Shown: piece by piece, positions 1-64,000 of the stretch
Layout of the letters: each line of letters opens with the position of its first letter
How positions within the stretch are numbered: the first letter of the stretch is position 1
Source of the DNA: Haloglomus salinum
GTDB lineage: Archaea > Halobacteriota > Halobacteria > Halobacteriales > Haloarculaceae
DNA: 64,000 nt
NCBI RefSeq assembly: GCF_024298825.1
Contig: NZ_CP101153.1
Location: forward strand, 806,001-870,000
Reading direction: 5' to 3'
The notes under the pieces: model-generated
The model's input: the letters and a program-made list of their open reading frames with translations, nothing else
Database searches by the model: none
What the model was told of the DNA's origin: nothing
Made by a program: the position numbers and the translations under genes

Positions 1-1064
1 CCGTCGAGTTCGGGGTCCGCGGGCGGAACGTCTACGCCGGCGAGCGGGTCCGCTTCGGCGGCGACATCGAGGCCGACGGGGAGTGTCGGCTGGACGTCTG
101 GTGTGATGTCGGCGGCAACGTCCTCGTCGGCGGCGACGCCTACCTCGGCGAGCGTGTCCACGTCGCCGGCCAGCTCATCGTCTCGGGCGACCTCGACATC
201 GGCGACGACGTCGACATCGAGGACGGCTTCGAGGCGAACGGCTGGATTGTCATCCGGAACCCGATGCCGACTATCGTCTTCCTGTTTGTCTACCTCTCGC
301 AGCTCCTGCGGCTGGGGCGTGACGAGGACGCCGAGGAGGTCGTCGACGAGTTCCTGACCGACGACCGCGAGCACGAGCCCGTGCTCGTCCCACGGGGCGC
401 ACGCGTCTCCGACGACGCCTGGCAGGTCTCGACGCCCGCGACGGTCGGCGCTGACTGCCGACTCCACGGGAACCTCCGGGCCGAGTCCATCGACGTGGGC
501 GCGGGGACCGAGCTGTTCGGCTCGCTCCGCGCGAAGGGTGACATCACCGTGGCTGCCGACGCGGTCATCCACGGCGACGTGACCACGCGCGGCGGCGACG
601 TGACCATCGCGAAGGCCGCCCACATCCGCGGCGACGTGGCCGGGGAGAACGTCGACCTCCACGACGACGCCGAGGTCGACGGCGCCATCCGGGCTCGCGG
701 CGCGATGACCATCACCCGCGACGAGAGCGAGGACGAGATGGAGGACGAGCGCGAGGTGTCGACGACCGACGCCGAGGCGGCGGCCGACGCCATCGAGCGC
801 GTCGAGCCGTCGGTCACACCCCGCGACGTGGCCGACGACGCGACGCCGGCCGTGCGCCCCGTGACCAGTCCGGACGAGTCGACGGGCAGCGACGACCTCA
901 CACCGGCAATCCGCCGGGTCGACGGGGCGGACGACGAGTCCACGGCCGACGACGGTGACGGTGACGGAGAACCCCGCGACCCGGACTACAGTACCTCCGC
1001 CCCCGAGCCCGCGACGAACGGCCACGGCCTCTCCAGCGCCATCGCCGAGGCAGAGAAGCGCTGA
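1..1064 (+). CDS. Bactofilin-like polymer-forming protein, 5' partial
   Basis: The reading frame is open from base 3 of the window to TGA at 1064, so the N-terminus lies upstream. Short repeats of the type G-D-V/I with hydrophobic residues every 6 or so positions (VLVGGDAYLGERVHVAG; later IHGDVTTRGGDVTI) point to a right-handed beta-helix as in bactofilins. A hydrophobic stretch (IVFLFVYLSQLLRL, near base 274) interrupts two such beta-helical parts and could be a membrane anchor. The last 110 residues are an acidic, low-complexity tail rich in D, E, T and A. Bactofilins form non-nucleotide filaments, and homologues in haloarchaea are linked to cell shape. Which branch this one belongs to cannot be told without the missing N-terminus. 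Confidence 0.75.
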   Translation, partial: VEFGVRGRNVYAGERVRFGGDIEADGECRLDVWCDVGGNVLVGGDAYLGERVHVAGQLIVSGDLDIGDDVDIEDGFEANGWIVIRNPMPTIVFLFVYLSQLLRLGRDEDAEEVVDEFLTDDREHEPVLVPRGARVSDDAWQVSTPATVGADCRLHGNLRAESIDVGAGTELFGSLRAKGDITVAADAVIHGDVTTRGGDVTIAKAAHIRGDVAGENVDLHDDAEVDGAIRARGAMTITRDESEDEMEDEREVSTTDAEAAADAIERVEPSVTPRDVADDATPAVRPVTSPDESTGSDDLTPAIRRVDGADDESTADDGDGDGEPRDPDYSTSAPEPATNGHGLSSAIAEAEKR

Positions 1065-1100
1065 GACCCGGACCTCCGAGGGCGGTACGGTCCCGCCCAC

Positions 1101-1514
1101 TCAGTCCTCGATGGGCGTGCCGTCCTCCGTCCGTGGCGCGACGTGGTCGATGTACGCCTCGGCGGAGGGCTCGTGGACGGTCACGCGGACGTGGATGTCG
1201 CCCAGCTCTGCCGGGTCGCCGACAGCGAAGTTGACCACGCCCTGGAACGCGGCCTGCTTCTTCAGGTCGAACGAGAAGGTGTCACCCTGTCGATGGGCGA
1301 GGAACTGCCCGCGGGCCGTGTCGAGGATGGCCTCCTCGTGGAGGAGTTCCGAGAAGGTCTCCATGCTGTGGGCCTCGGCGAGCAACTCGCCGTGGCCCTC
1401 TTCGATATCGGCCTCGGGGAACAGGTTCTCGACGGCGTCGCGGACGCGGTCGGTCACCTCCGTCGGCATGACGGGCGCCGTCATCTGGACGTCGACGCTG
1501 TAGACGTCGGTCAC
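1101..1514 (-). CDS. UPF0201-type RNA-binding domain protein
   Basis: This 137-residue protein (Y-SVDVQMTAPVMPTEV start, then D-A-V-E-N-L-F-P) matches my memory of the archaeal UPF0201/COG1325 family, a small ferredoxin-like fold with similarity to ribosomal protein L5-like RNA-binding domains. It starts with GTG at 1514, inside the stop codon of the upstream kinase-like gene (GTGA, four-base overlap), so the two are translationally coupled. The same pair is common in haloarchaea. Its molecular role is not established; RNA binding is inferred from the fold. Confidence 0.8.
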   Translation of the reverse strand: MTDVYSVDVQMTAPVMPTEVTDRVRDAVENLFPEADIEEGHGELLAEAHSMETFSELLHEEAILDTARGQFLAHRQGDTFSFDLKKQAAFQGVVNFAVGDPAELGDIHVRVTVHEPSAEAYIDHVAPRTEDGTPIED

Positions 1515-2128
1515 GACTCCCCCACCTCCTCCAGTTCCTCGGCGCCGGGGCTCTCGCGCCAGTCGAAGCCGTCGTCGGGCTCGACGGCGTCGATGCCCTC
1601 CTCGACGACGGTGTGGGCGCGCTCGCGGAGCCGCTCCAGTGAGTCGACGTTCTCGACGACGAGGTCCGCGCGGTCCATCGCCCGGCCCATCCCGAAGCCG
1701 AGTTCGCGGGCGTCACGCTCGGCCAGCGTCTCGTGCTCGGTGTTGTCCCGTCCCCGGTCGGTGATGCGCTCCTCGCGGACCGCGTAGGGCGCCTCGACAC
1801 TCACCAGCGAGAAGGCGTCGCCGAAGGCGTCCTCGAAGGCGTCGACCTCCACGTCAGAGCGGAGCCCGTCCACGAGGACCACGTCGCTCTCCTCGAGGGC
1901 CTCACGGATGAGCGGGAGCGAGCGCTCCGCGATGGCGCCGGGCCCGTTCTCCTCGCGGAGGGCCCGCGCGACCTCGCCGTGGTGGTCGGCGGGGTCCAGC
2001 CCGCGGTCCCGGCACTCGGCCCGGATGACGTCACCCATCGTGACGATCGGGACGCCGGCCTCGCGGGCCACCTCGGCGAACTCGCCCTTGCCACTCCCGG
2101 CCAGCCCGACGGTTCCGATGACACGCAT
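1511..2128 (-). CDS. Dephospho-CoA-kinase-like P-loop protein (UPF0200 family)
   Basis: The protein begins MRVIGTVGLAGSGKGEFAEV: a beta strand followed by a Walker A loop (GLAGSGKGE) at residues 8-16. A D-G-L-R-S-D segment near residue 90 and an RxxxR-x-R-D lid region follow, as in nucleoside/dephospho-CoA kinase folds. I chose ATG 2128 because the longer frame upstream to 2215 reads through basic, non-haloarchaeal sequence. Length (205 residues) fits UPF0200. Its substrate is unknown; archaeal dephospho-CoA kinase is a different family, so CoA synthesis should not be assumed. It overlaps the RNA-binding gene downstream by four bases. Confidence 0.8.
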   Translation of the reverse strand: MRVIGTVGLAGSGKGEFAEVAREAGVPIVTMGDVIRAECRDRGLDPADHHGEVARALREENGPGAIAERSLPLIREALEESDVVLVDGLRSDVEVDAFEDAFGDAFSLVSVEAPYAVREERITDRGRDNTEHETLAERDARELGFGMGRAMDRADLVVENVDSLERLRERAHTVVEEGIDAVEPDDGFDWRESPGAEELEEVGES

Positions 2129-2236
2129 TGGTGTTCTTGGAGTCGGTTCTGCGTGTTCGGGGTTAACGGCTACGTTCTCCGGGTGGCGAGTGACGGGGCG
2201 AAGGGCTGGTTGCAACGGGGGCTGTGACGGAGACAG

Positions 2237-2586
2237 CTACGGAGCCCTCGTGCTCATAGGCTGCCCACAGCGACGACGACACCTCCGAAGCCCTCGCGCG
2301 CTCCGGGTCCCTGACTCGCTGCGCTCCTCGGGTTCGCTTCGCTCACCCTGTGGTGCTTGCGTCGTCAGATGACCCGGAGCCCGCTCGCCCTTCGAGTCCG
2401 CCAGGAGTCGGCTGTGTCACGGGCACGATGCCCCTGCCCTTCCCCGGGTCGCACGGGTCTCGCTTCGCTCGACCACGCGCTCCCGGCCCGTGGATTGTGG
2501 CAGGTCGCGTCGCCGTCAGTCGGATGGGCGCGCGCTGGCGGCTGTGCCGCAGGCCAGCCGCTGCACTGCGTGCGAGGGCTTCGTAG
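2237..2586. repeat. Intergenic repeat with terminal inverted repeats, MITE-like
   Basis: The 548-base gap between the kinase-like and CAP-domain genes contains a GC-rich block bounded by CTACGGAGCCCTCG (2237-2250) and the inverse CGAGGGCTTCGTAG (2573-2586), matching at 13 of 14 positions. Its interior shares long blocks with 17187-17580 (for example TCGCTGCGCTCCTCGGGTTC, GCTGGCGGCTGTGCCGCAGG). Every frame is open only because of GC bias, and none gives an acidic haloarchaeal protein. I see no transposase. A non-autonomous element or a structured non-coding repeat are both possible. Confidence 0.6.
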
Positions 2587-2676
2587 GTCGCACCGATAGA
2601 TACGAAAGAAAGGAGCACAAATACCCAACTTCCAGAATAATATCAATATAATGGCGTATCTTAAACTAAACCTGCC

Positions 2677-3468
2677 CTAGCAGAAGTTCTGCGTGGCGTA
2701 CACCGACCCATCGACGATGACGATGCCGATGCCCTGCCGGTTGAAGCGCTCCTTCAGGATGGCCTCCCGGTGGCCTTCAGAGTTCATCCACTCGCGAACC
2801 ACGTGCTCGGCCAGCGTCTGCTCCGTCGCGGCCAGCCCGCCGCCGTGGGTGAGGTAGATGTTCTCGCCGCCGTTGCAGTCGATACCGAAGCGGGCGTAGC
2901 GGTCACCCACCGTCTCGCCGTCGGGGCCCTCGTGGGCGAAGTAGTCGCGCTCGTGCATATCCCGGGAGTGGTAGGCCGCCACCTCGGCCAGCCCGGTGTC
3001 GTAGTCGAGCGCGTCGAGACCGTTGGCGGCCCGGCGGTCGTTGACCTCCTGGGCGACGAGCCGTTCGACCCGGGTCTCGTCGAGGTCCTCTCCGGCGGCC
3101 GCGCCGGGACCGGGGGCCGCGACGACGACCAGTAGCGCGGCGACGAGCAGGACGAGGACGCTGGCGACGGCCATGTACGCGCCGCTCCGGGAGGGCGTCA
3201 GCAGGTCGACCCAGTCCGGGTCCTCGCGGGCAGTGCCCGCTGCGGTGCCGTCCTCGCGGGCGGTGCCCGCTGTGGTGCCGTCCTCACGGTCGGCAGGTTT
3301 CGGCTGCGGCCCGTCGAGGTCGATGATCCAGCCGCGCGTCCGCTCGGCGTCGAGGCCGGGACAGTCGTGTGCGTCGGTCGCCCGGTGGGCCGCACAGACC
3401 GGCTGTCCACAGTGCGGACAGGCGGCCGTGACGGAGGTCTCCCGCCCACAGACGACGCAATCGGCCAT
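2677..3468 (-). CDS. AN1 zinc finger, transmembrane, CAP/SCP-domain protein
   Basis: 263 residues from ATG 3468. Residues 1-45 hold an AN1-type finger with ordered ligands (CVVCG...CPHCGQPVCAAH...HDC). A linker with two near-identical TAREDGTxAG units follows, then one hydrophobic helix (about residues 98-122, VLVLLVAALLVVVAA). The C-terminal half is a CAP/SCP domain: YHSRDMHERDYFAHEGPDG, GENIY, HREAIL and a closing YATQNFC. Topology implies a cytoplasmic zinc finger and an extracellular CAP domain. Haloarchaeal CAP proteins are poorly characterised. The longer frame to 3606 is basic and was rejected. Stop is TAG at 2677. Confidence 0.8.
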   Translation of the reverse strand: MADCVVCGRETSVTAACPHCGQPVCAAHRATDAHDCPGLDAERTRGWIIDLDGPQPKPADREDGTTAGTAREDGTAAGTAREDPDWVDLLTPSRSGAYMAVASVLVLLVAALLVVVAAPGPGAAAGEDLDETRVERLVAQEVNDRRAANGLDALDYDTGLAEVAAYHSRDMHERDYFAHEGPDGETVGDRYARFGIDCNGGENIYLTHGGGLAATEQTLAEHVVREWMNSEGHREAILKERFNRQGIGIVIVDGSVYATQNFC

Positions 3469-3996
3469 ACCGCAGGTAGGTGACGGTGCGTGAAAAGGTG
3501 CGCGCCGGCGGCGTCCCGGGCCGGAGAACCGAGAACAGGAGGTCGAGAACGAGGCAATCGGAAAGCGGCCGACGCCCGCATCCCCGGCAGACATCCGGGC
3601 GCGCATCCGCGGTGGACCGGCAAGTGGCCCCCGCGTTTATTAGAGAACAGGACACACGTGCGACTGCGGGATACCCGACCGCCTCTGACCCCACATCGGG
3701 CGCCGGGACCCGCATGTAGCATCCGAGGCCGCGCGCGGTCGGGGAGGCGTCGCCCCACACGACGCTACACCCCTCTGGGGAGGTCCGTTCCTGTCGGTGG
3801 TCCGAATCGAGAGCCGTGGGTACGCGAAAGGGAGAGGACCATCGCATCCGGCGCGCCGAGCGCCGGACCCATACCGGGTAGGGGTAGGTCACGGGCAGCC
3901 GTTGGGGGGAGAGACGATGTGTCTCGACTGCCCGTGTGGGTAGTTACCACTCGACAATGATAATTCCATCGCCTGGGCACCGGAACTGCCCGAGCG
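3469..3996. other. Gene-free interval upstream of the CAP-domain gene
   Basis: No credible coding region in 528 bases. It should carry the promoter of the CAP-domain gene and the 3' end of the pcm transcript. An AT-rich spot (TTTATTAG, 3636-3643) is a weak promoter candidate. Two inverted repeats are visible: TCCGGCG/CGCCGGA (3847-3868) and the larger hairpin listed at 3890-3936. Confidence 0.5.
3890..3936. other. Nested inverted repeat downstream of pcm
   Basis: CACGGGCAG at 3890-3898 pairs perfectly with CTGCCCGTG at 3928-3936, and inside it GAGAC (3911-3915) pairs with GTCTC (3921-3925). The result is a two-stem hairpin about 60 bases past the pcm stop codon on the minus strand. No long T-run follows. 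It could be a transcript end, a small RNA or a protein-binding site. Confidence 0.45.
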
Positions 3997-4632
3997 TCAG
4001 CCACCGCGCATCTCGACGAAGCGGACGCCACCGTGGGATTCGCGGTCCAGCGAGCCGTCGGCCCGCGGCGTGGCCTCTACGAGCGTCTGCCCGACCCCGT
4101 CGGAGAGCGGCGCGAGCAGGGTCCCTCCGGGTCGGACCTGCTCGACGACAGCCTCGGGGAACTCGCCGGCGGCACAGGTCAGGTACGCGGCGTCGTACGG
4201 GGCGTGTTCGGGCCAGCCCTCGTGGCCGTCCCCTTCGCGGACGCGGACATCGTAGCCCAGGCGGTCGAGGCGCTCGCGGGCCTCGCGGGCCAGCCGGGGC
4301 TCGAACTCGATACTGTACACCTCGGCGCCGAGTTCGGCCGTGACGGCGGCGTGGTAGCCACAGCCCGTGCCGATTTCGAGGACGCGGTCGCCCGCATCGA
4401 CATCGAGCAGTTCGGCCATCACCGCCACCATGTGCGGCGCGGAGATGGTCTGTCCGTCGCCGATGGGGAGTGGACGGTCGGCGTACGCAGCGTCACGCTT
4501 CCCCTCGGGGACGAACGCGTGGCGCGGGACCGCCCGGAGTGCGTCGGCCACGCGCTCGTCGCTGATACGGCCGCCGGAGACGAGGCCCTCGACCATCCGT
4601 TCGCGGGCCTCGCGGAGGTCCGCATCAGTCAT
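3997..4632 (-). CDS. pcm: Protein-L-isoaspartate O-methyltransferase
   Basis: 211 residues, the usual length. The protein repairs isoaspartyl damage by SAM-dependent methylation. Visible signatures: RAVPRHAFVPEG near residue 35, the family-specific IGDGQTISAPHMVA substrate region at about 57-70, and SAM motif I (VLEIGTGCGYHAAVTAELG) at about 84-102, followed by an acidic strand end (YSIEFEP). The upstream zinc-finger gene ends only six bases before this start, so both probably share one transcript. Confidence 0.95.
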   Translation of the reverse strand: MTDADLREARERMVEGLVSGGRISDERVADALRAVPRHAFVPEGKRDAAYADRPLPIGDGQTISAPHMVAVMAELLDVDAGDRVLEIGTGCGYHAAVTAELGAEVYSIEFEPRLAREARERLDRLGYDVRVREGDGHEGWPEHAPYDAAYLTCAAGEFPEAVVEQVRPGGTLLAPLSDGVGQTLVEATPRADGSLDRESHGGVRFVEMRGG

Positions 4633-4638
4633 GACTCG

Positions 4639-5298
4639 TCACCACCCCGACCAGGCGTTCGAGGTCCGGCTCTCGTCGCGGGCGTACACCCGCTTGATGT
4701 GTTTGGCGGGCGCCTGGTCGCCCGCGTAGTCGAGTTTCTGCTGGCCGTAGCGCTCCACGTCGCTCCGGAGGAAGATGCCCTCGACGGTGAACTCGGCGTC
4801 GCCGTACTCCTGGGTCTGACCGACCGTGAACACCTCGTCGCCGGGCACCCGGACCGTCGTCGAGTACGTCGAGTCGTGGCGGCCGTCCTTCGGGTGGAGG
4901 GTGAGGTCGACCGAGACGTTGCCGACGACGCGCGTCCAGACCGTCTTCACGTCGTCGACGGGGGCGGCGTCGGTCCGGGGTGATTCGTCCTCGCCGGCGA
5001 GTTCGAGGCTCGTCACCGCGACCGAGAGGATGGCCTCCTCGGTCTCGACGAGGAACTCGTCGTCGACCGCGAGCGTCTCCTCGGGGTCGAACTCGACGGT
5101 CGCGTCGAACGAATCCCCCTCCTGCGAGACGATGACCCGTCGCTCGACGGTAGGTTCGTCCGGGAGGTCCGTCTTGTGGACGTGGTCGCACTCCGTACAG
5201 CGGACGGTGGCGTGACCGTGCTCGTGTAACACCTCGTGGACCGTCTCGTCCCCCGGCGAACAGGACGGACAGGCGACCGCGACGCGAGTCGTGCTCAT
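4639..5298 (-). CDS. HVO_0476-like zinc-finger protein
   Basis: 219 residues from ATG 5298. The N-terminus has a zinc ribbon, CPSC at residues 10-13 and CTEC about 25 residues later; the rest is beta-rich and acidic. It resembles the haloarchaeal family annotated as HVO_0476 family zinc finger protein, whose role is unknown. The C-terminus (RVYARDESRTSNAWSGW) ends in basic and aromatic residues unlike the acidic body. Six bases separate it from pcm. Confidence 0.7.
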   Translation of the reverse strand: MSTTRVAVACPSCSPGDETVHEVLHEHGHATVRCTECDHVHKTDLPDEPTVERRVIVSQEGDSFDATVEFDPEETLAVDDEFLVETEEAILSVAVTSLELAGEDESPRTDAAPVDDVKTVWTRVVGNVSVDLTLHPKDGRHDSTYSTTVRVPGDEVFTVGQTQEYGDAEFTVEGIFLRSDVERYGQQKLDYAGDQAPAKHIKRVYARDESRTSNAWSGW

Positions 5299-5418
5299 GG
5301 ACGCGCTTGCCGGTCCGAGGGTATAAGCCCGCGGTCACGGGCGTGGATGCGACATGCGGGCTCACCCGTGGGGCTGCCCCGTGCCGGGACCCCCGGGCCA
5401 GCCGGTAGTACGCGGCGG

Positions 5419-6723
5419 TCAGTCGGTCGCGGGCGCGGCCCCGTCAGCAGCGGGCGCCCGCTGCTCGCGCCGGTGGAGCCAGACGACGGCCCCCGTGGCG
5501 AGCACGCCGGTCGCCGTCGCGATGGCGAACGCAACGCGGTAGCCCGGGACGGTGTAGACCCGGGCACCGCCGATGACCTCTCCCGTCCAGTAGGCGTCGA
5601 GGACCGCCCCGAGCAGCGTCGGGAACACGGCCGCGCCGAAGTAGCCCATGCTGTTGATGACGCCGGTGACGGTGCCTGCCACCTCGGCATCGTGGCGCTC
5701 CTTGCCAACGGTGAACGCGAGTGCGACGCCGCCGTTGGCGAACAGCGCGCAGAACAGCGCCGTCCCCACGACCGGCAGGGGTGGCACCAGCACGAGCGCG
5801 GCGTAGCTCAGCGTGAACAGCGCGGCGGCCCCGACCATCAGTGCCGTCCGGCGCTCGAGCCGGTCCGAGAGCGCGCCGAACGCGGGCGAGCCGATTACGA
5901 ACCCGACGTTCCCCAGCAGGACGTACGTCGAGGCGGTTGCCACGTCGACGCCGTAGATGTCCACGACGTACGGCACGCCCCACAGCCCGAGGACGGTGAA
6001 GTTGGTGCCGAGCGTGAGGAAGAGGGCGACGCCCATCAGCCACGTCTCGCGCTCCGCGAGGACGGTCCGCGTGTTGGCGAGCACGTCCTCCAGCGTGGCC
6101 GCCGCCCCCGCGTCGTCGGCCCCCGCGACCGCCTCGTGTCCGGCACGGGCGGGCGTGTCCCTGACGGCCGCACCGATGGCGACTGCGAGGCCAGCGCCGA
6201 CGCCACCCGCGGCCAGCATCGCCGTCCGCCACCCGGCCGCCTCGATGGCGAGCGCGAGCGGGGTCGTCGCGAGGATACCGCCGACCCCGGCCGCCGCGAT
6301 GGTGTAGCCGGTCATGGTCGCGTACTCGTCCGGCCGGTACCAGTTCGCACAGAACCGGAGCGTCGAGATGTACAGCACGCTCCCGCCCAGCCCGATGGCG
6401 CCGCGCGCGAGGAACGCCTCGGCGAGACCGCCACTGAACGCGAACCAGACCACGCCGCCGGTCATCGCCGCGAGGCCGACGGCACCGACCCGCCGCGGGC
6501 CGTAGCGGTCCACCACGAGCCCCGAGGGCAGCTGGAGGGCGGCGTAGATGTAGAAGAAGGAGGCGTGGAGGCTCCCGAGTTCGGCGCCGGTCGCGTCGAA
6601 GGTGGCCGCGAGCGTATCCGCCAGTACGGCCGTCGCCGTCCGGTGGAAGTTCACCAGCAGGAACCCTCCGGCGAGCAGCGCCCACAGGAGGGACCGGCGC
6701 TGGCGCATCGAGATATTGAACAT
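5419..6723 (-). CDS. Major facilitator superfamily transporter
   Basis: 434 residues with about 12 hydrophobic helices in two halves joined by an acidic/alanine-rich cytoplasmic linker near residues 200-225. The loop between helices 2 and 3 carries the MFS signature (GLVVDRYGPRRVG); the equivalent loop of the second half reads GALSDRLERR. It is a secondary carrier; the substrate cannot be deduced. An internal ATG six codons in is an alternative start. It is monocistronic and divergent from aconitase. Confidence 0.9.
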   Translation of the reverse strand: MFNISMRQRRSLLWALLAGGFLLVNFHRTATAVLADTLAATFDATGAELGSLHASFFYIYAALQLPSGLVVDRYGPRRVGAVGLAAMTGGVVWFAFSGGLAEAFLARGAIGLGGSVLYISTLRFCANWYRPDEYATMTGYTIAAAGVGGILATTPLALAIEAAGWRTAMLAAGGVGAGLAVAIGAAVRDTPARAGHEAVAGADDAGAAATLEDVLANTRTVLAERETWLMGVALFLTLGTNFTVLGLWGVPYVVDIYGVDVATASTYVLLGNVGFVIGSPAFGALSDRLERRTALMVGAAALFTLSYAALVLVPPLPVVGTALFCALFANGGVALAFTVGKERHDAEVAGTVTGVINSMGYFGAAVFPTLLGAVLDAYWTGEVIGGARVYTVPGYRVAFAIATATGVLATGAVVWLHRREQRAPAADGAAPATD

Positions 6724-6875
6724 ACCGTCAGTGGACGGTGGTATCAGTATATTCGTTGTGCCACGGCGCCGTCGGGCCGATCGGTCGGACGGGGCAGGGA
6801 CTCGCAGACCCGGAACGGCCGATTTCGGGCGCTTGAGGCCCGCCTAAACCCCGCAAGAAGCGGCGGACACGCCGG

Positions 6876-6884
6876 ATTTATATT
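6876..6884 (+). promoter_or_regulatory. TATA-like box of the aconitase gene
   Basis: ATTTATATT lies 27-35 bases before the ATG at 6911. That spacing predicts a leaderless or nearly leaderless transcript, which is usual in haloarchaea. Confidence 0.6.
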
Positions 6885-6910
6885 CGAGGGTCGCACATCG
6901 TCAGACGACA

Positions 6911-8890
6911 ATGGGACAGACGCTTACCGAGAAGATCCTCTCCGACCACCTCGTGGACGGGGAGCTCGAGACCGGCGAGGAGATCGGGATCGAGATCGAC
7001 CAGGTGCTCACACAGGACACGACCGGGACCCTCGTCTGGCTGCAGTTCGAGGCGCTGGACCTCGACGAGGTCCAGACGGAGATCGCGGCCCAGTACTGCG
7101 ACCACCAGACCTACCAGTTCGACTTCAAGAACACGGACGACCACCGCTTCCTCCGCAGTGCGGCGGGCACGTTCGGCGCGCACTTCTCGCGGCCGGGCAA
7201 CGGTATCTGCCACAACGTCCACAAGGAGAACTTCGCGGCGCCCGGCAAGACGATGCTCGGCTCCGACAGCCACACGCCGACGCCCGGTGGCCTCGGCGAA
7301 CTCGCCATCGGTGCCGGTGGCCTGGACGTCGCCGTCGCCATGGGTGGCGGCCCGTACTACATCGAGATGCCGGAGGTCGTGAACGTCCGGCTCGAGGGCG
7401 AGCTCCCCGAGTGGAGCACCGCCAAGGACGTGGCCCTCGAGATGCTGCGCCGCCTCACCGTCAAGGGCGGCGTCGGCAAGATCTTCGAGTACACCGGCCC
7501 CGGTGTCGAGAACCTCACCGTCCCCGAGCGGACGACCATCACCAACCTCGGCACGGAGCTCGGCGCGACGACCTCCATCTTCCCGACCGACGAGGAGACG
7601 AAGGACTACCTGGAGCGCCAGGGTCGCGGTGACGAGTTCGTCGACATCGGCCCCGACGAGGACGCCGAGTACGACGACGAGATCGTCGTCGACATGTCCG
7701 AGATCGAGCCGCTCATCGCCGAGCCCTCGATGCCGGACAAGGTCGTCCCGGTCCGTGAGGCCGCTGGCACGTCCGTCGACCAGGTCATCATCGGCTCCTG
7801 TACGAACGGTGGCTACGAGGACATCCTCCCGACGGCGAAGATGCTGGAGGGTCGCGAGATCGACAAGAAGACCGAGATGATCGTCGCGCCCGGCTCCAAG
7901 CAGGCCTCCGAGATCCTCGCCCGCCAGGGCTGGACCGCGGAGCTGATGGCCGCCGGCGTCAACTTCTCCGAGGCGACGTGTGGTGCCTGTATCGGCATCG
8001 GCCACGTCCCCGCGTCGGATTCGGTCTCCGTACGGACGTTCAACCGCAACTTCGAGGGCCGCTCCGGCATCGAGGACGACTCCGTCTTCCTCTCCTCGCC
8101 GGAGGTCGCGGCCGCGGCCGCCCTCAAGGGCGAGATCGTCGACCCGCGTGACCTCGCCGACGAACTCGGCGACCTGGAGGCGCCGGGCGTCGAGCTCCCC
8201 GACAAGTACGACGGCTCGAAGGCCGACCTCATCGCGCCCGACGAGGCCGTCGACGACGGCCTCGTCAAGGGCCCGAACATCGGCGACGTCCCGCTGAAGG
8301 ACGAGCTGGACTCGGAGCTGTCCGGTCCGAACCTCCTCCACATGGAGGACAACATCACGACCGACCACATCATCCCGGCCACGCAGGACATCCTGATGTA
8401 CCGGTCGAACGTCCCGAAGCTCTCGGAGTTCACGCTCTCGCGCGTCGACGACACGTTCGCACAGCGTGCCCTCGACAGCGACGGCGGCTTCCTCGTCGCC
8501 GGCGAGAACTACGGCCAGGGCTCCTCGCGTGAGCACGCCGCCCTCTGCCCGATGTATCTGGGCATCGAGGGCGTCTTCGCACAGAGCTTCGCCCGCATCC
8601 ACAAGGCGAACCTGTTCAACTTCGGTCTCATCCCGCTCACCATCGACGAGGAGACCTACGAGCAGCTCGAGCAGGGTGACGACCTGGAGATCCTCGACGA
8701 CGTCGCGGAAGGCGTCCGCGGCGGCAAGGAGGAGTTCAGCGTCAGCGTCAACGACGGCGAGTGGGAGTTCACCGCCCACCTCGACGCCTCCGAGCGCGAG
8801 CGCGAGATCCTCGCCGACGGTGGCAAGCTCTCGCACACGAAGAAGATGGCCGAGGACGGCGACTCCGGCGCGACGCCCGCCGACGACTGA
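6911..8890 (+). CDS. acn: Aconitate hydratase
   Basis: 659 residues. It isomerises citrate to isocitrate in the TCA cycle using a 4Fe-4S cluster. Cluster ligands are visible as IGSCTNGG near residue 296 and GACIGIG near residue 358. Other signatures include GSDSHTPTPGGLGELAIGAG near 117 and the swivel-domain GENYGQGSSREHAA near 535. The length is that of the shorter, mitochondrial-type and haloarchaeal aconitases rather than the roughly 890-residue AcnA. It is transcribed alone from a TATA-like box just upstream. Confidence 0.95.
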   Translation: MGQTLTEKILSDHLVDGELETGEEIGIEIDQVLTQDTTGTLVWLQFEALDLDEVQTEIAAQYCDHQTYQFDFKNTDDHRFLRSAAGTFGAHFSRPGNGICHNVHKENFAAPGKTMLGSDSHTPTPGGLGELAIGAGGLDVAVAMGGGPYYIEMPEVVNVRLEGELPEWSTAKDVALEMLRRLTVKGGVGKIFEYTGPGVENLTVPERTTITNLGTELGATTSIFPTDEETKDYLERQGRGDEFVDIGPDEDAEYDDEIVVDMSEIEPLIAEPSMPDKVVPVREAAGTSVDQVIIGSCTNGGYEDILPTAKMLEGREIDKKTEMIVAPGSKQASEILARQGWTAELMAAGVNFSEATCGACIGIGHVPASDSVSVRTFNRNFEGRSGIEDDSVFLSSPEVAAAAALKGEIVDPRDLADELGDLEAPGVELPDKYDGSKADLIAPDEAVDDGLVKGPNIGDVPLKDELDSELSGPNLLHMEDNITTDHIIPATQDILMYRSNVPKLSEFTLSRVDDTFAQRALDSDGGFLVAGENYGQGSSREHAALCPMYLGIEGVFAQSFARIHKANLFNFGLIPLTIDEETYEQLEQGDDLEILDDVAEGVRGGKEEFSVSVNDGEWEFTAHLDASEREREILADGGKLSHTKKMAEDGDSGATPADD

Positions 8891-9043
8891 GGCCACACCC
8901 GCGGAACGTTCACCCTTTCTTTCGCGCTTGCCCGGAGAGCAGCAGCGAGAGAGTTGAGACCTTCTTTCAAAACCCGGTTATCCACTTCTCAAGAACTCTG
9001 CGGAGAGTAACGAGATTGCCCGAGACGTACGCAGTTTGTTCGA

Positions 9044-9874
9044 CTAATCCAGGCGCAACAGCTCGACGATCGCCAGGCTCAGTCCGAGCGGGACGAACGT
9101 CACTGCGACCAGGAAGAACCCGGCCCACGAGAGGAGCGGCTGGTCGGTGAAGATGAAGATGATGGGGCCGAACAGTGACCACGCGCCGAAGACGGGGACG
9201 CCGACCTCCGGGGTCGCGAGCAGGTAGCCGACCGTGCAGAGCAGACAGCACAGCAGGATGAGGTTGACCACGAGCGGGAACTTCGGGGTGAAGCTGCTGG
9301 CGAGGAACACCGGGTAGAAGAAGAACGTCGCCAGCCCGAAGATGGCGGTCTTCGGGTCGATCTCGAACCGGTAGCGCTCCAGCATCCGGGCCGCGATGGT
9401 GATGCGGTCGCCCATGTCCATCGGTTCGGTGGAGGGTCCGGCGTCGCCAGGGGGCGTGGCGGAGTTCGCGGTCTGTCGGGGGCCGGACCTCGTCGACGTC
9501 CCGGTCCCGGCGCCCGCCGCACCGGCGGAACTGGGGTCGGCCCAGCCCTCGGCGGTCCAGCGGGCGCGCTGGCGCTGGCTGGACCGACCACCGGCATCGT
9601 CAGCAGCGTCGGCCGTGGTGGTGCCGACCCCCTCACCGACGTATCGCTCGTGTCCGAGTCGGTCGTACCGGGCCCGCTCCTCGGGGTCCGTGAGGACCTC
9701 CTCGGCCCGCTTGACGCGCTGGAACTGCTCGGTCGCGTCCGGGGCGTCGTTGAGGTCCGGATGGGTCTGCTTGACCCGGTCACGGTAGGCGGCCTCGATG
9801 GCCGCGACGCTGGCGTCGGGGGAGACCCCGAGTACCGCGTAGTAGTCCTCCACGCCGTCACCCCGGTCGGACAT
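9044..9874 (-). CDS. J-domain membrane protein
   Basis: 276 residues. Residues 8-70 form a J-domain (YYAVLGVSPDAS, HPD motif inside QTHPDLND, then RAEEVLTDPEERARYD), which would recruit an Hsp70. There is no zinc-finger or C-terminal substrate domain, so this is not classical DnaJ. A Gly/Ser/Thr-rich linker leads to four hydrophobic helices from about residue 175. It is probably a membrane-tethered Hsp70 co-chaperone. The stop codon is TAG at 9044. Confidence 0.85.
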   Translation of the reverse strand: MSDRGDGVEDYYAVLGVSPDASVAAIEAAYRDRVKQTHPDLNDAPDATEQFQRVKRAEEVLTDPEERARYDRLGHERYVGEGVGTTTADAADDAGGRSSQRQRARWTAEGWADPSSAGAAGAGTGTSTRSGPRQTANSATPPGDAGPSTEPMDMGDRITIAARMLERYRFEIDPKTAIFGLATFFFYPVFLASSFTPKFPLVVNLILLCCLLCTVGYLLATPEVGVPVFGAWSLFGPIIFIFTDQPLLSWAGFFLVAVTFVPLGLSLAIVELLRLD

Positions 9875-10261
9875 TGTTGGTCACACGGACTCGGGGAACC
9901 AAACGCTATCGGTGGTTCTCCGAGCGTGAAGTCACAGCAGCCGTGGCTCGAGGGTGGTAAAAGCGGGGTGGGGGGGTGGGGATGCACCCTAATCGGGTGC
10001 AGTCGTCCGTAGCCTCGGCAGGAGTATGAACCTTGTGGCCACAGCCGAATCGTCCAGTAGCTGCCGTGCAACGCGGGTGCACAGCCGAGAACGCGTCCGC
10101 CGTCCCCGGACGGACTGGGGGCGACCATGTTCCCGTGGTCGGTGGCCGCCACGTCGGCAGGCAGTGGGCCGGCCGACCCGTGACCGCACCTCCAGAACCA
10201 GAGGAGAGACGACGAGCAGCGGGCAACAGGGCTTAACTTCCGGGGGGGAGTAGCCCGGTCC
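9875..10261. other. Divergent intergenic region with hairpins
   Basis: 387 bases between the divergent J-domain and rimI genes, with no credible gene. It contains a perfect hairpin TGCACCC-TAATC-GGGTGCA (9983-10001) and several weaker GC stems (GTCCG/CGGAC near 10095; CGACCA/TGGTCG near 10123-10141). The TTAAC at 10233-10237 suits a leaderless rimI promoter. An unannotated structured RNA is possible, but no known family matched by eye. Confidence 0.4.
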
Positions 10262-10747
10262 GTGACGGCCACGCCCCCGCGCCGGACGCTCGTGGTACGC
10301 GAGGCCACCCGCGCGGACCTGCTGGAGGTGTTCCGCATCGAGCGGACCTCGTTCCCCCAGCCCTGGCCCTACGGGGCGTTCGAGGGGTTCCTCGGGACGC
10401 CCGGGTTCCTCGTGGCCGAGTGCCGCGACGAGGGCGACGACCCGGGCACCATCGCCGGCTACATCGTCGCCGATACCGTGCCGAACCACGGCAACCCCAT
10501 CGGCCACGTGAAGGACATCGCCGTCCACCCGGACCATCGCGGCCAGGGTATCGGCCGACGCCTGCTGGAACGGGGTCTCGCCGTGATGGACGGCCACGGC
10601 GCCGCCCGCGTCAAACTGGAGGTACGGGACGGGAACGAGGCCGCCCTCTCGCTGTACCGCGATTTCGGCTTCACCCACCACCACACCATCCCCGGCTACT
10701 ACGACGACGGGACGGACGCGCTGGTGATGGTGCGTCCCGGTGGGTGA
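10262..10747 (+). CDS. rimI: Ribosomal-protein-S18-type N-acetyltransferase (GNAT)
   Basis: 161 residues from a GTG start. It is a GNAT-fold acetyltransferase: the acetyl-CoA pyrophosphate loop is HRGQGIGRRLLERG (about residues 95-108), preceded by the beta-4 strand KDIAVHPDH and followed by RVKLEVRDGNEAALSLYRDFGF, a pattern specific to the RimI/Ard1 group. The archaeal enzyme acetylates protein N-termini broadly. A TTAAC box 25-29 bases before the GTG supports this start. Confidence 0.85.
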   Translation: MTATPPRRTLVVREATRADLLEVFRIERTSFPQPWPYGAFEGFLGTPGFLVAECRDEGDDPGTIAGYIVADTVPNHGNPIGHVKDIAVHPDHRGQGIGRRLLERGLAVMDGHGAARVKLEVRDGNEAALSLYRDFGFTHHHTIPGYYDDGTDALVMVRPGG

Positions 10748-10802
10748 GGCCGGGCGATGCCACTCGGCCGTGCTTTTGTGTCTCCCCGTCCTACGCCCGC
10801 CC

Positions 10803-11351
10803 ATGAGCACAGGCTACGCCTGTCCGGTCTGTGACGACCCGCAGGCCGACATCGGCCACCTCGCCAACCACCTCGCGTTCACCGCGATACTCCGGAACGA
10901 GGCCCACGCCGACTGGCTGGACGAGCACGTCCCGGCGTGGAACGAGTACGACGAGGCGGCACTCTCGTCGGCGCTGGCAGACCACACGGACCGCCTCGAG
11001 GAGTGTGAGTACCCGCAGGTGTTCGAGGACACCACCGGGGAGGACGGCACCGCGCCCGGCCGGGACGACCCGGGCGAACGCTCGGGCGCGCTGTTCGACG
11101 ACGGACACGCCCACGACCACGGTCAGCAGCACGGCCAGCAACACGGCCACGGACCGTCCGGCGTCCCAGAGGGCGTCGAGACGGCCTCGGTCCCGGGCGG
11201 TGAACTCGACGACGAGGAGCGCGAGGCCATCCTGGAGGAGGCCCGCGAGATGACGCGGGAACTGCGCGAGGGGGATGGCGATGCGGGGGACCCAGCCACC
11301 GAGGGAGACGGAGACGACGGGACCGACAACGAGGCGACCGACGACGAGTAG
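10803..11351 (+). CDS. DUF5810-like haloarchaeal zinc protein
   Basis: 182 residues from ATG 10803. The N-terminus has a CPVCD pair and a downstream HLANHLAFTAIL, giving a possible C2H2-like site (C-x2-C, H-x3-H). A very acidic region with a His/Gln/Gly-rich stretch (HAHDHGQQHGQQHGHG, about residues 100-115) follows, and a charged helix ends the protein. It matches my recollection of DUF5810, found in haloarchaea only. The function is unknown; metal binding by the His-rich segment is a guess. The next gene begins 31 bases later. Confidence 0.7.
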   Translation: MSTGYACPVCDDPQADIGHLANHLAFTAILRNEAHADWLDEHVPAWNEYDEAALSSALADHTDRLEECEYPQVFEDTTGEDGTAPGRDDPGERSGALFDDGHAHDHGQQHGQQHGHGPSGVPEGVETASVPGGELDDEEREAILEEAREMTRELREGDGDAGDPATEGDGDDGTDNEATDDE

Positions 11352-11381
11352 CATTAACCCGCCCGCGCCCGCGGGGCCGGC

Positions 11382-11843
11382 ATGGACGCCGACACCATCC
11401 CCGACGACCCGGCCGACGACCGCTTCCACTACGTCTACGAGAACCGCGTCCGGTACGCCGAGACGGACGCGCAGGGCGTCGTCTTCTACGGCGAGTACGT
11501 CACGTACCAGGACGAGACGTTCTCCGAGTTCCTCCGGACTATCGACTTCCCGTACGACGAGTTCGAGGCGGGCGGCGTCGACTTCCACGTCGTCCACACG
11601 GAACTGGACTACCACTCGTTCGCCGAGTTCGACGACGAACTCCGCAACGGCTTCCGTGTCGCGGCGGTTCGCGATTCGAGCGCCGACTTCGAGTGGGTCT
11701 GCCGGCAGGCCGACGACGACCGCGTCGTCGCCAGCGGCGAACTCACACACGTCGCCGTTGGCGAGGACGGCCCCACCCGCGTCCCCGACGACTTCCGGGA
11801 GGCGGTCGTGGCGTTCCAGGACGAGCCGCCAGAGCCGGTGTGA
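11382..11843 (+). CDS. Acyl-CoA thioesterase, YbgC/FadM hotdog family
   Basis: 153 residues. The hotdog-fold signature is clear: VRYAETDAQGVVFYGEYVTYQDE at about residues 23-45, with the catalytic Asp of the YAETDAQG motif, then a beta-strand region FHVVHTELDYHSFAEFDDEL. Family members hydrolyse acyl-CoA thioesters; the chain specificity is not visible. It lies between two haloarchaea-specific genes on the same strand. Confidence 0.85.
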   Translation: MDADTIPDDPADDRFHYVYENRVRYAETDAQGVVFYGEYVTYQDETFSEFLRTIDFPYDEFEAGGVDFHVVHTELDYHSFAEFDDELRNGFRVAAVRDSSADFEWVCRQADDDRVVASGELTHVAVGEDGPTRVPDDFREAVVAFQDEPPEPV

Positions 11844-11918
11844 GGCCACACCCACTCCCGTGGGCGCACGCACCGGACCGACGACACCGATTAACACCCC
11901 GAGTGCGAAGGGGTCGCC

Positions 11919-12308
11919 ATGAGCGAATCGGAGGACCCGCATCAGGACCTCGGTGAGCACCTCGAGGAGCACCTGATGGCCGACGGGGTCTACATCGCGG
12001 ACTACACCGTCACCGAGGGGACGTTCCACGTCGCCTACGAGACGGCCGCGCCCGAGGAGGGTGTGCCGCGCAGCGAGATGGGGTCCATCCTGCAGGAACT
12101 GCTCGACGCGCACGCGGACGGCTGGCCGGCGACGGACGTGACCATCTGGGTGTACGACGTCGACGAACCGGCCGAGGAGCGCGAGCCGAAGGGGCGCTGG
12201 GAGACCCGCGAGGGCTGGTTCCGCGCCTACGAGAACGACAACCTCTCCGAGACGGACCTCTCGACCCTGGTCATCTCGACGGTGGACCTGGAGGCGACGC
12301 GGGGGTAG
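11919..12308 (+). CDS. DUF5813-like conserved haloarchaeal protein
   Basis: 129 residues, acidic, without cysteines or membrane segments. Predicted as mixed alpha/beta, with an Asp/Trp-rich centre (DGWPATDVTIWVYDVDEP). I recall this family as DUF5813. The function is unknown. Its TAG stop is directly followed by the stop of the convergent gene, so the two genes meet tail to tail with no gap. Confidence 0.65.
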   Translation: MSESEDPHQDLGEHLEEHLMADGVYIADYTVTEGTFHVAYETAAPEEGVPRSEMGSILQELLDAHADGWPATDVTIWVYDVDEPAEEREPKGRWETREGWFRAYENDNLSETDLSTLVISTVDLEATRG

Positions 12309-12944
12309 TCAGCACACGGGCTTCGGGTCCAGGCCCATCTCCTCCAGCCGTTCGGCGTACTCGTCGTACGCCGTCCCGATGGCGGCGGTCGCGGCCTGCT
12401 GGGCGGTCACCCAGTCCCCGTCGTCCGCACACACGTCGTCCAGCAGGTCGGCCGCGTCGTCGGGCATCGACTGCAGGTCGCTCCGGGCCTCGCGCACCGT
12501 GTCGGCGCCCGAACGAACACCCTCGTTGACGAGGAAGTTGATGACCTGCAGGAGCAGCCGCTCCGCGACGAGTGGGAACGCGACGAACCCCGCGGCGACG
12601 CGCTCGGGCGTCCGCTCGGCGGTTCGGAGTTCGTCGACGACGTACGGTACGTCCCCGCCCGCGCTCGCATCGTCGTCCAGGTCCAGCAGCGCGTCGCGGC
12701 GGTCGGCGAGCCTCTCGGCCGCGTCGCCGAAGACCGCCTGAGCGCCCTCGTCGTCGTCGATTCCGTCGCCCCACGCGACCAGCGTGTCGACCCCGCCGTC
12801 GAGCAGCCGCGCGGCCGCGCTCAGGACCGGTCCCGACTCCAGCTGGGCCCCGGTCGCCGCGACGAGCGCCTTCTCCGAGCCGAGTCGGTCGAGTTCCGTG
12901 GCACGCTCCGCCCGGACGGCCTCGACGAGTTCCTCGCCGTTCAT
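12309..12944 (-). CDS. Helical protein, ferritin/rubrerythrin-like pattern, unknown role
   Basis: 211 residues from ATG 12944 (an ATG nine codons earlier, at 12971, is equally possible). It is almost entirely helical and Ala/Asp/Glu-rich, beginning MNGEELVEAVRAERATELDRLG. The size and heptad-like pattern recall four-helix proteins of the ferritin-like group, but the paired ExxH metal motifs are not evident, so an iron-binding role is not supported. Unrecognised beyond being a conserved type in haloarchaea. Confidence 0.6.
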   Translation of the reverse strand: MNGEELVEAVRAERATELDRLGSEKALVAATGAQLESGPVLSAAARLLDGGVDTLVAWGDGIDDDEGAQAVFGDAAERLADRRDALLDLDDDASAGGDVPYVVDELRTAERTPERVAAGFVAFPLVAERLLLQVINFLVNEGVRSGADTVREARSDLQSMPDDAADLLDDVCADDGDWVTAQQAATAAIGTAYDEYAERLEEMGLDPKPVC

Positions 12945-13035
12945 GCGCGAGCCGTCACGGGGGAGCGGCATAGGTGTGGCCCCGGTCGTCCGGCCACAGC
13001 CCACGCTTATGCCGCCGCACGGCCTACCTGCACCC

Positions 13036-14322
13036 ATGACCGACGACGCCGACCCCGGAGCCGACCCCGAGGCCGGTCCGGCCGCGGGCGACCCCGTGGC
13101 CGAGTCCCCGGAACCGGAGGAGGCGGGCGCGCTCACGCCGGCCGACCTGCAGGCGTGGCTCGACGACGGCCGACAGTTCACCCTGCTGGACACGCGGAAC
13201 CGCGAGGAGATCGACGAGTGGCGCATCGACGCGCCGCGGCGGCTCGACGTGCCGTACATGAAGTTCGTGAGCGCACGCGTGACGGGTGGCGTGGCGGGCC
13301 TCGTCGCGGACGCAGCCGAAGGCGACATCGAGGGGCCGTTCGTGGCGGTCTGTCCGCGCGGCGAGGCCAGCGCGGAGGTCGCGGACCTGCTCGCAGACGA
13401 AGGGTACGAGGCGTACAACCTCGCCGGCGGGATGCACGGCTGGGCACGGCTGTACGAGGCCACGGAACTGCCGGCCGGGTCCACCCCCGCTGGCGTGACC
13501 GTTCACCAGTACCGGCGGCCCTCCAGCGGCTGTCTCGCGTACCTCGTCGCGTCGGGCGACGAGGCCGTCGTCGTCGACCCGCTCCGTGCGTTCGCGGACC
13601 GGTACGTGGCCGACGCGCGTGAGTACGGGGCCGACCTCGTCGCTGCCGTCGACACACACGTCCACGCCGACCACGTCAGCGGTGTGCGGGCCGTGGCCGA
13701 CGCGACCGGCACGGACGCCGTCCTCCCGGCGGGTGCCACGGACCGCGGACTGGCGTGGGACGCGACGCTCGTGGCGGCGGGCGAGACGCTCGAGGTGGGC
13801 GACACCGAACTCGAAGCCGTCGCCGCGCCGGGGCACACGACGGAGATGCTCGCCTACCGCGTCGGTGACGTGCTGCTGACGGGCGACTCGCTGTTCACGC
13901 ACAGCGTCGCGCGGCCGGACCTCGAGTGGGCGGCGCCACGCGCCGCCGAGAGTCGAGCGGCATCGCCGCGAGACGCCGACGCCGCAGACGTCGAGGCGTT
14001 CGCGGCGACGCTCCACGAGACGCTCACCGAGCGGTTCGACGCATTCGACGACGAGACGCTGGTCGCACCCGGTCACTACGCCAGCGAGGCCGAGGTCGAG
14101 GAGGACCGCGTGACCGCACGCCTCGGCGACCTGCGCGAGAGCCTCGACCTCCTCTCTGTCGACCGCGAGACCTTCGTCGAGCGCGTCCTCGCGGGGATGC
14201 CCCCACGGCCGGCGAACCACGAGACCATCATCGCGGTCAATCTCGGGAACGAGACGGCCGATGCGGACGCGGCGTTCGAACTCGAACTGGGGCCGAACAA
14301 CTGTGCCGCGACCGCCGACTGA
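13036..14322 (+). CDS. Rhodanese and metallo-beta-lactamase fusion protein
   Basis: 428 residues from ATG 13036. An acidic leader precedes a rhodanese domain (about residues 35-145) with the active-site loop VCPRGEAS and the closing YNLAGGMHGW. The MBL domain follows with THVHADHVSG (H-x-H-x-D-H zinc motif, about residue 210), GHTTEMLAYRVGDVLLTGDSLF and a late APGHY. This is the layout of persulfide dioxygenase/sulfurtransferase-type proteins, with the rhodanese placed first. Handling sulfane sulfur is a reasonable inference; glutathione-dependent chemistry is not, because haloarchaea use gamma-glutamylcysteine. Confidence 0.85.
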   Translation: MTDDADPGADPEAGPAAGDPVAESPEPEEAGALTPADLQAWLDDGRQFTLLDTRNREEIDEWRIDAPRRLDVPYMKFVSARVTGGVAGLVADAAEGDIEGPFVAVCPRGEASAEVADLLADEGYEAYNLAGGMHGWARLYEATELPAGSTPAGVTVHQYRRPSSGCLAYLVASGDEAVVVDPLRAFADRYVADAREYGADLVAAVDTHVHADHVSGVRAVADATGTDAVLPAGATDRGLAWDATLVAAGETLEVGDTELEAVAAPGHTTEMLAYRVGDVLLTGDSLFTHSVARPDLEWAAPRAAESRAASPRDADAADVEAFAATLHETLTERFDAFDDETLVAPGHYASEAEVEEDRVTARLGDLRESLDLLSVDRETFVERVLAGMPPRPANHETIIAVNLGNETADADAAFELELGPNNCAATAD

Positions 14323-14323
14323 C

Positions 14324-14764
14324 GTGCCGGACGGACTGGACGCGGCGGCGGTCCGGGCGCACCTGCTCGACGAGCGGCGAGACCTCTGCTCGACGGTCGC
14401 GGACTGCGCGGACGCCGTGGCCGCGGGGTGGCCGGACGAGGGGACCACCGGCCGCGACGCGGTGGTCGGGCCGCTCCGCGCGACCCTGGAGCGGGCCGGC
14501 GTGCTGGGGCAGTTCCCGGTGGTCCTCCGCGAGTGCGTCGCCGCGGCGGGCAGTCGGCTCCGGGCCGAACCCGTGCCCGCGCCGCCGTACGTGGTCGTCA
14601 CCAGCGTCGGGCCCGTGCTGCGCGCGACGCTGGACGGTGGGCGGCTGGTGGTGACGTTCCGCGTGTTCGCCGTCGAGCGGGGTGGCGGGGGCTCGCCGGC
14701 ACGGTACGTCCGGAGCGGGCGGTCGGCCGAGGAGGTGGTCGCCGTCGCGGTTCGGGGCCGGTAG
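14324..14764 (+). CDS. Conserved haloarchaeal protein, unknown function
   Basis: 146 residues from GTG 14324, one base past the stop of the rhodanese-MBL gene; GTG 14303 is an alternative that would overlap it. It is alpha/beta, with two separated cysteines (LCSTVADC) near the N-terminus and a beta-rich half (PPYVVVTSVGPVLRATLDGGRL). No membrane segment or known motif. Tight spacing suggests co-transcription with the upstream gene. Confidence 0.6.
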   Translation: MPDGLDAAAVRAHLLDERRDLCSTVADCADAVAAGWPDEGTTGRDAVVGPLRATLERAGVLGQFPVVLRECVAAAGSRLRAEPVPAPPYVVVTSVGPVLRATLDGGRLVVTFRVFAVERGGGGSPARYVRSGRSAEEVVAVAVRGR

Positions 14765-14766
14765 CC

Positions 14767-15342
14767 TCAGGCGTCGGCCTCGTCGCGGTCGAAGTACGCC
14801 GCGAAGTCGTCCCAGCGGGGGAAGAACTTCTCGGGGGCCTCGTGCCGGAAGGTTCCGGCGACGGTCTCGTCGGTCCCCATGAGCCAGGTCTGGACGTATC
14901 CCTCGCGCTTGGCGGTTGCGATACAGCCCTCGGCCCGCTGGAGGAGGTAGTTGCCGGCGACGAACAGCGCGATACGCTCGTCGGGGTCCCGGAGGACCAG
15001 CAGGTGGAAGACGCGACCGTCGACGAGGCGACGGAAGACGTCGTACTCGGGGAACTCCCCGCGGTCGACGGCGTCCGCGAACTCCTCGACGTAGTTGTCG
15101 GGGATGGTGTGGAGGATACCCCAGCCGTAGTCGCCGCGGGCAGCCTGTGCCTCGTCGGCCGACGCCGTCGACGTGTCCAGCGTCGCGACGTGGTGGGTCT
15201 CCCAGCCGTCCGCCTCGTACTCCGCGGCGCGGGCCTGCATCTCCTCGATGGTCTCTCCCCACGCGCTGGTATGCACCTCGGCGTTCGCGGCCAGCTGTTC
15301 GGCGGGGTCGATGTCGTCCGACTGCTCTCCCGCGTCGGTCAT
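14767..15342 (-). CDS. DUF7529-like conserved haloarchaeal protein
   Basis: 191 residues from ATG 15342, acidic and soluble. It has aromatic-rich segments (DYGWGILHTIPDNYVEEFADAV; KFFPRWDDFAAYF). My memory of the DUF7529 label is not certain. It lies two bases from the convergent gene at 14764. Function unknown. Confidence 0.65.
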   Translation of the reverse strand: MTDAGEQSDDIDPAEQLAANAEVHTSAWGETIEEMQARAAEYEADGWETHHVATLDTSTASADEAQAARGDYGWGILHTIPDNYVEEFADAVDRGEFPEYDVFRRLVDGRVFHLLVLRDPDERIALFVAGNYLLQRAEGCIATAKREGYVQTWLMGTDETVAGTFRHEAPEKFFPRWDDFAAYFDRDEADA

Positions 15343-15499
15343 GTCCCACGGGTTGCCTGCCCGCGCGCCTATACCTGTCGGCTTCACGAAACGGCCGCCA
15401 CGACCCCTCGACACCCGTTCGTCGGTGCCCGTTCGCCAGCGTCCAGTCGTCGGCGTCGTTCCTCGGCATCCGTCGTGGGCATCCGTTCGTTGGCGCGTC

Positions 15500-15931
15500 T
15501 CACCCGACCGTCGGCACGCCGACGCCGAGCACGGCCTCCAGCAGGAACGAGGTCAGCAGCATACAGACGGCGCCGAGCAGGAGCTTCAGGCCATCGGAGA
15601 AGCGCTGGTCGTCGGGCAGCGGCGCGCCGCGGAACGGGGGGAGGCGGTCGACGAGTCGCTGGACCTGCGACCGCCCGCGACTGTCCGAGATGAGCCCGTC
15701 GCTGCCGGAGACGAGGCCGTCGTCCTCGGCACGCCAGCGCTTCCCGGGGCGGAGCTTGAACGACCCGGCACCGAGCGCCAGCAGTCCGACCAGGAACAGC
15801 CCCCACTTCACCCCGACGAGGTCGCCACCGAGCAGCAGACTCGGCGGCAGGAAGAGGACGGCCCAGAGGGCCGTCAGCACGACGGCATAGAGGAGGGCGT
15901 CGGCCAGCTTCAGCCGGAGCGACTCGGTCAC
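15500..15931 (-). CDS. Small integral membrane protein, unknown
   Basis: 143 residues from GTG 15931. Three hydrophobic helices are visible (ALLYAVVLTALWAVLFL; WGLFLVGLLALGAG; LLLGAVCMLLTSFLLEAVLG), with a positively charged cytoplasmic loop between the second and third. No catalytic motif. The upstream 157 bases (15343-15499) hold a degenerate run of TCCGTTCG/CCCGTTCG-like units and no gene. Confidence 0.6.
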   Translation of the reverse strand: MTESLRLKLADALLYAVVLTALWAVLFLPPSLLLGGDLVGVKWGLFLVGLLALGAGSFKLRPGKRWRAEDDGLVSGSDGLISDSRGRSQVQRLVDRLPPFRGAPLPDDQRFSDGLKLLLGAVCMLLTSFLLEAVLGVGVPTVG

Positions 15932-16011
15932 ACACCGGGGTAGCCGAGCCGCCGGATTGACTCTTACGGGCCGGAGCGCCTGCGGCCGCACGAGCCGACG
16001 CGTCGCGGGGG

Positions 16012-17022
16012 CTACTCGTCGAACGGGAGCTCCGGCTCGTAGCCGACCGCGTCGACGACGAGGTCGAGCACCCCCTCGACGTTCTCGCCCTCGGTGATGC
16101 TCATGTACGCGTCGGCATCCACGTCACGCGAGCGGTCGCTCTTGTTGCAGACCGTGACCACGGGGACGGGCTCGTCGTCCGCGTCGGCGGTCACGGCGAA
16201 CCGCTCCTCCAGTTCGTCCCGGAGTTCGAGCTGGGCCTCGATGGGGTAGCCACAGTCCCCGCTCGCGTCCAGCATGAACAGGACGGCGTCGGCGAGGTGG
16301 GTCAGCGCGCTCACGGCCTGTGACTCGATGGCGTTACGCTCGTCGGCCGGCTGGTCCAGCAGGCCGGGCGTGTCCACGAGCTGGTAGCGGATGTGGTCAC
16401 GCTCGACGTGGCCCACGCGAATCTGCGTCGTCGTGAACGGGTAGCTCGCGGTCTCGTTGCTGGCGTTCGTGACGTGGTTGACGAACGAGGACTTGCCGAC
16501 GTTCGGGTAGCCCGCGACGACGATGGCGGGTTCGTCCGCGCGGATGTCGGGCAGGGTCTTCAGCGCCTCGCGTGCCTCGCCAAGCGCGAGCAGGTCGTCC
16601 TCGACCTCCTCACAGATGTCGGCGAACCGCGCGAACGCCTGCTTGCGGACCTTGCGTGCGGTGTCGGAGTCCGCGCGGCGGATTCGCCCCTGGTAGTCGC
16701 TCCGGAGTTCGCTGATCTGCCGGCTCGCCCAGCCGACCTCCGAGAGGTTCTGCCGGAGCGCGTCCACGCCGGGGACACCCTCGGTGTCCCGGCAGACGGC
16801 GTCGGCCAGTTCACGGTAGAACGGGTCGACGGTGTCGAAATCCGGCCAGTTGGTGACGACGTTCTCGAGGTTGTCGCTCAGGATGTTCGACGCCGTGATG
16901 AGCATCGACTCCTGGGCCTCGACGCCTTGCTTCGCGCGGCCCGCACGCGCCGCTCGGGAGAACGCCTTGTCCACGAGTTCCTCCGAGCGAGGAACGGTCT
17001 GCAGGGATTCGAATGCGGGCAT
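16012..17022 (-). CDS. NOG1-family GTP-binding protein
   Basis: 336 residues from ATG 17022. An N-terminal helical bundle (about 1-160) precedes a GTPase domain with G1 GYPNVGKSS, G3 DTPGLLDQP and G4 NKSD. This is the archaeal/eukaryotic NOG1 arrangement; the eukaryotic protein acts in large-subunit ribosome maturation, so a ribosome-assembly role is inferred. The longer upstream frame (to 17154) runs through AT-rich promoter sequence and was rejected. TTATCC at 17051-17056 on the coding strand could be the promoter box. Confidence 0.9.
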   Translation of the reverse strand: MPAFESLQTVPRSEELVDKAFSRAARAGRAKQGVEAQESMLITASNILSDNLENVVTNWPDFDTVDPFYRELADAVCRDTEGVPGVDALRQNLSEVGWASRQISELRSDYQGRIRRADSDTARKVRKQAFARFADICEEVEDDLLALGEAREALKTLPDIRADEPAIVVAGYPNVGKSSFVNHVTNASNETASYPFTTTQIRVGHVERDHIRYQLVDTPGLLDQPADERNAIESQAVSALTHLADAVLFMLDASGDCGYPIEAQLELRDELEERFAVTADADDEPVPVVTVCNKSDRSRDVDADAYMSITEGENVEGVLDLVVDAVGYEPELPFDE

Positions 17023-17186
17023 GGTCAGTTGCGGGGGCTTGTCCGTCGGCGGGGATAAGGGCGTTCGTTCTGGGATGATGGACAGAAGAACCAACATCTG
17101 TTTTATCTCGCAAATTAGGAAATAATGTGGCAAATTCCCCCATTTCGAACCCATTCTGGATTTTATTGGCTGGTACGGATGGCAAG

Positions 17187-17580
17187 TACGGAGCCCTCGC
17201 GCGCTCGGACGGTTGGACCGACGACAACGGAGACACCCACGAAGCCCTCGCGCGCTCCGGGCCTCTGACTCGCTGCGCTCCTCGGGTTCGCTCCGCTCAC
17301 CCTGCGGTGCTTGTGTCGTCAGAGGCCCGGAGCCCGCTCGCCCTTCGATTCCACCAGGAAGTCGGACGTGTCATCGAGCGGCGGCCCTGCCCTTCCCCAG
17401 GTCGCGCGGGTTCGCTTGCGCTCGCGGCTTCGCCGCTCGCTCGGGGCGCGGAGCGCCCCGCCGCTCACCACGCGCTCCCGGCCCGTGGACTGTGAAGAAT
17501 CGCTCCCCCCGTCAGTCGAACGGGCGCGCGCTGGCGGCTGTGCCGCAGGCCAGCCGCCTCTATACGTGCGAGGGCTGAGG
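17187..17580. repeat. Second copy of the intergenic repeat (forward)
   Basis: Shares with 2237-2586 the left end TACGGAGCCCTCG, the blocks TCGCTGCGCTCCTCGGGTTC, AGCCCGCTCGCCCTTCGA, CACGCGCTCCCGGCCCGTGG and GCTGGCGGCTGTGCCGCAGG, and the right end TGCGAGGGCT, all in the same order. It has an extra internal stretch with two hairpins (about 17420-17460). Ends are less perfect than in the first copy. Confidence 0.65.
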
Positions 17581-17598
17581 AGCGCACCCCCGCGCAGA

Positions 17599-17706
17599 GC
17601 GGGACTCCGTCCCGCTTGCAGTCGGGCGTAGCCCGACGACAGCGTAGCGAGCACGGGGAGCGCCGGGAGAGCGAAGCTCTCCCGAGGTCGCGGCACGGCC
17701 GCGACC
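17599..17706. repeat. Four perfect GC-rich hairpins with three-base loops
   Basis: In order: GCGGGAC-TCC-GTCCCGC (17599-17615), GTCGGGC-GTA-GCCCGAC (17621-17637), CGGGAGAGC-GAA-GCTCTCCCG (17664-17684) and GGTCGCGGC-ACG-GCCGCGACC (17686-17706). All arms are perfect and all loops are three bases. A fifth of the same design, GGGGCGC-GGA-GCGCCCC, is at 17443-17459. Confidence 0.7.
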
Positions 17707-17724
17707 ACCGCAGGCGGCTGGGGA

Positions 17725-17985
17725 GGTACGAGGCTCACGGACCCGACTGACGAATCTGCGGTCCCTGGCGGACTCGAAGCTGAGCCGAGCAAAGCGAGGC
17801 GAAGGTCGGCAGAGCTTGCTCTGACGGAAGGCGAACGCTCTGCGGGAGCCCGGCCGACGCAAGCACCACAGCGAACGAGCGAAGCGAGTGAGCGAGGAGC
17901 GCAGCGAGGCCTGGCCCCGCAGAGCGCAAGGGCTTCGTAGATGGTTCCGACATCGCTGCTGATGTGAGAGAGCGCGAGGGCTTCG
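17725..17985. repeat. Partial, reversed copy of the intergenic repeat
   Basis: Read on the minus strand this region gives GAAGCCCT(C/T)GCGC twice, then CTCGCTGCGCTCCTCGC, GTGGTGCTTGCGTC and CGAGTCCGCCAGG. Those blocks appear in the same order as in the copy at 2237-2586. It therefore faces the forward copy at 17187-17580. Confidence 0.55.
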
Positions 17986-18011
17986 AGAGGTTGGACGCGC
18001 CAGATTCCGCG

Positions 18012-19634
18012 CTACAGCCACTCCGTGAAGGAGTCGGTCGCCTCGCTCAGTTCGATGTACTCCCACTGCATCGCCTCGACGGCCTCGTGGAAGCTCTCAC
18101 CGTGGTTCATCCCCGCGCGGACGCGGTGTTTCTTCCAGACGCTTGGCGTGATGGCCGTCACCTGGCGGGCTTCGAGCGGCCCGATCCAGCGGTCGACCTC
18201 GCCCTCGGGGAACCCGGCCGCCGACAGCCCGACCCGGGCGACCGAGAGCAGCTCCGCGAGCGCGATATCGGGGTTGTCCGTCCGGTCGCCGTCCTCGGTG
18301 ATCCACGCGAGGTCGGCGCCGGGGCCGTCCGCGACCGCGTTGTAGAACGAGTCGCGGGCGGCCGCCCAGGGCAGTTCCAGGAGCGGGTGGTCCAGTTCGT
18401 CGAGACCGCGGAGCGCGCCAGCCACCATCGCCTGCACGGCGATACAGTCCCGGACCGTCGGCTGGGTCGGAACCGGCCGGAACTCCAGACGAACCGACGC
18501 GTCGTCGTTGCCGTCCGCGGGGCCGGCGGCGGCGACGGGCGTGTCGCCGCCGAACACCGGCCGGACCCAGCGCCAGAAGGTGCCGTGCTTGTGGGCGAAC
18601 TCCGGGAACCGCTCGCGGTAGGGCGCGTCGTCGGGCACGTGCCCGGGGTCGGTGCAGAAGGGCGCGAACGTCTCGTCGGCGACGATGGCGTCGACGGCCG
18701 CCTCGGCGTCGGCCACGTCGTCGGGGACCCGGACCTTCTCGATTCCGGGCGGGTTGATGCTGTCCTCGTACACCGGCACGCGGAGTTCGTGGGGGCCCGA
18801 AAGCACCGCCTCGGCGTCGACCGCCTCGGGGTAGAGGTCCGCCGGGAGGAACGGGCTGTTGGCCGTCAGCGCGACCGCCGGGCCGAGGATACGGGTGGCG
18901 TAGCGCATGTAGCGCCCGATGTCGGCCGCGGCGGGCAGCTGCAGGTGGGGCTGGACGGACGTGGCCAGCGACTCGACGAGGATGGACGGGAAGTGGTGTT
19001 CGGCCCCCGGGAGGTCGATGGGGATGCCGTTGTCCATCCGGCGGAGCGTGTCCGCATCGAGCGCGTGGTAGCGGGCGTCCGTGGCCATGTTCTCGGCGAG
19101 CCAGACGCCGTCGCGCGCCTCGCCGGCCGAGAGGTAGGCGCTCGTGCCCTCCGGCGGCGCGACCGTCCACATCGAGTCCAGCACGGGCCTGACGCGCCCG
19201 TCGACGCCCGCCGCCGCGCCCGCCTCGGCGATGGCCTCGCGGGCGTCCGTGACGGCCGTATCGAGGCGCTCGGCCTGCCGGTCGAGTCCCGCCGGGGAGA
19301 GCACGTCCGGCGGCGTGTTCACCTCGAGGTTGTGCCGGCCGAGTTCCGGCGCGAAGCCGCCCGCCTCGGGCGCGCCCTCGGGTACGTCGTGCAGGCGTGC
19401 CTGCGGGTCGACCGCGTACGCCTCGAGTTCGAGGCCGACGGCGTAGTCGGCGTTGTCGAGGCGGCCGGCCTCGCAGTCGGCCGCGACCTGCGCGGCCTGC
19501 TCGGCCACGCGGTCGTCGAACCGCTCGTAGGTCTCGTCCGCCAGCGCCGCATGCACGGCTGCGACCAGGCTGTCCTCCGCGTCCTCACCGGAACCCGGCC
19601 CGTCCCCGCCCCGGTTCGGCTCGCCTTCGTCCAT
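18012..19634 (-). CDS. Glutamate-cysteine-ligase-like protein, paralogue 1
   Basis: 540 residues from ATG 19634. The ATP-grasp-like GCS2 pattern is visible: GLELEAYAV (E-x-E metal site), RHNLEVNTPP, then HKHGTFWRWVRPV, LEFRPVPTQPTVRD and WAAARDSFYNAV. It is clearly homologous to the gene at 22220-23752. GCS2 enzymes join glutamate to cysteine or a similar amine; haloarchaea use gamma-glutamylcysteine as their main thiol, but this long form may act on another substrate. The first 30 residues are a Gly/Asp/Glu-rich leader. Confidence 0.75.
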   Translation of the reverse strand: MDEGEPNRGGDGPGSGEDAEDSLVAAVHAALADETYERFDDRVAEQAAQVAADCEAGRLDNADYAVGLELEAYAVDPQARLHDVPEGAPEAGGFAPELGRHNLEVNTPPDVLSPAGLDRQAERLDTAVTDAREAIAEAGAAAGVDGRVRPVLDSMWTVAPPEGTSAYLSAGEARDGVWLAENMATDARYHALDADTLRRMDNGIPIDLPGAEHHFPSILVESLATSVQPHLQLPAAADIGRYMRYATRILGPAVALTANSPFLPADLYPEAVDAEAVLSGPHELRVPVYEDSINPPGIEKVRVPDDVADAEAAVDAIVADETFAPFCTDPGHVPDDAPYRERFPEFAHKHGTFWRWVRPVFGGDTPVAAAGPADGNDDASVRLEFRPVPTQPTVRDCIAVQAMVAGALRGLDELDHPLLELPWAAARDSFYNAVADGPGADLAWITEDGDRTDNPDIALAELLSVARVGLSAAGFPEGEVDRWIGPLEARQVTAITPSVWKKHRVRAGMNHGESFHEAVEAMQWEYIELSEATDSFTEWL

Positions 19635-19782
19635 GCCGGGGCCGACGACGCCCTCTCCTAAAGCATCCCCGCCCGTCGCAAGAAGCGGCGTGGCCCGACC
19701 CGCCGCCGGTGTGGCCCCGAGCCCGTCGACCCCCACCCGAGCCGCCACGACTGTTTTTGCGGGCGGGCCCGAAGACCGGGGC

Positions 19783-20757
19783 GTGCAGGACCGGCGCGAG
19801 CAGGTGGTGGCTGCGGTCTGTGAGCGCGTGCTGGCCGCGACGCCCGCGGCCGTCCGCGAGCCACCCACCGGGAACTCGAAGCGGACCGTACTGGTCACGC
19901 TCACCGATGGCCGCGAAGTGGCGGTCCAGTACCGCGCCCGGCAGCGGTCGCTCGCCGCCGAGGCGGCCGTCACGCGCGCCGTCGCGAGGCGAACCGACGT
20001 GCCCGTCGCGCCTGTCCTCGCGGCCGGCGACCTCGCGGACCTCGGCGTCACGTACCTCGTCACCGAGCGGGTCCCCGGCGACGACCTCCACGAGCGATTC
20101 ACCGCGTTGGACACGGCGACGCGCGAACGGCTCGCGCGGACGCTCGGTCGACACCTCGCGGCCGTACACGACGCGTTCGGCTTCGATGCGCCCGGCCGCG
20201 TGACGGCCGACGGGGACGCCCTCGTTGTCCCGGAGCCGCGCCCGGCGGGCGCGTTCTACCGGGAGTACCTCGACCGCGCGCTGGCGGACTGGCCCGACCC
20301 GCTGGCGGCCTTCGAACCCCGCGTCGAGGCGGCGCTCGGCGACCGACTGGACGACCTCCCCGCCGAACCGGTTCGCCTGTTCCCGTGGGACTACCGCCCC
20401 GGGAACGTCATCGTCCGGGGCGACCCACCCGAGGTGGCGGCCGTCCTCGACTGGGGCGAACCGCTCGCAGCCCACCCCGGACTCTCGGCTGCGAAGGCGG
20501 AGTTCACGCTCTGTGACTGGTACGTCCGGGGCGAGGCCGACGTGGCGGCGATCCGCGAGGCGTATCGGGCGGGGTATCGCGAGGTGCGCCCGTTCCCAGG
20601 CGCGTCGTTCGACGCCTTCCGCCTGCTGGGGATGGTCGCCTCCGCGGCCGACTCGCGCGGCGAGGTGACGCGGCCGCGCTACCCCGTCGTGGACGCCGAC
20701 GAGGCCGCCGCGTTCCACCGCGAGCGTCTCACGGCGGTGCTGGAACGGCTGGCCTGA
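19783..20757 (+). CDS. Aminoglycoside-phosphotransferase-fold kinase
   Basis: 324 residues from GTG 19783; upstream codons in frame are Pro/Ser/Thr-rich and unlikely to be coding. The fold is recognised from an N-lobe with REVAVQYRAR (ATP-binding Lys replaced in position by Gln-Tyr-Arg context), VTERVPGDDLHERF, and a C-lobe with FPWDYRPGNVIV (family usually H-x-D-x-x-x-x-N; here W-D-Y-R-P-G-N) and AVLDWGEPLAAHPG (the metal-binding D). A small-molecule kinase or fructosamine-kinase relative is likely. Substrate unknown. The loss of the usual catalytic His is unremarkable in some branches. Confidence 0.7.
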   Translation: MQDRREQVVAAVCERVLAATPAAVREPPTGNSKRTVLVTLTDGREVAVQYRARQRSLAAEAAVTRAVARRTDVPVAPVLAAGDLADLGVTYLVTERVPGDDLHERFTALDTATRERLARTLGRHLAAVHDAFGFDAPGRVTADGDALVVPEPRPAGAFYREYLDRALADWPDPLAAFEPRVEAALGDRLDDLPAEPVRLFPWDYRPGNVIVRGDPPEVAAVLDWGEPLAAHPGLSAAKAEFTLCDWYVRGEADVAAIREAYRAGYREVRPFPGASFDAFRLLGMVASAADSRGEVTRPRYPVVDADEAAAFHRERLTAVLERLA

Positions 20758-20787
20758 GCACGTGCATCGACCGCAGGGTGTCAACGA

Positions 20788-20836
20788 CCCCACCCTATTT
20801 CGCTCACCCGGACGGGTTCGCTCGTTGAGGGTGGGG
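20788..20836 (-). ncRNA. Likely terminal hairpin of a TnpB guide RNA, at the element right end
   Basis: CCCCACCCT (20788-20796) pairs perfectly with AGGGTGGGG (20828-20836), and ACCCG (20806-20810) pairs with CGGGT (20813-20817) inside it. The tnpB stop codon (TGA, 20804-20806) lies inside the hairpin, a geometry known for IS200/IS605-type elements whose 3' end of tnpB also encodes the guide RNA scaffold. On the minus strand, sequence below about 20787 would be guide. Confidence 0.5.
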
Positions 20837-22060
20837 CTTGTCCGTGAACTCGGCCTCGAACCCATCCGGGTGGGCGGTAAATCCGCCACTCGACGTCACC
20901 GTTCCAGACTTCAGGGCAAGTTGACTGTTGCCCGTCCGCCGAGGCGACTGTTGGCCCCGACGGACGTACCGCATCCCGATGTTCTTCGCCGCGTTGTAGT
21001 CCGCATTCGCTTCCGACCCACACTTTACGCACCGGAAGTTGTTTCGGATTGGACGATTCTCATCTGCCGTGAATCCACACTCGGCGCACCGCTTCGACGT
21101 GTACGCCGACCCGACTTGCTTCACTGAGATGCCTTCGGCTTCGGCTTTGTACTCCACCTGCTCGTAGAGTGTTCGGAATGCCCACTTGTGTCCCCACGAC
21201 GCGCCAGTCCGTTCGTGGATGTGGGTCAGGTCCTCGAACGCTATCACGTCGCAGTCGTATCGGAGTGCTTCGTCTACGATGGCGTTCGAGGCTCGGTGGA
21301 GTACATCACGGACGTAGCGAAGTTCACGGCCACTCGACTGTTCCAGCGTTCGGTGGGCGCTTCGCGTCCCAGTCTGTTGGAGTCCGGCACGTACCTTCTC
21401 GAACTCACGGAGGTCGTGGGTTAGTTCCCGTCCACTGAAAAAGGAGGCTGTGCTGGTGACGGCGAGGTTTTCGATACCGAGGTCGACCCCGAGGACCGTT
21501 CCGTCCTCGGCAGTGTTCCGTTCGGTGTCGGTCTTGTGCCGGCGGAAGCCGATATGCAAGAAGAACTCGCCGTCACGGGCGGTGAGCGTACTTTCCGTGA
21601 CATTCCACTTATCGGAGTGGAGGTACTGCCATTGGTAGCCATCGTCGGCGTCGGGAAGAGCAAGCGGACACCGGATGCGGCTCTCTGTGGTGGAGAGCGA
21701 CACGGTATCGTCCTCGAACAGCGTCATGGTCCGAGTGTCGTACGTTACTGTGGGTGCGGTGAAGGTCGGCTTGCTCATCTTCTTGCCGTTCGCCCGGCGT
21801 TCGAGACAGCCGGTGATGGCCTGTGCGGCTTGGTGGGTGGCGAGAATCGCGTGCTGACTCCCGAGGTCGGTGTGTTCGCGCACGTCGTCGTAGGCGAGGG
21901 GCTGTACGTCGCTTTTGGCGTTGCAATTGCCCCACGCCAGGTCGGTGGCGAGTTGGCAACCACGCTTCCACTCGGAGATCGTTTCCTCCAGCAACTCGCG
22001 TTGCTCACCGTCTACCGAGAGGCGAGTGATTGCTGTCCGACGCACGTAGTCCTCTGCCAC
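20804..22060 (-). CDS. tnpB: TnpB, IS200/IS605 (IS1341-type) RNA-guided nuclease
   Basis: 418 residues from GTG 22060. The RuvC-like catalytic acids are present: GVDLGIENLAV (first Asp), IAFEDLTHIHER (Glu) and ANADYNAAKNIG (last Asp). A zinc ribbon CAEC...CVKC lies between the last two. No tnpA is next to it, so it belongs to the solitary, IS1341-type group. TnpB cuts DNA matching its guide and helps the element persist. All catalytic residues look intact, so it could be active. It lies between a kinase gene and a ligase gene. Confidence 0.92.
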   Translation of the reverse strand: MAEDYVRRTAITRLSVDGEQRELLEETISEWKRGCQLATDLAWGNCNAKSDVQPLAYDDVREHTDLGSQHAILATHQAAQAITGCLERRANGKKMSKPTFTAPTVTYDTRTMTLFEDDTVSLSTTESRIRCPLALPDADDGYQWQYLHSDKWNVTESTLTARDGEFFLHIGFRRHKTDTERNTAEDGTVLGVDLGIENLAVTSTASFFSGRELTHDLREFEKVRAGLQQTGTRSAHRTLEQSSGRELRYVRDVLHRASNAIVDEALRYDCDVIAFEDLTHIHERTGASWGHKWAFRTLYEQVEYKAEAEGISVKQVGSAYTSKRCAECGFTADENRPIRNNFRCVKCGSEANADYNAAKNIGMRYVRRGQQSPRRTGNSQLALKSGTVTSSGGFTAHPDGFEAEFTDKPHPQRANPSG

Positions 22061-22083
22061 GGTTTCAATGTAAGATAGTGGCT

Positions 22084-22095
22084 ATTTAAATATAG
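22084..22095 (-). promoter_or_regulatory. TATA-like box of tnpB
   Basis: Read on the minus strand, TATATTTAAATA lies about 24-35 bases before the GTG start at 22060. It is the most AT-rich spot for kilobases and fits a leaderless promoter. Confidence 0.55.
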
Positions 22096-22184
22096 TGTTC
22101 GTGACAGATGTGAACGCGTTCCTCCCCTCTCTACCCGCTCCCTCCGGTCGCTGCTTGAAGAAAGGGATTCCGCGCTACCGCACA

Positions 22185-22190
22185 GTTAAA
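22185..22190 (+). promoter_or_regulatory. TATA-like box of ligase paralogue 2
   Basis: GTTAAA lies 30-35 bases before the ATG at 22220, a normal haloarchaeal spacing. Confidence 0.45.
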
Positions 22191-22219
22191 GCCATCGGGC
22201 AGCCACGCACCACCCAACA

Positions 22220-23752
22220 ATGTCTGGCTCGGAACTCGCCGCGCGGGTGCGTGAGACGCTGGAGGCGGACCGCGAGGAGTTCGCCGCCCGCGTCGAGTCG
22301 GAGGTCGAGGACCTCAAGCGCGAGGTGGAGAAGGGCACCTTCGATAACTCCCAGGCCATCGTCGGGCTGGAGTACGAGTTCTACGCCGTCGACGCGGAGA
22401 CGGACGCGCTCAAGCGCGTCCCCCGGCGGCTGCTGGAGTACATCGGCTTCGAGAAGGAGCTCGGCCTCCACAACGCCGAGATGCAGACCTCGCCCGAACC
22501 CTGCTCGGCGTACGGCCTGCGCGCGACCGAGCGCGAGGTGCAGGCCAAACTCGACGCCGCCCAGGCCGCCTGCGAACCCGAGGGGATGCGCCTCGTCAGC
22601 GACGGGATGTGGACGGTTCCGCCCGTCGGGGAGACGGCCTCCTCCTATCTCGCCGACAGCATCGAGGAGGACGGCGTCGTGCTGGCAACGAACATGAGTG
22701 ACGCGGTGCGCTACCACGCGATGGCCAACACCGGCTTCAAGGAGGACATGGCACTTTCCGCGCCGCACGTCCATCTCGACGCACGGACGGTGATGCCCGA
22801 GAGCCTCATCACCTCCATCCAGCCCCACTACCAGATGAGCCAGGCCGCCGACCTGCCCGAGCGGTTCCGCTACGCGCTGCGCGTGGCGGGCCCGCTGGTG
22901 GCACTCTCGGTCAACAGCCCGTTCTTCCCGCCGGACCTCTACGACACGGGCGACGCCGAGGAGGTGCTGAGCGAGTGCGCGATGGAGAACCGTGTCACCG
23001 TCTTCGAGTCCGTCCTCAACCCGGACGGCGAGGCGAAGGTCGACTTTCCGACGGACGTCGAGGATATTGACGAGGTCGTCGACCGCATCGCGGCCGACCG
23101 CACCGTCGTCCCGATGCTCCAGGAGGAGGCCGGGCGCTTCGACGACCGCTTCGCGCACTTCCGACACAAGCACGGCACCTACTGGCGCTGGGTCCGGCCC
23201 GTCCTCGACGGGCCGTCGCGGGCCGGCGCGAACGCCCGCATCGAGTTCCGGCCGCTTCCCGCCCAGCCGACGGTCCGGGACTCGATGGCGTTCCTCGCCG
23301 TCTTCGCGGGGCTGATGGAGTCGCTGCCCCGGCGCGAGCATCCGCTCCGCTCGCTCCCGTGGGCGGACGCCCGCGACAACTTCTACGCCGCCGTCCAGGA
23401 CGGGCTGGAGGCCGACATGACCTGGATCACGCTGGAGGGGACCGAGACGACCGACACCGACGCACTGTTCGAGGAACTGTTCGACGCGGCCCGCGACGGT
23501 CTCGGACTGCGTGGTCTGAGCGACGACGAGGTCGACCGCTACGTCCGGCCGCTGGAGCGCCGCTGGGAGACAGGCCTCACGCCCGCCCGCTGGAAGTACC
23601 GCGAGGTCGCCCGCCGGGTGAACCACGGCGTCCCACTCGGCCAGGCCATCTGGGGGATGCAGTCCGACTACATCGACTGGCAGGAGGAGACCCTCATCGA
23701 GGGCTGCTTCACGGACTGGTTCGACGACCGGGGCGGCGCGCCCGGAGAGTGA
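22220..23752 (+). CDS. Glutamate-cysteine-ligase-like protein, paralogue 2
   Basis: 510 residues. After a charged helix comes GLEYEFYAVDAETD (E-x-E site, about residue 50), GLHNAEMQTSPEP, VRYHAM, HFRHKHGTYWRWVRPV, IEFRPLPAQPTVRD and WADARDNFYAAV. Each has a counterpart in paralogue 1 at 18012-19634, but the HNAEMQTSP region is closer to what I know of GCS2 enzymes than the HNLEVNTPP of paralogue 1. A gamma-glutamyl ligase reaction is likely. Which of the two makes gamma-glutamylcysteine, if either, cannot be decided here. Confidence 0.75.
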   Translation: MSGSELAARVRETLEADREEFAARVESEVEDLKREVEKGTFDNSQAIVGLEYEFYAVDAETDALKRVPRRLLEYIGFEKELGLHNAEMQTSPEPCSAYGLRATEREVQAKLDAAQAACEPEGMRLVSDGMWTVPPVGETASSYLADSIEEDGVVLATNMSDAVRYHAMANTGFKEDMALSAPHVHLDARTVMPESLITSIQPHYQMSQAADLPERFRYALRVAGPLVALSVNSPFFPPDLYDTGDAEEVLSECAMENRVTVFESVLNPDGEAKVDFPTDVEDIDEVVDRIAADRTVVPMLQEEAGRFDDRFAHFRHKHGTYWRWVRPVLDGPSRAGANARIEFRPLPAQPTVRDSMAFLAVFAGLMESLPRREHPLRSLPWADARDNFYAAVQDGLEADMTWITLEGTETTDTDALFEELFDAARDGLGLRGLSDDEVDRYVRPLERRWETGLTPARWKYREVARRVNHGVPLGQAIWGMQSDYIDWQEETLIEGCFTDWFDDRGGAPGE

Positions 23753-24039
23753 GTCGCCCCCGGTCGCTCGCCGGGCGCTGACCCTGGTGATTTGCCCCGT
23801 ATACCTTTGTAGGGGTAATGATATACCTCAATCATCATGGGGGAGTGGACCCACCGAACTGGGCACCAGTTCGCTCTCGAGAACGAGCGCCGGCGGCTGA
23901 CTAGCAGGAGCGCGACCCGGGCGACACCGGCAGCGCTCCGACACCGTTTCCACACACGGCCGGTAACCGAGCGACCCCGGCACTCCCGGTGGCTCCCGGT
24001 TCGCCCGCGCTCGCGGGGTCGGGGGAGCAGTGGTCCGCG

Positions 24040-26025
<1,986 letters not shown>

Positions 26026-26295
26026 GCACCCGGCCTCGAGTCGGGGAGCCCTGGCTGTGTCCCGCAGGACCCGCTCGTGCTCCACGGACCGGCGCTGCGG
26101 CCTTCATCTCCCCCGGTCATCTATCACTGGTGACTGCAAGCCGTCCGTATCGTCGCCGGCGTCGACTGGCCGGGCGACCACTCCATCCGCTCGTCCTGCC
26201 GGTGACGACGCCGACCTCGGGCCGCGAGTCCGCTCGGCCGGCTCCCACGCGCCAGAACCGGCACGCACTTGCCGCCGCTGCCCGCACGACCGTCC

Positions 26296-26889
26296 ATGTA
26301 CGTCGGACGCCTGCTCGTGGTCGGCCCCGAGACAGCCGCCTACCGCGTCTCCTCGCGCTCGTTCCCGAACCGCCAGGCCACCGTTCGCCAGGACGGCGAG
26401 ACGGTCACCATCGAACCCACCCCGGACGCCCCGTCCAGCGACAACCCCTACATCTCCTACAACTGCCTGCGCGTCGTCGAGACGCCCGCCGGCGAGGCGA
26501 CCGCCATCGGCAACGGGTCGCACGTCGACCCCGTCGCGGAGAAGCTCGGTCTCGGGTACCCGCCCCGTGACGCCCTCGTGACGGCGCTCCACGCGCTCGA
26601 CTTCGAGAAAGACGACTACGACACGCCCCGCATCGCCGGCGTGCTCGGCCCCGATGCGGCCTACATCGGGACCGTCCGCAGCGACGCATTGCTCGTCCGC
26701 GAGGTCGACGAACCGACGCTCGTCGCCACCTACGAGGAGGACGCGCCGACGGCGTTCGAGTTCGACGCCGATGGCGCCGAGACGGCCGCGCGCACCGCCT
26801 ACGACCTCGAGTTCGAGCACGCGGTCTGTGCGGCCGCGGCGACCCGCGACGGCGAGGGGTTCGACGTGGCCGCGTTCACGCCGGAGTAG
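26296..26889 (+). CDS. purO: Archaeal-type IMP cyclohydrolase
   Basis: 197 residues. It closes the ring of FAICAR to give IMP, the last step of purine synthesis. The N-terminus [12 protein letters not shown] and the run [16 protein letters not shown] are typical of the archaeal PurO fold, which is unrelated to the bacterial PurH cyclohydrolase. The ATG at 26296 gives the expected length; the longer upstream frame is not needed. No other purine genes are adjacent. The 270 bases before it hold no gene. Confidence 0.9.
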
Positions 26890-27231
26890 TCGGGTAGATA
26901 GGTATCGCCAGCCATTCTACACGTGGTAGAGCGTTTCGCAGATAGAATCCAGAAGCCCGGGGTCATCTGCCAGCTCTCTCTGCCTCCCTCCGACTCGTTG
27001 CCGGGAGGTACCGGCGCACCCGGCGCCGTACGCCGAGCGTCTGACGTTTCCACTGTTTCATCTGCCGCCCCCCGCTTCGACTCGAACCGGCTCTCCCCGG
27101 GTCGTACAAGTAGCCCCCACCACGTCAGACGTTTCCACTGTTTCGGGTGGAGCCCCTCGCTTCGGGTGGACCCGGGACGGTGGCACACCACACGCCGGAT
27201 TCATGTCGGCGCGGAACGGCCGGTCCGATAG
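26890..27231. other. Gene-free interval with two copies of a 21-base repeat
   Basis: 342 bases between purO and the phosphoesterase. Two direct repeats with the core GACGTTTCCACTGTTTC lie at 27039-27059 and 27124-27144 and differ at one of 21 positions. The second is followed by GGGTGGAGCCCCTCGCTTCG and a further GGGTGGA. No reading frame is convincing. Confidence 0.6.
27039..27144. repeat. 21-base direct repeat pair, origin-box-like
   Basis: Repeats at 27039-27059 and 27124-27144, spaced 85 bases start to start. The TTTCCAC core and nearby G-runs are loosely like the Orc1/Cdc6 origin-recognition boxes of haloarchaea, but there is no orc1/cdc6 gene in the window and no large AT-rich unwinding element. 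Treat as a candidate binding-site pair only. Confidence 0.4.
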
Positions 27232-27969
27232 ATGCGACTGGCCGTCCTCGCGGACGTGCACGCGAACCACCCGGCACTGGAGGCCGTTCTCTCCGACCTT
27301 CCGCCCGTCGACGCGCTGGCCTGTGCGGGCGACATCGTCGGGTACGGCCCCCATCCGGCCGCGTGCGTCGACCGGCTTCGCGAGTGGGACGGCCGCCTGC
27401 TGGCGGTGCAGGGGAACCACGACCGGGCGGTAGCGGCGGGCGCGGACCTGGGCAACGGGATGGCGGGCGCCGGCGTCCGCCACGCCCGGGAGGAACTCGA
27501 CGCTGACGCGCTCGCGTGGCTGGACGGACTCCCTCCGGTCCGGGAGGCGTTCGACGGCCGCCTCCGGGTCGCCCACGGCCATCCCGAGGACCCGGACCGC
27601 TACGTCTACCCGTCGCTGTTCGACGCCTCGCTGCTGGCCGACGAGCGCGTGCTGGTGCTGGGACACACGCACGTCCAGGCGTGCGAACGGTTCGAGCGGC
27701 CCGGGTGGGGTGGCCCGGAGCGGCGGCTGGTGCTGAACCCGGGGAGCGTCGGCCAGCCCCGTGACGGGGGGCGCGCCCACGGAGCGAGCGAGGGGTCGTC
27801 GGAGTCCTCCGACGGCGACCCGGACGCGGCGTACGCGACGCTGGCGCTCGATGACGACCCCGAGGCGACGCTCCATCGAGTGCCGTACGACGTCGAGCGG
27901 ACGGTGCGGGATATCCAGGCGGCCGGACTGCCGGCGGCAGCGGGCGACCGTCTCCGCAAGGGCGTCTGA
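27232..27969 (+). CDS. Metallophosphoesterase, YfcE/MJ0936-like
   Basis: 245 residues. All calcineurin-like motifs are present: DVHANHPALEAVL (D-x-H), GDIVGYGP (GDxxxxG), GNHDRA (GNHD), AHGHP and GHTHVQA (GHxH). The enzyme should cleave phosphodiester or phosphomonoester bonds with two metal ions. An acidic, low-complexity insert (GRAHGASEGSSESSDGDPDA) lies just before the last strands. Substrate not deducible. It is followed 17 bases later by the histidine kinase on the same strand. Confidence 0.85.
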   Translation: MRLAVLADVHANHPALEAVLSDLPPVDALACAGDIVGYGPHPAACVDRLREWDGRLLAVQGNHDRAVAAGADLGNGMAGAGVRHAREELDADALAWLDGLPPVREAFDGRLRVAHGHPEDPDRYVYPSLFDASLLADERVLVLGHTHVQACERFERPGWGGPERRLVLNPGSVGQPRDGGRAHGASEGSSESSDGDPDAAYATLALDDDPEATLHRVPYDVERTVRDIQAAGLPAAAGDRLRKGV

Positions 27970-27986
27970 GCGCGCCCGATGGACGT

Positions 27987-29258
27987 ATGTCGCTTCCGGC
28001 CGAAGATGACTGTGTGATGTCCGAGGAGGCGGAGACGCCGGACGCCCACGACGGAACGGCGGCGACCCGGGAGCAGATGCTCGCGTCACTGCTGGACGCC
28101 ACCCGGGAGCTGATGATGGCCCGGGACGCCGACGCCATCTGCCAGGTGGCCGTCGACGCGGCAAGCGACCGCCTCGGCTACGAACTCGTCGGTATCCACC
28201 TTCCCCCGGGCGCGCCATGGACCGAGCAGGACGCCGACACCGACGCCCGGGCGGGACTGGAACCGGTCGCGTGGACGGACGCGCTGGTCGACATCATCGG
28301 CCAGTCCCCGCCGCCGACAATCGAACCGGACTCCGGGGTCGCGTGGGAGAGCTTCGAACAGGGGACGCTCCGGGTCTACGACGACCTCCAGACGGCCGAC
28401 ATCGAGCTGATGGACCCGGAGACGGCGTTCCGGAGCGAACTACACGTCCCGCTGGGGCGCCACGGACTCCTCCTCATCGGGTCGGCGGAGGTCGACGAGT
28501 TCGACGCCGAGGACATCTACTTCGCGCGCATCCTCGCGGCCAACACCACCGCGGCGCTCGACAACCTCGCCTCCCGCCGGGCGGTCGAACTGCGCGAACA
28601 GGAACTGGCCCGACAGAACCGCCGGCTCGAGGAGTTCGCGGGCGTCATCAGCCACGACCTCCGGAACCCGCTGGCCATCGCACAGGCCAGCCTCGAGATG
28701 ACACTCGCGGACGACGGCACGAACGAACTGGAGAAGACACGCGACGCGCTCGACCGGATGGAAGCGCTGGTCGACGGCCTGCTCACGCTCGCCCGCGAGG
28801 GCCGGGCCGTGGGCGACACCTCGGCCGTGAACATCGTCACCGTCGCCGAACGGGCCTGGGCGACCGTCGAAACCGGCGACGCACGCCTCGAGACCGAGCC
28901 GATGCCCGAACTCCGCGCCGACGCCGACCGGTTCCAGCAACTGCTGGAGAACCTCTTTCGGAACAGTGTGGAGCACGGCGCCACAGGGGGGCAGCCGGAG
29001 GCCGACACCCCGGCCACCCTGACCGTCACCGTCGGTCCGCTCGCGGACGGCGCGGGCTTCTACGTGGCCGACGATGGCAGGGGAATCCCCGAAGCCGAAC
29101 GCGAGTCCGTCTTCGAGCACGGTATCTCGACGGCCGGCGGTACCGGTCTCGGCCTCACCATCGTCCGCACCATCGCGGAAGCCCACGGCTGGACGGTCAC
29201 GGTGACGGAGAGCGATGGGGGCGGAGCCCGGTTCGAGTTCCGCATCGACGAGCGCTGA
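27987..29258 (+). CDS. GAF-domain sensor histidine kinase
   Basis: 423 residues from ATG 27987; ATG 28017 ten codons later is an equally good start. Residues about 25-200 form a GAF-like sensor domain (DLYFAR-type EDIYFARILAANTTAALDN end). The kinase core follows: H-box EFAGVISHDLRNPLAIAQA, N-box LLENLFRNSVEHG, G1 VADDGRGIPE and G2 GGTGLGLTIVRTIAEAHG. No membrane helices, so it senses a cytoplasmic signal. No response regulator is adjacent, which is common for haloarchaeal kinases. Confidence 0.9.
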   Translation: MSLPAEDDCVMSEEAETPDAHDGTAATREQMLASLLDATRELMMARDADAICQVAVDAASDRLGYELVGIHLPPGAPWTEQDADTDARAGLEPVAWTDALVDIIGQSPPPTIEPDSGVAWESFEQGTLRVYDDLQTADIELMDPETAFRSELHVPLGRHGLLLIGSAEVDEFDAEDIYFARILAANTTAALDNLASRRAVELREQELARQNRRLEEFAGVISHDLRNPLAIAQASLEMTLADDGTNELEKTRDALDRMEALVDGLLTLAREGRAVGDTSAVNIVTVAERAWATVETGDARLETEPMPELRADADRFQQLLENLFRNSVEHGATGGQPEADTPATLTVTVGPLADGAGFYVADDGRGIPEAERESVFEHGISTAGGTGLGLTIVRTIAEAHGWTVTVTESDGGGARFEFRIDER

Positions 29259-29291
29259 TGGCCCCGCGCGTTCGAGCGCGGGGCGGGCGGC

Positions 29292-30476
29292 TCACGACTT
29301 GAACTCTGTCTGGATGATGTCCAGCGTCTCCTCGCGGTCCTCCCAGTCGACGAAGACGGCCACGGACGTGGCCGACGTGACCAGGTCGTGGACCGTGATG
29401 TGTGCGTCGTGGAGCGGGTCGACGATGTCGTGGAGGATGCCGGACTCGGCCGGTAGCTCGCCGCCCGTCACGCGGACGACGGCGATGTCGTCCTCGACGG
29501 TGACCGACGAGAGGATGTCGTCCTCGACCACGGCGTCGTGGAGGACCGTCTCGGCCTCTTCGGCCCGGTCATCGTCGACGTAGAACGTGACCGAGTCCAT
29601 CCCGCTGGCGACACAGTCGATGTTGATGCCGGCCTCGCCGAGCGCGTTGGCGAGTTCGGCCAGAACGCCCGGCGAGTTCCGGATAGCCCGGCCCGCCACG
29701 GTGATACAGGAGAGCCGCCCCTCCCGGAGGTCGATGAGGTTCTGGAACTGCCCCTCGATGCTCGTCCCGCCGGTGAGCAGGTCACCGTGCTGGTAGTGGA
29801 CGACCCGGACGTCCATCTTGCCGGTCTTGTACGAGAGCGCGGACGGTGCCACCACCTCCGCACCACGGAACGAGAGGTTCCGGAGTTCGTCGACGGATAT
29901 CTCCCCGACGTTGCGGGCGCCCTCGACGACGCGCGGGTCGCCCGTCATGACACCCTCCACGTCGGTCACGATGACGACCTCGTCGGCGTCCATGTAGTTG
30001 CCCAGCATGACGGCGGTCGTGTCGGAGCCGCCGCGCCCGAGCGTGGTGACGTTGCCGTCGTGGTCCTGGGCGAGGAAGCCGGTGATGACGGGGACGACCC
30101 CGTCCATGCGGTCGGCGAGCTTCTTCGCGCGGTGCTGGGTCTCCTCGACGTCGACCTCGCCGTGGGCGTCCGTGATGACGGGCCAGTCCTTCCGGCCGGG
30201 TTCGAGGAACTCGGCGTCGACACCGCGCGCGCCGAGCGCGGCCTTCAGCATCCGGACGGAGGTGCGCTCGCCCATCGAGACGATCTCGGCCTCGTCGCGC
30301 TCGTCGGCCTCGAAGGTGATGGCGTCGAGCAGGAAATCCGTCGTCGACCCCATCGCGCTCGCGACGACCGCGACCTCGTGGCCGGCCTCGACCGCGGCGG
30401 CGATGGAGTCGGCGGCCCGGTTGACACGGTCCCCGTTGCCGAGGCTGGTCCCGCCGAACTTGGCGACGACGCGCAT
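29292..30476 (-). CDS. Aspartate kinase
   Basis: 394 residues from ATG 30476. It phosphorylates aspartate, the first step toward lysine, threonine and methionine. The amino-acid-kinase domain starts VVAKFGGTSLGNGDRV and holds GRGGSDTTAV; two C-terminal ACT domains (GRLSCITVAGRAIRNSPGVLAEL and TVEDDIAVVRVTGGELPAESGIL) indicate feedback control. The start was set after the arginine-rich upstream frame, which is not coding in style. It is transcribed alone, toward the histidine kinase. Confidence 0.93.
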   Translation of the reverse strand: MRVVAKFGGTSLGNGDRVNRAADSIAAAVEAGHEVAVVASAMGSTTDFLLDAITFEADERDEAEIVSMGERTSVRMLKAALGARGVDAEFLEPGRKDWPVITDAHGEVDVEETQHRAKKLADRMDGVVPVITGFLAQDHDGNVTTLGRGGSDTTAVMLGNYMDADEVVIVTDVEGVMTGDPRVVEGARNVGEISVDELRNLSFRGAEVVAPSALSYKTGKMDVRVVHYQHGDLLTGGTSIEGQFQNLIDLREGRLSCITVAGRAIRNSPGVLAELANALGEAGINIDCVASGMDSVTFYVDDDRAEEAETVLHDAVVEDDILSSVTVEDDIAVVRVTGGELPAESGILHDIVDPLHDAHITVHDLVTSATSVAVFVDWEDREETLDIIQTEFKS

Positions 30477-30648
30477 CAGTCCGCTCGCCCCCCTGCAGCC
30501 GATGGTACGTGGTGCTGCGTCATGTCGTGCATACCTCGCGGTACCTCCCGGCCCGGGATAACCCTGTCCCTGAACAGAAGCCTTGCCGAGGTCGGTATCG
30601 CCGGGCGGCGAACGGGAGGCCGCCAGCGCCGAGGGCAGGCGCGGCCCG

Positions 30649-31869
30649 TCAGTCGTCGCGTGCCTCGGCGCCGGGCTTGGGCTCGTCCGGTGGCGCCGAC
30701 TCCGGCCCGACCGGCGCCGGCGTCTCGCCCTTGCGGTGGTCACCGTTCTCGTCCCCGGCGTCGAGCGCGGCGTCGCCGTTCTCGCGCGCGGCCGCGGCCC
30801 GGCGCCGCCGGGTCTTCTCCTGTTCCTCCTCCGGGTCGAACGTCACCATCCCCAGCCCGCTGGTGTACTCGTAGGCGTGCCACTCCGGAATCACGAGGAC
30901 GCCGTTCAGCTTCCGGATGCGGGCCTGCTTGATGAGCGTGTCCGGGATGATCTCCTCGTTGAGCCGCATCTCGACGATACCGTCGACGACGTAGCCCAGG
31001 TCGTGGGGGAACCCGTCGTGGCCACCCGCGATGGTCGCGCCGGCGAAGATGGGGACGAACCGGCCCTTCGAGACGTCCGCGCGGAGGTCCTTCACGAAGT
31101 CGTAGGCCTGGACGGGCTGGACGAGCGTCCCGAGTTCGGTGAGCGAGTCGATGAGGACCAGCCCCTCGTCGACCATGTCCCGGGCCTCGAGCGCGTTGTC
31201 GACCTTGTTCCGGACCTCCCAGAGGTCCGTGGGGTCGCGGATGGTCGTGGTGGCGTCGGTCGCCACGTCGTAGAGGTGGGCGTTCCACTCGTCCATCCGG
31301 TCGAACATCTGGTCACGGTCCGAGAGCCGATAGGTGAAGCAGTCGACGATGTGAAGCTGCCCGGACTCGAGGAAGGGAAGGACGTTCCACTCCAGCGTGA
31401 GGAACTGCTGGACGACGCTCCCCGGCGGCTCCTTGAACGAGACGACGACGACGGGCTCGCCGCGCTGGAGCGCCCGCCAGACGAGTTCGGCGTGGACCGC
31501 GCGGTCACGGCTGCCGGCCTCGCCCGCCAGGAGGACGAACGCGTTCCGGGGGAACCCCTGGGGGAGCGAGCTGTCGAACGCCGCCACGCCCGACCGGACG
31601 CGGCGGTGACCGCCGCCGGCAGCGGGGTCGAACTCGACTCGTTCGAGTGCGTCCCGGCACGCCGCCGAACAGCAGCGATACGTCTCGCCGTCGTGGCTCA
31701 CCTCGACCCCGTCGGTCGGGATGGGAAGTTCACAGAACGCGCACCGCTCTCCCGCGTGTGGGTGGCCGGGGTCGGGCTCGGCCTCGGCCTCGCCGTCGTC
31801 GCGAGGCGCTTCCGGGTCCGGACCACCGGTCGCATCGTCCTCGGCGGTCGACCGGCGCTCGTCGGTCAT
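30649..31869 (-). CDS. KaiC/RecA-like ATPase with TRASH-like zinc finger
   Basis: 406 residues from ATG 31869. After an acidic leader, CAFCELPIP...CCSAACRDALE (about 43-76) resembles a TRASH/MYM-type zinc site. A RecA-fold domain follows with a Walker B-like LVLIDSLTELG. The Walker A position reads LLAGEAGSRDRAVHAEL, without the usual Gly-Lys-Thr/Ser, so ATP hydrolysis is doubtful. The acidic C-terminal tail is disordered. Similar proteins in haloarchaea are called HTR-like or RecA-superfamily signal proteins. Function unknown. Confidence 0.75.
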   Translation of the reverse strand: MTDERRSTAEDDATGGPDPEAPRDDGEAEAEPDPGHPHAGERCAFCELPIPTDGVEVSHDGETYRCCSAACRDALERVEFDPAAGGGHRRVRSGVAAFDSSLPQGFPRNAFVLLAGEAGSRDRAVHAELVWRALQRGEPVVVVSFKEPPGSVVQQFLTLEWNVLPFLESGQLHIVDCFTYRLSDRDQMFDRMDEWNAHLYDVATDATTTIRDPTDLWEVRNKVDNALEARDMVDEGLVLIDSLTELGTLVQPVQAYDFVKDLRADVSKGRFVPIFAGATIAGGHDGFPHDLGYVVDGIVEMRLNEEIIPDTLIKQARIRKLNGVLVIPEWHAYEYTSGLGMVTFDPEEEQEKTRRRRAAAARENGDAALDAGDENGDHRKGETPAPVGPESAPPDEPKPGAEARDD

Positions 31870-32057
31870 GTCCACTGTTTGGGGTTCCAGCGTAGAAGGG
31901 GGTTGCGGTCCCGACGCTCAGAGCCGGTTCTCCGCGGATTCGGGTGCCCGCTGTCGATTGGCCGAATCACCCAGAAGACCGACAGTTCTCCGATTGGCAC
32001 GCCCGCTGGCGGTTCGGTCCGTACCGTCGCGTGGCACCCGTCCCCACCGGACCGAGG

Positions 32058-32065
32058 CCTTTAAC
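32058..32065 (+). promoter_or_regulatory. TATA-like box of valS
   Basis: CCTTTAAC lies 26-33 bases before the ATG at 32091 and fits a leaderless promoter. Confidence 0.5.
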
Positions 32066-32090
32066 CGCGAACCGGGCACACCTCACGGTA

Positions 32091-34760
32091 ATGCCCAGCG
32101 GGAGCTACGACCCCGACGCGGTCGAACCGGCCTGGCAGGACCGGTGGGTCGAGACCGACACCTACGCCTACGAGTCGGTCGACGACCCGGACCTGTCGTT
32201 CAGTATCGACACGCCACCGCCGACGGTTTCGGGCGACCTGCACTGGGGCCACGTCTACGGCGCCACCCTGCAGGACTTCGTCGCCCGGTTCCAGCGGATG
32301 GCCAACGGGGAGGTGTTCTTCCCCTTCGGCTACGACGACAACGGCATCGCCAGTGAGCGACTCACGGAGGACGAACTCGGCATCGAGCACTCGAACTTCG
32401 AGCGCCGGGAGTTCCAGCGCAAGTGTCGCGAGGTCTGTGCCGAGTACGAGGCCGACTTCACGGAGAAGATGCAGGCGCTCGGTGTCTCCATCGACTGGGG
32501 CCACACCTACCAGACCATCGAGCCACGGGTCCAGCGCATCTCCCAGCGCTCCTTCATCGACCTCTACGAGCAGGGACGGGAGTACCGACGTCGCGCCCCG
32601 ACCATCTGGTGTCCGGACTGTGCGACCGCCATCTCGCAGGTCGAGACCGAGGACGACGAACGTGGGAGCCACTTCCACGACATCGAGTTCGACGTGGTCG
32701 ACTCCGACGAGGCGTTCACCATCTCCACCACCCGGCCGGAACTCCTGCCCGCCTGCGTCTCCGTCTTCGTCCACCCGGACGACGACGAGAACGAGCACCT
32801 CGTGGGCCAGCAGGCCCGCATCCCCCTCTTCGGTCAGGAGGCCCCCATCATCGAGGACGAGCGCGTCGACATGGAGACCGGCAGCGGGGTCGTGATGTGC
32901 TGTACCTTCGGCGACCAGACGGACATCGAGTGGTACCAGGCTCACGACCTCCCGCTCCGCATCGCCATCGACGAAACCGGCACGATGACCGAGCAGGCCG
33001 GCGAGTACGAGGGGATGGGCAGCGATGAGGCCCGCGAGGCCATCGTCGCGGACCTCGACGAGACGGGGGCGCTGCTGGACAAGCGCGCCATCACCCACAG
33101 CGTCAACGTCCACGAGCGGTGTGACACGCCCGTCGAGTTCCTCGTCACCGAGCAGTGGTACGTCGAGATCCTCGACAAGAAGGAGGAGTACCTGCAGGCC
33201 GGCCGCGAGATGGAGTGGTACCCGGAGAAGATGTTCACCCGGTACAAGCACTGGATCGAGGGGCTGGAGTGGGACTGGTGTATCTCGCGCCAGCGCTCCT
33301 CGGGTATCCCGTTCCCGGTCTGGTACTGCGAGTCCTGTGACGAGGCGGTCGTCGCCGACCGGGCCGACCTTCCGGTCGACCCGCTCTCGGACGAGCCGCC
33401 GGTCGACGCGTGCCCGGAGTGCGGCCACGACGAATTCGAGCCCGAGGACGACGTCTTCGACACCTGGGCCACCTCCTCGCTCACGCCGCTCATCAACGCC
33501 GGCTGGGCCGAGGGCGACGACGATCCAGACTCGGACGCGATGGCCCACCCCGAACTGTACCCGATGGACATGCGGCCCCAGGGCCACGACATCATCTCGT
33601 TCTGGTTGTTCCACACGGTCGTCAAGTGCTACGAGCACACCGGGGAGCCGCCGTTCGAGTCGGTGATGGTCAACGGGATGGTCCTCGACGAGAATCGCAA
33701 GAAGATGTCCAAATCCGTCGGCAACATCGTCGCGCCCGACGAGGTCTTCGAGAAGTACCCGGTCGACGCCGCGCGCTACTGGGCCGCCGGCTCCAGTGTC
33801 GGCGACGACCTGCCGTACAAGGAGAAGGGCATCGTCTCGGGCGAGCGCCTGCTCCAGAAGCTCTGGAACGCCTCCAAACTCGTCGACGAACTCGCGCCCG
33901 CCGACGAGGTGCCCGACGAGCAGCCCGAGCTGGCGGCGCTCGACGAGTGGCTGCTCGCCCGGCTGGACGAGGAAGCCGAGCGCGCCGCCGAGCACCTCGA
34001 GAACCGCGCGTTCTCCAAATATCGCGACTCCCTGCGCTCGTTCTTCTGGCACACGTTCTGCGACGACTACCTCGAGATCGCGAAGGGCCGCATCCGCGAG
34101 ACCGACGACTCCGGCGCCCGCTACACCCTCCGGACCGCCCACGAGCGCTTCCTGAAGCTGTTCGCGCCCGTCCTCTCGCACGTCACCGAGGAACTGTGGC
34201 ACGACATGTACGTCGACGCCGACCCGGTCGGGGCCGAGGACGCTGCCGCCGCGGATGGGGGTGAGGCCGTCGACTCCATCCACCGGACCGACTGGCCCGA
34301 ACCGCTCGGCCTCGACGCCGATATCGAGGGCGGCGAGCGCGCCCTGGAGGTCGTCTCGGCGCTCCGGAAGTACAAGTCCGAGCGCGACCTCGCGCTGAAC
34401 ACGGAACTGGCCCGGGTGCAGGTGTACGGCGAGGTCGCCGACTACGTCGACGACATCGCCCGCGCGATGCACGTCGAGACCCTCGACCTGCTGGACGATG
34501 CCCCCGAGGTCGAGACGGTCGTGACGGGCATCGACCTCGACTACTCGGTCGTCGGGCCGGAGTTCGGCGGCGACGTGCCGGACATCGAGGCCGCCATCGA
34601 GTCCGGGGAGTACGTCCTCGAGGGCGAGGGCGACGACGCGACGCTCATCGCCGGCGAGCACGAACTCACCGCCGACATGTTCGACGTGGAGACCGAGCGC
34701 CGCTACGACGGCACCGGCGACCTGCTGGAGACCGACGGCGCGGTCGTCATCGTGGGATAG
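32091..34760 (+). CDS. valS: Valyl-tRNA synthetase
   Basis: 889 residues from ATG 32091. It charges tRNA-Val. Class I motifs: HWGH (HIGH equivalent, in SGDLHWGHVYG near residue 46) and KKMSKSVGNIVAP near 540. The editing domain includes TISTTRPELLPACVSVFVHPDD, and a zinc-binding segment (CPDC; CESCDE; CPECGHDEFE) is visible. The C-terminal anticodon-binding part is shorter than in bacteria and ends ETDGAVVIVG. The last 16 codons are partly duplicated about 767 bases downstream (see the repeat entries), so this 3' end may have been exchanged. Confidence 0.95.
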   Translation: MPSGSYDPDAVEPAWQDRWVETDTYAYESVDDPDLSFSIDTPPPTVSGDLHWGHVYGATLQDFVARFQRMANGEVFFPFGYDDNGIASERLTEDELGIEHSNFERREFQRKCREVCAEYEADFTEKMQALGVSIDWGHTYQTIEPRVQRISQRSFIDLYEQGREYRRRAPTIWCPDCATAISQVETEDDERGSHFHDIEFDVVDSDEAFTISTTRPELLPACVSVFVHPDDDENEHLVGQQARIPLFGQEAPIIEDERVDMETGSGVVMCCTFGDQTDIEWYQAHDLPLRIAIDETGTMTEQAGEYEGMGSDEAREAIVADLDETGALLDKRAITHSVNVHERCDTPVEFLVTEQWYVEILDKKEEYLQAGREMEWYPEKMFTRYKHWIEGLEWDWCISRQRSSGIPFPVWYCESCDEAVVADRADLPVDPLSDEPPVDACPECGHDEFEPEDDVFDTWATSSLTPLINAGWAEGDDDPDSDAMAHPELYPMDMRPQGHDIISFWLFHTVVKCYEHTGEPPFESVMVNGMVLDENRKKMSKSVGNIVAPDEVFEKYPVDAARYWAAGSSVGDDLPYKEKGIVSGERLLQKLWNASKLVDELAPADEVPDEQPELAALDEWLLARLDEEAERAAEHLENRAFSKYRDSLRSFFWHTFCDDYLEIAKGRIRETDDSGARYTLRTAHERFLKLFAPVLSHVTEELWHDMYVDADPVGAEDAAAADGGEAVDSIHRTDWPEPLGLDADIEGGERALEVVSALRKYKSERDLALNTELARVQVYGEVADYVDDIARAMHVETLDLLDDAPEVETVVTGIDLDYSVVGPEFGGDVPDIEAAIESGEYVLEGEGDDATLIAGEHELTADMFDVETERRYDGTGDLLETDGAVVIVG
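34698..34745 (+). repeat. Left copy of a 48-base direct repeat: the valS 3' end
   Basis: These bases encode the valS C-terminus (RRYDGTGDLLETDGAV) and recur at 35465-35512 with 43 of 48 identities. Together the copies frame the Doc-family gene. Confidence 0.8.
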
Positions 34761-34783
34761 GGTCGCCCGGGAATCCAGAACCG

Positions 34784-35458
34784 ATGCCAGGGGAACCGGA
34801 GAACGACACCGGCGACATCGAGTATCCGACCGTCGACACCGTTCTGGTGCTTCACGAGACGATTATCGAGGGCGACGCGCGCTCGGAGCCCGGTGTTCGG
34901 AACGAGGGGGACATCGAGTACGCGCTCCAGCATATCGAACACGGGTCGTTCGGGGAGCGCCCCGGCTCGCTCCACGAGACGGCGTTCCAGTTGTTCCGGC
35001 TGCTGGTGTCGAACCACCCGTTCGTCGATGGGAACAAACGAACCGCGCTCCAGTCGACCGTCGTCCTCTACGAGCAGAACGGCCACGAACTCCGCTACGG
35101 TGCTGATATGGAGAGCTTCGTTCGGCTACTGGCACTCGACGAGCGACTGGTGCGCCCCGCACCGGCAGCCGAATACCTCTCGATGCGCGCGGTTCCCACC
35201 GGCTCGACGGACGGTGGTGACCCGGGTTCGGGCATGGCCTCGGCGGGGCGGTCGGAGGTGCCACCGGAACTCGTGGAGGAACTCCGGGACATCGAACACC
35301 TCCCCCGGGCCGACCTTCGCAGCCTCCGGGAGGACTGCGGCGTGACCTTCCGGGACCTGGTCGCCGTCGAGGAGCTCCGTCACCCGGTCCTGAAGGCGTT
35401 CGCCCGGGCGGACATCCGGGAACACCAGGACATCTACGACCGTCTCGCAGAGTCCTGA
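34784..35458 (+). CDS. Doc/Fic-family toxin-like protein with C-terminal extension
   Basis: 224 residues. The Doc/Fic core motif H-x-F-x-D-G-N-K-R is present as NHPFVDGNKRTALQ near residue 75, preceded by the helix LHETAFQLFRLLVS. Doc toxins modify translation factor EF-Tu; Fic relatives AMPylate proteins. Typical Doc is about 125 residues, so roughly the last 95 residues here are extra and carry no motif I recognise. No Phd-like antitoxin gene precedes it: only 23 bases separate it from valS. It may be inhibited by its own tail, or the cognate antitoxin may be elsewhere or lost. It lies within the valS duplication. Confidence 0.75.
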   Translation: MPGEPENDTGDIEYPTVDTVLVLHETIIEGDARSEPGVRNEGDIEYALQHIEHGSFGERPGSLHETAFQLFRLLVSNHPFVDGNKRTALQSTVVLYEQNGHELRYGADMESFVRLLALDERLVRPAPAAEYLSMRAVPTGSTDGGDPGSGMASAGRSEVPPELVEELRDIEHLPRADLRSLREDCGVTFRDLVAVEELRHPVLKAFARADIREHQDIYDRLAES

Positions 35459-35464
35459 GCGGGC

Positions 35465-35512
35465 CGCCGCTACGGCGGCAACGGCAACCGGCTGGAGACC
35501 GACGGCGCGATC
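35465..35512 (+). repeat. Right copy of the 48-base repeat: degenerate valS 3' end
   Basis: Matches valS 34698-34745 at 43 of 48 bases, in the same direction. It has no start or upstream domain, and its frame continues into unrelated sequence, so it is a remnant. Located seven bases after the Doc gene stop. Confidence 0.8.
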
Positions 35513-35524
35513 AGCAATTCCCCA

Positions 35525-38524
35525 TCAATCGTCCACGCTCATCGGTTCCGGTGACCGGCTTCGCGAGGCGCCGGTCCCGCCCCGGACCTCGTCGGGCCCG
35601 TAGCGCCGGGTCCACAGCACCAGCAGTGCGGGCAGCACCACGACCGCCCCGATGAACGAGTAGGCGATGGTGAGTGCCGTGATGATGCCGAACTGCTGGA
35701 GCGGCACGAGGATGGCGAACGCGAGCACGCCGACGCCGGCGATGTCGGTGATGGCCGAGCCCAGCATCGCGCCACCCGAGCCGAGCACGGCAGTTTCGAG
35801 CGCGGCGCCCATGTCGCCCTGAGCGTGGAGTTCCTGCATGTACCGCTCGGAGAGGTGGATGGCGTAGTCCACCCCGATACCGATGGTGAACGAGGTGATG
35901 AGCGCCGTCATCACGTTGAACGGGATATCAAGGACGAACATCGTCCCGAGAATCCACGCGAGGGCGAAGGCGATGGGCAACAGCGTGACCACACCGAGCG
36001 AGGGGTAGCCCTCAGTCCGGCGGTAGACGAGCATCAGGATGACCAGCACGATGCTCAGCGTGATGAGGAGGCCAGTGTTGACCGTCGAGAGGAGCTGCGC
36101 GGCGACGGCCTGGTTCTTGATTGGCTGGCCGGTCGGGACCGTCCGGAGGCCGTTCCCCTGCACCGGCGCGGAGGCGTTGCGCACGCGCTCGGTGATGGTG
36201 GACTCGGAGTAGGTGCCGTTGACGGGGACCTTCACCCGGAGCGCGACGTACTCGCCGTCCTCGCGGGCGACCATCGTCGGCGCGGCCGCCGGGGCGACCC
36301 GGTAGAGCGTGTCGTAGACCGCCTCGATGTTCCGGTCCGGGATGCCGTCGCCGTCGGTGTCGGCCTGTCGTTTGACCTGGGCGAACGTCTCGTTCCGGCT
36401 GGCGACCGTGTTCATCAGGCGGACCGGGGTCTGGGTCGCGTACGTCTCGTCGGGAAGCTGGAGGACGACGCCGGTGTCGTTGACGCGGTCGCCGGCCCGC
36501 TGGGCCCGGTCGAGGGCCGCGTCCTGTGTCACGTCACCCCTGATGACGTACTGGGTGAACGTTCCGTCGTAGATGAACCCCTCCTCCTCGACGTAGTCGA
36601 GGCTCGCCTGCGCGGTGTAGTTCGCGGGCTGGAACGCCGGCGGGAGGTCGTCGGCCCAGCCGGGCACGTCGCTGTCGTCGACGAGCAGGTCGTCCTGTTC
36701 GAACTGGTTGGAGACCTGGGTGGCGCCAGCGATGCCCGCGAACGTCGCCAGCAGGGCGACGCCGACGACGAGCCACGGCGTCCGGTGGGCGAAGGTGACG
36801 ATGGTCCCCAGCAGCGACTCGAAGCGGCCCTGCGTCCCGAACGCGGCCCGCCGGCGGTCGTGGCCGCGCGCCTCCAGGAACCGGTCGACCTCGACCTTCA
36901 GTGCGGGGATGAACGCACCGAAGACGACCAGCGCCGCGACGATACCGACCGCACTCACGACGCCGAACTCGCGGATGGGGCCGACGCCGCTCGTCAGGTT
37001 GGCGAGGAAGCCGGTCGCGGTCGTCAGCGTCACCAGCGCCAGCGCCGTCCCGACACCGGCCAGCCCGACCGTCATCGTGTCCGTGATGTCGTCGAGCGGC
37101 CCGCCGGTGGCGCCCGAGGGGCCACCGGGTGGGTCCGGGTCACGACCGCCGCCGGACGCGGTCCGGTCGGGCCCGGGCGAACCTTCGGCCGGTTCGTCGG
37201 GCGGATTAGATGTGTCGGCCGCGTCGGCCACGTCCTCAGGTTCGTCGTCCGGCCCCTCGTCAGGGTCACTGAAGGCGTCGTCGCCGAAGACGAAGCCGCC
37301 CGTCTCGTCCTCGGTGTCCTCGGTGTCCTCGGTGTCCTCGGTGTCGTCCACCTCGTCGTCCTCCGGGCGCCCACCGTCGGTCCGGGCGGTATCGCGCGCG
37401 CCACCGTCGGCGGCCGCGCCGCGGGACCGGGAGGCCGAGCGTCGGTCGGACTCGCCGCCCGTGTCGGGCGGGCGCTCCTCGCGGTGGCGCATGAAGACGT
37501 GGATGGCGTAGTCCACGGAGAGGCCCATCAGCAGGACTGGCACGGCGACGAACAGCTGGTTGAACGTGATGTCCATCCAGCCCATGAAGCCGAACGCCCA
37601 CGTCAGGACCATCCCGACCCCCAGCAGGCCGAGTGCGGCGTCCACGAGGTCCCGGTAGGCAAAGAGGAGGACGAGCACCATCAGCCCGAGTGCGAAGGGG
37701 CCGACGATGGTGAGGCTGTCGAGCGAGGACTGTCGTAGTTCGGCGTTGATGATGCCGTTCCCGACGATGACGGCGTCACGCGCCGGGGCCGAGAGCTCGT
37801 CCTCGGCGATGCGCTGGGCCGTGAGCTGTGCGGTGGTCAGGTTCTTCGGGTCGGTGTCCTCGTCGTGCGAGAGGACGATACCGGTCGCGGGGGCGGTCTT
37901 GCCGTTGCCCTCGTAGCTGAGCGGGACGAACGCGAAGCCGCCGCCGTCCGGCCAGGTGTGCTCGGGGTCCGACAGCACCTCGCCGATGGCGTAGGTGGTG
38001 TAGAGGCGGCGCTGATACTCCGAGATGTTCCGGAGGGCCTCCTTCTGTTCCGAGAGGGATGGCCGGGGCTCGATGTCCATCTGGTCGACCGGGACGCCCT
38101 GCTGGTCCTGGATGGCGATGATGGCCACGGCGTTGGCCATGGAGATGGGCCGTTGTTCGGCCACCAGCGTCCGGTTGACCGTCTCGTTGGCCAGCAGCCG
38201 CTCCTGGATGCGCAACACCGTGAGGTACCCCTCCTCGGTGAGGACGTTGCGCTCGGTGGCGCCGGCGGACTCGTTGGTGTTGCGGACGACGAGCAGCGAC
38301 TGCTCGACGCCGGCGACGGAGCCGGACATCTCCCGTTCGACGTAGCTGTCGGCGGCGGCGGGTTCGGTGCCGCCGCGGAACTGTTCGAGCGAGGTCGAGA
38401 GTTCGACCGACGGTGCCGCCGCGCCGAGCAGGAGCGTCGCGACGAGGATGGCGACGAGTGTGAGCCGACGCCGCTCGTCGACGAGGAGTCGTGCCACCTC
38501 GCGGGGGCGTTTCACGTGGACCAC
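35525..38524 (-). CDS. RND/MMPL-family exporter
   Basis: 999 residues from a GTG start (GTG 38515 is an alternative). About 12 helices: one near residue 25, an extracellular domain, five helices, then the same order again, as in HAE3/MMPL proteins. Helix-4-like segments contain the expected Gly-rich ...GLSVDYAIH and IGVDYAIHL motifs, one per half, which match the RND proton-relay D-Y. A roughly 110-residue acidic insert (DDVDDTEDTED type) in the middle cytoplasmic loop is unusual for the family. Likely exports hydrophobic or lipid substrates by proton exchange; the cargo is unknown. Confidence 0.88.
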   Translation of the reverse strand: MVHVKRPREVARLLVDERRRLTLVAILVATLLLGAAAPSVELSTSLEQFRGGTEPAAADSYVEREMSGSVAGVEQSLLVVRNTNESAGATERNVLTEEGYLTVLRIQERLLANETVNRTLVAEQRPISMANAVAIIAIQDQQGVPVDQMDIEPRPSLSEQKEALRNISEYQRRLYTTYAIGEVLSDPEHTWPDGGGFAFVPLSYEGNGKTAPATGIVLSHDEDTDPKNLTTAQLTAQRIAEDELSAPARDAVIVGNGIINAELRQSSLDSLTIVGPFALGLMVLVLLFAYRDLVDAALGLLGVGMVLTWAFGFMGWMDITFNQLFVAVPVLLMGLSVDYAIHVFMRHREERPPDTGGESDRRSASRSRGAAADGGARDTARTDGGRPEDDEVDDTEDTEDTEDTEDETGGFVFGDDAFSDPDEGPDDEPEDVADAADTSNPPDEPAEGSPGPDRTASGGGRDPDPPGGPSGATGGPLDDITDTMTVGLAGVGTALALVTLTTATGFLANLTSGVGPIREFGVVSAVGIVAALVVFGAFIPALKVEVDRFLEARGHDRRRAAFGTQGRFESLLGTIVTFAHRTPWLVVGVALLATFAGIAGATQVSNQFEQDDLLVDDSDVPGWADDLPPAFQPANYTAQASLDYVEEEGFIYDGTFTQYVIRGDVTQDAALDRAQRAGDRVNDTGVVLQLPDETYATQTPVRLMNTVASRNETFAQVKRQADTDGDGIPDRNIEAVYDTLYRVAPAAAPTMVAREDGEYVALRVKVPVNGTYSESTITERVRNASAPVQGNGLRTVPTGQPIKNQAVAAQLLSTVNTGLLITLSIVLVILMLVYRRTEGYPSLGVVTLLPIAFALAWILGTMFVLDIPFNVMTALITSFTIGIGVDYAIHLSERYMQELHAQGDMGAALETAVLGSGGAMLGSAITDIAGVGVLAFAILVPLQQFGIITALTIAYSFIGAVVVLPALLVLWTRRYGPDEVRGGTGASRSRSPEPMSVDD
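37307..37342. repeat. Four copies of a nine-base repeat (GTCCTCGGT)
   Basis: Perfect tandem copies encode the TED-TED-TED run of the acidic insert in the exporter. Slippage could vary its length between strains. Confidence 0.75.
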
Positions 38525-38732
38525 CTCGGGCGCGTGGGGAGGGCGGGCGGCAGCGAGAACCGACGAGTGTGCACGTTCACCACATCACTCCGCGGCCCCC
38601 GACTTAGGCGCTTCGCCACCAGTGCACGGCCATACTTGAACGGGAGTTCAGCGCCCGCAGCCACTGCCGGACGCGCAACGCCCCGAGGGGGAGGCCGCGA
38701 ACGTTTTAGTCAGGCCGTGGTCAAGAGGGGGC

Positions 38733-39956
38733 ATGGCAGTCGAGTACGAGCCGGTGAGCGTCAAGGAGGTGCTGGCGGAGATGAAAGACACCGCCGAACT
38801 GCTCATCGACCTCTCGTACTCGGCGGTGCTGCTCGGCAGCACCGAGGTCGCCCACGAGGTGCTGGAACTCGAAGAACGGATGGACGTGCTCCAGATGCAG
38901 GCCCGGATGAGCCTGCTGATGGCTGCACGCAACCCCGAGGACGCCGAATCGCTCGCGCCCGTCCTCGGCGTCGTCGGCGCCGCCGAGAAGATAAGCGATG
39001 CCGCCGGCGACATCGCGAAGGTGGTCGTCGAGGAGGTGGGGCTGCCCGAGTCGATGCGGACGGCGCTCCCCGAGGCCGTGGAGGCGCTGGTCCCGGTCGG
39101 CGTCGCCGCCGAGTCCCCGCTCGCGGGCACGACGCTGGGCGAGTCGAACCTGGAGACCGAGACCGGCGTCCGGATTATCGCCATCCGGCGCGATGGCGAC
39201 TGGCTACTCAACCCGGACCACGGGACCCACGTCCAGCCGGGTGACGTGGCACTGCTGCGGGGCGCCGTGGAGAACATCGCCGAGGTTCACGAACAGCTCT
39301 GTGGCCAGCCCTACGAGCCACCGGACCCGGACGAGCCCTCCATCGCCGACCTCGAACGGGCACTCGACTCCATCGTCCTGATGAAGGACATGAGCGAACT
39401 CGCCGTCGACCTCGCGTACGGGGCCATCCTGTACGACAGCGAGGCGCTCGCCGAGGAGGTGCTCGAACTCGAGGCGGAGGTCGACGCGCTCCAGTCCCGG
39501 TTCGAGGCGTGGATACTGCGAGCGGCCGCGAGCGTCGACGACCCCGTCTCGCTCCGGGGCCTGGTCCACCTCGCGACCGCGACGGAGGTCATCTCCGACG
39601 CCGCGGTCGAGATAAGCGAGGGGGTCCTCCGGGGGCTGGGTACCCACCCGGTCATCACCGAGGCGGTGTGGGAGTCCGACGAGGTCATCGTCCGCTACAC
39701 GGTCTCGCCGGGCAGTCCGCTCGACGGGGCGACGCTGGGCGACGCGGAGGTCGCGACGGAGACCGGGATGCGTGTCATCGCGGTCCGCCGCGGCGAGCCG
39801 GCCGAGGCCGCCACCACGGGCGAGTCGGACTGGGTGGTCTCGCCCGGGCCGGAGACGCGGCTCCGCGCCGACGACCGCTTCGTCGCGAAGGGGACCCGCT
39901 CGGGAGCCGGTCGCCTCGCCGAACTGGCCGGCGACGAACCACCTGAGACGGGCTGA
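38733..39956 (+). CDS. Doubled PhoU-like/TrkA-C (RCK-C) protein, potassium-channel-associated
   Basis: 407 residues, two homologous halves (about 1-195 and 205-400). Each has a PhoU-like helical pair (LLIDLSYSAVLLGSTEVAHEVLELEERMDVLQ and LAVDLAYGAILYDSEALAEEVLELEAEVDALQ) followed by a TrkA-C/RCK-C fold (SPLAGTTLGESNLETETGVRIIAIRR and SPLDGATLGDAEVATETGMRVIAVRR). RCK-C domains bind regulatory ligands in K+ channels and transporters. No pore or membrane helix is present, so it is a soluble regulator. TTTTAG 38704-38709 is a promoter candidate. The halves arose by duplication. Confidence 0.82.
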   Translation: MAVEYEPVSVKEVLAEMKDTAELLIDLSYSAVLLGSTEVAHEVLELEERMDVLQMQARMSLLMAARNPEDAESLAPVLGVVGAAEKISDAAGDIAKVVVEEVGLPESMRTALPEAVEALVPVGVAAESPLAGTTLGESNLETETGVRIIAIRRDGDWLLNPDHGTHVQPGDVALLRGAVENIAEVHEQLCGQPYEPPDPDEPSIADLERALDSIVLMKDMSELAVDLAYGAILYDSEALAEEVLELEAEVDALQSRFEAWILRAAASVDDPVSLRGLVHLATATEVISDAAVEISEGVLRGLGTHPVITEAVWESDEVIVRYTVSPGSPLDGATLGDAEVATETGMRVIAVRRGEPAEAATTGESDWVVSPGPETRLRADDRFVAKGTRSGAGRLAELAGDEPPETG

Positions 39957-39977
39957 CCTGGGCGTCGAACGCCCTTC

Positions 39978-40313
39978 TCACTCCAGCTCCCGCGCCCGAT
40001 GGAGCGCCGAGCGCAACGTGAGAATCGCCGTCAGCAACAGCCCCATCCCGACCGCGAGGACGAACCCCAGCGTCGCCCACAGCGCCAGCGAGTACGGCCG
40101 GTCGGGGACGACGACGTAGACGTAGACGACGAACACGGTGAACAGGGCGCCGAGCGTGAAGCCGACGGCGGCGTTCCGGCGGACGTGCAGCGCCGCGACG
40201 ACGTTGGCGACGCCCGGCCGGTCGGGGACATCGGCGTCGGTGTCGGTGGCGTGTTCGGCGTCGAGGTCGGACACACGCTCCGATAGGGGGCGCGCGGGCA
40301 AATCGGTTGGCAT
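39978..40313 (-). CDS. Small two-helix membrane protein, unknown
   Basis: 111 residues from ATG 40313. The N-terminal half is acidic and soluble. Two helices follow (TLGALFTVFVVYVYVVV and LWATLGFVLAVGMGLLLTAILTL) with a short loop containing DRPYS. No motif recognised. It ends 22 bases from the PhoU-like gene, convergent. Confidence 0.65.
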   Translation of the reverse strand: MPTDLPARPLSERVSDLDAEHATDTDADVPDRPGVANVVAALHVRRNAAVGFTLGALFTVFVVYVYVVVPDRPYSLALWATLGFVLAVGMGLLLTAILTLRSALHRARELE

Positions 40314-40392
40314 CGCGGCTGGTCGGGCCCGAAAGCGGCAGGGCGGGCGGATACCGAACCTCCTAATAACGGTCCCGGGATGACTAGCGTCC

Positions 40393-41349
40393 ATGACCAG
40401 CCTCGGGACGGCGAGTGCGGCCCCCGGCGAGAAGGATACGGGCCGGCTACCCGTCGGTGAGGCCCGCGACGGGTCGGAGGTGGGGCTCCCCGTCGCCGTC
40501 GTCAACGGGGCTCGGGACGGCCGGACGCTGTACGTGCAGGCCGTCAGCGACGGCGACGAGCTCAACGGCCTCGGCGTCGTCCAGCGGCTCTACCCCCGCA
40601 TCAACCCGAAGGAGCTCTCGGGGACACTCCTCATCGTCGGCATCGTCAACCACTACGGCTTCCAGGTTGCCGAGCACCGCAACCCCATCGACGACACGAA
40701 GCTGAACCGCGCCTATCCGGGCAACGCCAACGGGACCGCCAGCGAACGCATCGCCGCCGCCACCTTCGACGCCGCGACGCGGGCGGACCTCGTGCTCGAC
40801 CTCCACCAGGGCTCGACGAGTCGCATGATAAACGAGACCCGCGTCCGCTGTGGCCCGCGCCACCGCCTCCATCGGGACTGCCTCGAACTGGCGAAGGTGT
40901 TCGGCTGTGGCTACATCCTCGACCAGAAGGGCCCCGACGGTCAGCTCGCCCGGGCCGCCCCGGACGAGGGCATCCCGACCATCGACCCCGAGCTGGGAGG
41001 GGCGGTCGGCTGGGACGAGGAGTCCATCCGCCTGGGGCTACAGGGAGTCATGAACGTGCTGACCTACTACGACTTCCTCGACGGCACCCACGACCCCGAT
41101 GCCCAGACCCGCGCGACGGGCTTCGAGCAGTACGGCGCCCCCGCCGGTGGCCTCGTCTCCTTCCACGCCGACCTCGGCGATACCGTCGAGCGCGGCGACA
41201 CGCTGTTCGAGGTCACCGACCCGTTCGGCACGGTCAAAAGCGAGGTGACCGCCGACACCGCGGGCATCTTCTGGCGTACGCGGCGGCTCCCGCAGATCGC
41301 CACCGGGGAGTACGTGTGCTCGGTCGGCACCGACATTGATCAATACTAA
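40393..41349 (+). CDS. Succinylglutamate-desuccinylase/aspartoacylase-family protein
   Basis: 318 residues. The M14-like carboxypeptidase fold is recognised from VVNGARDGRTLYVQA, the zinc-site region SDGDELNG, HRNPIDDTKLNRAYPG and LVLDLHQGS. In the usual motif G-x-H-G-D-E-x-N the first ligand His is here Asp (SDGDELNG), which may still bind metal or may change activity. The C-terminal beta domain contains a biotinyl-like fold. Probable amidohydrolase; substrate unknown. A T-run directly after the stop (41355-41359) suggests transcript termination. Confidence 0.8.
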   Translation: MTSLGTASAAPGEKDTGRLPVGEARDGSEVGLPVAVVNGARDGRTLYVQAVSDGDELNGLGVVQRLYPRINPKELSGTLLIVGIVNHYGFQVAEHRNPIDDTKLNRAYPGNANGTASERIAAATFDAATRADLVLDLHQGSTSRMINETRVRCGPRHRLHRDCLELAKVFGCGYILDQKGPDGQLARAAPDEGIPTIDPELGGAVGWDEESIRLGLQGVMNVLTYYDFLDGTHDPDAQTRATGFEQYGAPAGGLVSFHADLGDTVERGDTLFEVTDPFGTVKSEVTADTAGIFWRTRRLPQIATGEYVCSVGTDIDQY

Positions 41350-41354
41350 CCCAC

Positions 41355-41359
41355 TTTTT
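41355..41359 (+). terminator. T-run after the aspartoacylase-family gene
   Basis: Five T bases a few bases past TAA 41349. Archaeal polymerase can stop on T-runs alone. The following hairpins (41377-41397 and 41478-41498) may assist. Confidence 0.4.
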
Positions 41360-41376
41360 ACTCGTCGGGTGTCCTC

Positions 41377-41498
41377 GCGGCGCGCGGAGCGCGCCGCTGC
41401 GGGCACCACTCCTCGTAAAAACTGGTTGAAAAACTGTTACCCGCTCTCCGCTCGCTTCGCTCGCTCCGAGCGGTGAAACGCGCGCCTTCGGCGCGCGT
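41377..41498. repeat. Hairpin pair in the intergenic region before the threonine-synthase-like gene
   Basis: GCGGCGCGC-GGA-GCGCGCCGC (41377-41397) and ACGCGCGCC-TTC-GGCGCGCGT (41478-41498) are perfect inverted repeats with three-base loops, the same design as the cluster at 17.6 kb. A stretch of GCTCGCTTCGCTCG type lies between. No gene is present. Confidence 0.65.
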
Positions 41499-41628
41499 AT
41501 GCAGGTCACTGTTGCTTGACCGGTTGGGCGGTTCCTGTTGCTGGTTGTTCCGGCGACGCCCGTGCCATGTTCCGCTGGCACGACCTGCCCACCGAAACGC
41601 CCACGCCGTCGCCGCGTGACCCCCCGCC

Positions 41629-42705
41629 ATGACCGACCTCCACTGCCCCGCGTGCGGGAACGAGTACGCCGACCGCTGGCGCTGCGAGTGTGGGGAACCG
41701 CTGGAGTACGAGCAGCCGCTGCCGGACGCCGACAGCCCGGCCGACGCCGACCTCGACCTCTCACGGGGGCTGTGGGCGTTCTCCGAGTTCCTGCCTGTCG
41801 AGCCCCACGTGACGCTAGGCGAGGGGCCGACGCCGCTGGTCGAGGCGCCGGCGTGGGACGCCGAGTTCAAACTCGACTGGACGTTCCCCTCTGGGTCGTT
41901 CAAGGACCGCGGGGCGACGGCGGTGCTGTCGCGAGCCGCGGAGCTGGGCGTCGAGCGGGTCGTAGAGGACTCCTCGGGGAACGCCGGGGCCGCTATCGCC
42001 ACCTACGCCGCGCGGTCGGGTATCGACTGTGCGGTGTACGTCCCCGCAGACGTGAAGCCGGGGAAGGTCCGGGCCATCGAGCGGGCCGGCGCCGCGGTCG
42101 AGCGCGTGGAGGGGAGCCGCGAGGCCGTGACCGACGCCTGCGTCGCAGCCGTCGAAGGCGGGGAGGGCTGGTACGCGAGCCACGCGTGGAACCCCTACTT
42201 CTTCGCCGGGACCGCGACGATGGCGTACGAACTCGCGTGGCAGCGCGGCTGGTCGGTGCCGGACGCGGTGGTGCTGCCGCTGGGCCACGGGACGATGTTC
42301 CTCGGCGCGTACCGGGGCTTCCGGGCACTCCGGGACGCGGGGTGGACCGACTCGATGCCGCGGCTGCTGGGCGCACAGGCCGCCGGGTACGCGCCCGTGG
42401 TCGAGGAACTGCACGGCGAGGCGGCCGCCGCGGGCGACAACGACGCCGCCGACGGCATCCAGATACGGGAGCCGGTCCGGTTCGGCGAGATACTGGGCGC
42501 GGTGGAGGCGACCGACGGTGACGCCATCGCGCTCGGGAGCGAGGCCGTCGAGCGGGAACTCGACGCGCTCCACCGGGCGGGCTTCTACGTCGAGCCGACC
42601 TGTGCGGTCGCACCCGCGGCACTGCGCGCGTATCGCGAGCGCAGGGAGGTGGCCGCGGACGACGACGTGGTGGTCGGGCTGAGCGGGAGCGGGCTGAAAG
42701 GGTAG
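41629..42705 (+). CDS. Threonine-synthase-family PLP enzyme
   Basis: 358 residues. An N-terminal zinc ribbon (CPACGNEY...CECGEP) precedes a fold-type II PLP domain. The Schiff-base Lys is in SGSFKDRGAT (about residue 90), with the phosphate-binding EDSSGNAGAA and a late LSGSGLKG. These match threonine synthase relatives, though the protein is shorter than the usual 400 or so and lacks some N-terminal substrate loops. Phosphohomoserine to threonine is the best guess; a related lyase cannot be excluded. Confidence 0.82.
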   Translation: MTDLHCPACGNEYADRWRCECGEPLEYEQPLPDADSPADADLDLSRGLWAFSEFLPVEPHVTLGEGPTPLVEAPAWDAEFKLDWTFPSGSFKDRGATAVLSRAAELGVERVVEDSSGNAGAAIATYAARSGIDCAVYVPADVKPGKVRAIERAGAAVERVEGSREAVTDACVAAVEGGEGWYASHAWNPYFFAGTATMAYELAWQRGWSVPDAVVLPLGHGTMFLGAYRGFRALRDAGWTDSMPRLLGAQAAGYAPVVEELHGEAAAAGDNDAADGIQIREPVRFGEILGAVEATDGDAIALGSEAVERELDALHRAGFYVEPTCAVAPAALRAYRERREVAADDDVVVGLSGSGLKG

Positions 42706-42795
42706 CCAGATAGCCAGTAATATAGCATTTTTCCGAATAGTTCCAAAATTGCAGACTTACTCGGCGAATCCGTCAGAAATGCCGTCAGTACGCGA

Positions 42796-42957
42796 TTACC
42801 CTCGGAATCGTCTGTCGATCGAGGCTCGGCAGTTGGGACAGCGTAACCGTATCCCATCCATTCGCTCGACCCGTCGCCAGTCGCCGTCGATGGGAGCGTG
42901 GTGTGGACACTCGGGACAGAACAGCGTCAGTTTGGGGAACGTCGAGTTGGAGGCCAT
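42796..42957 (-). CDS. Small zinc-ribbon protein, 53 residues
   Basis: ATG at 42957, stop 42796. Two cysteine pairs, CPEC near residue 14 and CPNC near residue 40, make a compact four-Cys zinc site with basic residues around it. Such micro-proteins are frequent in haloarchaea and several affect biofilm or swarming, but this one has no assigned role. Its upstream region holds an operator-like inverted repeat (42969-43012). Confidence 0.6.
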   Translation of the reverse strand: MASNSTFPKLTLFCPECPHHAPIDGDWRRVERMDGIRLRCPNCRASIDRRFRG

Positions 42958-42968
42958 CGTACGCACTC

Positions 42969-43012
42969 GTACTATTCCAGCGCCCATAAGCCACTAGTAC
43001 TAGGAATAATAC
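42969..43012 (-). promoter_or_regulatory. Operator-like inverted repeat before the zinc-ribbon gene
   Basis: GTACTATTCC (42969-42978) and GGAATAATAC (43003-43012) are inverted copies with one mismatch. Between them is the palindrome CTAGTACTAG (42994-43003). The site covers the expected promoter position of the zinc-ribbon gene, where a CTTATG box sits at 42984-42989. Four CTAG tetramers occur within 42994-43043, although CTAG is rare in haloarchaeal genomes. Confidence 0.45.
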
Positions 43013-43145
43013 TGGCCTATGCCGACTAGTCTGCCACTTCTAGTCTCCGATTCCGACCGAATAGTCGGTTGAACAGGCTGGCGGCTGCGAGTGGCCCGTT
43101 ACGACGGGATGGGTCGGTTCCCGCGACCCGGTGCTCCGGGGGTGC

Positions 43146-44453
43146 TCAGGTCGCGGCCTCGATGGCCTGCCGGAGGTCGTCGATGATGCGGCCGGGGTCC
43201 TCGATGCCGACCGAGAGGCGAACGAGGTCGTCCGTGACACCGGAGGACTCCTTCTCCTCGTCGGTCAGTTGCTGGTGGGTCGTGGAGGCGGGGTGGATGA
43301 TGAGCGTCTTCGCGTCGCCGACGTTCGCGAGGAGGCTGGCGAGTTCGGTCGACTCGACAGTCCCGCGGGCGGCCTCGTAGCCGCCCGCCAGCCCGAAGGT
43401 TATCATCCCGCCGTAGCCCCCATCGAGGTACTCGCTGGCGGTGTCGTGGGTCGGGTGCGATTCGAGGCCAGGGTAGTTGACCCACGCCACGTCCTCGTGC
43501 TGGTCGAGGAACTCGGCGACGGCCATCGCGTTCTCGCAGTGGCGCTCCATCCGCAGGGGGAGCGTCTCGATGCCCTGGATGGTCTGCCAGGCGTCGAACG
43601 GTGACTGCTGGTTGCCGAGGTCACGCAGCCCGCGGGCGATGGCAGCGTAGGTGAACGCCTGCTCGCCGAACGTCTCGGCGAAGTTGACGCCGTGGTACGC
43701 GGGGTTGTCCTTCGCGATCTCGGGGTAGTCGTCGGCGTACTCCGCCCAGGGGAACGAGCCGCCGTCGACGACGACCCCCCCGATAGTCGTCCCGGAGCCG
43801 TGGAGCCACTTCGTCGTGGAGTTCCAGACGAGGTCGGCGCCGTGCTCCAGGGGCCGGCAGAGCGCGGGCGTCGCGAACGTGTTGTCCACGAACAGCGGCG
43901 TCCCGTGCTCGTGGGCGATGTCCGCCACGCGCTGGATGTCCGGCGTGTCCAGCGCGGGGTTGCCGATGGTCTCGAGGTGGACGTACGCGGTGTCCTCGTC
44001 GATGGCCTCCGCGTAGGCGTCGTAGTCGAGCGTGTCGACGAAGCGTGTCGTGATGCCCCGCCGCTCGACGGTGTGGGTGAGGTAGGTGTAGGTGCCACCG
44101 TACAGCGAGGACGCGGAGACGATGTTGTCGCCGGCCTCGGCGAGCAGGAACGTCGTCAGGTCGAACGCGGCCATCCCGGAGGAGGTGACCGCGGCGCCGA
44201 CGCCGCCCTCCAGCGCGGCGAGGCGCTCCTGGAGCGTCTCCAGCGTCGGGTTCATCAGCCGGGAGTAGATGTAGCCCGGCTTCGAGAGTTCGAACTGCGC
44301 GGCGGCGTCCTCGGCGTCCTCGAACACGTAGGAGGTGGTCTGGTACAGCGGCGGCGCGCGGGCACCCGTCGCGGAGTCGGGCTCCTGGCCGGCGTGGAGC
44401 GAGTCTGTCGCGAGCTGTCGGTCGTCTTGGTCGTCCATGTTCTGGCCATCCAC
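43146..44453 (-). CDS. O-acetylhomoserine aminocarboxypropyltransferase-like enzyme
   Basis: 435 residues from ATG 44453, preceded by a GGGGGG stretch that could pair with 16S rRNA; ATG 44438 five codons in is an alternative. It is a Cys/Met-metabolism PLP enzyme: PPLYQTTSYVFEDAEDA, YSRLMNPTLETLQERLAALEGG, LFVDNTFATP and the Schiff-base Lys in NSTTKWLHGSG. The long form with SLxPGxxP-like insertions fits O-acetylhomoserine sulfhydrylase, which makes homocysteine. The cystathionine-gamma-synthase activity is less likely. It connects to the aspartate pathway begun by aspartate kinase. Confidence 0.88.
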   Translation of the reverse strand: MDGQNMDDQDDRQLATDSLHAGQEPDSATGARAPPLYQTTSYVFEDAEDAAAQFELSKPGYIYSRLMNPTLETLQERLAALEGGVGAAVTSSGMAAFDLTTFLLAEAGDNIVSASSLYGGTYTYLTHTVERRGITTRFVDTLDYDAYAEAIDEDTAYVHLETIGNPALDTPDIQRVADIAHEHGTPLFVDNTFATPALCRPLEHGADLVWNSTTKWLHGSGTTIGGVVVDGGSFPWAEYADDYPEIAKDNPAYHGVNFAETFGEQAFTYAAIARGLRDLGNQQSPFDAWQTIQGIETLPLRMERHCENAMAVAEFLDQHEDVAWVNYPGLESHPTHDTASEYLDGGYGGMITFGLAGGYEAARGTVESTELASLLANVGDAKTLIIHPASTTHQQLTDEEKESSGVTDDLVRLSVGIEDPGRIIDDLRQAIEAAT

Positions 44454-44625
44454 CCCCCAGGTTATGAGGGCGCGGCTCGCGCCCAGCCTTGCCGACAGCC
44501 GTGACAGGTGCCGCTCGGCTCGATACCACCCGTCATGGGCCGTACTGTCCGTCTCGCGTCGATTCGGGTGCCGGATACGCGTCGCAGGGCGGGACGCCGG
44601 CGGAGAGGGAAGCGGTGGGCGGGCG

Positions 44626-45723
44626 CTACGCGGCCTTCGAGTCCGGCCGCCGGGGGGCGCGCTGCTCCGCGATGGCGAACGCGAGCGTGCTGAACAGCCC
44701 CAGCAACGTTCCGCCCGCCAGCGCGGCCGCGAGGTAGGTGAGGTCGGCGTACGGCAGCGCGAGGAAGAACGCGCTCACGCCGTGGAGGACGACCGCGATC
44801 GCGATGACGTAGAACGGTGCGTTGAGGTAGCGCCAGCGGAAGCCACCGGCGATGTACTCGTCGGTGACGCGACCGAACGAGGCGATGACGCCGGCGGCGG
44901 CGAACCACTCGACGGCCCCGTTGACGAGCGCCGCGACCGTCCGCCCGGGGCCGAGCGTCCCGCCCGATGTCGCACGGAGCGTCTCGACCACCTCGACGCC
45001 CGTCACTCCCCCCACGACCAGCAGCGCGGCAGCGACGACGTACGTGACGAGCGTCACACGGCCGGTGAACAGGCTCGTCCGGGCGCGCTCGACCGCGCGG
45101 TCGATGGTGCGCTCGACCGCGAGCCCGCGTGCGAGGATGTACAGCCCCAGCAACGCCGAGACCACCCCCAGCGTCGACCCCGGTAACCCGAGCAGGTCCG
45201 CGAGGATGGCGACCGGGTAGATGAGCAGCAGGATGCCCATCGGAACGAGGATGGTCCCGCGGGTCTCTGGGTCCGAGAGGACCTGCTTGAACGTGTAGTA
45301 CATCGATTCGAGGTCCTGGGCCTGTCTGACGACGACGCGGCGAACGCCATCGATGGGAACCCGCGAGCGGATGACGGGAATGACGGACTCGTCCTGGGCG
45401 CCGTCGGTGACCACGAGCGCCCGGACGTCCTCGCCCGTCGCGAGGGAGGCGAGCACCGTGTCGACCTCGTCGCCGACCTCGCGGTTGGCGGCCACGTCGC
45501 CGCGCTCGTTGCCGGTGACGACGGCCACCTCGACGGTCTCGTCGGTGATGCGGTCGTAGAGGTGACAGCCCTCGAAGCAGACGTTCACGTCCGAGTCCTC
45601 GGGGTCCGCCGTTGCGAGGTCCACCGCTGCGCGCTCGACATGCTCGCGGCCGATGACGGGTGTATCGTGGTCCGTCTTCCGGCCGAGGTCGTCGTCGAGG
45701 TCGACACACAGCACGAGCAGCAC
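44626..45723 (-). CDS. DUF373 family membrane protein
   Basis: 365 residues. A soluble N-terminal domain (about 1-135; LVLCVDLDDDLGRK, then FKQVLSD) is followed by about six hydrophobic helices starting with TILVPMGILLLIYPVAIL. This is the archaeal DUF373 pattern. The function is unknown. A cytoplasmic sensing domain attached to a membrane bundle is likely from topology. Confidence 0.85.
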   Translation of the reverse strand: MLLVLCVDLDDDLGRKTDHDTPVIGREHVERAAVDLATADPEDSDVNVCFEGCHLYDRITDETVEVAVVTGNERGDVAANREVGDEVDTVLASLATGEDVRALVVTDGAQDESVIPVIRSRVPIDGVRRVVVRQAQDLESMYYTFKQVLSDPETRGTILVPMGILLLIYPVAILADLLGLPGSTLGVVSALLGLYILARGLAVERTIDRAVERARTSLFTGRVTLVTYVVAAALLVVGGVTGVEVVETLRATSGGTLGPGRTVAALVNGAVEWFAAAGVIASFGRVTDEYIAGGFRWRYLNAPFYVIAIAVVLHGVSAFFLALPYADLTYLAAALAGGTLLGLFSTLAFAIAEQRAPRRPDSKAA

Positions 45724-45777
45724 GGTCGCGGCTGCCTACGACGGGCCGGGTTAACTCGCTTGTGGGTGGCTGGCAGG

Positions 45778-46488
45778 TCAGGCCGACCCCGCCGCGTGCT
45801 CGACGCCCTCGAGTAACGTCCGCATGGTCCCCTCGCGGGGGCCGGCGGCCCGCGGGTGGGCCGCGACGGTGAGCACGAAGTCCTCGCCGGCTCGGACGGG
45901 CGCGCCGACGTAGAGGTAGATGGGGATGTCCGTCGAGACGACGGCGGTCGTCAGCAGGTCCGCCTCGGCGGTGTACCGGGTTATCCCCGTGGACTGCCCG
46001 AGGAGCGTCCCCGAGAGTTCGGCGTCCGTCGCGAGGTTGCGGAAGCCGCCGTAGTGTTGCTGGATGAGGTTCGCCAGCTCGTCGGTCGAGAGGTTGGCGA
46101 CCGGGTTGAGCGTCCGGCCGAAGACGTCGACCGCCGGCGTCGTGAACGCGGCGAACACCGCGGCACGCGCATCGGTGGGGATGCCGAGCCCGTCGGTCAG
46201 GCCACCGCTGTCGAGGCCGACGCTGCGGTCGTACTCGGCCAGCAGATTCGTCACCTCCACCGTCCGTCGGATCGGCCCCAGCGAGACCTGACGGCTGAAC
46301 GGAATCGCGGTCACACCGGCCTCCCGGTAGCCCGCCTCGGACCGTGCCTGTGCCGTGACGGTAGCGCTGCCGGACTCGAACGACAGGTCGCCCGCCAGGC
46401 CCGCACAGCCAGCGAGCCCGACGGTGGCGGCGGTCGCGCCGGCCGCGAGAACCGAACGACGGCTCCTCCCCGGCGACTCCTCGGTCAT
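45778..46488 (-). CDS. Tat-exported lipoprotein, DUF6517-like
   Basis: 236 residues from ATG 46488. The start RSRRSVLAAGATAATVGLAGC has a twin-Arg signal and a lipobox (LAGC), so it is exported folded and lipid-anchored on the outer face. The mature part has a GADLxFESG-like beta region and no cysteine. I recall the family as DUF6517, unknown function. The upstream frame to 46674 is basic and was not used. Confidence 0.75.
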   Translation of the reverse strand: MTEESPGRSRRSVLAAGATAATVGLAGCAGLAGDLSFESGSATVTAQARSEAGYREAGVTAIPFSRQVSLGPIRRTVEVTNLLAEYDRSVGLDSGGLTDGLGIPTDARAAVFAAFTTPAVDVFGRTLNPVANLSTDELANLIQQHYGGFRNLATDAELSGTLLGQSTGITRYTAEADLLTTAVVSTDIPIYLYVGAPVRAGEDFVLTVAAHPRAAGPREGTMRTLLEGVEHAAGSA

Positions 46489-46606
46489 ATCCGACGCCAC
46501 GCCGTCGGCGGATATGGGCCTGTCGGCCGTATCCGTGACTCGGCAACACACGTCAGAGAGACAGGGAGAAGGGACATCGAGCCGCAGTGCCGGGCGCCGG
46601 GATGGG

Positions 46607-46747
46607 TCAGGCGGCGTCCATCCAGCCGCACTCGCCACACGTCGCCAGGTCGCTGACGATGCCCGTCGCCCCACCGCAGAAGGGGCAGGTGGCCGCCGGG
46701 ATGCCGGCGAGTGGGTCGCCGTCGCCGGAGGGTTCGGTGGCGGCCAT
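46607..46747 (-). CDS. Very small zinc-ribbon protein, 46 residues
   Basis: ATG at 46747 overlaps the stop of the upstream zinc protein (ATGA). It has CPFC and CGEC pairs, 15 residues apart, forming one zinc site in a short acidic peptide. No role known. The overlap with the gene above indicates coupled translation. Confidence 0.6.
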   Translation of the reverse strand: MAATEPSGDGDPLAGIPAATCPFCGGATGIVSDLATCGECGWMDAA

Positions 46748-46950
46748 CAGAGGCGGAACACCGGGTGGTCGAACGTGCTCTCCTCCGTGAACGCCGCGGA
46801 GGTCAGCGAGAACTCGCACTCGAAGCAGGTGTAGAGGCCCTGCCCGTTGAGCACCGCTGCGCCACAGTCCGGGCAGGTGTGCCCGGACGGGAAGTCGGTC
46901 GTCGTCGTTTCGAGGTCGGAACCGTCGTCGGAGGTCTCGCGTACTGCCAT
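46747..46950 (-). CDS. Small zinc-ribbon protein, 67 residues
   Basis: ATG 46950 with a CTTTAG box about 30 bases upstream on the minus strand. Cysteine pairs are CPDC near residue 27 and CFEC near residue 44. A basic N-terminal extension beginning at 46998 was rejected. It precedes and overlaps the 46-residue zinc-ribbon gene. Confidence 0.6.
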   Translation of the reverse strand: MAVRETSDDGSDLETTTTDFPSGHTCPDCGAAVLNGQGLYTCFECEFSLTSAAFTEESTFDHPVFRL

Positions 46951-47229
46951 CACCAGTGTCCATGCCAGCGACCCACTAAAGCGTTTCGTGAATGTCAACT
47001 AGAAGCGCCTTTGCCACTACAAACACATTATATACTTCGCATCTATTTCGTTATCGTGTCCTAAATTGGACTCAATAGTTGATATTCGGATATAGCCATC
47101 CCGCATCTCCACAGGTGTGTAGTCCCCGTGTAGCTCACCACGGCTCGTGGCGGCATGCGGGCGCCACGCACGCCGGTGGACGAGACGCACGACTTTTCAC
47201 GTCGCTCCGACAACAGTGGGCAGACACAC

Positions 47230-48222
47230 ATGATATCCGAGGGGTGCGAACAGTGCGCGGACGGCGGGAAGATGGTGCTGTTCGTCTACGGCTACTGTGA
47301 CCAGCGCGACTGCTTCTACTGCCCCCTCGGCGAGAACCGCAAGAACGTCAATCAGGTGTACGCCAACGAGCGTCCCGTCGAGTCCGACGAGGACGTGCTG
47401 GAGGAGGCCCACCGGATGGACGCGCTCGGCACCTCCATCACGGGCGGCGAGCCCCAGGAGGCGATGGCACGCACGACGCGGTACCTCTCGCTCCTCAAGG
47501 ACGAGTTCGGCGAGGACCACCACACGCACCTGTACACGGGCATCACGGGCGGGCGCGAGAACATGCGCCGCCTGAGCGAGGCAGGTCTCGACGAGATACG
47601 GTTCCACCCGCCGTTCGAGCTGTGGGGCGACCTCCACGGGACCGAGTGGGAGGAGATCCTCTACATCGCCCGCGAGGAGGGGCTCACCCCCTCCTTCGAG
47701 ATTCCCGGTATCCGCGCCGAGCCGGAGTTCCTCGAGTTCCTCGACGAGGGCGCCGCCGAGTTCTGCAACATCAACGAGTTCGAGATGTCCGACGGGAACT
47801 ACCGCCGGATGCAGGAGGCGGGCTTCGAACTCAAGGACGGCCACATGAGCGCGGTCGAGGGGAGCCACGATATCCTCGAGGTGATGGGCGACCACGAGCG
47901 CGTCTACTTCTGCACGAGCGTCTTCAAGGACGCCGCCCAGCACCGCAACCGGCTCAAGCGGATGGCCCGGAACATCCGGCGCCCGTTCGACGAAATCACC
48001 GACGACGGCACGCTCGTCTACGGGAAGACGTGGCTCGACCCCGAGAAGCTGGAGGCGCTCGGGGTGCCCGACGAGTTCTACACCGTCAAATCCGACCACG
48101 TCGAGCTGGCGTGGTGGCTGCTGGAGGAGATGGTCGAGGAGGGTGATGTCTCCGAGGGGGAACTGGTCGAGCAGTACCCGACCTACGACGGGACCGTGGT
48201 GGAGCGCACGCCGCTGGCATAG
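47230..48222 (+). CDS. Radical SAM protein, COG2108-like
   Basis: 330 residues from ATG 47230. The cluster motif is YGYCDQRDCFYC, i.e. C-x4-C-x2-C rather than the canonical C-x3-C-x2-C. An SAM-binding GGEPQE follows about 35 residues on, and the partial TIM barrel includes ITGG, INEFEMSD. A second Cys pair (CEQC) opens the protein. It resembles the archaeal COG2108 group, related to pyruvate-formate-lyase activases, with unknown substrate. Upstream, 280 bases include an AT-rich section (46990-47100) and no gene. Confidence 0.82.
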   Translation: MISEGCEQCADGGKMVLFVYGYCDQRDCFYCPLGENRKNVNQVYANERPVESDEDVLEEAHRMDALGTSITGGEPQEAMARTTRYLSLLKDEFGEDHHTHLYTGITGGRENMRRLSEAGLDEIRFHPPFELWGDLHGTEWEEILYIAREEGLTPSFEIPGIRAEPEFLEFLDEGAAEFCNINEFEMSDGNYRRMQEAGFELKDGHMSAVEGSHDILEVMGDHERVYFCTSVFKDAAQHRNRLKRMARNIRRPFDEITDDGTLVYGKTWLDPEKLEALGVPDEFYTVKSDHVELAWWLLEEMVEEGDVSEGELVEQYPTYDGTVVERTPLA

Positions 48223-48305
48223 GGCCGGAGCCGTTCCAACCGAAGCACGTCCCCACCAGAACAGCAAGTGGCGACGCTCGGTGCAACACGAAGTACGGGC
48301 GGGAC

Positions 48306-48422
48306 TGAAAGGGGCCGGGCGCTGGGCGGTGCCCCGGCGATGCAAGCACTGCACCGAGCGACCGCAGGGAGCGAGGGAAGCGCGCAGCGAGCCGCGGCGC
48401 CCCCAGCGCCCGGGGGCTTTCT
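48306..48422. repeat. Large imperfect hairpin in an intergenic repeat
   Basis: CCGGGCGCTGGG (48315-48326) pairs perfectly with CCCAGCGCCCGG (48402-48413). Outer arms GAAAG and CTTTC extend it across a three-base internal loop. The loop contains GCAAGCACTGCA and GCGCAGCGAG, shared with the repeat family at 2.3 and 17.8 kb. No gene in 48223-48516. Confidence 0.55.
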
Positions 48423-48516
48423 ACAGGTACCTGTCCAACCCGAGACCACCGACAGACACCAGCCAAACACGCCCGGAGCGCGTCACTAATCAGCCAGAGG
48501 CACGAACACAGTCCCG

Positions 48517-48969
48517 ATGCGGGAGTTCGAACGGAAACAGCTCCTCGAACGCGTCGAGCGCGAGGGGGCGACGCTCGGTGCCGACATCCCCGACGAGATC
48601 GAGGTGCAGGGCGAGACCGTCGAACTGCACCAGTTCGTCTTCGAGATCAAGCGCCGGGACACCGTCCCGCCGGGCGAGCGGGAGCGGGTCGAAGAGGCGA
48701 AGAAGAACCTCCGGCGCGAGCGACTCCAGCGCAAGCAGCGGCTGGAGGACGAGGCCGAGGCGGCCGACCTCTCGTTCGCCGAGGGCGAGGCGCTCGTCGA
48801 GTCCATCATCGGCATCGACCGGGCGCTCGAAGCGTTGCAGTCGCTCGGCCCGACCAGCATCGAGCAGGAGGCCAAAGCGCAGGAGGCCGCCGACAAGAAG
48901 CGGTGGATGAAGTTCCTGAAGCAGGCGCTCGGGCGCGAGGACGATACCGGGAAGCGCGGCGGGTACTGA
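48517..48969 (+). CDS. DUF5788-like charged helical protein
   Basis: 150 residues, helical and highly charged (KRRDTVPPGERERVEEAKKNL). It is predicted as a long coiled-coil-like helix without membrane segments or cysteines. Matches my recollection of DUF5788, found in haloarchaea. Function unknown. Confidence 0.7.
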   Translation: MREFERKQLLERVEREGATLGADIPDEIEVQGETVELHQFVFEIKRRDTVPPGERERVEEAKKNLRRERLQRKQRLEDEAEAADLSFAEGEALVESIIGIDRALEALQSLGPTSIEQEAKAQEAADKKRWMKFLKQALGREDDTGKRGGY

Positions 48970-49049
48970 CCCACCGCGTCGCGGTGCCGGTCGGGCCGGT
49001 ACCACCGAGAGTGCCCCACGATTGGGCGGCCGGCCGTGGCGAGGAGTGG

Positions 49050-49892
49050 TCAGACCTCGAACCGCTGGAAGCGGAGATAACCGAACGCCAGCGGGAGGAC
49101 TATCCAGACCGCCAGGATGGGGAACCCGACCCAGCCCTGGGCGTAGGCGGCGCTCGCCTCCGGGTAGAAGGTGATCTCGCGGTACGCCGGGATGACGGTC
49201 CGGGCCGCGTGCATGAACGCGGTCGAGGGGTTCAACATCCCGATGAAGCTGAACCAGTCAGGCAGGCCGGCCTCTGGGATGTCCTGGCCGTAGATCGCCA
49301 GCTGGAGGAGCAACAGCCCGATATCCCAGCCGATGATGAACAGGAAGTAGAGGCCACCAGCGCCGACGAACGCGCCCAGCCGCGACCGCATCCCCGCAGA
49401 GAACCCCGTGGCGATGGCGACGTAGACGGCGCCGTAGACCAGGGTGAGGAGGGTAAAGAGGGTGAAGACGGCGGTGTCGAAGGAGTCGTAGGTGGCCAGG
49501 GCGATGGCGCCGGCGACGGCGTACCCGGCCAGCACCGCGGCCGCGACGACGCTCGTCCGGCCGAGGAACTTCCCGAGTACGGCCTCCAGCCGGGAGTTGG
49601 GGAGGCCGAGCAGGAGGCGGATACTCCCGCTCTCGCGCTCGCCCACGATGGTGTCGTAGGCGACCATGAGGCCGAACAGCGGGACGAAGAACACCGCCGG
49701 CTGTCGCATGCTGTTCAGGAGGGCTAGCGTGGTCGCCGGGGCGGTGCTGCCGTCGTCTATGTACAGGGTCGGGAAGAACTGGAGGGCCGCGAGCAGGGCC
49801 GCGAAGAGGCCGAACAGCAGGACCGACACCAGCAGCGAGTACGAGCGGACGGCGTCCTCGAAATCCTTCCGGAAGACGGCAGCGAGGCTCAT
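49050..49892 (-). CDS. ABC-2-type transporter permease, no adjacent ATPase
   Basis: 280 residues from ATG 49892, with six helices. The N-terminal MSLAAVFRKDFEDAVRSYSLLVSVLLF and the conserved EREsGSIRLLLGLPNSR loop are typical of NatB/ABC-2 permeases, which sit next to an ATP-binding partner. No ATPase gene lies on either side, so its partner must be elsewhere. Cargo unknown. Confidence 0.82.
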   Translation of the reverse strand: MSLAAVFRKDFEDAVRSYSLLVSVLLFGLFAALLAALQFFPTLYIDDGSTAPATTLALLNSMRQPAVFFVPLFGLMVAYDTIVGERESGSIRLLLGLPNSRLEAVLGKFLGRTSVVAAAVLAGYAVAGAIALATYDSFDTAVFTLFTLLTLVYGAVYVAIATGFSAGMRSRLGAFVGAGGLYFLFIIGWDIGLLLLQLAIYGQDIPEAGLPDWFSFIGMLNPSTAFMHAARTVIPAYREITFYPEASAAYAQGWVGFPILAVWIVLPLAFGYLRFQRFEV

Positions 49893-49981
49893 ATCCGCGG
49901 TTCGGTGACCTGCCCGTTCAATCTTTCCCGGGCGGCGGCTACCCGCCCGAACTATCACGCAGGCCCCACTCCACACGAGCA

Positions 49982-51733
49982 ATGACCCAGAACGCCGTCG
50001 TCGCGGACCTGCTGGAGGAGATGGCCGACCGGCTGGAGGCGATGGACGTGGAGTACAAGCCACGGGCCTACCGCCGCGCCGCGGAGAACATCAGGGGCCA
50101 CCCAGCCGACATCGCGGGGCTCGCGAGAGAGGGCGAGGCCGCCGTCCAGGAGATCGAGGGCGTGGGCGATGCCATCGCGGAGAAGGTCGTGGAGTACGTC
50201 GAGACCGGCGAAATCGAGGAACTGGCGGACCTCCGGGAGGAGCTCCCGGCAGATATCGAGGTGCTCACCCGGGTCGAGGGGGTCGGCCCGAAGACCGTCG
50301 GCGACCTGTATCGCGAACTCGGGGTCGAGACACTGGACGACCTCGAAACGGCCGCGGAGGCCGGCGAGATACAGGCGGTGAAGGGGTTCGGCCCGAAGAC
50401 CGAACAGAACATCCTGGAGGGAATCGACTTCGCCCGCGAGAGCCACGGGCGCGAGTTGCTGGGCGAGGGACGGCCGCTCGCCGACCGCGTCATCAACCAC
50501 CTGGAAGCGGCGAGTAGCGTCGAGCGCGCGGAGGCCGCCGGCTCCCTGCGACGCTGGCGGCCGACTATCGGCGACGTGGACGTGCTGGTGTCCAGTGACG
50601 ACTCCGAGACCGTGTTCGACGCGTTCACCTCCTGGGACGGCACCGACCGCGTCATCGAGGCCGGCGAGGCGAAGGCATCCGTCCGGGCCGAGGGGCTCCG
50701 CGTCGACCTCCGCGTGGTCGACCCCGACGAGTTCGGCGCGGCGCTGCAGTACTTCACGGGCAGCCGCGACCACAACGTCCGTCTGCGAAACCGGGCCATC
50801 GAGCGGGGACTGACGATGAACGAGTACGGCGTCTTCGACATCTCGGACCTGAGCGACGAGGAACAGGACGAGGCCGGACCCCGGGCGGGCGAGCGCGTCG
50901 CGGGCGAGGCAGAGCGCGGGATGTACGCGGCCGTCGACCTGCCGTGGATGCCCCCCGAACTCCGCGAGGACCGCGGCGAGGTCGCCGCCGCCGCAGCCGG
51001 CGAGTTGCCCGACCTCGTCGAGCAGCCCGACGTGCGCGGCGACCTCCACCTCCACAGCGACTGGTCCGACGGGAACAACACCATCGCGGAGATGGCCGAG
51101 GGCGCGGCCGCGTTCGGCCACGAGTACATCGCCATCACCGACCACGCCACCGGGCCGGGGATGGTCGGCGGCGTCGGCCTCGACGACGAGGAGCTTCGCG
51201 AGCAGATAGCCGAGGTCCGCGAGGTCGCGGGCGACGCCGACGTGGACGTGTTCACGGGTGTCGAGGCGAACATCGACGCCGAGGGTGGCCTGAGTGTCGG
51301 CGACGACGTGCTGGACGAACTCGACTGCGTGGTCGCCTCCCCACACGCCGCGCTCGATGGGGACGGCACCGACCGCGTGGTCGCGGCCATCGAGCACCCC
51401 GCGACGGACATCGTCGGCCACCCGACGGGCCGCCAGCTCAACCAGCGCTCCGGGCTTGACCTGGACTTCGAGACGGTCGGCACGGCCGCCGCCGAGCACG
51501 ACGTGGCGCTCGAGATCAACGCCAACCCCCACCGGCTCGACCTGCGTGGCGCCGCGGTCAAGCAGGTGGTCGAGCAGGGCGCGACCATCGCCATCGACAC
51601 CGACGCCCACCGCCCCGAGAGCTACGCTTACATCCGCTACGGCGTCCACACCGCCCGCAGGGGGTGGGCGGAGCCGGGCGATGTACTGAACACCCAGCCC
51701 GCCAGCGGTATCCGGCAGTTCCTCGGGCTGTAG
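49982..51733 (+). CDS. polX: DNA polymerase X-family protein with PHP domain
   Basis: 583 residues. Helix-hairpin-helix domains (IEGVGDAIAEKVVEYV; EGVGPKTVGDLYREL; VKGFGPKTEQNIL) precede a polymerase core with AGSLRRWRPTIGDVDVLVSS (the metal-binding D-x-D) and a C-terminal PHP domain (GDLHLHSDWSDGNNTIAEMA) that provides 3'-5' exonuclease. The layout is that of PolX proteins, used in base-excision repair and gap filling. Acidic PHP residues look intact. Alone on its strand. Confidence 0.93.
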   Translation: MTQNAVVADLLEEMADRLEAMDVEYKPRAYRRAAENIRGHPADIAGLAREGEAAVQEIEGVGDAIAEKVVEYVETGEIEELADLREELPADIEVLTRVEGVGPKTVGDLYRELGVETLDDLETAAEAGEIQAVKGFGPKTEQNILEGIDFARESHGRELLGEGRPLADRVINHLEAASSVERAEAAGSLRRWRPTIGDVDVLVSSDDSETVFDAFTSWDGTDRVIEAGEAKASVRAEGLRVDLRVVDPDEFGAALQYFTGSRDHNVRLRNRAIERGLTMNEYGVFDISDLSDEEQDEAGPRAGERVAGEAERGMYAAVDLPWMPPELREDRGEVAAAAAGELPDLVEQPDVRGDLHLHSDWSDGNNTIAEMAEGAAAFGHEYIAITDHATGPGMVGGVGLDDEELREQIAEVREVAGDADVDVFTGVEANIDAEGGLSVGDDVLDELDCVVASPHAALDGDGTDRVVAAIEHPATDIVGHPTGRQLNQRSGLDLDFETVGTAAAEHDVALEINANPHRLDLRGAAVKQVVEQGATIAIDTDAHRPESYAYIRYGVHTARRGWAEPGDVLNTQPASGIRQFLGL

Positions 51734-51776
51734 GCGAACCGACGCGAAGGGCGTGTCGGAGTCGGCTCGACTCGGC

Positions 51777-52643
51777 TCAGGCCGTCCAGACCTCGCCGAA
51801 CGCGTCGAAGAAGTCCGCGTCGGACTCGACCAGCCGGTGCCGCACCCGGAGGGTCCGGGCCCGCTCGGCCACGTCGTCGACGTGGCCGGTCAGCCGGGAC
51901 CGGTACCGCTCGCGCCGGCGGCTCCCGACGTGGGTCCGTAGGGACCGCGTCGACTCGGGGTCTTCGGCGACGACATCACCACTCACGGGGAGGTCGCGCT
52001 CGACCGGGTCCAGCACCCGCGCCAGTATCACCTCGTTCCGGGCCAGCGCCTCCAGTCCTCGCTCGACCTCGTCGGCGGGCGCCAGGCAGTCGCTGCAGAC
52101 AAGCACCAGCGACCGCGACCCGATCTGGTCGGCGTACGCCTCTAGTGCCCCGCCGAAGTCACCCTCGCCGGCGGGTGTGACCTGTTCCACCTCGTCGACC
52201 AGCGACAGGACCTCCCCCCGGTTCGACCGCCCGCGGTCGATGCGGCGCGGACGCTCGTCGAACAGGGAGAACCGGAACTCGTCGTGCTCGCGGGCGACCA
52301 GGTACGCGAACCCCAGCCCGAGTTTCGCGGCGAACTCGAACTTGGTCGGCGTCCCCTCGTCCCCGGCGAACCCCATCGACCCGCTGGTGTCGAGCAGGAC
52401 GTGGAGCGTGCGGTTGCGCTCGGCCTCGTACTCGGTCACGTAGAACTCGTCCGTCCGGGCGAACAGCTTCCAGTCGATGCGACGCGTGTCGTCGCCGGGC
52501 GAGTACCGCCGGTAGTCGGCGAACGTGAGCCCCTCGCCGCGCTCCTTCGTCCGCTGCTCGCCCCTGAACCGGGAGGAGACGTCCCGCTCGCGCGAGCGAG
52601 CGTACCGCTCCAGTTCGTCCAGGAAGGACGGGTCGATGGTCAT
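51777..52643 (-). CDS. DUF58 protein, last gene of the MoxR/VWA operon
   Basis: 288 residues from ATG 52643. The DUF58 signature GLTFADYRRYSPGDDTRRIDWKLFART (about 36-62) is followed by a VWA-like domain with MIDAS-type DTSGSMGF. DUF58 proteins act with MoxR ATPases in complex assembly. It starts 28 bases after the moxR stop. A missing final VWA segment is not apparent. Confidence 0.9.
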   Translation of the reverse strand: MTIDPSFLDELERYARSRERDVSSRFRGEQRTKERGEGLTFADYRRYSPGDDTRRIDWKLFARTDEFYVTEYEAERNRTLHVLLDTSGSMGFAGDEGTPTKFEFAAKLGLGFAYLVAREHDEFRFSLFDERPRRIDRGRSNRGEVLSLVDEVEQVTPAGEGDFGGALEAYADQIGSRSLVLVCSDCLAPADEVERGLEALARNEVILARVLDPVERDLPVSGDVVAEDPESTRSLRTHVGSRRRERYRSRLTGHVDDVAERARTLRVRHRLVESDADFFDAFGEVWTA

Positions 52644-52671
52644 CGGCACCACCCGACGGTCGGATGGCCCG

Positions 52672-53637
52672 TCATAGCAGCTCGTCGACGGCGTCGTCGG
52701 GTGTCATCCCGTCGCGCTCGGCCCGGAAGTCGACGACGACCCGGTGCCGGAGCACCGGCTTGGCCATCCGCTCGATGTCGTCCTCGCTGACGTACGCTCG
52801 CCCCTCGATGAGCGCGCGGGCCTTGGCGGTCACCACCAGCGCCATGCTGGCGCGCGGCGAGGCCCCGTACTCGATGTGGTCGGCCTCGCGGGTCTCTCGG
52901 ACGAGTTCGACCGCCCGCTCGCGGATGTCGTCCGCGATTGGGACCTCCCGGGTGAGGGTCTGTGCGTCCAGCAGTTCCTCGCGGCTGAGCACCTGCTCGA
53001 CGGGAATCGCCTCGTCGACACGACCCGTGTACCGGTCCACGACCGCCAGCTCCTCGTCCAGAGACGGGTAGTCGACGAGGATCTTCAGCAGGAAACGGTC
53101 CATCTGTGCCTCCGGCAACCGGTAGGTCCCCTCCTGCTCGATGGGGTTCTGTGTCGCCATCACGAAGAACGGGTCCGGCAGCGCGTGGGTCTCGCCCGCG
53201 GCAGTCACCTGTCCCTCCTCCATCGCTTCGAGCAGCGCGGCCTGCGTCTTCGGCGTCGCCCGGTTTATCTCGTCCGCGAGGACGACGTTGGCGAAGATGG
53301 GGCCCTGCTCGAAGACGAAGTCCCGGCTGCCGCCCTCGCCCTCGCGGATGATCTCGGTGCCGGTGATGTCCGACGGCATCAGGTCCGGCGTGTTCTGGAC
53401 CCGCGAGAAGTCGAGGTCGGTGACATTCGCGAGCGTCCGGACCGTGAGCGTCTTGGCGAGCCCCGGGTTCGACTCCAGGAGGGCGTTCCCGTCCGCGAGG
53501 ACGCAGGCGAGGAGGTCATCGAGGACACGCTGCTGGCCGACCAGTCGCCGGCCGACCTCCTCGCGGACGCGTGCCAGTTTCGTCTGCAGTTCGTCGATAT
53601 CCAGTTCGAGGTCGTCGGTCGTGGGGTCCTGACTCAT
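52672..53637 (-). CDS. MoxR-family AAA+ ATPase
   Basis: 321 residues from ATG 53637. Walker A is ESNPGLAKTLTVRTLA, Walker B VVLADEINRATPKTQAALLEAM, and sensor 1 ATQNPIEQEG. MoxR ATPases are chaperones that load metal or cofactors or mature VWA proteins. The VWA partners are encoded in the same operon. Confidence 0.93.
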   Translation of the reverse strand: MSQDPTTDDLELDIDELQTKLARVREEVGRRLVGQQRVLDDLLACVLADGNALLESNPGLAKTLTVRTLANVTDLDFSRVQNTPDLMPSDITGTEIIREGEGGSRDFVFEQGPIFANVVLADEINRATPKTQAALLEAMEEGQVTAAGETHALPDPFFVMATQNPIEQEGTYRLPEAQMDRFLLKILVDYPSLDEELAVVDRYTGRVDEAIPVEQVLSREELLDAQTLTREVPIADDIRERAVELVRETREADHIEYGASPRASMALVVTAKARALIEGRAYVSEDDIERMAKPVLRHRVVVDFRAERDGMTPDDAVDELL

Positions 53638-53749
53638 GTGTGGGGGGTCGATGTGGGGTCGTTCGGGGACCGCGGTCGGTCGCGGGATTGGTTCCGGGAG
53701 CTGCCGGTCGGCGCGGGGGGCACGCCAGTCGGCGCGGGGGCCACGGTAA

Positions 53750-54637
53750 TCACGTCTCGTCGTCGGAACGGATGCGGAGGTTGTACTCCCGGATGATGTC
53801 GGCGTTCTCCACGTCGTCCGGGGAGTCGAAGCCGGCCTGCTGGGCATCGTACGAGCCCTCGGAGGCGAACCCGCCGGTGTCGAAGCCACCGTCGCCGGCG
53901 GGGGCGTCGCCCGCCTCGCCGGTGCTGCCACCGATGACGACGTCCTCGGACTCGTCACCCTCGCTCACGTTCGTCTCCTCGCCCAGCACCGCGTCGCCGT
54001 CCTGCAGGCCGTCGTAGTCGCCGGACCCGCCCGTCGGGACATCGCCGTCGGTCGGGCCGCCCGCATCGGCACCGGGGCCCAGTCCCAGGCCGAGCCCGGC
54101 GGCGCTGACGCCGACCGTCGAGACGGCCAGTACCACGACGAGGCCGGCGCCGGCGGAGACGTGCCGGGTCGATATCAGGTCGCCGCTGGAGGCCGACCGG
54201 AGCCCGTCGAGCACGTCGGCGTACAGGCGGCATGCGACCCGCGTCTCCGCGCCGTCCGCGGCGGCGTCGCGGGCCGTCCGGAGCGCCTCCCGGACCTGCG
54301 GGTTCACGGCCTCGAACTGCTGGACCAGTGGCTGCCGGGTGCGGGCGAGGAACTCGGTGATGGCGGCCACGACACCCAGGCCGACCACGATGGCAGACTC
54401 CAGCCACGCCGGGCCCGGAAGCACGACCCCGACGAGGGTCAGCACGAGGTTCGCTGCCAGGAGGACGACCACGCCGTCGACGACGGCGTGGACCGCCGCG
54501 GCCTTGCGAGCCTCGCGCCGGACCTGCCGGACGGCCCGCTCGACGCGTTCCCTGAGCTCGTCCGGGGGCGCCGGGGCGCTGTCGTCGTCACCGTTCCGGG
54601 CGGTGTCGGCATCACCGCTGGATGCGTCGTCGGTCAC
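53750..54637 (-). CDS. Membrane protein of the MoxR/VWA operon
   Basis: 295 residues from a GTG start that overlaps the coiled-coil gene stop by four bases (GTGA). Three helices (VVDGVVVLLAANLVLTLVGVVL; IVVGLGVVAAITEFL; AGAGLVVVLAVSTVGVSAAGL) and a cytoplasmic cluster with RRxAxKAAA. The last 90 residues are Gly/Asp/Glu-rich and ordered poorly. A haloarchaeal conserved partner of this operon, without a clear known fold. Confidence 0.7.
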   Translation of the reverse strand: MTDDASSGDADTARNGDDDSAPAPPDELRERVERAVRQVRREARKAAAVHAVVDGVVVLLAANLVLTLVGVVLPGPAWLESAIVVGLGVVAAITEFLARTRQPLVQQFEAVNPQVREALRTARDAAADGAETRVACRLYADVLDGLRSASSGDLISTRHVSAGAGLVVVLAVSTVGVSAAGLGLGLGPGADAGGPTDGDVPTGGSGDYDGLQDGDAVLGEETNVSEGDESEDVVIGGSTGEAGDAPAGDGGFDTGGFASEGSYDAQQAGFDSPDDVENADIIREYNLRIRSDDET

Positions 54638-55350
54638 GAGTTCGACCCGCTACTGCTGTCGTTGTTGTTCCGGCACTCCTCCAGCTCGCGTTCGAGCCGG
54701 GCCTTGTCCGCCTGCAACTGCTCTTTGTCCTCCTGCAACTGCTCTTTGTCCTCCTGTAGCTGGTTCTTGTCCTCCTGTAGCTGGTCCCGTTCCGTCCGTA
54801 GCTCCTGGTTCGTCGTCTCCAGGTCTTCGACCTGTCCCTCCAGGTCCTCGACCTGGCTCTCCAGCGCGCGCTCACGGTTCTGGAGGCTGTCGACGCGGTC
54901 CTGCAGGTTCTCGTTTGTCGATTCGAGCCGGTCCCGGCGGTCCTCCAGGTTGGCGACGCGGTCCTCGAGGTCCTGTTTCTCCGACCGCAGCTGGACGAGC
55001 TGCGAACGGGCGGTCTGCAACGACTCGCGGGTCTGCAGGAGCTCGTTCTCGGCCTCCCGGAGCTCCTGTTCGGTCTTCCGGAGGTCCTCGGTCACCTGCT
55101 GCAGGTCGGACTGGCGAGTGTCGATGCTCCGGTTCAGGCTCCGGAGTCGTTGCTCGGCAGTGGCCAGTTGCTCCTGCTTCTCGTCGACCTCCGCCGCCAG
55201 CTCGGTGTTCTGCTGGCGGAGCTGTTCGTTCCGGTCCCGGAGGTCCTCGACGGACTCCTGATAGTAGAGGGTCGCCCCGGCAGTACCGGCCATGGTGGCG
55301 CCGACGAGGAGGACGAGGACCACGTTGATGCTGCCACCGAGGAGCTTCAT
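54634..55350 (-). CDS. Membrane-anchored coiled-coil protein of the MoxR/VWA operon
   Basis: 238 residues from ATG 55350. One N-terminal helix (INVVLVLLVGATMAGTAGA) is followed by about 200 residues of coiled coil. Near its end the units LQEDKNQ, LQEDKEQ, LQEDKEQ and LQADKAR repeat in a seven-residue heptad. It probably extends outside the membrane as a rod or scaffold. It overlaps the following gene by four bases. Confidence 0.8.
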   Translation of the reverse strand: MKLLGGSINVVLVLLVGATMAGTAGATLYYQESVEDLRDRNEQLRQQNTELAAEVDEKQEQLATAEQRLRSLNRSIDTRQSDLQQVTEDLRKTEQELREAENELLQTRESLQTARSQLVQLRSEKQDLEDRVANLEDRRDRLESTNENLQDRVDSLQNRERALESQVEDLEGQVEDLETTNQELRTERDQLQEDKNQLQEDKEQLQEDKEQLQADKARLERELEECRNNNDSSSGSNS

Positions 55351-55468
55351 ACCGGACCCAGCCCCGCGGTTCACAAATCTCTTCGGTGCGCTCGGCTCGC
55401 ACCGTCCCCGTCGCTCCGGGTGTGACGGCCCGGGCCCACGGGGAGGGGTCACCGGGGCCGAGGGGTGG

Positions 55469-57895
55469 TCAGTCGTCGGCGGCAGTCGCGGTCGTGGTGG
55501 TGCGCCGGCGGTACCGCGAGATTCGCCGGGCTGCGACCTCGAGCAGGAACAGCAGGAGGGCGCCGGCGAGCGCCAGCCACCCCCACTCCCGGCGGACCTC
55601 ACGGGTCCGGCTGGCCGACTGCGTGACCGTCTCGGCGATGGCGGCTGCCTCGCTCGAGCGGAACTGCTGTCCACCGGTCGTCCGGACGAGCCCGGCCAGC
55701 GCGTCGGACTGGCCGTACCCCTCGTACTCGCGGGGGGAGTTGACCGCGACGGTGGCCCCCAGCACCTCGCGGAAGCCCTGCTCGTCGGGGACCAGCGTCG
55801 CCTCGTACGTCTCGGGCGCGACCTGGCGGAACCGTGGCGGGCCCTCGGGGCGCTCACTGCCCACGTACCGCACGGTCACCTGCTCGCCGACACGCCCGTC
55901 GGGGGCGGACACGACACCGCGAGCGTTGCGCTCCGGGTCGCCGACCGCCCAGTTGACCGACTTCGACAGCAGGAGGGAGTCCGGCCGCTCCAGCAGCCCG
56001 TCCAGCGAGCCGTCGACCCCGTAGGCCGTGACGGAGACGACCCGGCCGAGGCCGTAGCGCCACTGGGCCAGTGCGGGTTCGCCGTCACCGGTGGCGACGA
56101 GGAACTCCGCGCCGGCCTTGACCGACACCTCGTTGGCAAGCCCGGGGTCCGACTCGGGCTCGACCCCAGCCGTGATGAACTGGTTCCGGTCGACCACGGT
56201 CAGCTTCCCGGCGGCGAAGGTCCGGGACTCGCCGCCGAACAGGAGCCGCAGCCGGTCGGTCTCGTCGGCCCGGAGATACTGCCCACCGGTGGCCGACGCC
56301 ACGTCCGACAGCAGGTCCTCGTTCACCCGCCGCCCGACGCCGACGGTCACGACCTGGACGCCCTGCTCGTTCAGCCGCCGCGCGACCGCCCGGGACGTGA
56401 CGTCCTGGGCCTGGCCGTCCGAGACGACGATGACGGTTCCAGGGCCGTCGAGCAGGTCGGCGGCGCCCTGCAGCCCGACCCCGAGGTCGGTCCCGCCGCC
56501 GCTCTGCAGCCGCCGGACCTTCGAGCGGAGCTGCTCCCGGTTCGACCCCAGCGGGACGATGTCGTTGACCAGATGGGCCTGCCAGTTGAAGCCGACCACC
56601 CCGACCTCGTTGCCGTCGCCGAGCTGCTCCAGCACGTCGAGCGCGACGCGTTTCTGCGTCTCCATGCCCGCCTCGGAGCTGCCGGAGACGTCGACCAGCA
56701 GGACCATCCGGGTCGTCCGGCCGCCGCCCTCGCCGACCCGGACGGGGAGCATCGACCCCAGCGAGGAGTTCGCGTAGCCGCCGTTGTCGTACGCGTTCCG
56801 GCCACCCACCGTGACCAGGCCCGTTCCGTCGATGACCGCCCGCTGGAGGGCGGTCACGTTACCCGCCTCGTCCGCGGGGAGGTCCTGTAGCACGACGGCC
56901 TGGTACGGTTCGAGGTCGTCCGGCACCGCCGGGCGGCTGGTCACGTTGTAGAGACGGTCGAGCAGCCCCTCCAGCGGGTACTCGCCGCGGGAGACGTACA
57001 GGACCCGCGGCTTCGGGACGACGCGGACGCTCCGCCGGACCACGTCGTTGTCGTCGTGGACGTCGTCGGCGTCGACCCTCGCGACCAGCTCGTGAGAGCC
57101 CACCTCGTCGAAGGTGTAGGTGAACTCGGCGGCGCCCGCGCCCGAGATCTCCTCGGTGAAGACGGGCGTCCCGTCGGCCGTGACCGTGACGGTGGCGCTG
57201 CTCGACCCCAGGTCCGCCCCGCCGACACGGACGAGGAAACTGTTGCCGACGCCGGCGCTGGTCTTGGCGGGGCCGGCGAGGGTGACGTACCGTTCGGTCC
57301 GGGTCGTCGAGAGCTGGACCGCGTGGACGGTGGCGTCGGCGCTGGTGGCGACCTCGGCGGCCTCGCCCAGCGACCGGCCGCCCGTCACCTGCCCGTCCGA
57401 GACCACCAGCAGCTCCGCGTCCCGCTCGGTGTTGGCGACGACGGCATCACCCAGCCGCGAGGTGGTGCCCGACCCGACGATCGACCGGCTGACCGGGACC
57501 CCCTCGGCCTCGATGGCGGCCGCGAGCGCGTCCACGTTCGCGTCGGTCACGGCCATCGAATCGGATTCGTCGGCCAGCAGGCGGACCCGCGGGTCACCGG
57601 GCGTCTCGCGGGCGGTGACCGTGTACGGGCCGGCAGCTGCGGCCACCAGAAGCGTCGCGAGGACCACCCGCGAGGCGAACAGTCCCAGCCGTCGGCGCCG
57701 GCTCCAGTCGCCGGCCGCCCCGCAGAGGTGGAACGTCAGCGCGACGAGTGCGACGAGGACGACCGGGAGCGCCAGCGCGACGAGCGGCAACTCGACGCCG
57801 ACGGTCACGCCACGCACGGTGACCTCGGCCGCCTCGGTCCCGGGAATGCCGGCCTGGAGCCCGGGCACGGGCAGCCCGGCCTGGAGGAGCGACAT
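55469..57895 (-). CDS. Double VWA-domain membrane protein
   Basis: 808 residues from ATG 57895, one base overlapping the BatA-like gene stop (TGATG). Helices near the start and end frame a large exterior region. Two metal-site signatures are present: DESDSMA with VVSDGQ (first VWA-like) and DVSGSSEAG with VVSDGQAQ (second). Membrane ends suggest it faces the outside or periplasm-like space. Function inferred from the operon. A C-terminal helix WGWLALAGALLLFLLEVAA anchors it. Confidence 0.85.
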   Translation of the reverse strand: MSLLQAGLPVPGLQAGIPGTEAAEVTVRGVTVGVELPLVALALPVVLVALVALTFHLCGAAGDWSRRRRLGLFASRVVLATLLVAAAAGPYTVTARETPGDPRVRLLADESDSMAVTDANVDALAAAIEAEGVPVSRSIVGSGTTSRLGDAVVANTERDAELLVVSDGQVTGGRSLGEAAEVATSADATVHAVQLSTTRTERYVTLAGPAKTSAGVGNSFLVRVGGADLGSSSATVTVTADGTPVFTEEISGAGAAEFTYTFDEVGSHELVARVDADDVHDDNDVVRRSVRVVPKPRVLYVSRGEYPLEGLLDRLYNVTSRPAVPDDLEPYQAVVLQDLPADEAGNVTALQRAVIDGTGLVTVGGRNAYDNGGYANSSLGSMLPVRVGEGGGRTTRMVLLVDVSGSSEAGMETQKRVALDVLEQLGDGNEVGVVGFNWQAHLVNDIVPLGSNREQLRSKVRRLQSGGGTDLGVGLQGAADLLDGPGTVIVVSDGQAQDVTSRAVARRLNEQGVQVVTVGVGRRVNEDLLSDVASATGGQYLRADETDRLRLLFGGESRTFAAGKLTVVDRNQFITAGVEPESDPGLANEVSVKAGAEFLVATGDGEPALAQWRYGLGRVVSVTAYGVDGSLDGLLERPDSLLLSKSVNWAVGDPERNARGVVSAPDGRVGEQVTVRYVGSERPEGPPRFRQVAPETYEATLVPDEQGFREVLGATVAVNSPREYEGYGQSDALAGLVRTTGGQQFRSSEAAAIAETVTQSASRTREVRREWGWLALAGALLLFLLEVAARRISRYRRRTTTTATAADD

Positions 57896-59700
57896 CACAG
57901 GTCACCCCGGCGCCGGAGCAGCGCCACCTCCGTCAGCAACGCCCCGAGCGCGGCGAGCGCGACCGCCGGAGAGAGGTCCAGCGGCCGCTGGACGACCTCC
58001 TCCCGCGACCGCGCGACGCCGTCGGGACCGGTCCGGAGCGCCGGGGCCGAGACGTTCGACTCCCCCGTGTCGAGCAGCGCGGCCGCCACCCGCCGGTCGC
58101 CGAGGCGGTAGTGACCAGCGGCGTCCAGGGTGGCCGTGCCGCCGGCCACGGTCCGGCTCCCGTCCGGAGCCGTCACCGCCGTCCCGTTGGGGACCGAGAG
58201 GCGCGTGCCCGTCTCGTAGTTGGTCCGCGGGAGCGGCTCCCGCCCGGCCGCCTCGTAGACGAGCCGCTTCCACAGCACCGGGTACTGATAGTTGAACTGG
58301 AACTGGGTGGCGTCCGGGAGGTAACCGTAGTAGAGGGTCCGGCCGTTCCCGAGTCGCCCGCGGGCGATGAGCGGCGAGTCGCCCGCCCGGACCAGGCTCC
58401 GGGACCCGTTCCGCAACTCGGTGGTCAGGTACGACTTCGGTGGCGGGAAGCTGATACCCCTGACGAGCGGGTCGTCGCTCGCCCGGATCGAGGGGCCCGA
58501 CGAACGGCCGGTCGGCTCGACCGGCAGGAGGCCGCCGTAGCCGACCTGTCGGAGGTCGTCCTGTGCGACGACGATGGTGCCGCCGCCCGCGCGGGTCACC
58601 GTCTCGGCGGCCTCGCGCGTGCTCTGTAGCAGCCGCTGCCGGTCGACCCCGGCGAAGACGACCACGTCGTACCCCCCGTCGACGGCCGTCGGCGGCTCGG
58701 CGACCGTCAGCGAGACCTCGTCGAGCACCTCCAGCGCCGTCACCAGATACCGGTCCGGGTCGTTGCTCACCAGCAGGACGCGAATCCTCGCCTCCTCGGG
58801 GCCGGAGACAGCGACCCGGTCGTCGAGCGTGAGCCCGTCGCCCGGCGAGAGGCGGGCGGTCGCGTCGCCGGTCGGGACCGGCAGCGTCGCGGTCCCCACG
58901 TCGCCGGGCTGGAGCCGGATGGTCTCGCGTGCCCCGCCCAGACCGACCGTCCGCTCGACGGGCTGGTCGGCGTAGCTCTTCACGGAGAGCGTGACGCTCG
59001 TCCGGCCGTACTCGGCGTCGACGAAGCCGACGTTGGGGGCCTCGCCCCCGACCGGCCGCAGGTCGACCGTGTAGCCCCGGCCACGGGCGGTCTCGACGGC
59101 GTCGCGCCACGCGTCGTCGCCGGCGAAGTCGCTGACGACGACGATGCGGGCATCCTCGTCGGCCACGGCGACCGCCTGCGAGACGGCCGCGGCGAGGTCG
59201 CCCGCAGCGTCCGTCCGCGAGAGGTCGTCGAGCACCTCGCGGGCGTCCGCCGCGCCACTGGCCTGGAGCCGGACCCGTGGCGTCGCGCCGGCGGTCACGA
59301 CGGATGTGGTCTGCGAGACCGACTCCCGGGCGATGGCCCGGGCCCGGTCGAACCGGCTCCCCCCGCTTGCGTCCTCGACGGCCATGCTCGCGGAGGTGTC
59401 CAGCACGACCACCGTCTCCGTGACCGTCGCGGTCCCGCTGGTCATGAGATACGGCGATGCCAGCGCGAGCGCCACCAGCACGACCACGAGCAGCTGGAGG
59501 AGCAACAGGAGGTTCCGGCGGAGCGTCTCGAGCGCGGCGCTGTCGGTGCCGCCCTCCTCTCCGGCCGCGAGGAACTCCAGCGTCGGCAGCTGTAGCCGAC
59601 GGGGGTCCGGCCGGACCAGGTACAGCAGCAGGATGGGCACGACGGCGAGGAGGGCGAGCAGACCGAGCGGGGTCAGGAACACGTCGGCGAGGCCTGCCAT
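57895..59700 (-). CDS. BatA-like VWA membrane protein, first gene of the operon
   Basis: 601 residues from ATG 59700. The N-terminal LGLLALLAVVPILLLYLVRPDPRR and second helix RRNLLLLLQLLVVVLVALALA are the BatA signature. The VWA metal site is VVLDTSASMAVED, and the domain continues to VVVSDFAGDDAW. The C-terminus ends in a helix and basic tail. BatA-type proteins work with MoxR and DUF58 partners. Confidence 0.87.
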   Translation of the reverse strand: MAGLADVFLTPLGLLALLAVVPILLLYLVRPDPRRLQLPTLEFLAAGEEGGTDSAALETLRRNLLLLLQLLVVVLVALALASPYLMTSGTATVTETVVVLDTSASMAVEDASGGSRFDRARAIARESVSQTTSVVTAGATPRVRLQASGAADAREVLDDLSRTDAAGDLAAAVSQAVAVADEDARIVVVSDFAGDDAWRDAVETARGRGYTVDLRPVGGEAPNVGFVDAEYGRTSVTLSVKSYADQPVERTVGLGGARETIRLQPGDVGTATLPVPTGDATARLSPGDGLTLDDRVAVSGPEEARIRVLLVSNDPDRYLVTALEVLDEVSLTVAEPPTAVDGGYDVVVFAGVDRQRLLQSTREAAETVTRAGGGTIVVAQDDLRQVGYGGLLPVEPTGRSSGPSIRASDDPLVRGISFPPPKSYLTTELRNGSRSLVRAGDSPLIARGRLGNGRTLYYGYLPDATQFQFNYQYPVLWKRLVYEAAGREPLPRTNYETGTRLSVPNGTAVTAPDGSRTVAGGTATLDAAGHYRLGDRRVAAALLDTGESNVSAPALRTGPDGVARSREEVVQRPLDLSPAVALAALGALLTEVALLRRRGDL

Positions 59701-59773
59701 TGGACGGAGGCTCGGCGGCGACTGCCAAACCCCTTGTGACGCGACGCGCCGGGTAGCGGTCGAACCGGCCGGC

Positions 59774-60514
59774 TCAGAGGTCGACCGTCTCGCCGTCGTC
59801 GGGCACGACGACCTGCTCCTCGACGCCCGCCTCGTCGAGCGTCGCCTGCAGGTCCTCGCGCGTCGCGAGACAGTGGTTGATGCTGTCCATGTGGTCCGCG
59901 ACGATGGTCGCGTCCGTCCACTCGGTCAGTGTCACCACGTCCTCGGGCGTCATCGTGATGGGCCGACCCTCGGTGAACTGTGCCGCGCCGGCGTTGGCCA
60001 CCACCACGTCCGGCTCGTGCTCGTCCAGCGTCTCCCTCACGGCCTCGTACGGCACGGTGTCGCCGGCGTGGTAGACGGTCGGCTCGTCGGGGGCCTCCAG
60101 CACGAACCCCGACACCGGGGCCATCTGCTCCGCGAGGTCGCCGTAGCCGTGGCGCGCCGGCGTCCGCGTCACGGTCAGGTCGCCCAGCGTCGCCGTGTCG
60201 TCGACCGGCTGGGAGTCAGCCCCCGTCGACGCCAAGAACTCGGCGTCGTTGGGCTGGCAGAGCGCCGTCGTCCCCTCGGCGAACCCATCGCGCGCCACCT
60301 GGTCGAAGTGGTCGCGGTGGCAGTGTGTCACCAGCAGCGCGTCGTGGTCGAGTGGCACGTCGGGCAGCGGCACCAGCGGGTTCCGGCGGTCGTTCGGTGA
60401 GTTCGGAATCGGCGGCATCTCGCCGGGCTCGGAGAGCATCGGGTCGACCAGCAGTGTCGTGTCACCGAGCGTCAGTCGGAGTGTCGCGTGGCGCAGGAGC
60501 TGGAGCGTGGCCAT
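59774..60514 (-). CDS. MBL-fold metal-dependent hydrolase, UPF0173-like
   Basis: 246 residues from ATG 60514. Zinc ligands: LLVTHCHRDHFDQV (H-x-H-x-D-H), PARHGYGD, VYHAGDT and ADHMDSINH. This is the small MBL group (UPF0173/YtnP-like and lactonase relatives) with unknown substrate. The upstream frame to 60748 is basic and not coding in style. Not part of the operon upstream: it is 74 bases from the BatA-like start. Confidence 0.88.
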   Translation of the reverse strand: MATLQLLRHATLRLTLGDTTLLVDPMLSEPGEMPPIPNSPNDRRNPLVPLPDVPLDHDALLVTHCHRDHFDQVARDGFAEGTTALCQPNDAEFLASTGADSQPVDDTATLGDLTVTRTPARHGYGDLAEQMAPVSGFVLEAPDEPTVYHAGDTVPYEAVRETLDEHEPDVVVANAGAAQFTEGRPITMTPEDVVTLTEWTDATIVADHMDSINHCLATREDLQATLDEAGVEEQVVVPDDGETVDL

Positions 60515-60802
60515 ACGCCATGGTCGGGCGGGTCGAGGATAGCGGTTCCGCCGACGGCAGTCAGTTCGGTACGGCGGTACCTCCCGATACAGACAATAAA
60601 TCCGAATATATCCGCATAAACATACATATAATTCATTTATTCGGAGTATTTGGCGTATGCTCGGTGTGGCTAGCAACAGGTCTCTGCATACCGCGCGAGC
60701 GTAGCGAGCGCGGTTTCTCCGCTGGCGACCGCTGGGAGCCAGCGGCATTTTTTCTGAACGTTTTTTGCGACGAGCGGTACCCGAGTCGGAAAAAAGCTCC
60801 AG
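60515..60802. other. Intergenic region with an AT-rich island and gltB 3' T-runs
   Basis: 288 bases without a gene. 60585-60655 is the most AT-rich stretch in the window after 17.1 kb (TAAATCCGAATATATCC, ATACATATAATTCATTTATT), a candidate promoter area for the hydrolase. On the minus strand, T-runs at 60790-60795 and 60765-60770 follow the gltB stop and fit termination. Confidence 0.5.
60790..60795 (-). terminator. T6 run downstream of glutamate synthase
   Basis: On the minus strand, six T bases lie seven bases past the TAA stop at 60803-60805; another T-run is 20 bases on. This is the simple archaeal terminator form. Confidence 0.45.
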
Positions 60803-63800
60803 TTAGTCGTCGGTCGACGCCGCGAAGCCCTGCCCCGCGGCGTCGGCGTCCGGGCCAACGGACTCGGGCAGGTCCTCGCGGACGTCCTCGGCACCCTCGC
60901 TGAGCGCCCGGCTGTAGGCCTCCGGCATCACCTTCACGAACTTGTCGAGTTCCTCCTCCCAGTGCTCGAGGACGTACTCGGCACGGTCGGAGTCGGTGTG
61001 GGCGACGTGGTTCTCGACGAGGCGGCGCATCATGCGTCGGTCCTGCTCGCCGAGTTCACGGGTGGTCTCGACCATCCCGTAGTTCACCCGGTCCTCGAAG
61101 TCGCCCTCGCGGTCGAGGACGTAGGCGATACCGCCAGACATCCCGGCGGCGAAGTTCTTGCCCGTGTCGCCCAGACAGACGACGACGCCGCCGGTCATGT
61201 ACTCGCAGCCGTGGTCGCCGACGGACTCGACGACCGCCTTCACGCCGGAGTTGCGGACGGCGAACCGCTCGCCGGCCTTCCCGTTGACGTACATCTGGCC
61301 CTGGGTCGCGCCGTACAGCGCGACGTTGCCGGTGACGATGTTCTCCTCGGGCTCGTACGGCGCGGAGTTGGGCGTCTGGACGATGAGCTTCCCGCCGGAG
61401 AGTCCCTTGCCGACGTAGTCGTTGCCGCTGCCGGTCAGCGACATCGTGACACCGTGCTTGAGGAAGGCGCCGAACGACTGGCCGGCGACGCCGTCGAAGT
61501 CGATACGGAAGGTGTCCTCCGGGAGCCCGTCGAGGCCGTGCTCCTTCGAGATGTGGTTCGAGAGGGTCGCACCGACGGCGCGGTGCTGGTTGCCGATTTC
61601 CATGTCCAGATGCGCGGGTTCGCCCGTCTCGAGGGCGTCGCCCAGCTCGTCCATGATATCCCAGTCCAGCTGCTCGTCGACCTCGTGGGTCTGGGGCTCG
61701 GTCTTGCGTCGCTGGTCGCCCGGCGGCTGAGCGATGACCGAGGAGAGGTCCAGCTTCCGGGCCTTCTCCTGTTCTACGTCGGTCCGCTGGGCCAGGTACT
61801 CCGGCCGGCCGATCATCTCGTCCAGCGACGTGAAGCCCAGGTCGGCCATTATCTCGCGCAGTTCCTGGGCCATGAACGTCATGTAGTTGATGACGTGGTC
61901 GGGCTCGCCGGGGAACCGGTTGCGCAGCTCGTCGCGCTGGGTGGCGACGCCGACCGGGCAGGTGTTCTCGTGGCACTGCCGGGCCATCACACAGCCCGAG
62001 GTCACCAGCGAGGCGGTCCCGAAGACGTACTCCTCCGCACCGAGGAGGGCGGCGATGGCCACGTCGCGGCCTGTCTTCAGGCCGCCGTCGGCGGTGACGC
62101 GGATGCGGTTGCGCAGGTCCGTCGCGCGGAGCATCTGGTTGGCCTCGGCCAGCCCGAGCTCCCACGGCAGGCCGGCGTTCTTGATACTGGTCTTCGGGGA
62201 GGCGCCGGTGCCGCCCGAGTGACCGGAGATGTGGACCACGTCGGCGTTGGCCTTCGCGACGCCGGCGGCGATGGTGCCGATGCCGGCCTCGGAGACGAGC
62301 TTGACGTTGATGTCGGCGTCCGGGTTCGCCGCCTTCAGGTCGTGGATGAGCTGCTTGAGGTCCTCGATGGAGTAGATGTCGTGGAGCGGCGGCGGCGAGA
62401 TGAGCCCCACGCCCGGCGTCGCGTACCGGACGTGCGCTATCATCTCGTTGACCTTCTTGCCGGGCAGGTGGCCGCCCTCGCCGGGCTTGGAGCCCTGGGC
62501 CATCTTGATCTGGATCTCCTCGGCGTTGGTGAGGTAGTCGGAGGTGACCCCGAAGCGGCCGGAGGCGACCTGCTTGATGTTGCACTCCTTCTCCGTGTCG
62601 AAGCGCTCGGGCGGTTCGCCGCCCTCGCCCGTGTTGGATTTGGCCCCGAGCCGGTTCATCGCGATGGAGTTGTTCTCGTGGGCCTCGGGCGAGAGGCTCC
62701 CGAGGCTCATCGCAGCGGTCGAGAAGTGCTTCACGATCTCCTCGACCGGCTGCACGTCCTCGATGTCGACCGGGTCGCGGTCGGAGTCGAACTCCAGCAG
62801 GCCGCGCAGCGTCTGGAGCTGCTCGGTCTGCTCGTTCATCAGGTCCGCGAAGTCGCCGTAGCGCTCGTAGTCGCCCGTCCGAACCGCCTGCTGGAGCGCC
62901 CCCACGCTCTGGGGGTTCCACTCGTGGAAGATTCCGTCCGAGCGGTGCTCGTACTCGCCCTGCCGTTCGAGGTCGGCCTCCTCGCCCCACGCGACCGTGT
63001 GGCGCTTCGTCAGGTCGGTCTCCACGTCCTCGATGTCGATGCCCTCGGTCCGGGCGGTCGTGCCCTCGAAGTACTCGGCGACGAAGTCCGAGTCGAGGCC
63101 GACCGCCTCGAAGATCTGGGCGCCCTGGTAGGACTCGACGGTCGAGATGCCCATCTTCGCCATCGTCTTCAGGAGGCCGTCCTCGACGGCGTGGACGTAG
63201 GCGTCGACCGCTTCCTCCTCGTCGGCGCCGTCCGGACCGGCGACGAGGTCGCTGATGGACTGGTAGGCGAGGTACGGGTTCACCGCGCCGGCGCCGTAGC
63301 CGATGAGCGTCGCGAAGTGGTGGACCGCACGCGGGTCGCCCGACTCGATGACGAGGCCCGCGCGGTTCCGCAGGCCGTTGCGGACGAGGTGGTGGTGGAC
63401 GCCACCGACCGCGAGCAGCGAGGGGATGGGGACGCGGTCCTCCCCGGCCCGGCGGTCCGAGAGCACGACGATGTCGTACTCCCGTGCGGCGTCGGTGGCT
63501 CGCGAGCGGAGGTCCTCGACAGCCGCCTCGAGGCTCGCGACCGCCTCGGGGTCGTACGTGATGTCCACGACCGTCGAGGAGAGCTCCCCATCGCCGCCGC
63601 CGAGCCCCTTGATGCTCGCCGTCTCCGCGTCGGTGAGGACGGGCGAGTCACAGACCAGCTGGCGGGCGTGTGCGGGCGACTCGTCGAGGAGGTTGCGCTG
63701 GTTGCCCAGCCGCGTCTCCATCGACGTGACGACCTCCTCGCGGATGTAGTCCAGCGGCGGGTTCGTGACCTGCGCGAACAGCTGCTTGAAGTACGTGAAC

Positions 63801-64000
63801 AGCGGCCGGTTGAACTGCGAGAGCACGGAGAGGGGCGTGTCGTCGCCCATCGAGCCGACGGGGTCCTTGCCGTCGCTCGCCATCGGCTCCAGCAGGTGGT
63901 CCATCTCGTCGTACGTGTAGCCGTACATCGCCTGGTGGGCCCGCAGTCCGTCCACGTCACCGCGGGGAGCGCGGTCCTCGCGGTCGGCGATGTCGTCGAT
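60803..64000 (-). CDS. gltB: Glutamate synthase large subunit, 5' partial
   Basis: About 1066 residues are visible; the gene runs past the window edge (frame still open at 64000), so the N-terminal amidotransferase domain with its catalytic Cys is mostly missing. Present are the central domain, the FMN-binding synthase domain (EAGIGTIAAGVAKANADVVHISGH and ADGGLKTGRDVAIA), the 3Fe-4S cysteines in GCVMARQCHENTCPVGVATQ, and the C-terminal beta-helical GXGXG domain (GSGNDYVGKGLSGGKL). It converts 2-oxoglutarate plus glutamine to glutamate. No small subunit is next to it within the window. Confidence 0.93.
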   Translation of the reverse strand: MDDIADREDRAPRGDVDGLRAHQAMYGYTYDEMDHLLEPMASDGKDPVGSMGDDTPLSVLSQFNRPLFTYFKQLFAQVTNPPLDYIREEVVTSMETRLGNQRNLLDESPAHARQLVCDSPVLTDAETASIKGLGGGDGELSSTVVDITYDPEAVASLEAAVEDLRSRATDAAREYDIVVLSDRRAGEDRVPIPSLLAVGGVHHHLVRNGLRNRAGLVIESGDPRAVHHFATLIGYGAGAVNPYLAYQSISDLVAGPDGADEEEAVDAYVHAVEDGLLKTMAKMGISTVESYQGAQIFEAVGLDSDFVAEYFEGTTARTEGIDIEDVETDLTKRHTVAWGEEADLERQGEYEHRSDGIFHEWNPQSVGALQQAVRTGDYERYGDFADLMNEQTEQLQTLRGLLEFDSDRDPVDIEDVQPVEEIVKHFSTAAMSLGSLSPEAHENNSIAMNRLGAKSNTGEGGEPPERFDTEKECNIKQVASGRFGVTSDYLTNAEEIQIKMAQGSKPGEGGHLPGKKVNEMIAHVRYATPGVGLISPPPLHDIYSIEDLKQLIHDLKAANPDADINVKLVSEAGIGTIAAGVAKANADVVHISGHSGGTGASPKTSIKNAGLPWELGLAEANQMLRATDLRNRIRVTADGGLKTGRDVAIAALLGAEEYVFGTASLVTSGCVMARQCHENTCPVGVATQRDELRNRFPGEPDHVINYMTFMAQELREIMADLGFTSLDEMIGRPEYLAQRTDVEQEKARKLDLSSVIAQPPGDQRRKTEPQTHEVDEQLDWDIMDELGDALETGEPAHLDMEIGNQHRAVGATLSNHISKEHGLDGLPEDTFRIDFDGVAGQSFGAFLKHGVTMSLTGSGNDYVGKGLSGGKLIVQTPNSAPYEPEENIVTGNVALYGATQGQMYVNGKAGERFAVRNSGVKAVVESVGDHGCEYMTGGVVVCLGDTGKNFAAGMSGGIAYVLDREGDFEDRVNYGMVETTRELGEQDRRMMRRLVENHVAHTDSDRAEYVLEHWEEELDKFVKVMPEAYSRALSEGAEDVREDLPESVGPDADAAGQGFAASTDD

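Follow-up and report, generated by a model that had tools for sequence, protein, structure and literature searches.

How does a gene for a Doc-type protein come to lie between a valyl-tRNA synthetase gene and a second, shortened copy of that gene's own 3' end, and what does such a gene encode? The arrangement occurs in Haloglomus salinum (contig NZ_CP101153.1), within the 64-kb window, the whole stretch of DNA that was analysed here. An earlier note on this DNA proposed that an element had integrated into the 3' end of valS. For comparison we used four Haloglomus genomes, one per species: that of H. salinum, H. halophilum ZY41 (G002), and two further congeners (G001 and G003). In all four, valS neighbours a convergent exporter gene, which serves as the conserved right flank, and the 3' end of valS is intact and alignable throughout. 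The features of the locus are collected in Table 1. The valS reading frame opens mechanically at a GTG, while homology would place the start about 49 codons further on (MPSGSYDPDAVEPAWQDRW); the real start is probably an ATG near 32091.

Table 1. Features of the valS-doc-exporter locus (positions in the 64-kb window).
Feature	Position	Strand	Basis or remark
valS, valyl-tRNA synthetase	31944..34760	+	Pfam PF00133 (E 5e-89), PF08264; mechanical ORF start
Left repeat copy	34698..34745	+	Within valS coding sequence; stops 15 nt before gene end
valS-doc spacer	34761..34783	+	23 nt, separating the stop of valS from the start of doc; lacks a visible AT-rich, promoter-like stretch
doc, predicted 224-aa Doc-family toxin fused to partner	34784..35458	+	PF02661, TIGR01550, structure and profile matches
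Doc catalytic motif HPFVDGNKR, residues 78-86, intact	35015..35041	+	Invariant columns H78, F80, D82, G83, N84, K85, R86
Fused partner, residues 151-224	35234..35455	+	Opens at internal ATG; separate ORF downstream of doc in relatives
Conserved partner motif EELRHPVLKAFARADIREHQDIYDRLAE	35369..35452	+	HMM alignment
Right repeat copy, probable decayed stub or copy of valS 3' end	35465..35512	+	43/48 identical to left copy
Short exporter-side flank	35513..35524	+	About 8 nt align with G003, not with G001 or G002; weak
RND/MMPL-like exporter gene	35525..38524	-	Convergent with valS; named by sequence features only

The earlier note described the last 48 bases of valS as recurring 767 bases downstream, with the Doc gene as the only gene between the copies. 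The direct repeat is there, with 43 of 48 positions identical, and doc is indeed alone between its two copies, but the copied stretch ends 15 nt before the end of valS. These final 15 nt, which include the stop codon (GTCATCGTGGGATAG), are absent from the right copy, and with them the last four sense codons. The right copy starts 6 nt past the doc stop codon and ends 12 nt short of the exporter stop codon, filling the whole junction; both of its ends are cut inside valS. A repeat that recurred elsewhere as a general motif had been named as telling against the proposal, and this possibility was rejected: in a search of the H. salinum genome with the right copy, the valS end was the sole strong match (E 7e-12), followed by a next best of 0.08. 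Elsewhere in the 64-kb window, direct repeats of equal quality lying no more than 5 kb apart occur just in a single 297-bp tandem array (24.2-25.1 kb). The expectation for such a repeat is below 1e-3 even under generous base matching, and a chance origin is excluded. As a separate observation, a surface-protein ORF at 23989-26025 carries four near-identical 297-bp (99-aa) PKD-like repeats with TPTP linkers between them.

The gene between the copies encodes a protein that matches the Fic/Doc family PF02661 (2.4e-8; 35.2 against a cut-off of 24) and the model TIGR01550 (8.6e-15; 55 bits against a curated cut-off of 38.65). In the catalytic motif, HxFx(D/N)GNKR, the residues H, F, D, G, N, K, and R are invariant over 10 haloarchaeal and 14 viral-contig homologues. 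The structural model has the Doc fold over residues ~11-140, with a mean pLDDT of 80-95 for most blocks, and its top matches are P1 Doc chains from Doc-Phd structures (3k33, 3dd7, and 3kh2; TMt up to 0.87, probability 1.00, E ~5e-3). Profile matches also point to P1 Doc, which provides the closest solved structures by both fold and profile. Based on the curated models, the motif, and the predicted fold, the 224-aa protein is assigned to the Doc family, and it would be expected to be toxic. The Doc fold and the HxFxDGNKR motif are what it shares with the type II Phd-Doc system of P1 (TIGR01550). The gene arrangement is different, as no Phd gene lies upstream at this locus. In haloarchaea a small helical partner is instead encoded downstream of doc, and in H. 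salinum that partner is fused to the C-terminus of the toxin, leaving one fused ORF in place of the two-gene operon of a type II toxin-antitoxin system. The GC3 of doc is 83%, compared with 92-93% in both flanking genes, and a search of haloarchaeal genomes, 146 from the family and 391 from the class, gave a closest Doc relative that shares 53% identity across the Doc domain. The lower GC3 and the lack of a close relative point to a foreign origin for doc. Plasmid, phage, and viral-contig sources were considered and yielded only distant relatives.

Resemblance to most Doc relatives stops near residue 140, and the tail beyond it is accounted for by gene context. When the tail alone was used as a protein query against 391 genomes it found only itself, and the partner was recovered from the Doc loci instead. 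Counting the H. salinum locus, the partner is present at 54 of 57 haloarchaeal Doc loci. Everywhere else that it was found it is a separate ORF of 39-68 aa directly downstream of doc; H. salinum is the one locus of the 57 in which it is joined in frame to the Doc C-terminus. The tail is 34% identical over 53 residues to the partner at locus L097 (E 1.5e-8), and a partner HMM singles out the H. salinum Doc ORF among 899 ORFs in the window (E 2e-8). Partners end in a motif like DRDEHRDIYDALADE, of the general form (D/E)xHxDIYxxLA (loci L002, L097, L098, L100, L110, L112, and L114-L117), and the H. salinum tail bears the same motif. These sequence matches show the H. salinum gene to be a Doc gene and its partner fused into a single ORF of 224 aa. 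In several relatives doc and partner lie in one reading frame, so loss of a stop codon would suffice to fuse them. The internal ATG of the H. salinum gene begins MASAG..., much as the separate partners begin (MAS.. or MAT..), and a short product from this start is therefore possible. A different arrangement is seen at loci L029, L065, L098, and L099, where the partner HMM match overlaps the last part of doc in a different frame (by about 11 nt; in L029, by 70 nt), which suggests overlapping, translationally coupled genes. A single-sequence structure model was uninformative.

None of the Pfam or NCBIfam models covers the four partners that were scanned. The L097 partner resembles the C-terminal half (positions 36-73 of 74) of TIGR02609, the doc_partner family of putative addiction module antidotes, with an E of 0.018 that lies far under the cut-off; the N-terminal part of that family is missing from the haloarchaeal partner. 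Genes of the TIGR02609 family stand in the reverse of the haloarchaeal doc-then-partner order. At five plasmid loci the separate pair is annotated as a Doc toxin and a hypothetical protein; one two-gene pair of this kind is that of H. mediterranei pHME132. Conserved pairing with a known toxin usually marks a small gene as an antitoxin (PMC2701414), and this pairing rule, along with the weak TIGR02609 match, makes it likely that the haloarchaeal partner is an unrecognised Doc antidote. An archaeal Doc with a small protein antidote is known from Sulfolobus, where the antidote was shown experimentally; there the toxin and antidote genes are convergent and separate, and the antidote is assigned to arCOG10132 (PMC11065993). 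For the H. salinum tail, we infer from the pairing that it would neutralise the toxin to which it is attached.

Alternatively, the tail may be a substrate-binding or localisation extension and no antidote, in which case the fused protein would either act as a free toxin or be no more than a harmless relic. Such a role would be compatible with any account of the repeat, and it agrees with the low model confidence for the tail (pLDDT 45-60), with the distance between the partner and known doc partners, and with an antidote role that is deduced from pairing. The persistence of the partner beside Doc at nearly every locus argues against it, however, as does the usual antitoxin role of small genes kept next to known toxins, and with the Doc motif intact an unguarded toxin would be costly. 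We regard an extension of this kind as the less probable reading of the tail, though one of real weight.

The history of the insertion can be followed in the gap between valS and the exporter, which has four different contents in the four Haloglomus genomes between the same conserved flanks. Sequence identity among them ends at the valS stop codon and returns at the exporter end. In H. salinum the gap is taken up by doc and the valS-end copy. In G003 it is 117 bp long and has no gene, an empty site in which a single valS end is followed by the exporter, as had been predicted for a relative lacking doc. In H. halophilum it is 694 bp long with an unrelated 190-aa ORF (L032 2131-2703) that belongs to no family above cut-off, and in G001 it spans 1190 bp, with a PAS-domain ORF (L034 2138-3154) that is read from the other strand. 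The valS-end copy is present only in H. salinum among the four, and no valS copy was found with the G001 and G002 inserts at the same place. Conservation of the Doc gene and the second repeat in all relatives, which had been named as counting against the proposed insertion, is thus contradicted by their absence from three congeners. Because the gap contents differ among the four congeners and the G003 site is empty, the Doc gene is an insertion specific to the H. salinum lineage that replaced the old gap.

On the exporter side, matches to the H. salinum sequence begin at 35517 in G003 and at 35525 in G001 and G002. The region 35513-35524 agrees with G003 at 9 of 16 positions in register, yet at 11 of 16 at another offset, and a retained piece of the old flank, which would amount to some 8-12 nt, was accordingly treated as weak. 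The 3' side of valS was also considered as a general hot spot. Among four congener pairs in other genera, the DNA 3' of valS is conserved in two (g6 and g9), weakly conserved in g2, and not conserved in g8; since variability downstream is not universal, a general hot spot was rejected.

The right copy itself retains a record of its source. Codon 15 of the repeat is GCG both in the H. salinum valS and in the right copy, and GCC in G001, G002, and G003, a silent difference private to H. salinum. The two copies differ at five positions, all of them first or second codon positions and four of them private to the right copy, whereas functional valS genes differ from each other mostly at third positions. 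The shared GCG and the position pattern indicate that the right copy came from the resident valS and changed without coding constraint, which bears out the earlier view that it is the decayed one, and the same two features argue against a foreign valS as its source. The copy thus derives from the valS of the H. salinum lineage and was made after the split from H. halophilum. Divergence from H. halophilum at four-fold sites is 13%; against this, the five changes in 48 are compatible with neutral change since the split and with an event that took place close to it or later.

We favour, with a probability of roughly 60%, the view that the right copy is the scar of an imprecise recombination that inserted a foreign doc. 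A foreign Doc-type toxin gene would have entered the gap between the convergent valS and exporter genes and replaced the old intergenic sequence, by illegitimate recombination that was possibly homology-assisted. The right copy would have arisen in this way after the H. halophilum split and then decayed as noncoding DNA, since it codes for nothing. In keeping with a recombination scar, resident sequence has been replaced and one or both ends of the insertion are non-homologous. There are two routes by which the 48-nt piece may have formed. It may be a displaced stub of the resident valS end, later trimmed by deletion, a route that needs an extra deletion of about 115 nt to remove the valS end and the old gap. 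Alternatively, sealing of the junction may have used the adjacent valS end as a template for a short copied tract, a route that needs one event only and is equally possible. Stubs are left behind insertions made by homology-facilitated illegitimate recombination in the T6SS immunity arrays of V. cholerae (PMC5361080), and bacteria commonly carry small variable segments that have been put down to illegitimate recombination (PMC2884548). In both cases, as here, a conserved gene is followed by a newly inserted gene and, further downstream, by a displaced 3' piece; those scars are bacterial, while the H. salinum piece is archaeal, only 48 nt long, and cut at both ends. Among the haloarchaea, Haloferax performs microhomology end joining (PMC7776575). 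No clear microhomology was seen at the junctions beyond a few G+C-rich bases, and no donor molecule was found that is homologous at one end and unrelated at the other.

A local tandem duplication would also give a direct-orientation copy of the resident valS 767 nt downstream, and it requires no valS-carrying donor. Here doc would already have stood behind valS, the valS end and doc would have been duplicated together, and a deletion running from the second doc up to the exporter would have left the 48 nt. This takes two events, the second a deletion whose endpoint would have to fall within a few bases of the exporter stop codon, and neither the start of a second doc nor the 15 missing valS nucleotides have left a trace. 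It also leaves the arrival of doc unexplained, and we consider it unlikely.

Still less probable is the integration proposed in the earlier note. A site-specific element with its attachment site at the valS 3' end would have rebuilt valS on the left, displaced the old end to the right, and later lost its integrase and most of its other DNA, with doc remaining. Attachment sites of archaeal integrases do occur within protein-coding genes (PMC8371274), and the locus resembles these in having foreign DNA bounded by a direct repeat of a gene end. It differs from them in lacking an integrase, a complete displaced end, and recurrence at valS. In a search restricted to tyrosine recombinases (PF00589), the H. 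salinum genome gave nine matches, the nearest about 165 kb away, so that a lost recombinase or one of another type is conceivable. A displaced complete valS end with its old flank is absent: the copy lacks 15 nt at the end of valS, and about 100 nt of the gap have gone. Only 23 nt separate doc from valS and 6 nt from the right copy, with no trace of further element genes. Other insertions at valS ends, suggested as a check, were not seen: the inserts of the congeners lie at the same place without the repeat, and at 19 further valS loci from haloarchaea there is no second valS end. No relevant paper on valS as an integration site was found in the literature. With no tyrosine recombinase nearby, no complete displaced end with old flank, and no reuse of the site, the element reading is unsupported, and the recombination that the note had named as its alternative fits better with a copy cut on both sides and no integrase nearby. 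Selection on the right copy, either for a hairpin terminator or for a regulatory role at the 3' end of doc mRNA, was rejected as very improbable: the copy has GCCGCCGCTACGGCGGC, made more perfect by one change, but the fold predicted for 35450-35530 does not surpass those of shuffled sequences (z -0.5), the right copy is no better than the left relative to shuffles, and the case is a single instance.

As a case of mobile DNA the locus is ordinary, an indel-prone gap that probably received a gene by imprecise insertion and kept a scar of it, although it provides a datable example of a small accessory gene entering a haloarchaeal chromosome without an integrase. The fused Doc-partner gene is more interesting than the repeat or the insertion. 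Since no promoter-like AT-rich stretch is visible in the 23-nt spacer, doc is likely read through from the valS transcript, and we infer that the two are co-transcribed. It is conceivable, though we put this forward as a doubtful suggestion, that the gene is a single-chain toxin-antidote in which the partner has become the C-terminal domain of Doc and, inserted without a promoter behind valS, follows the transcription of a tRNA synthetase in its level. If true, the protein would work as a translation-arrest switch that carries its own guard and is coupled to charging capacity. The fusion may also be more useful than the repeat, as it makes an antidote role of the partner a testable prediction and is itself a single-chain construct ready for use. 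Haloarchaeal Doc toxins have a conserved small partner downstream, annotated as hypothetical in the five plasmid records, and in H. salinum the two are naturally fused.
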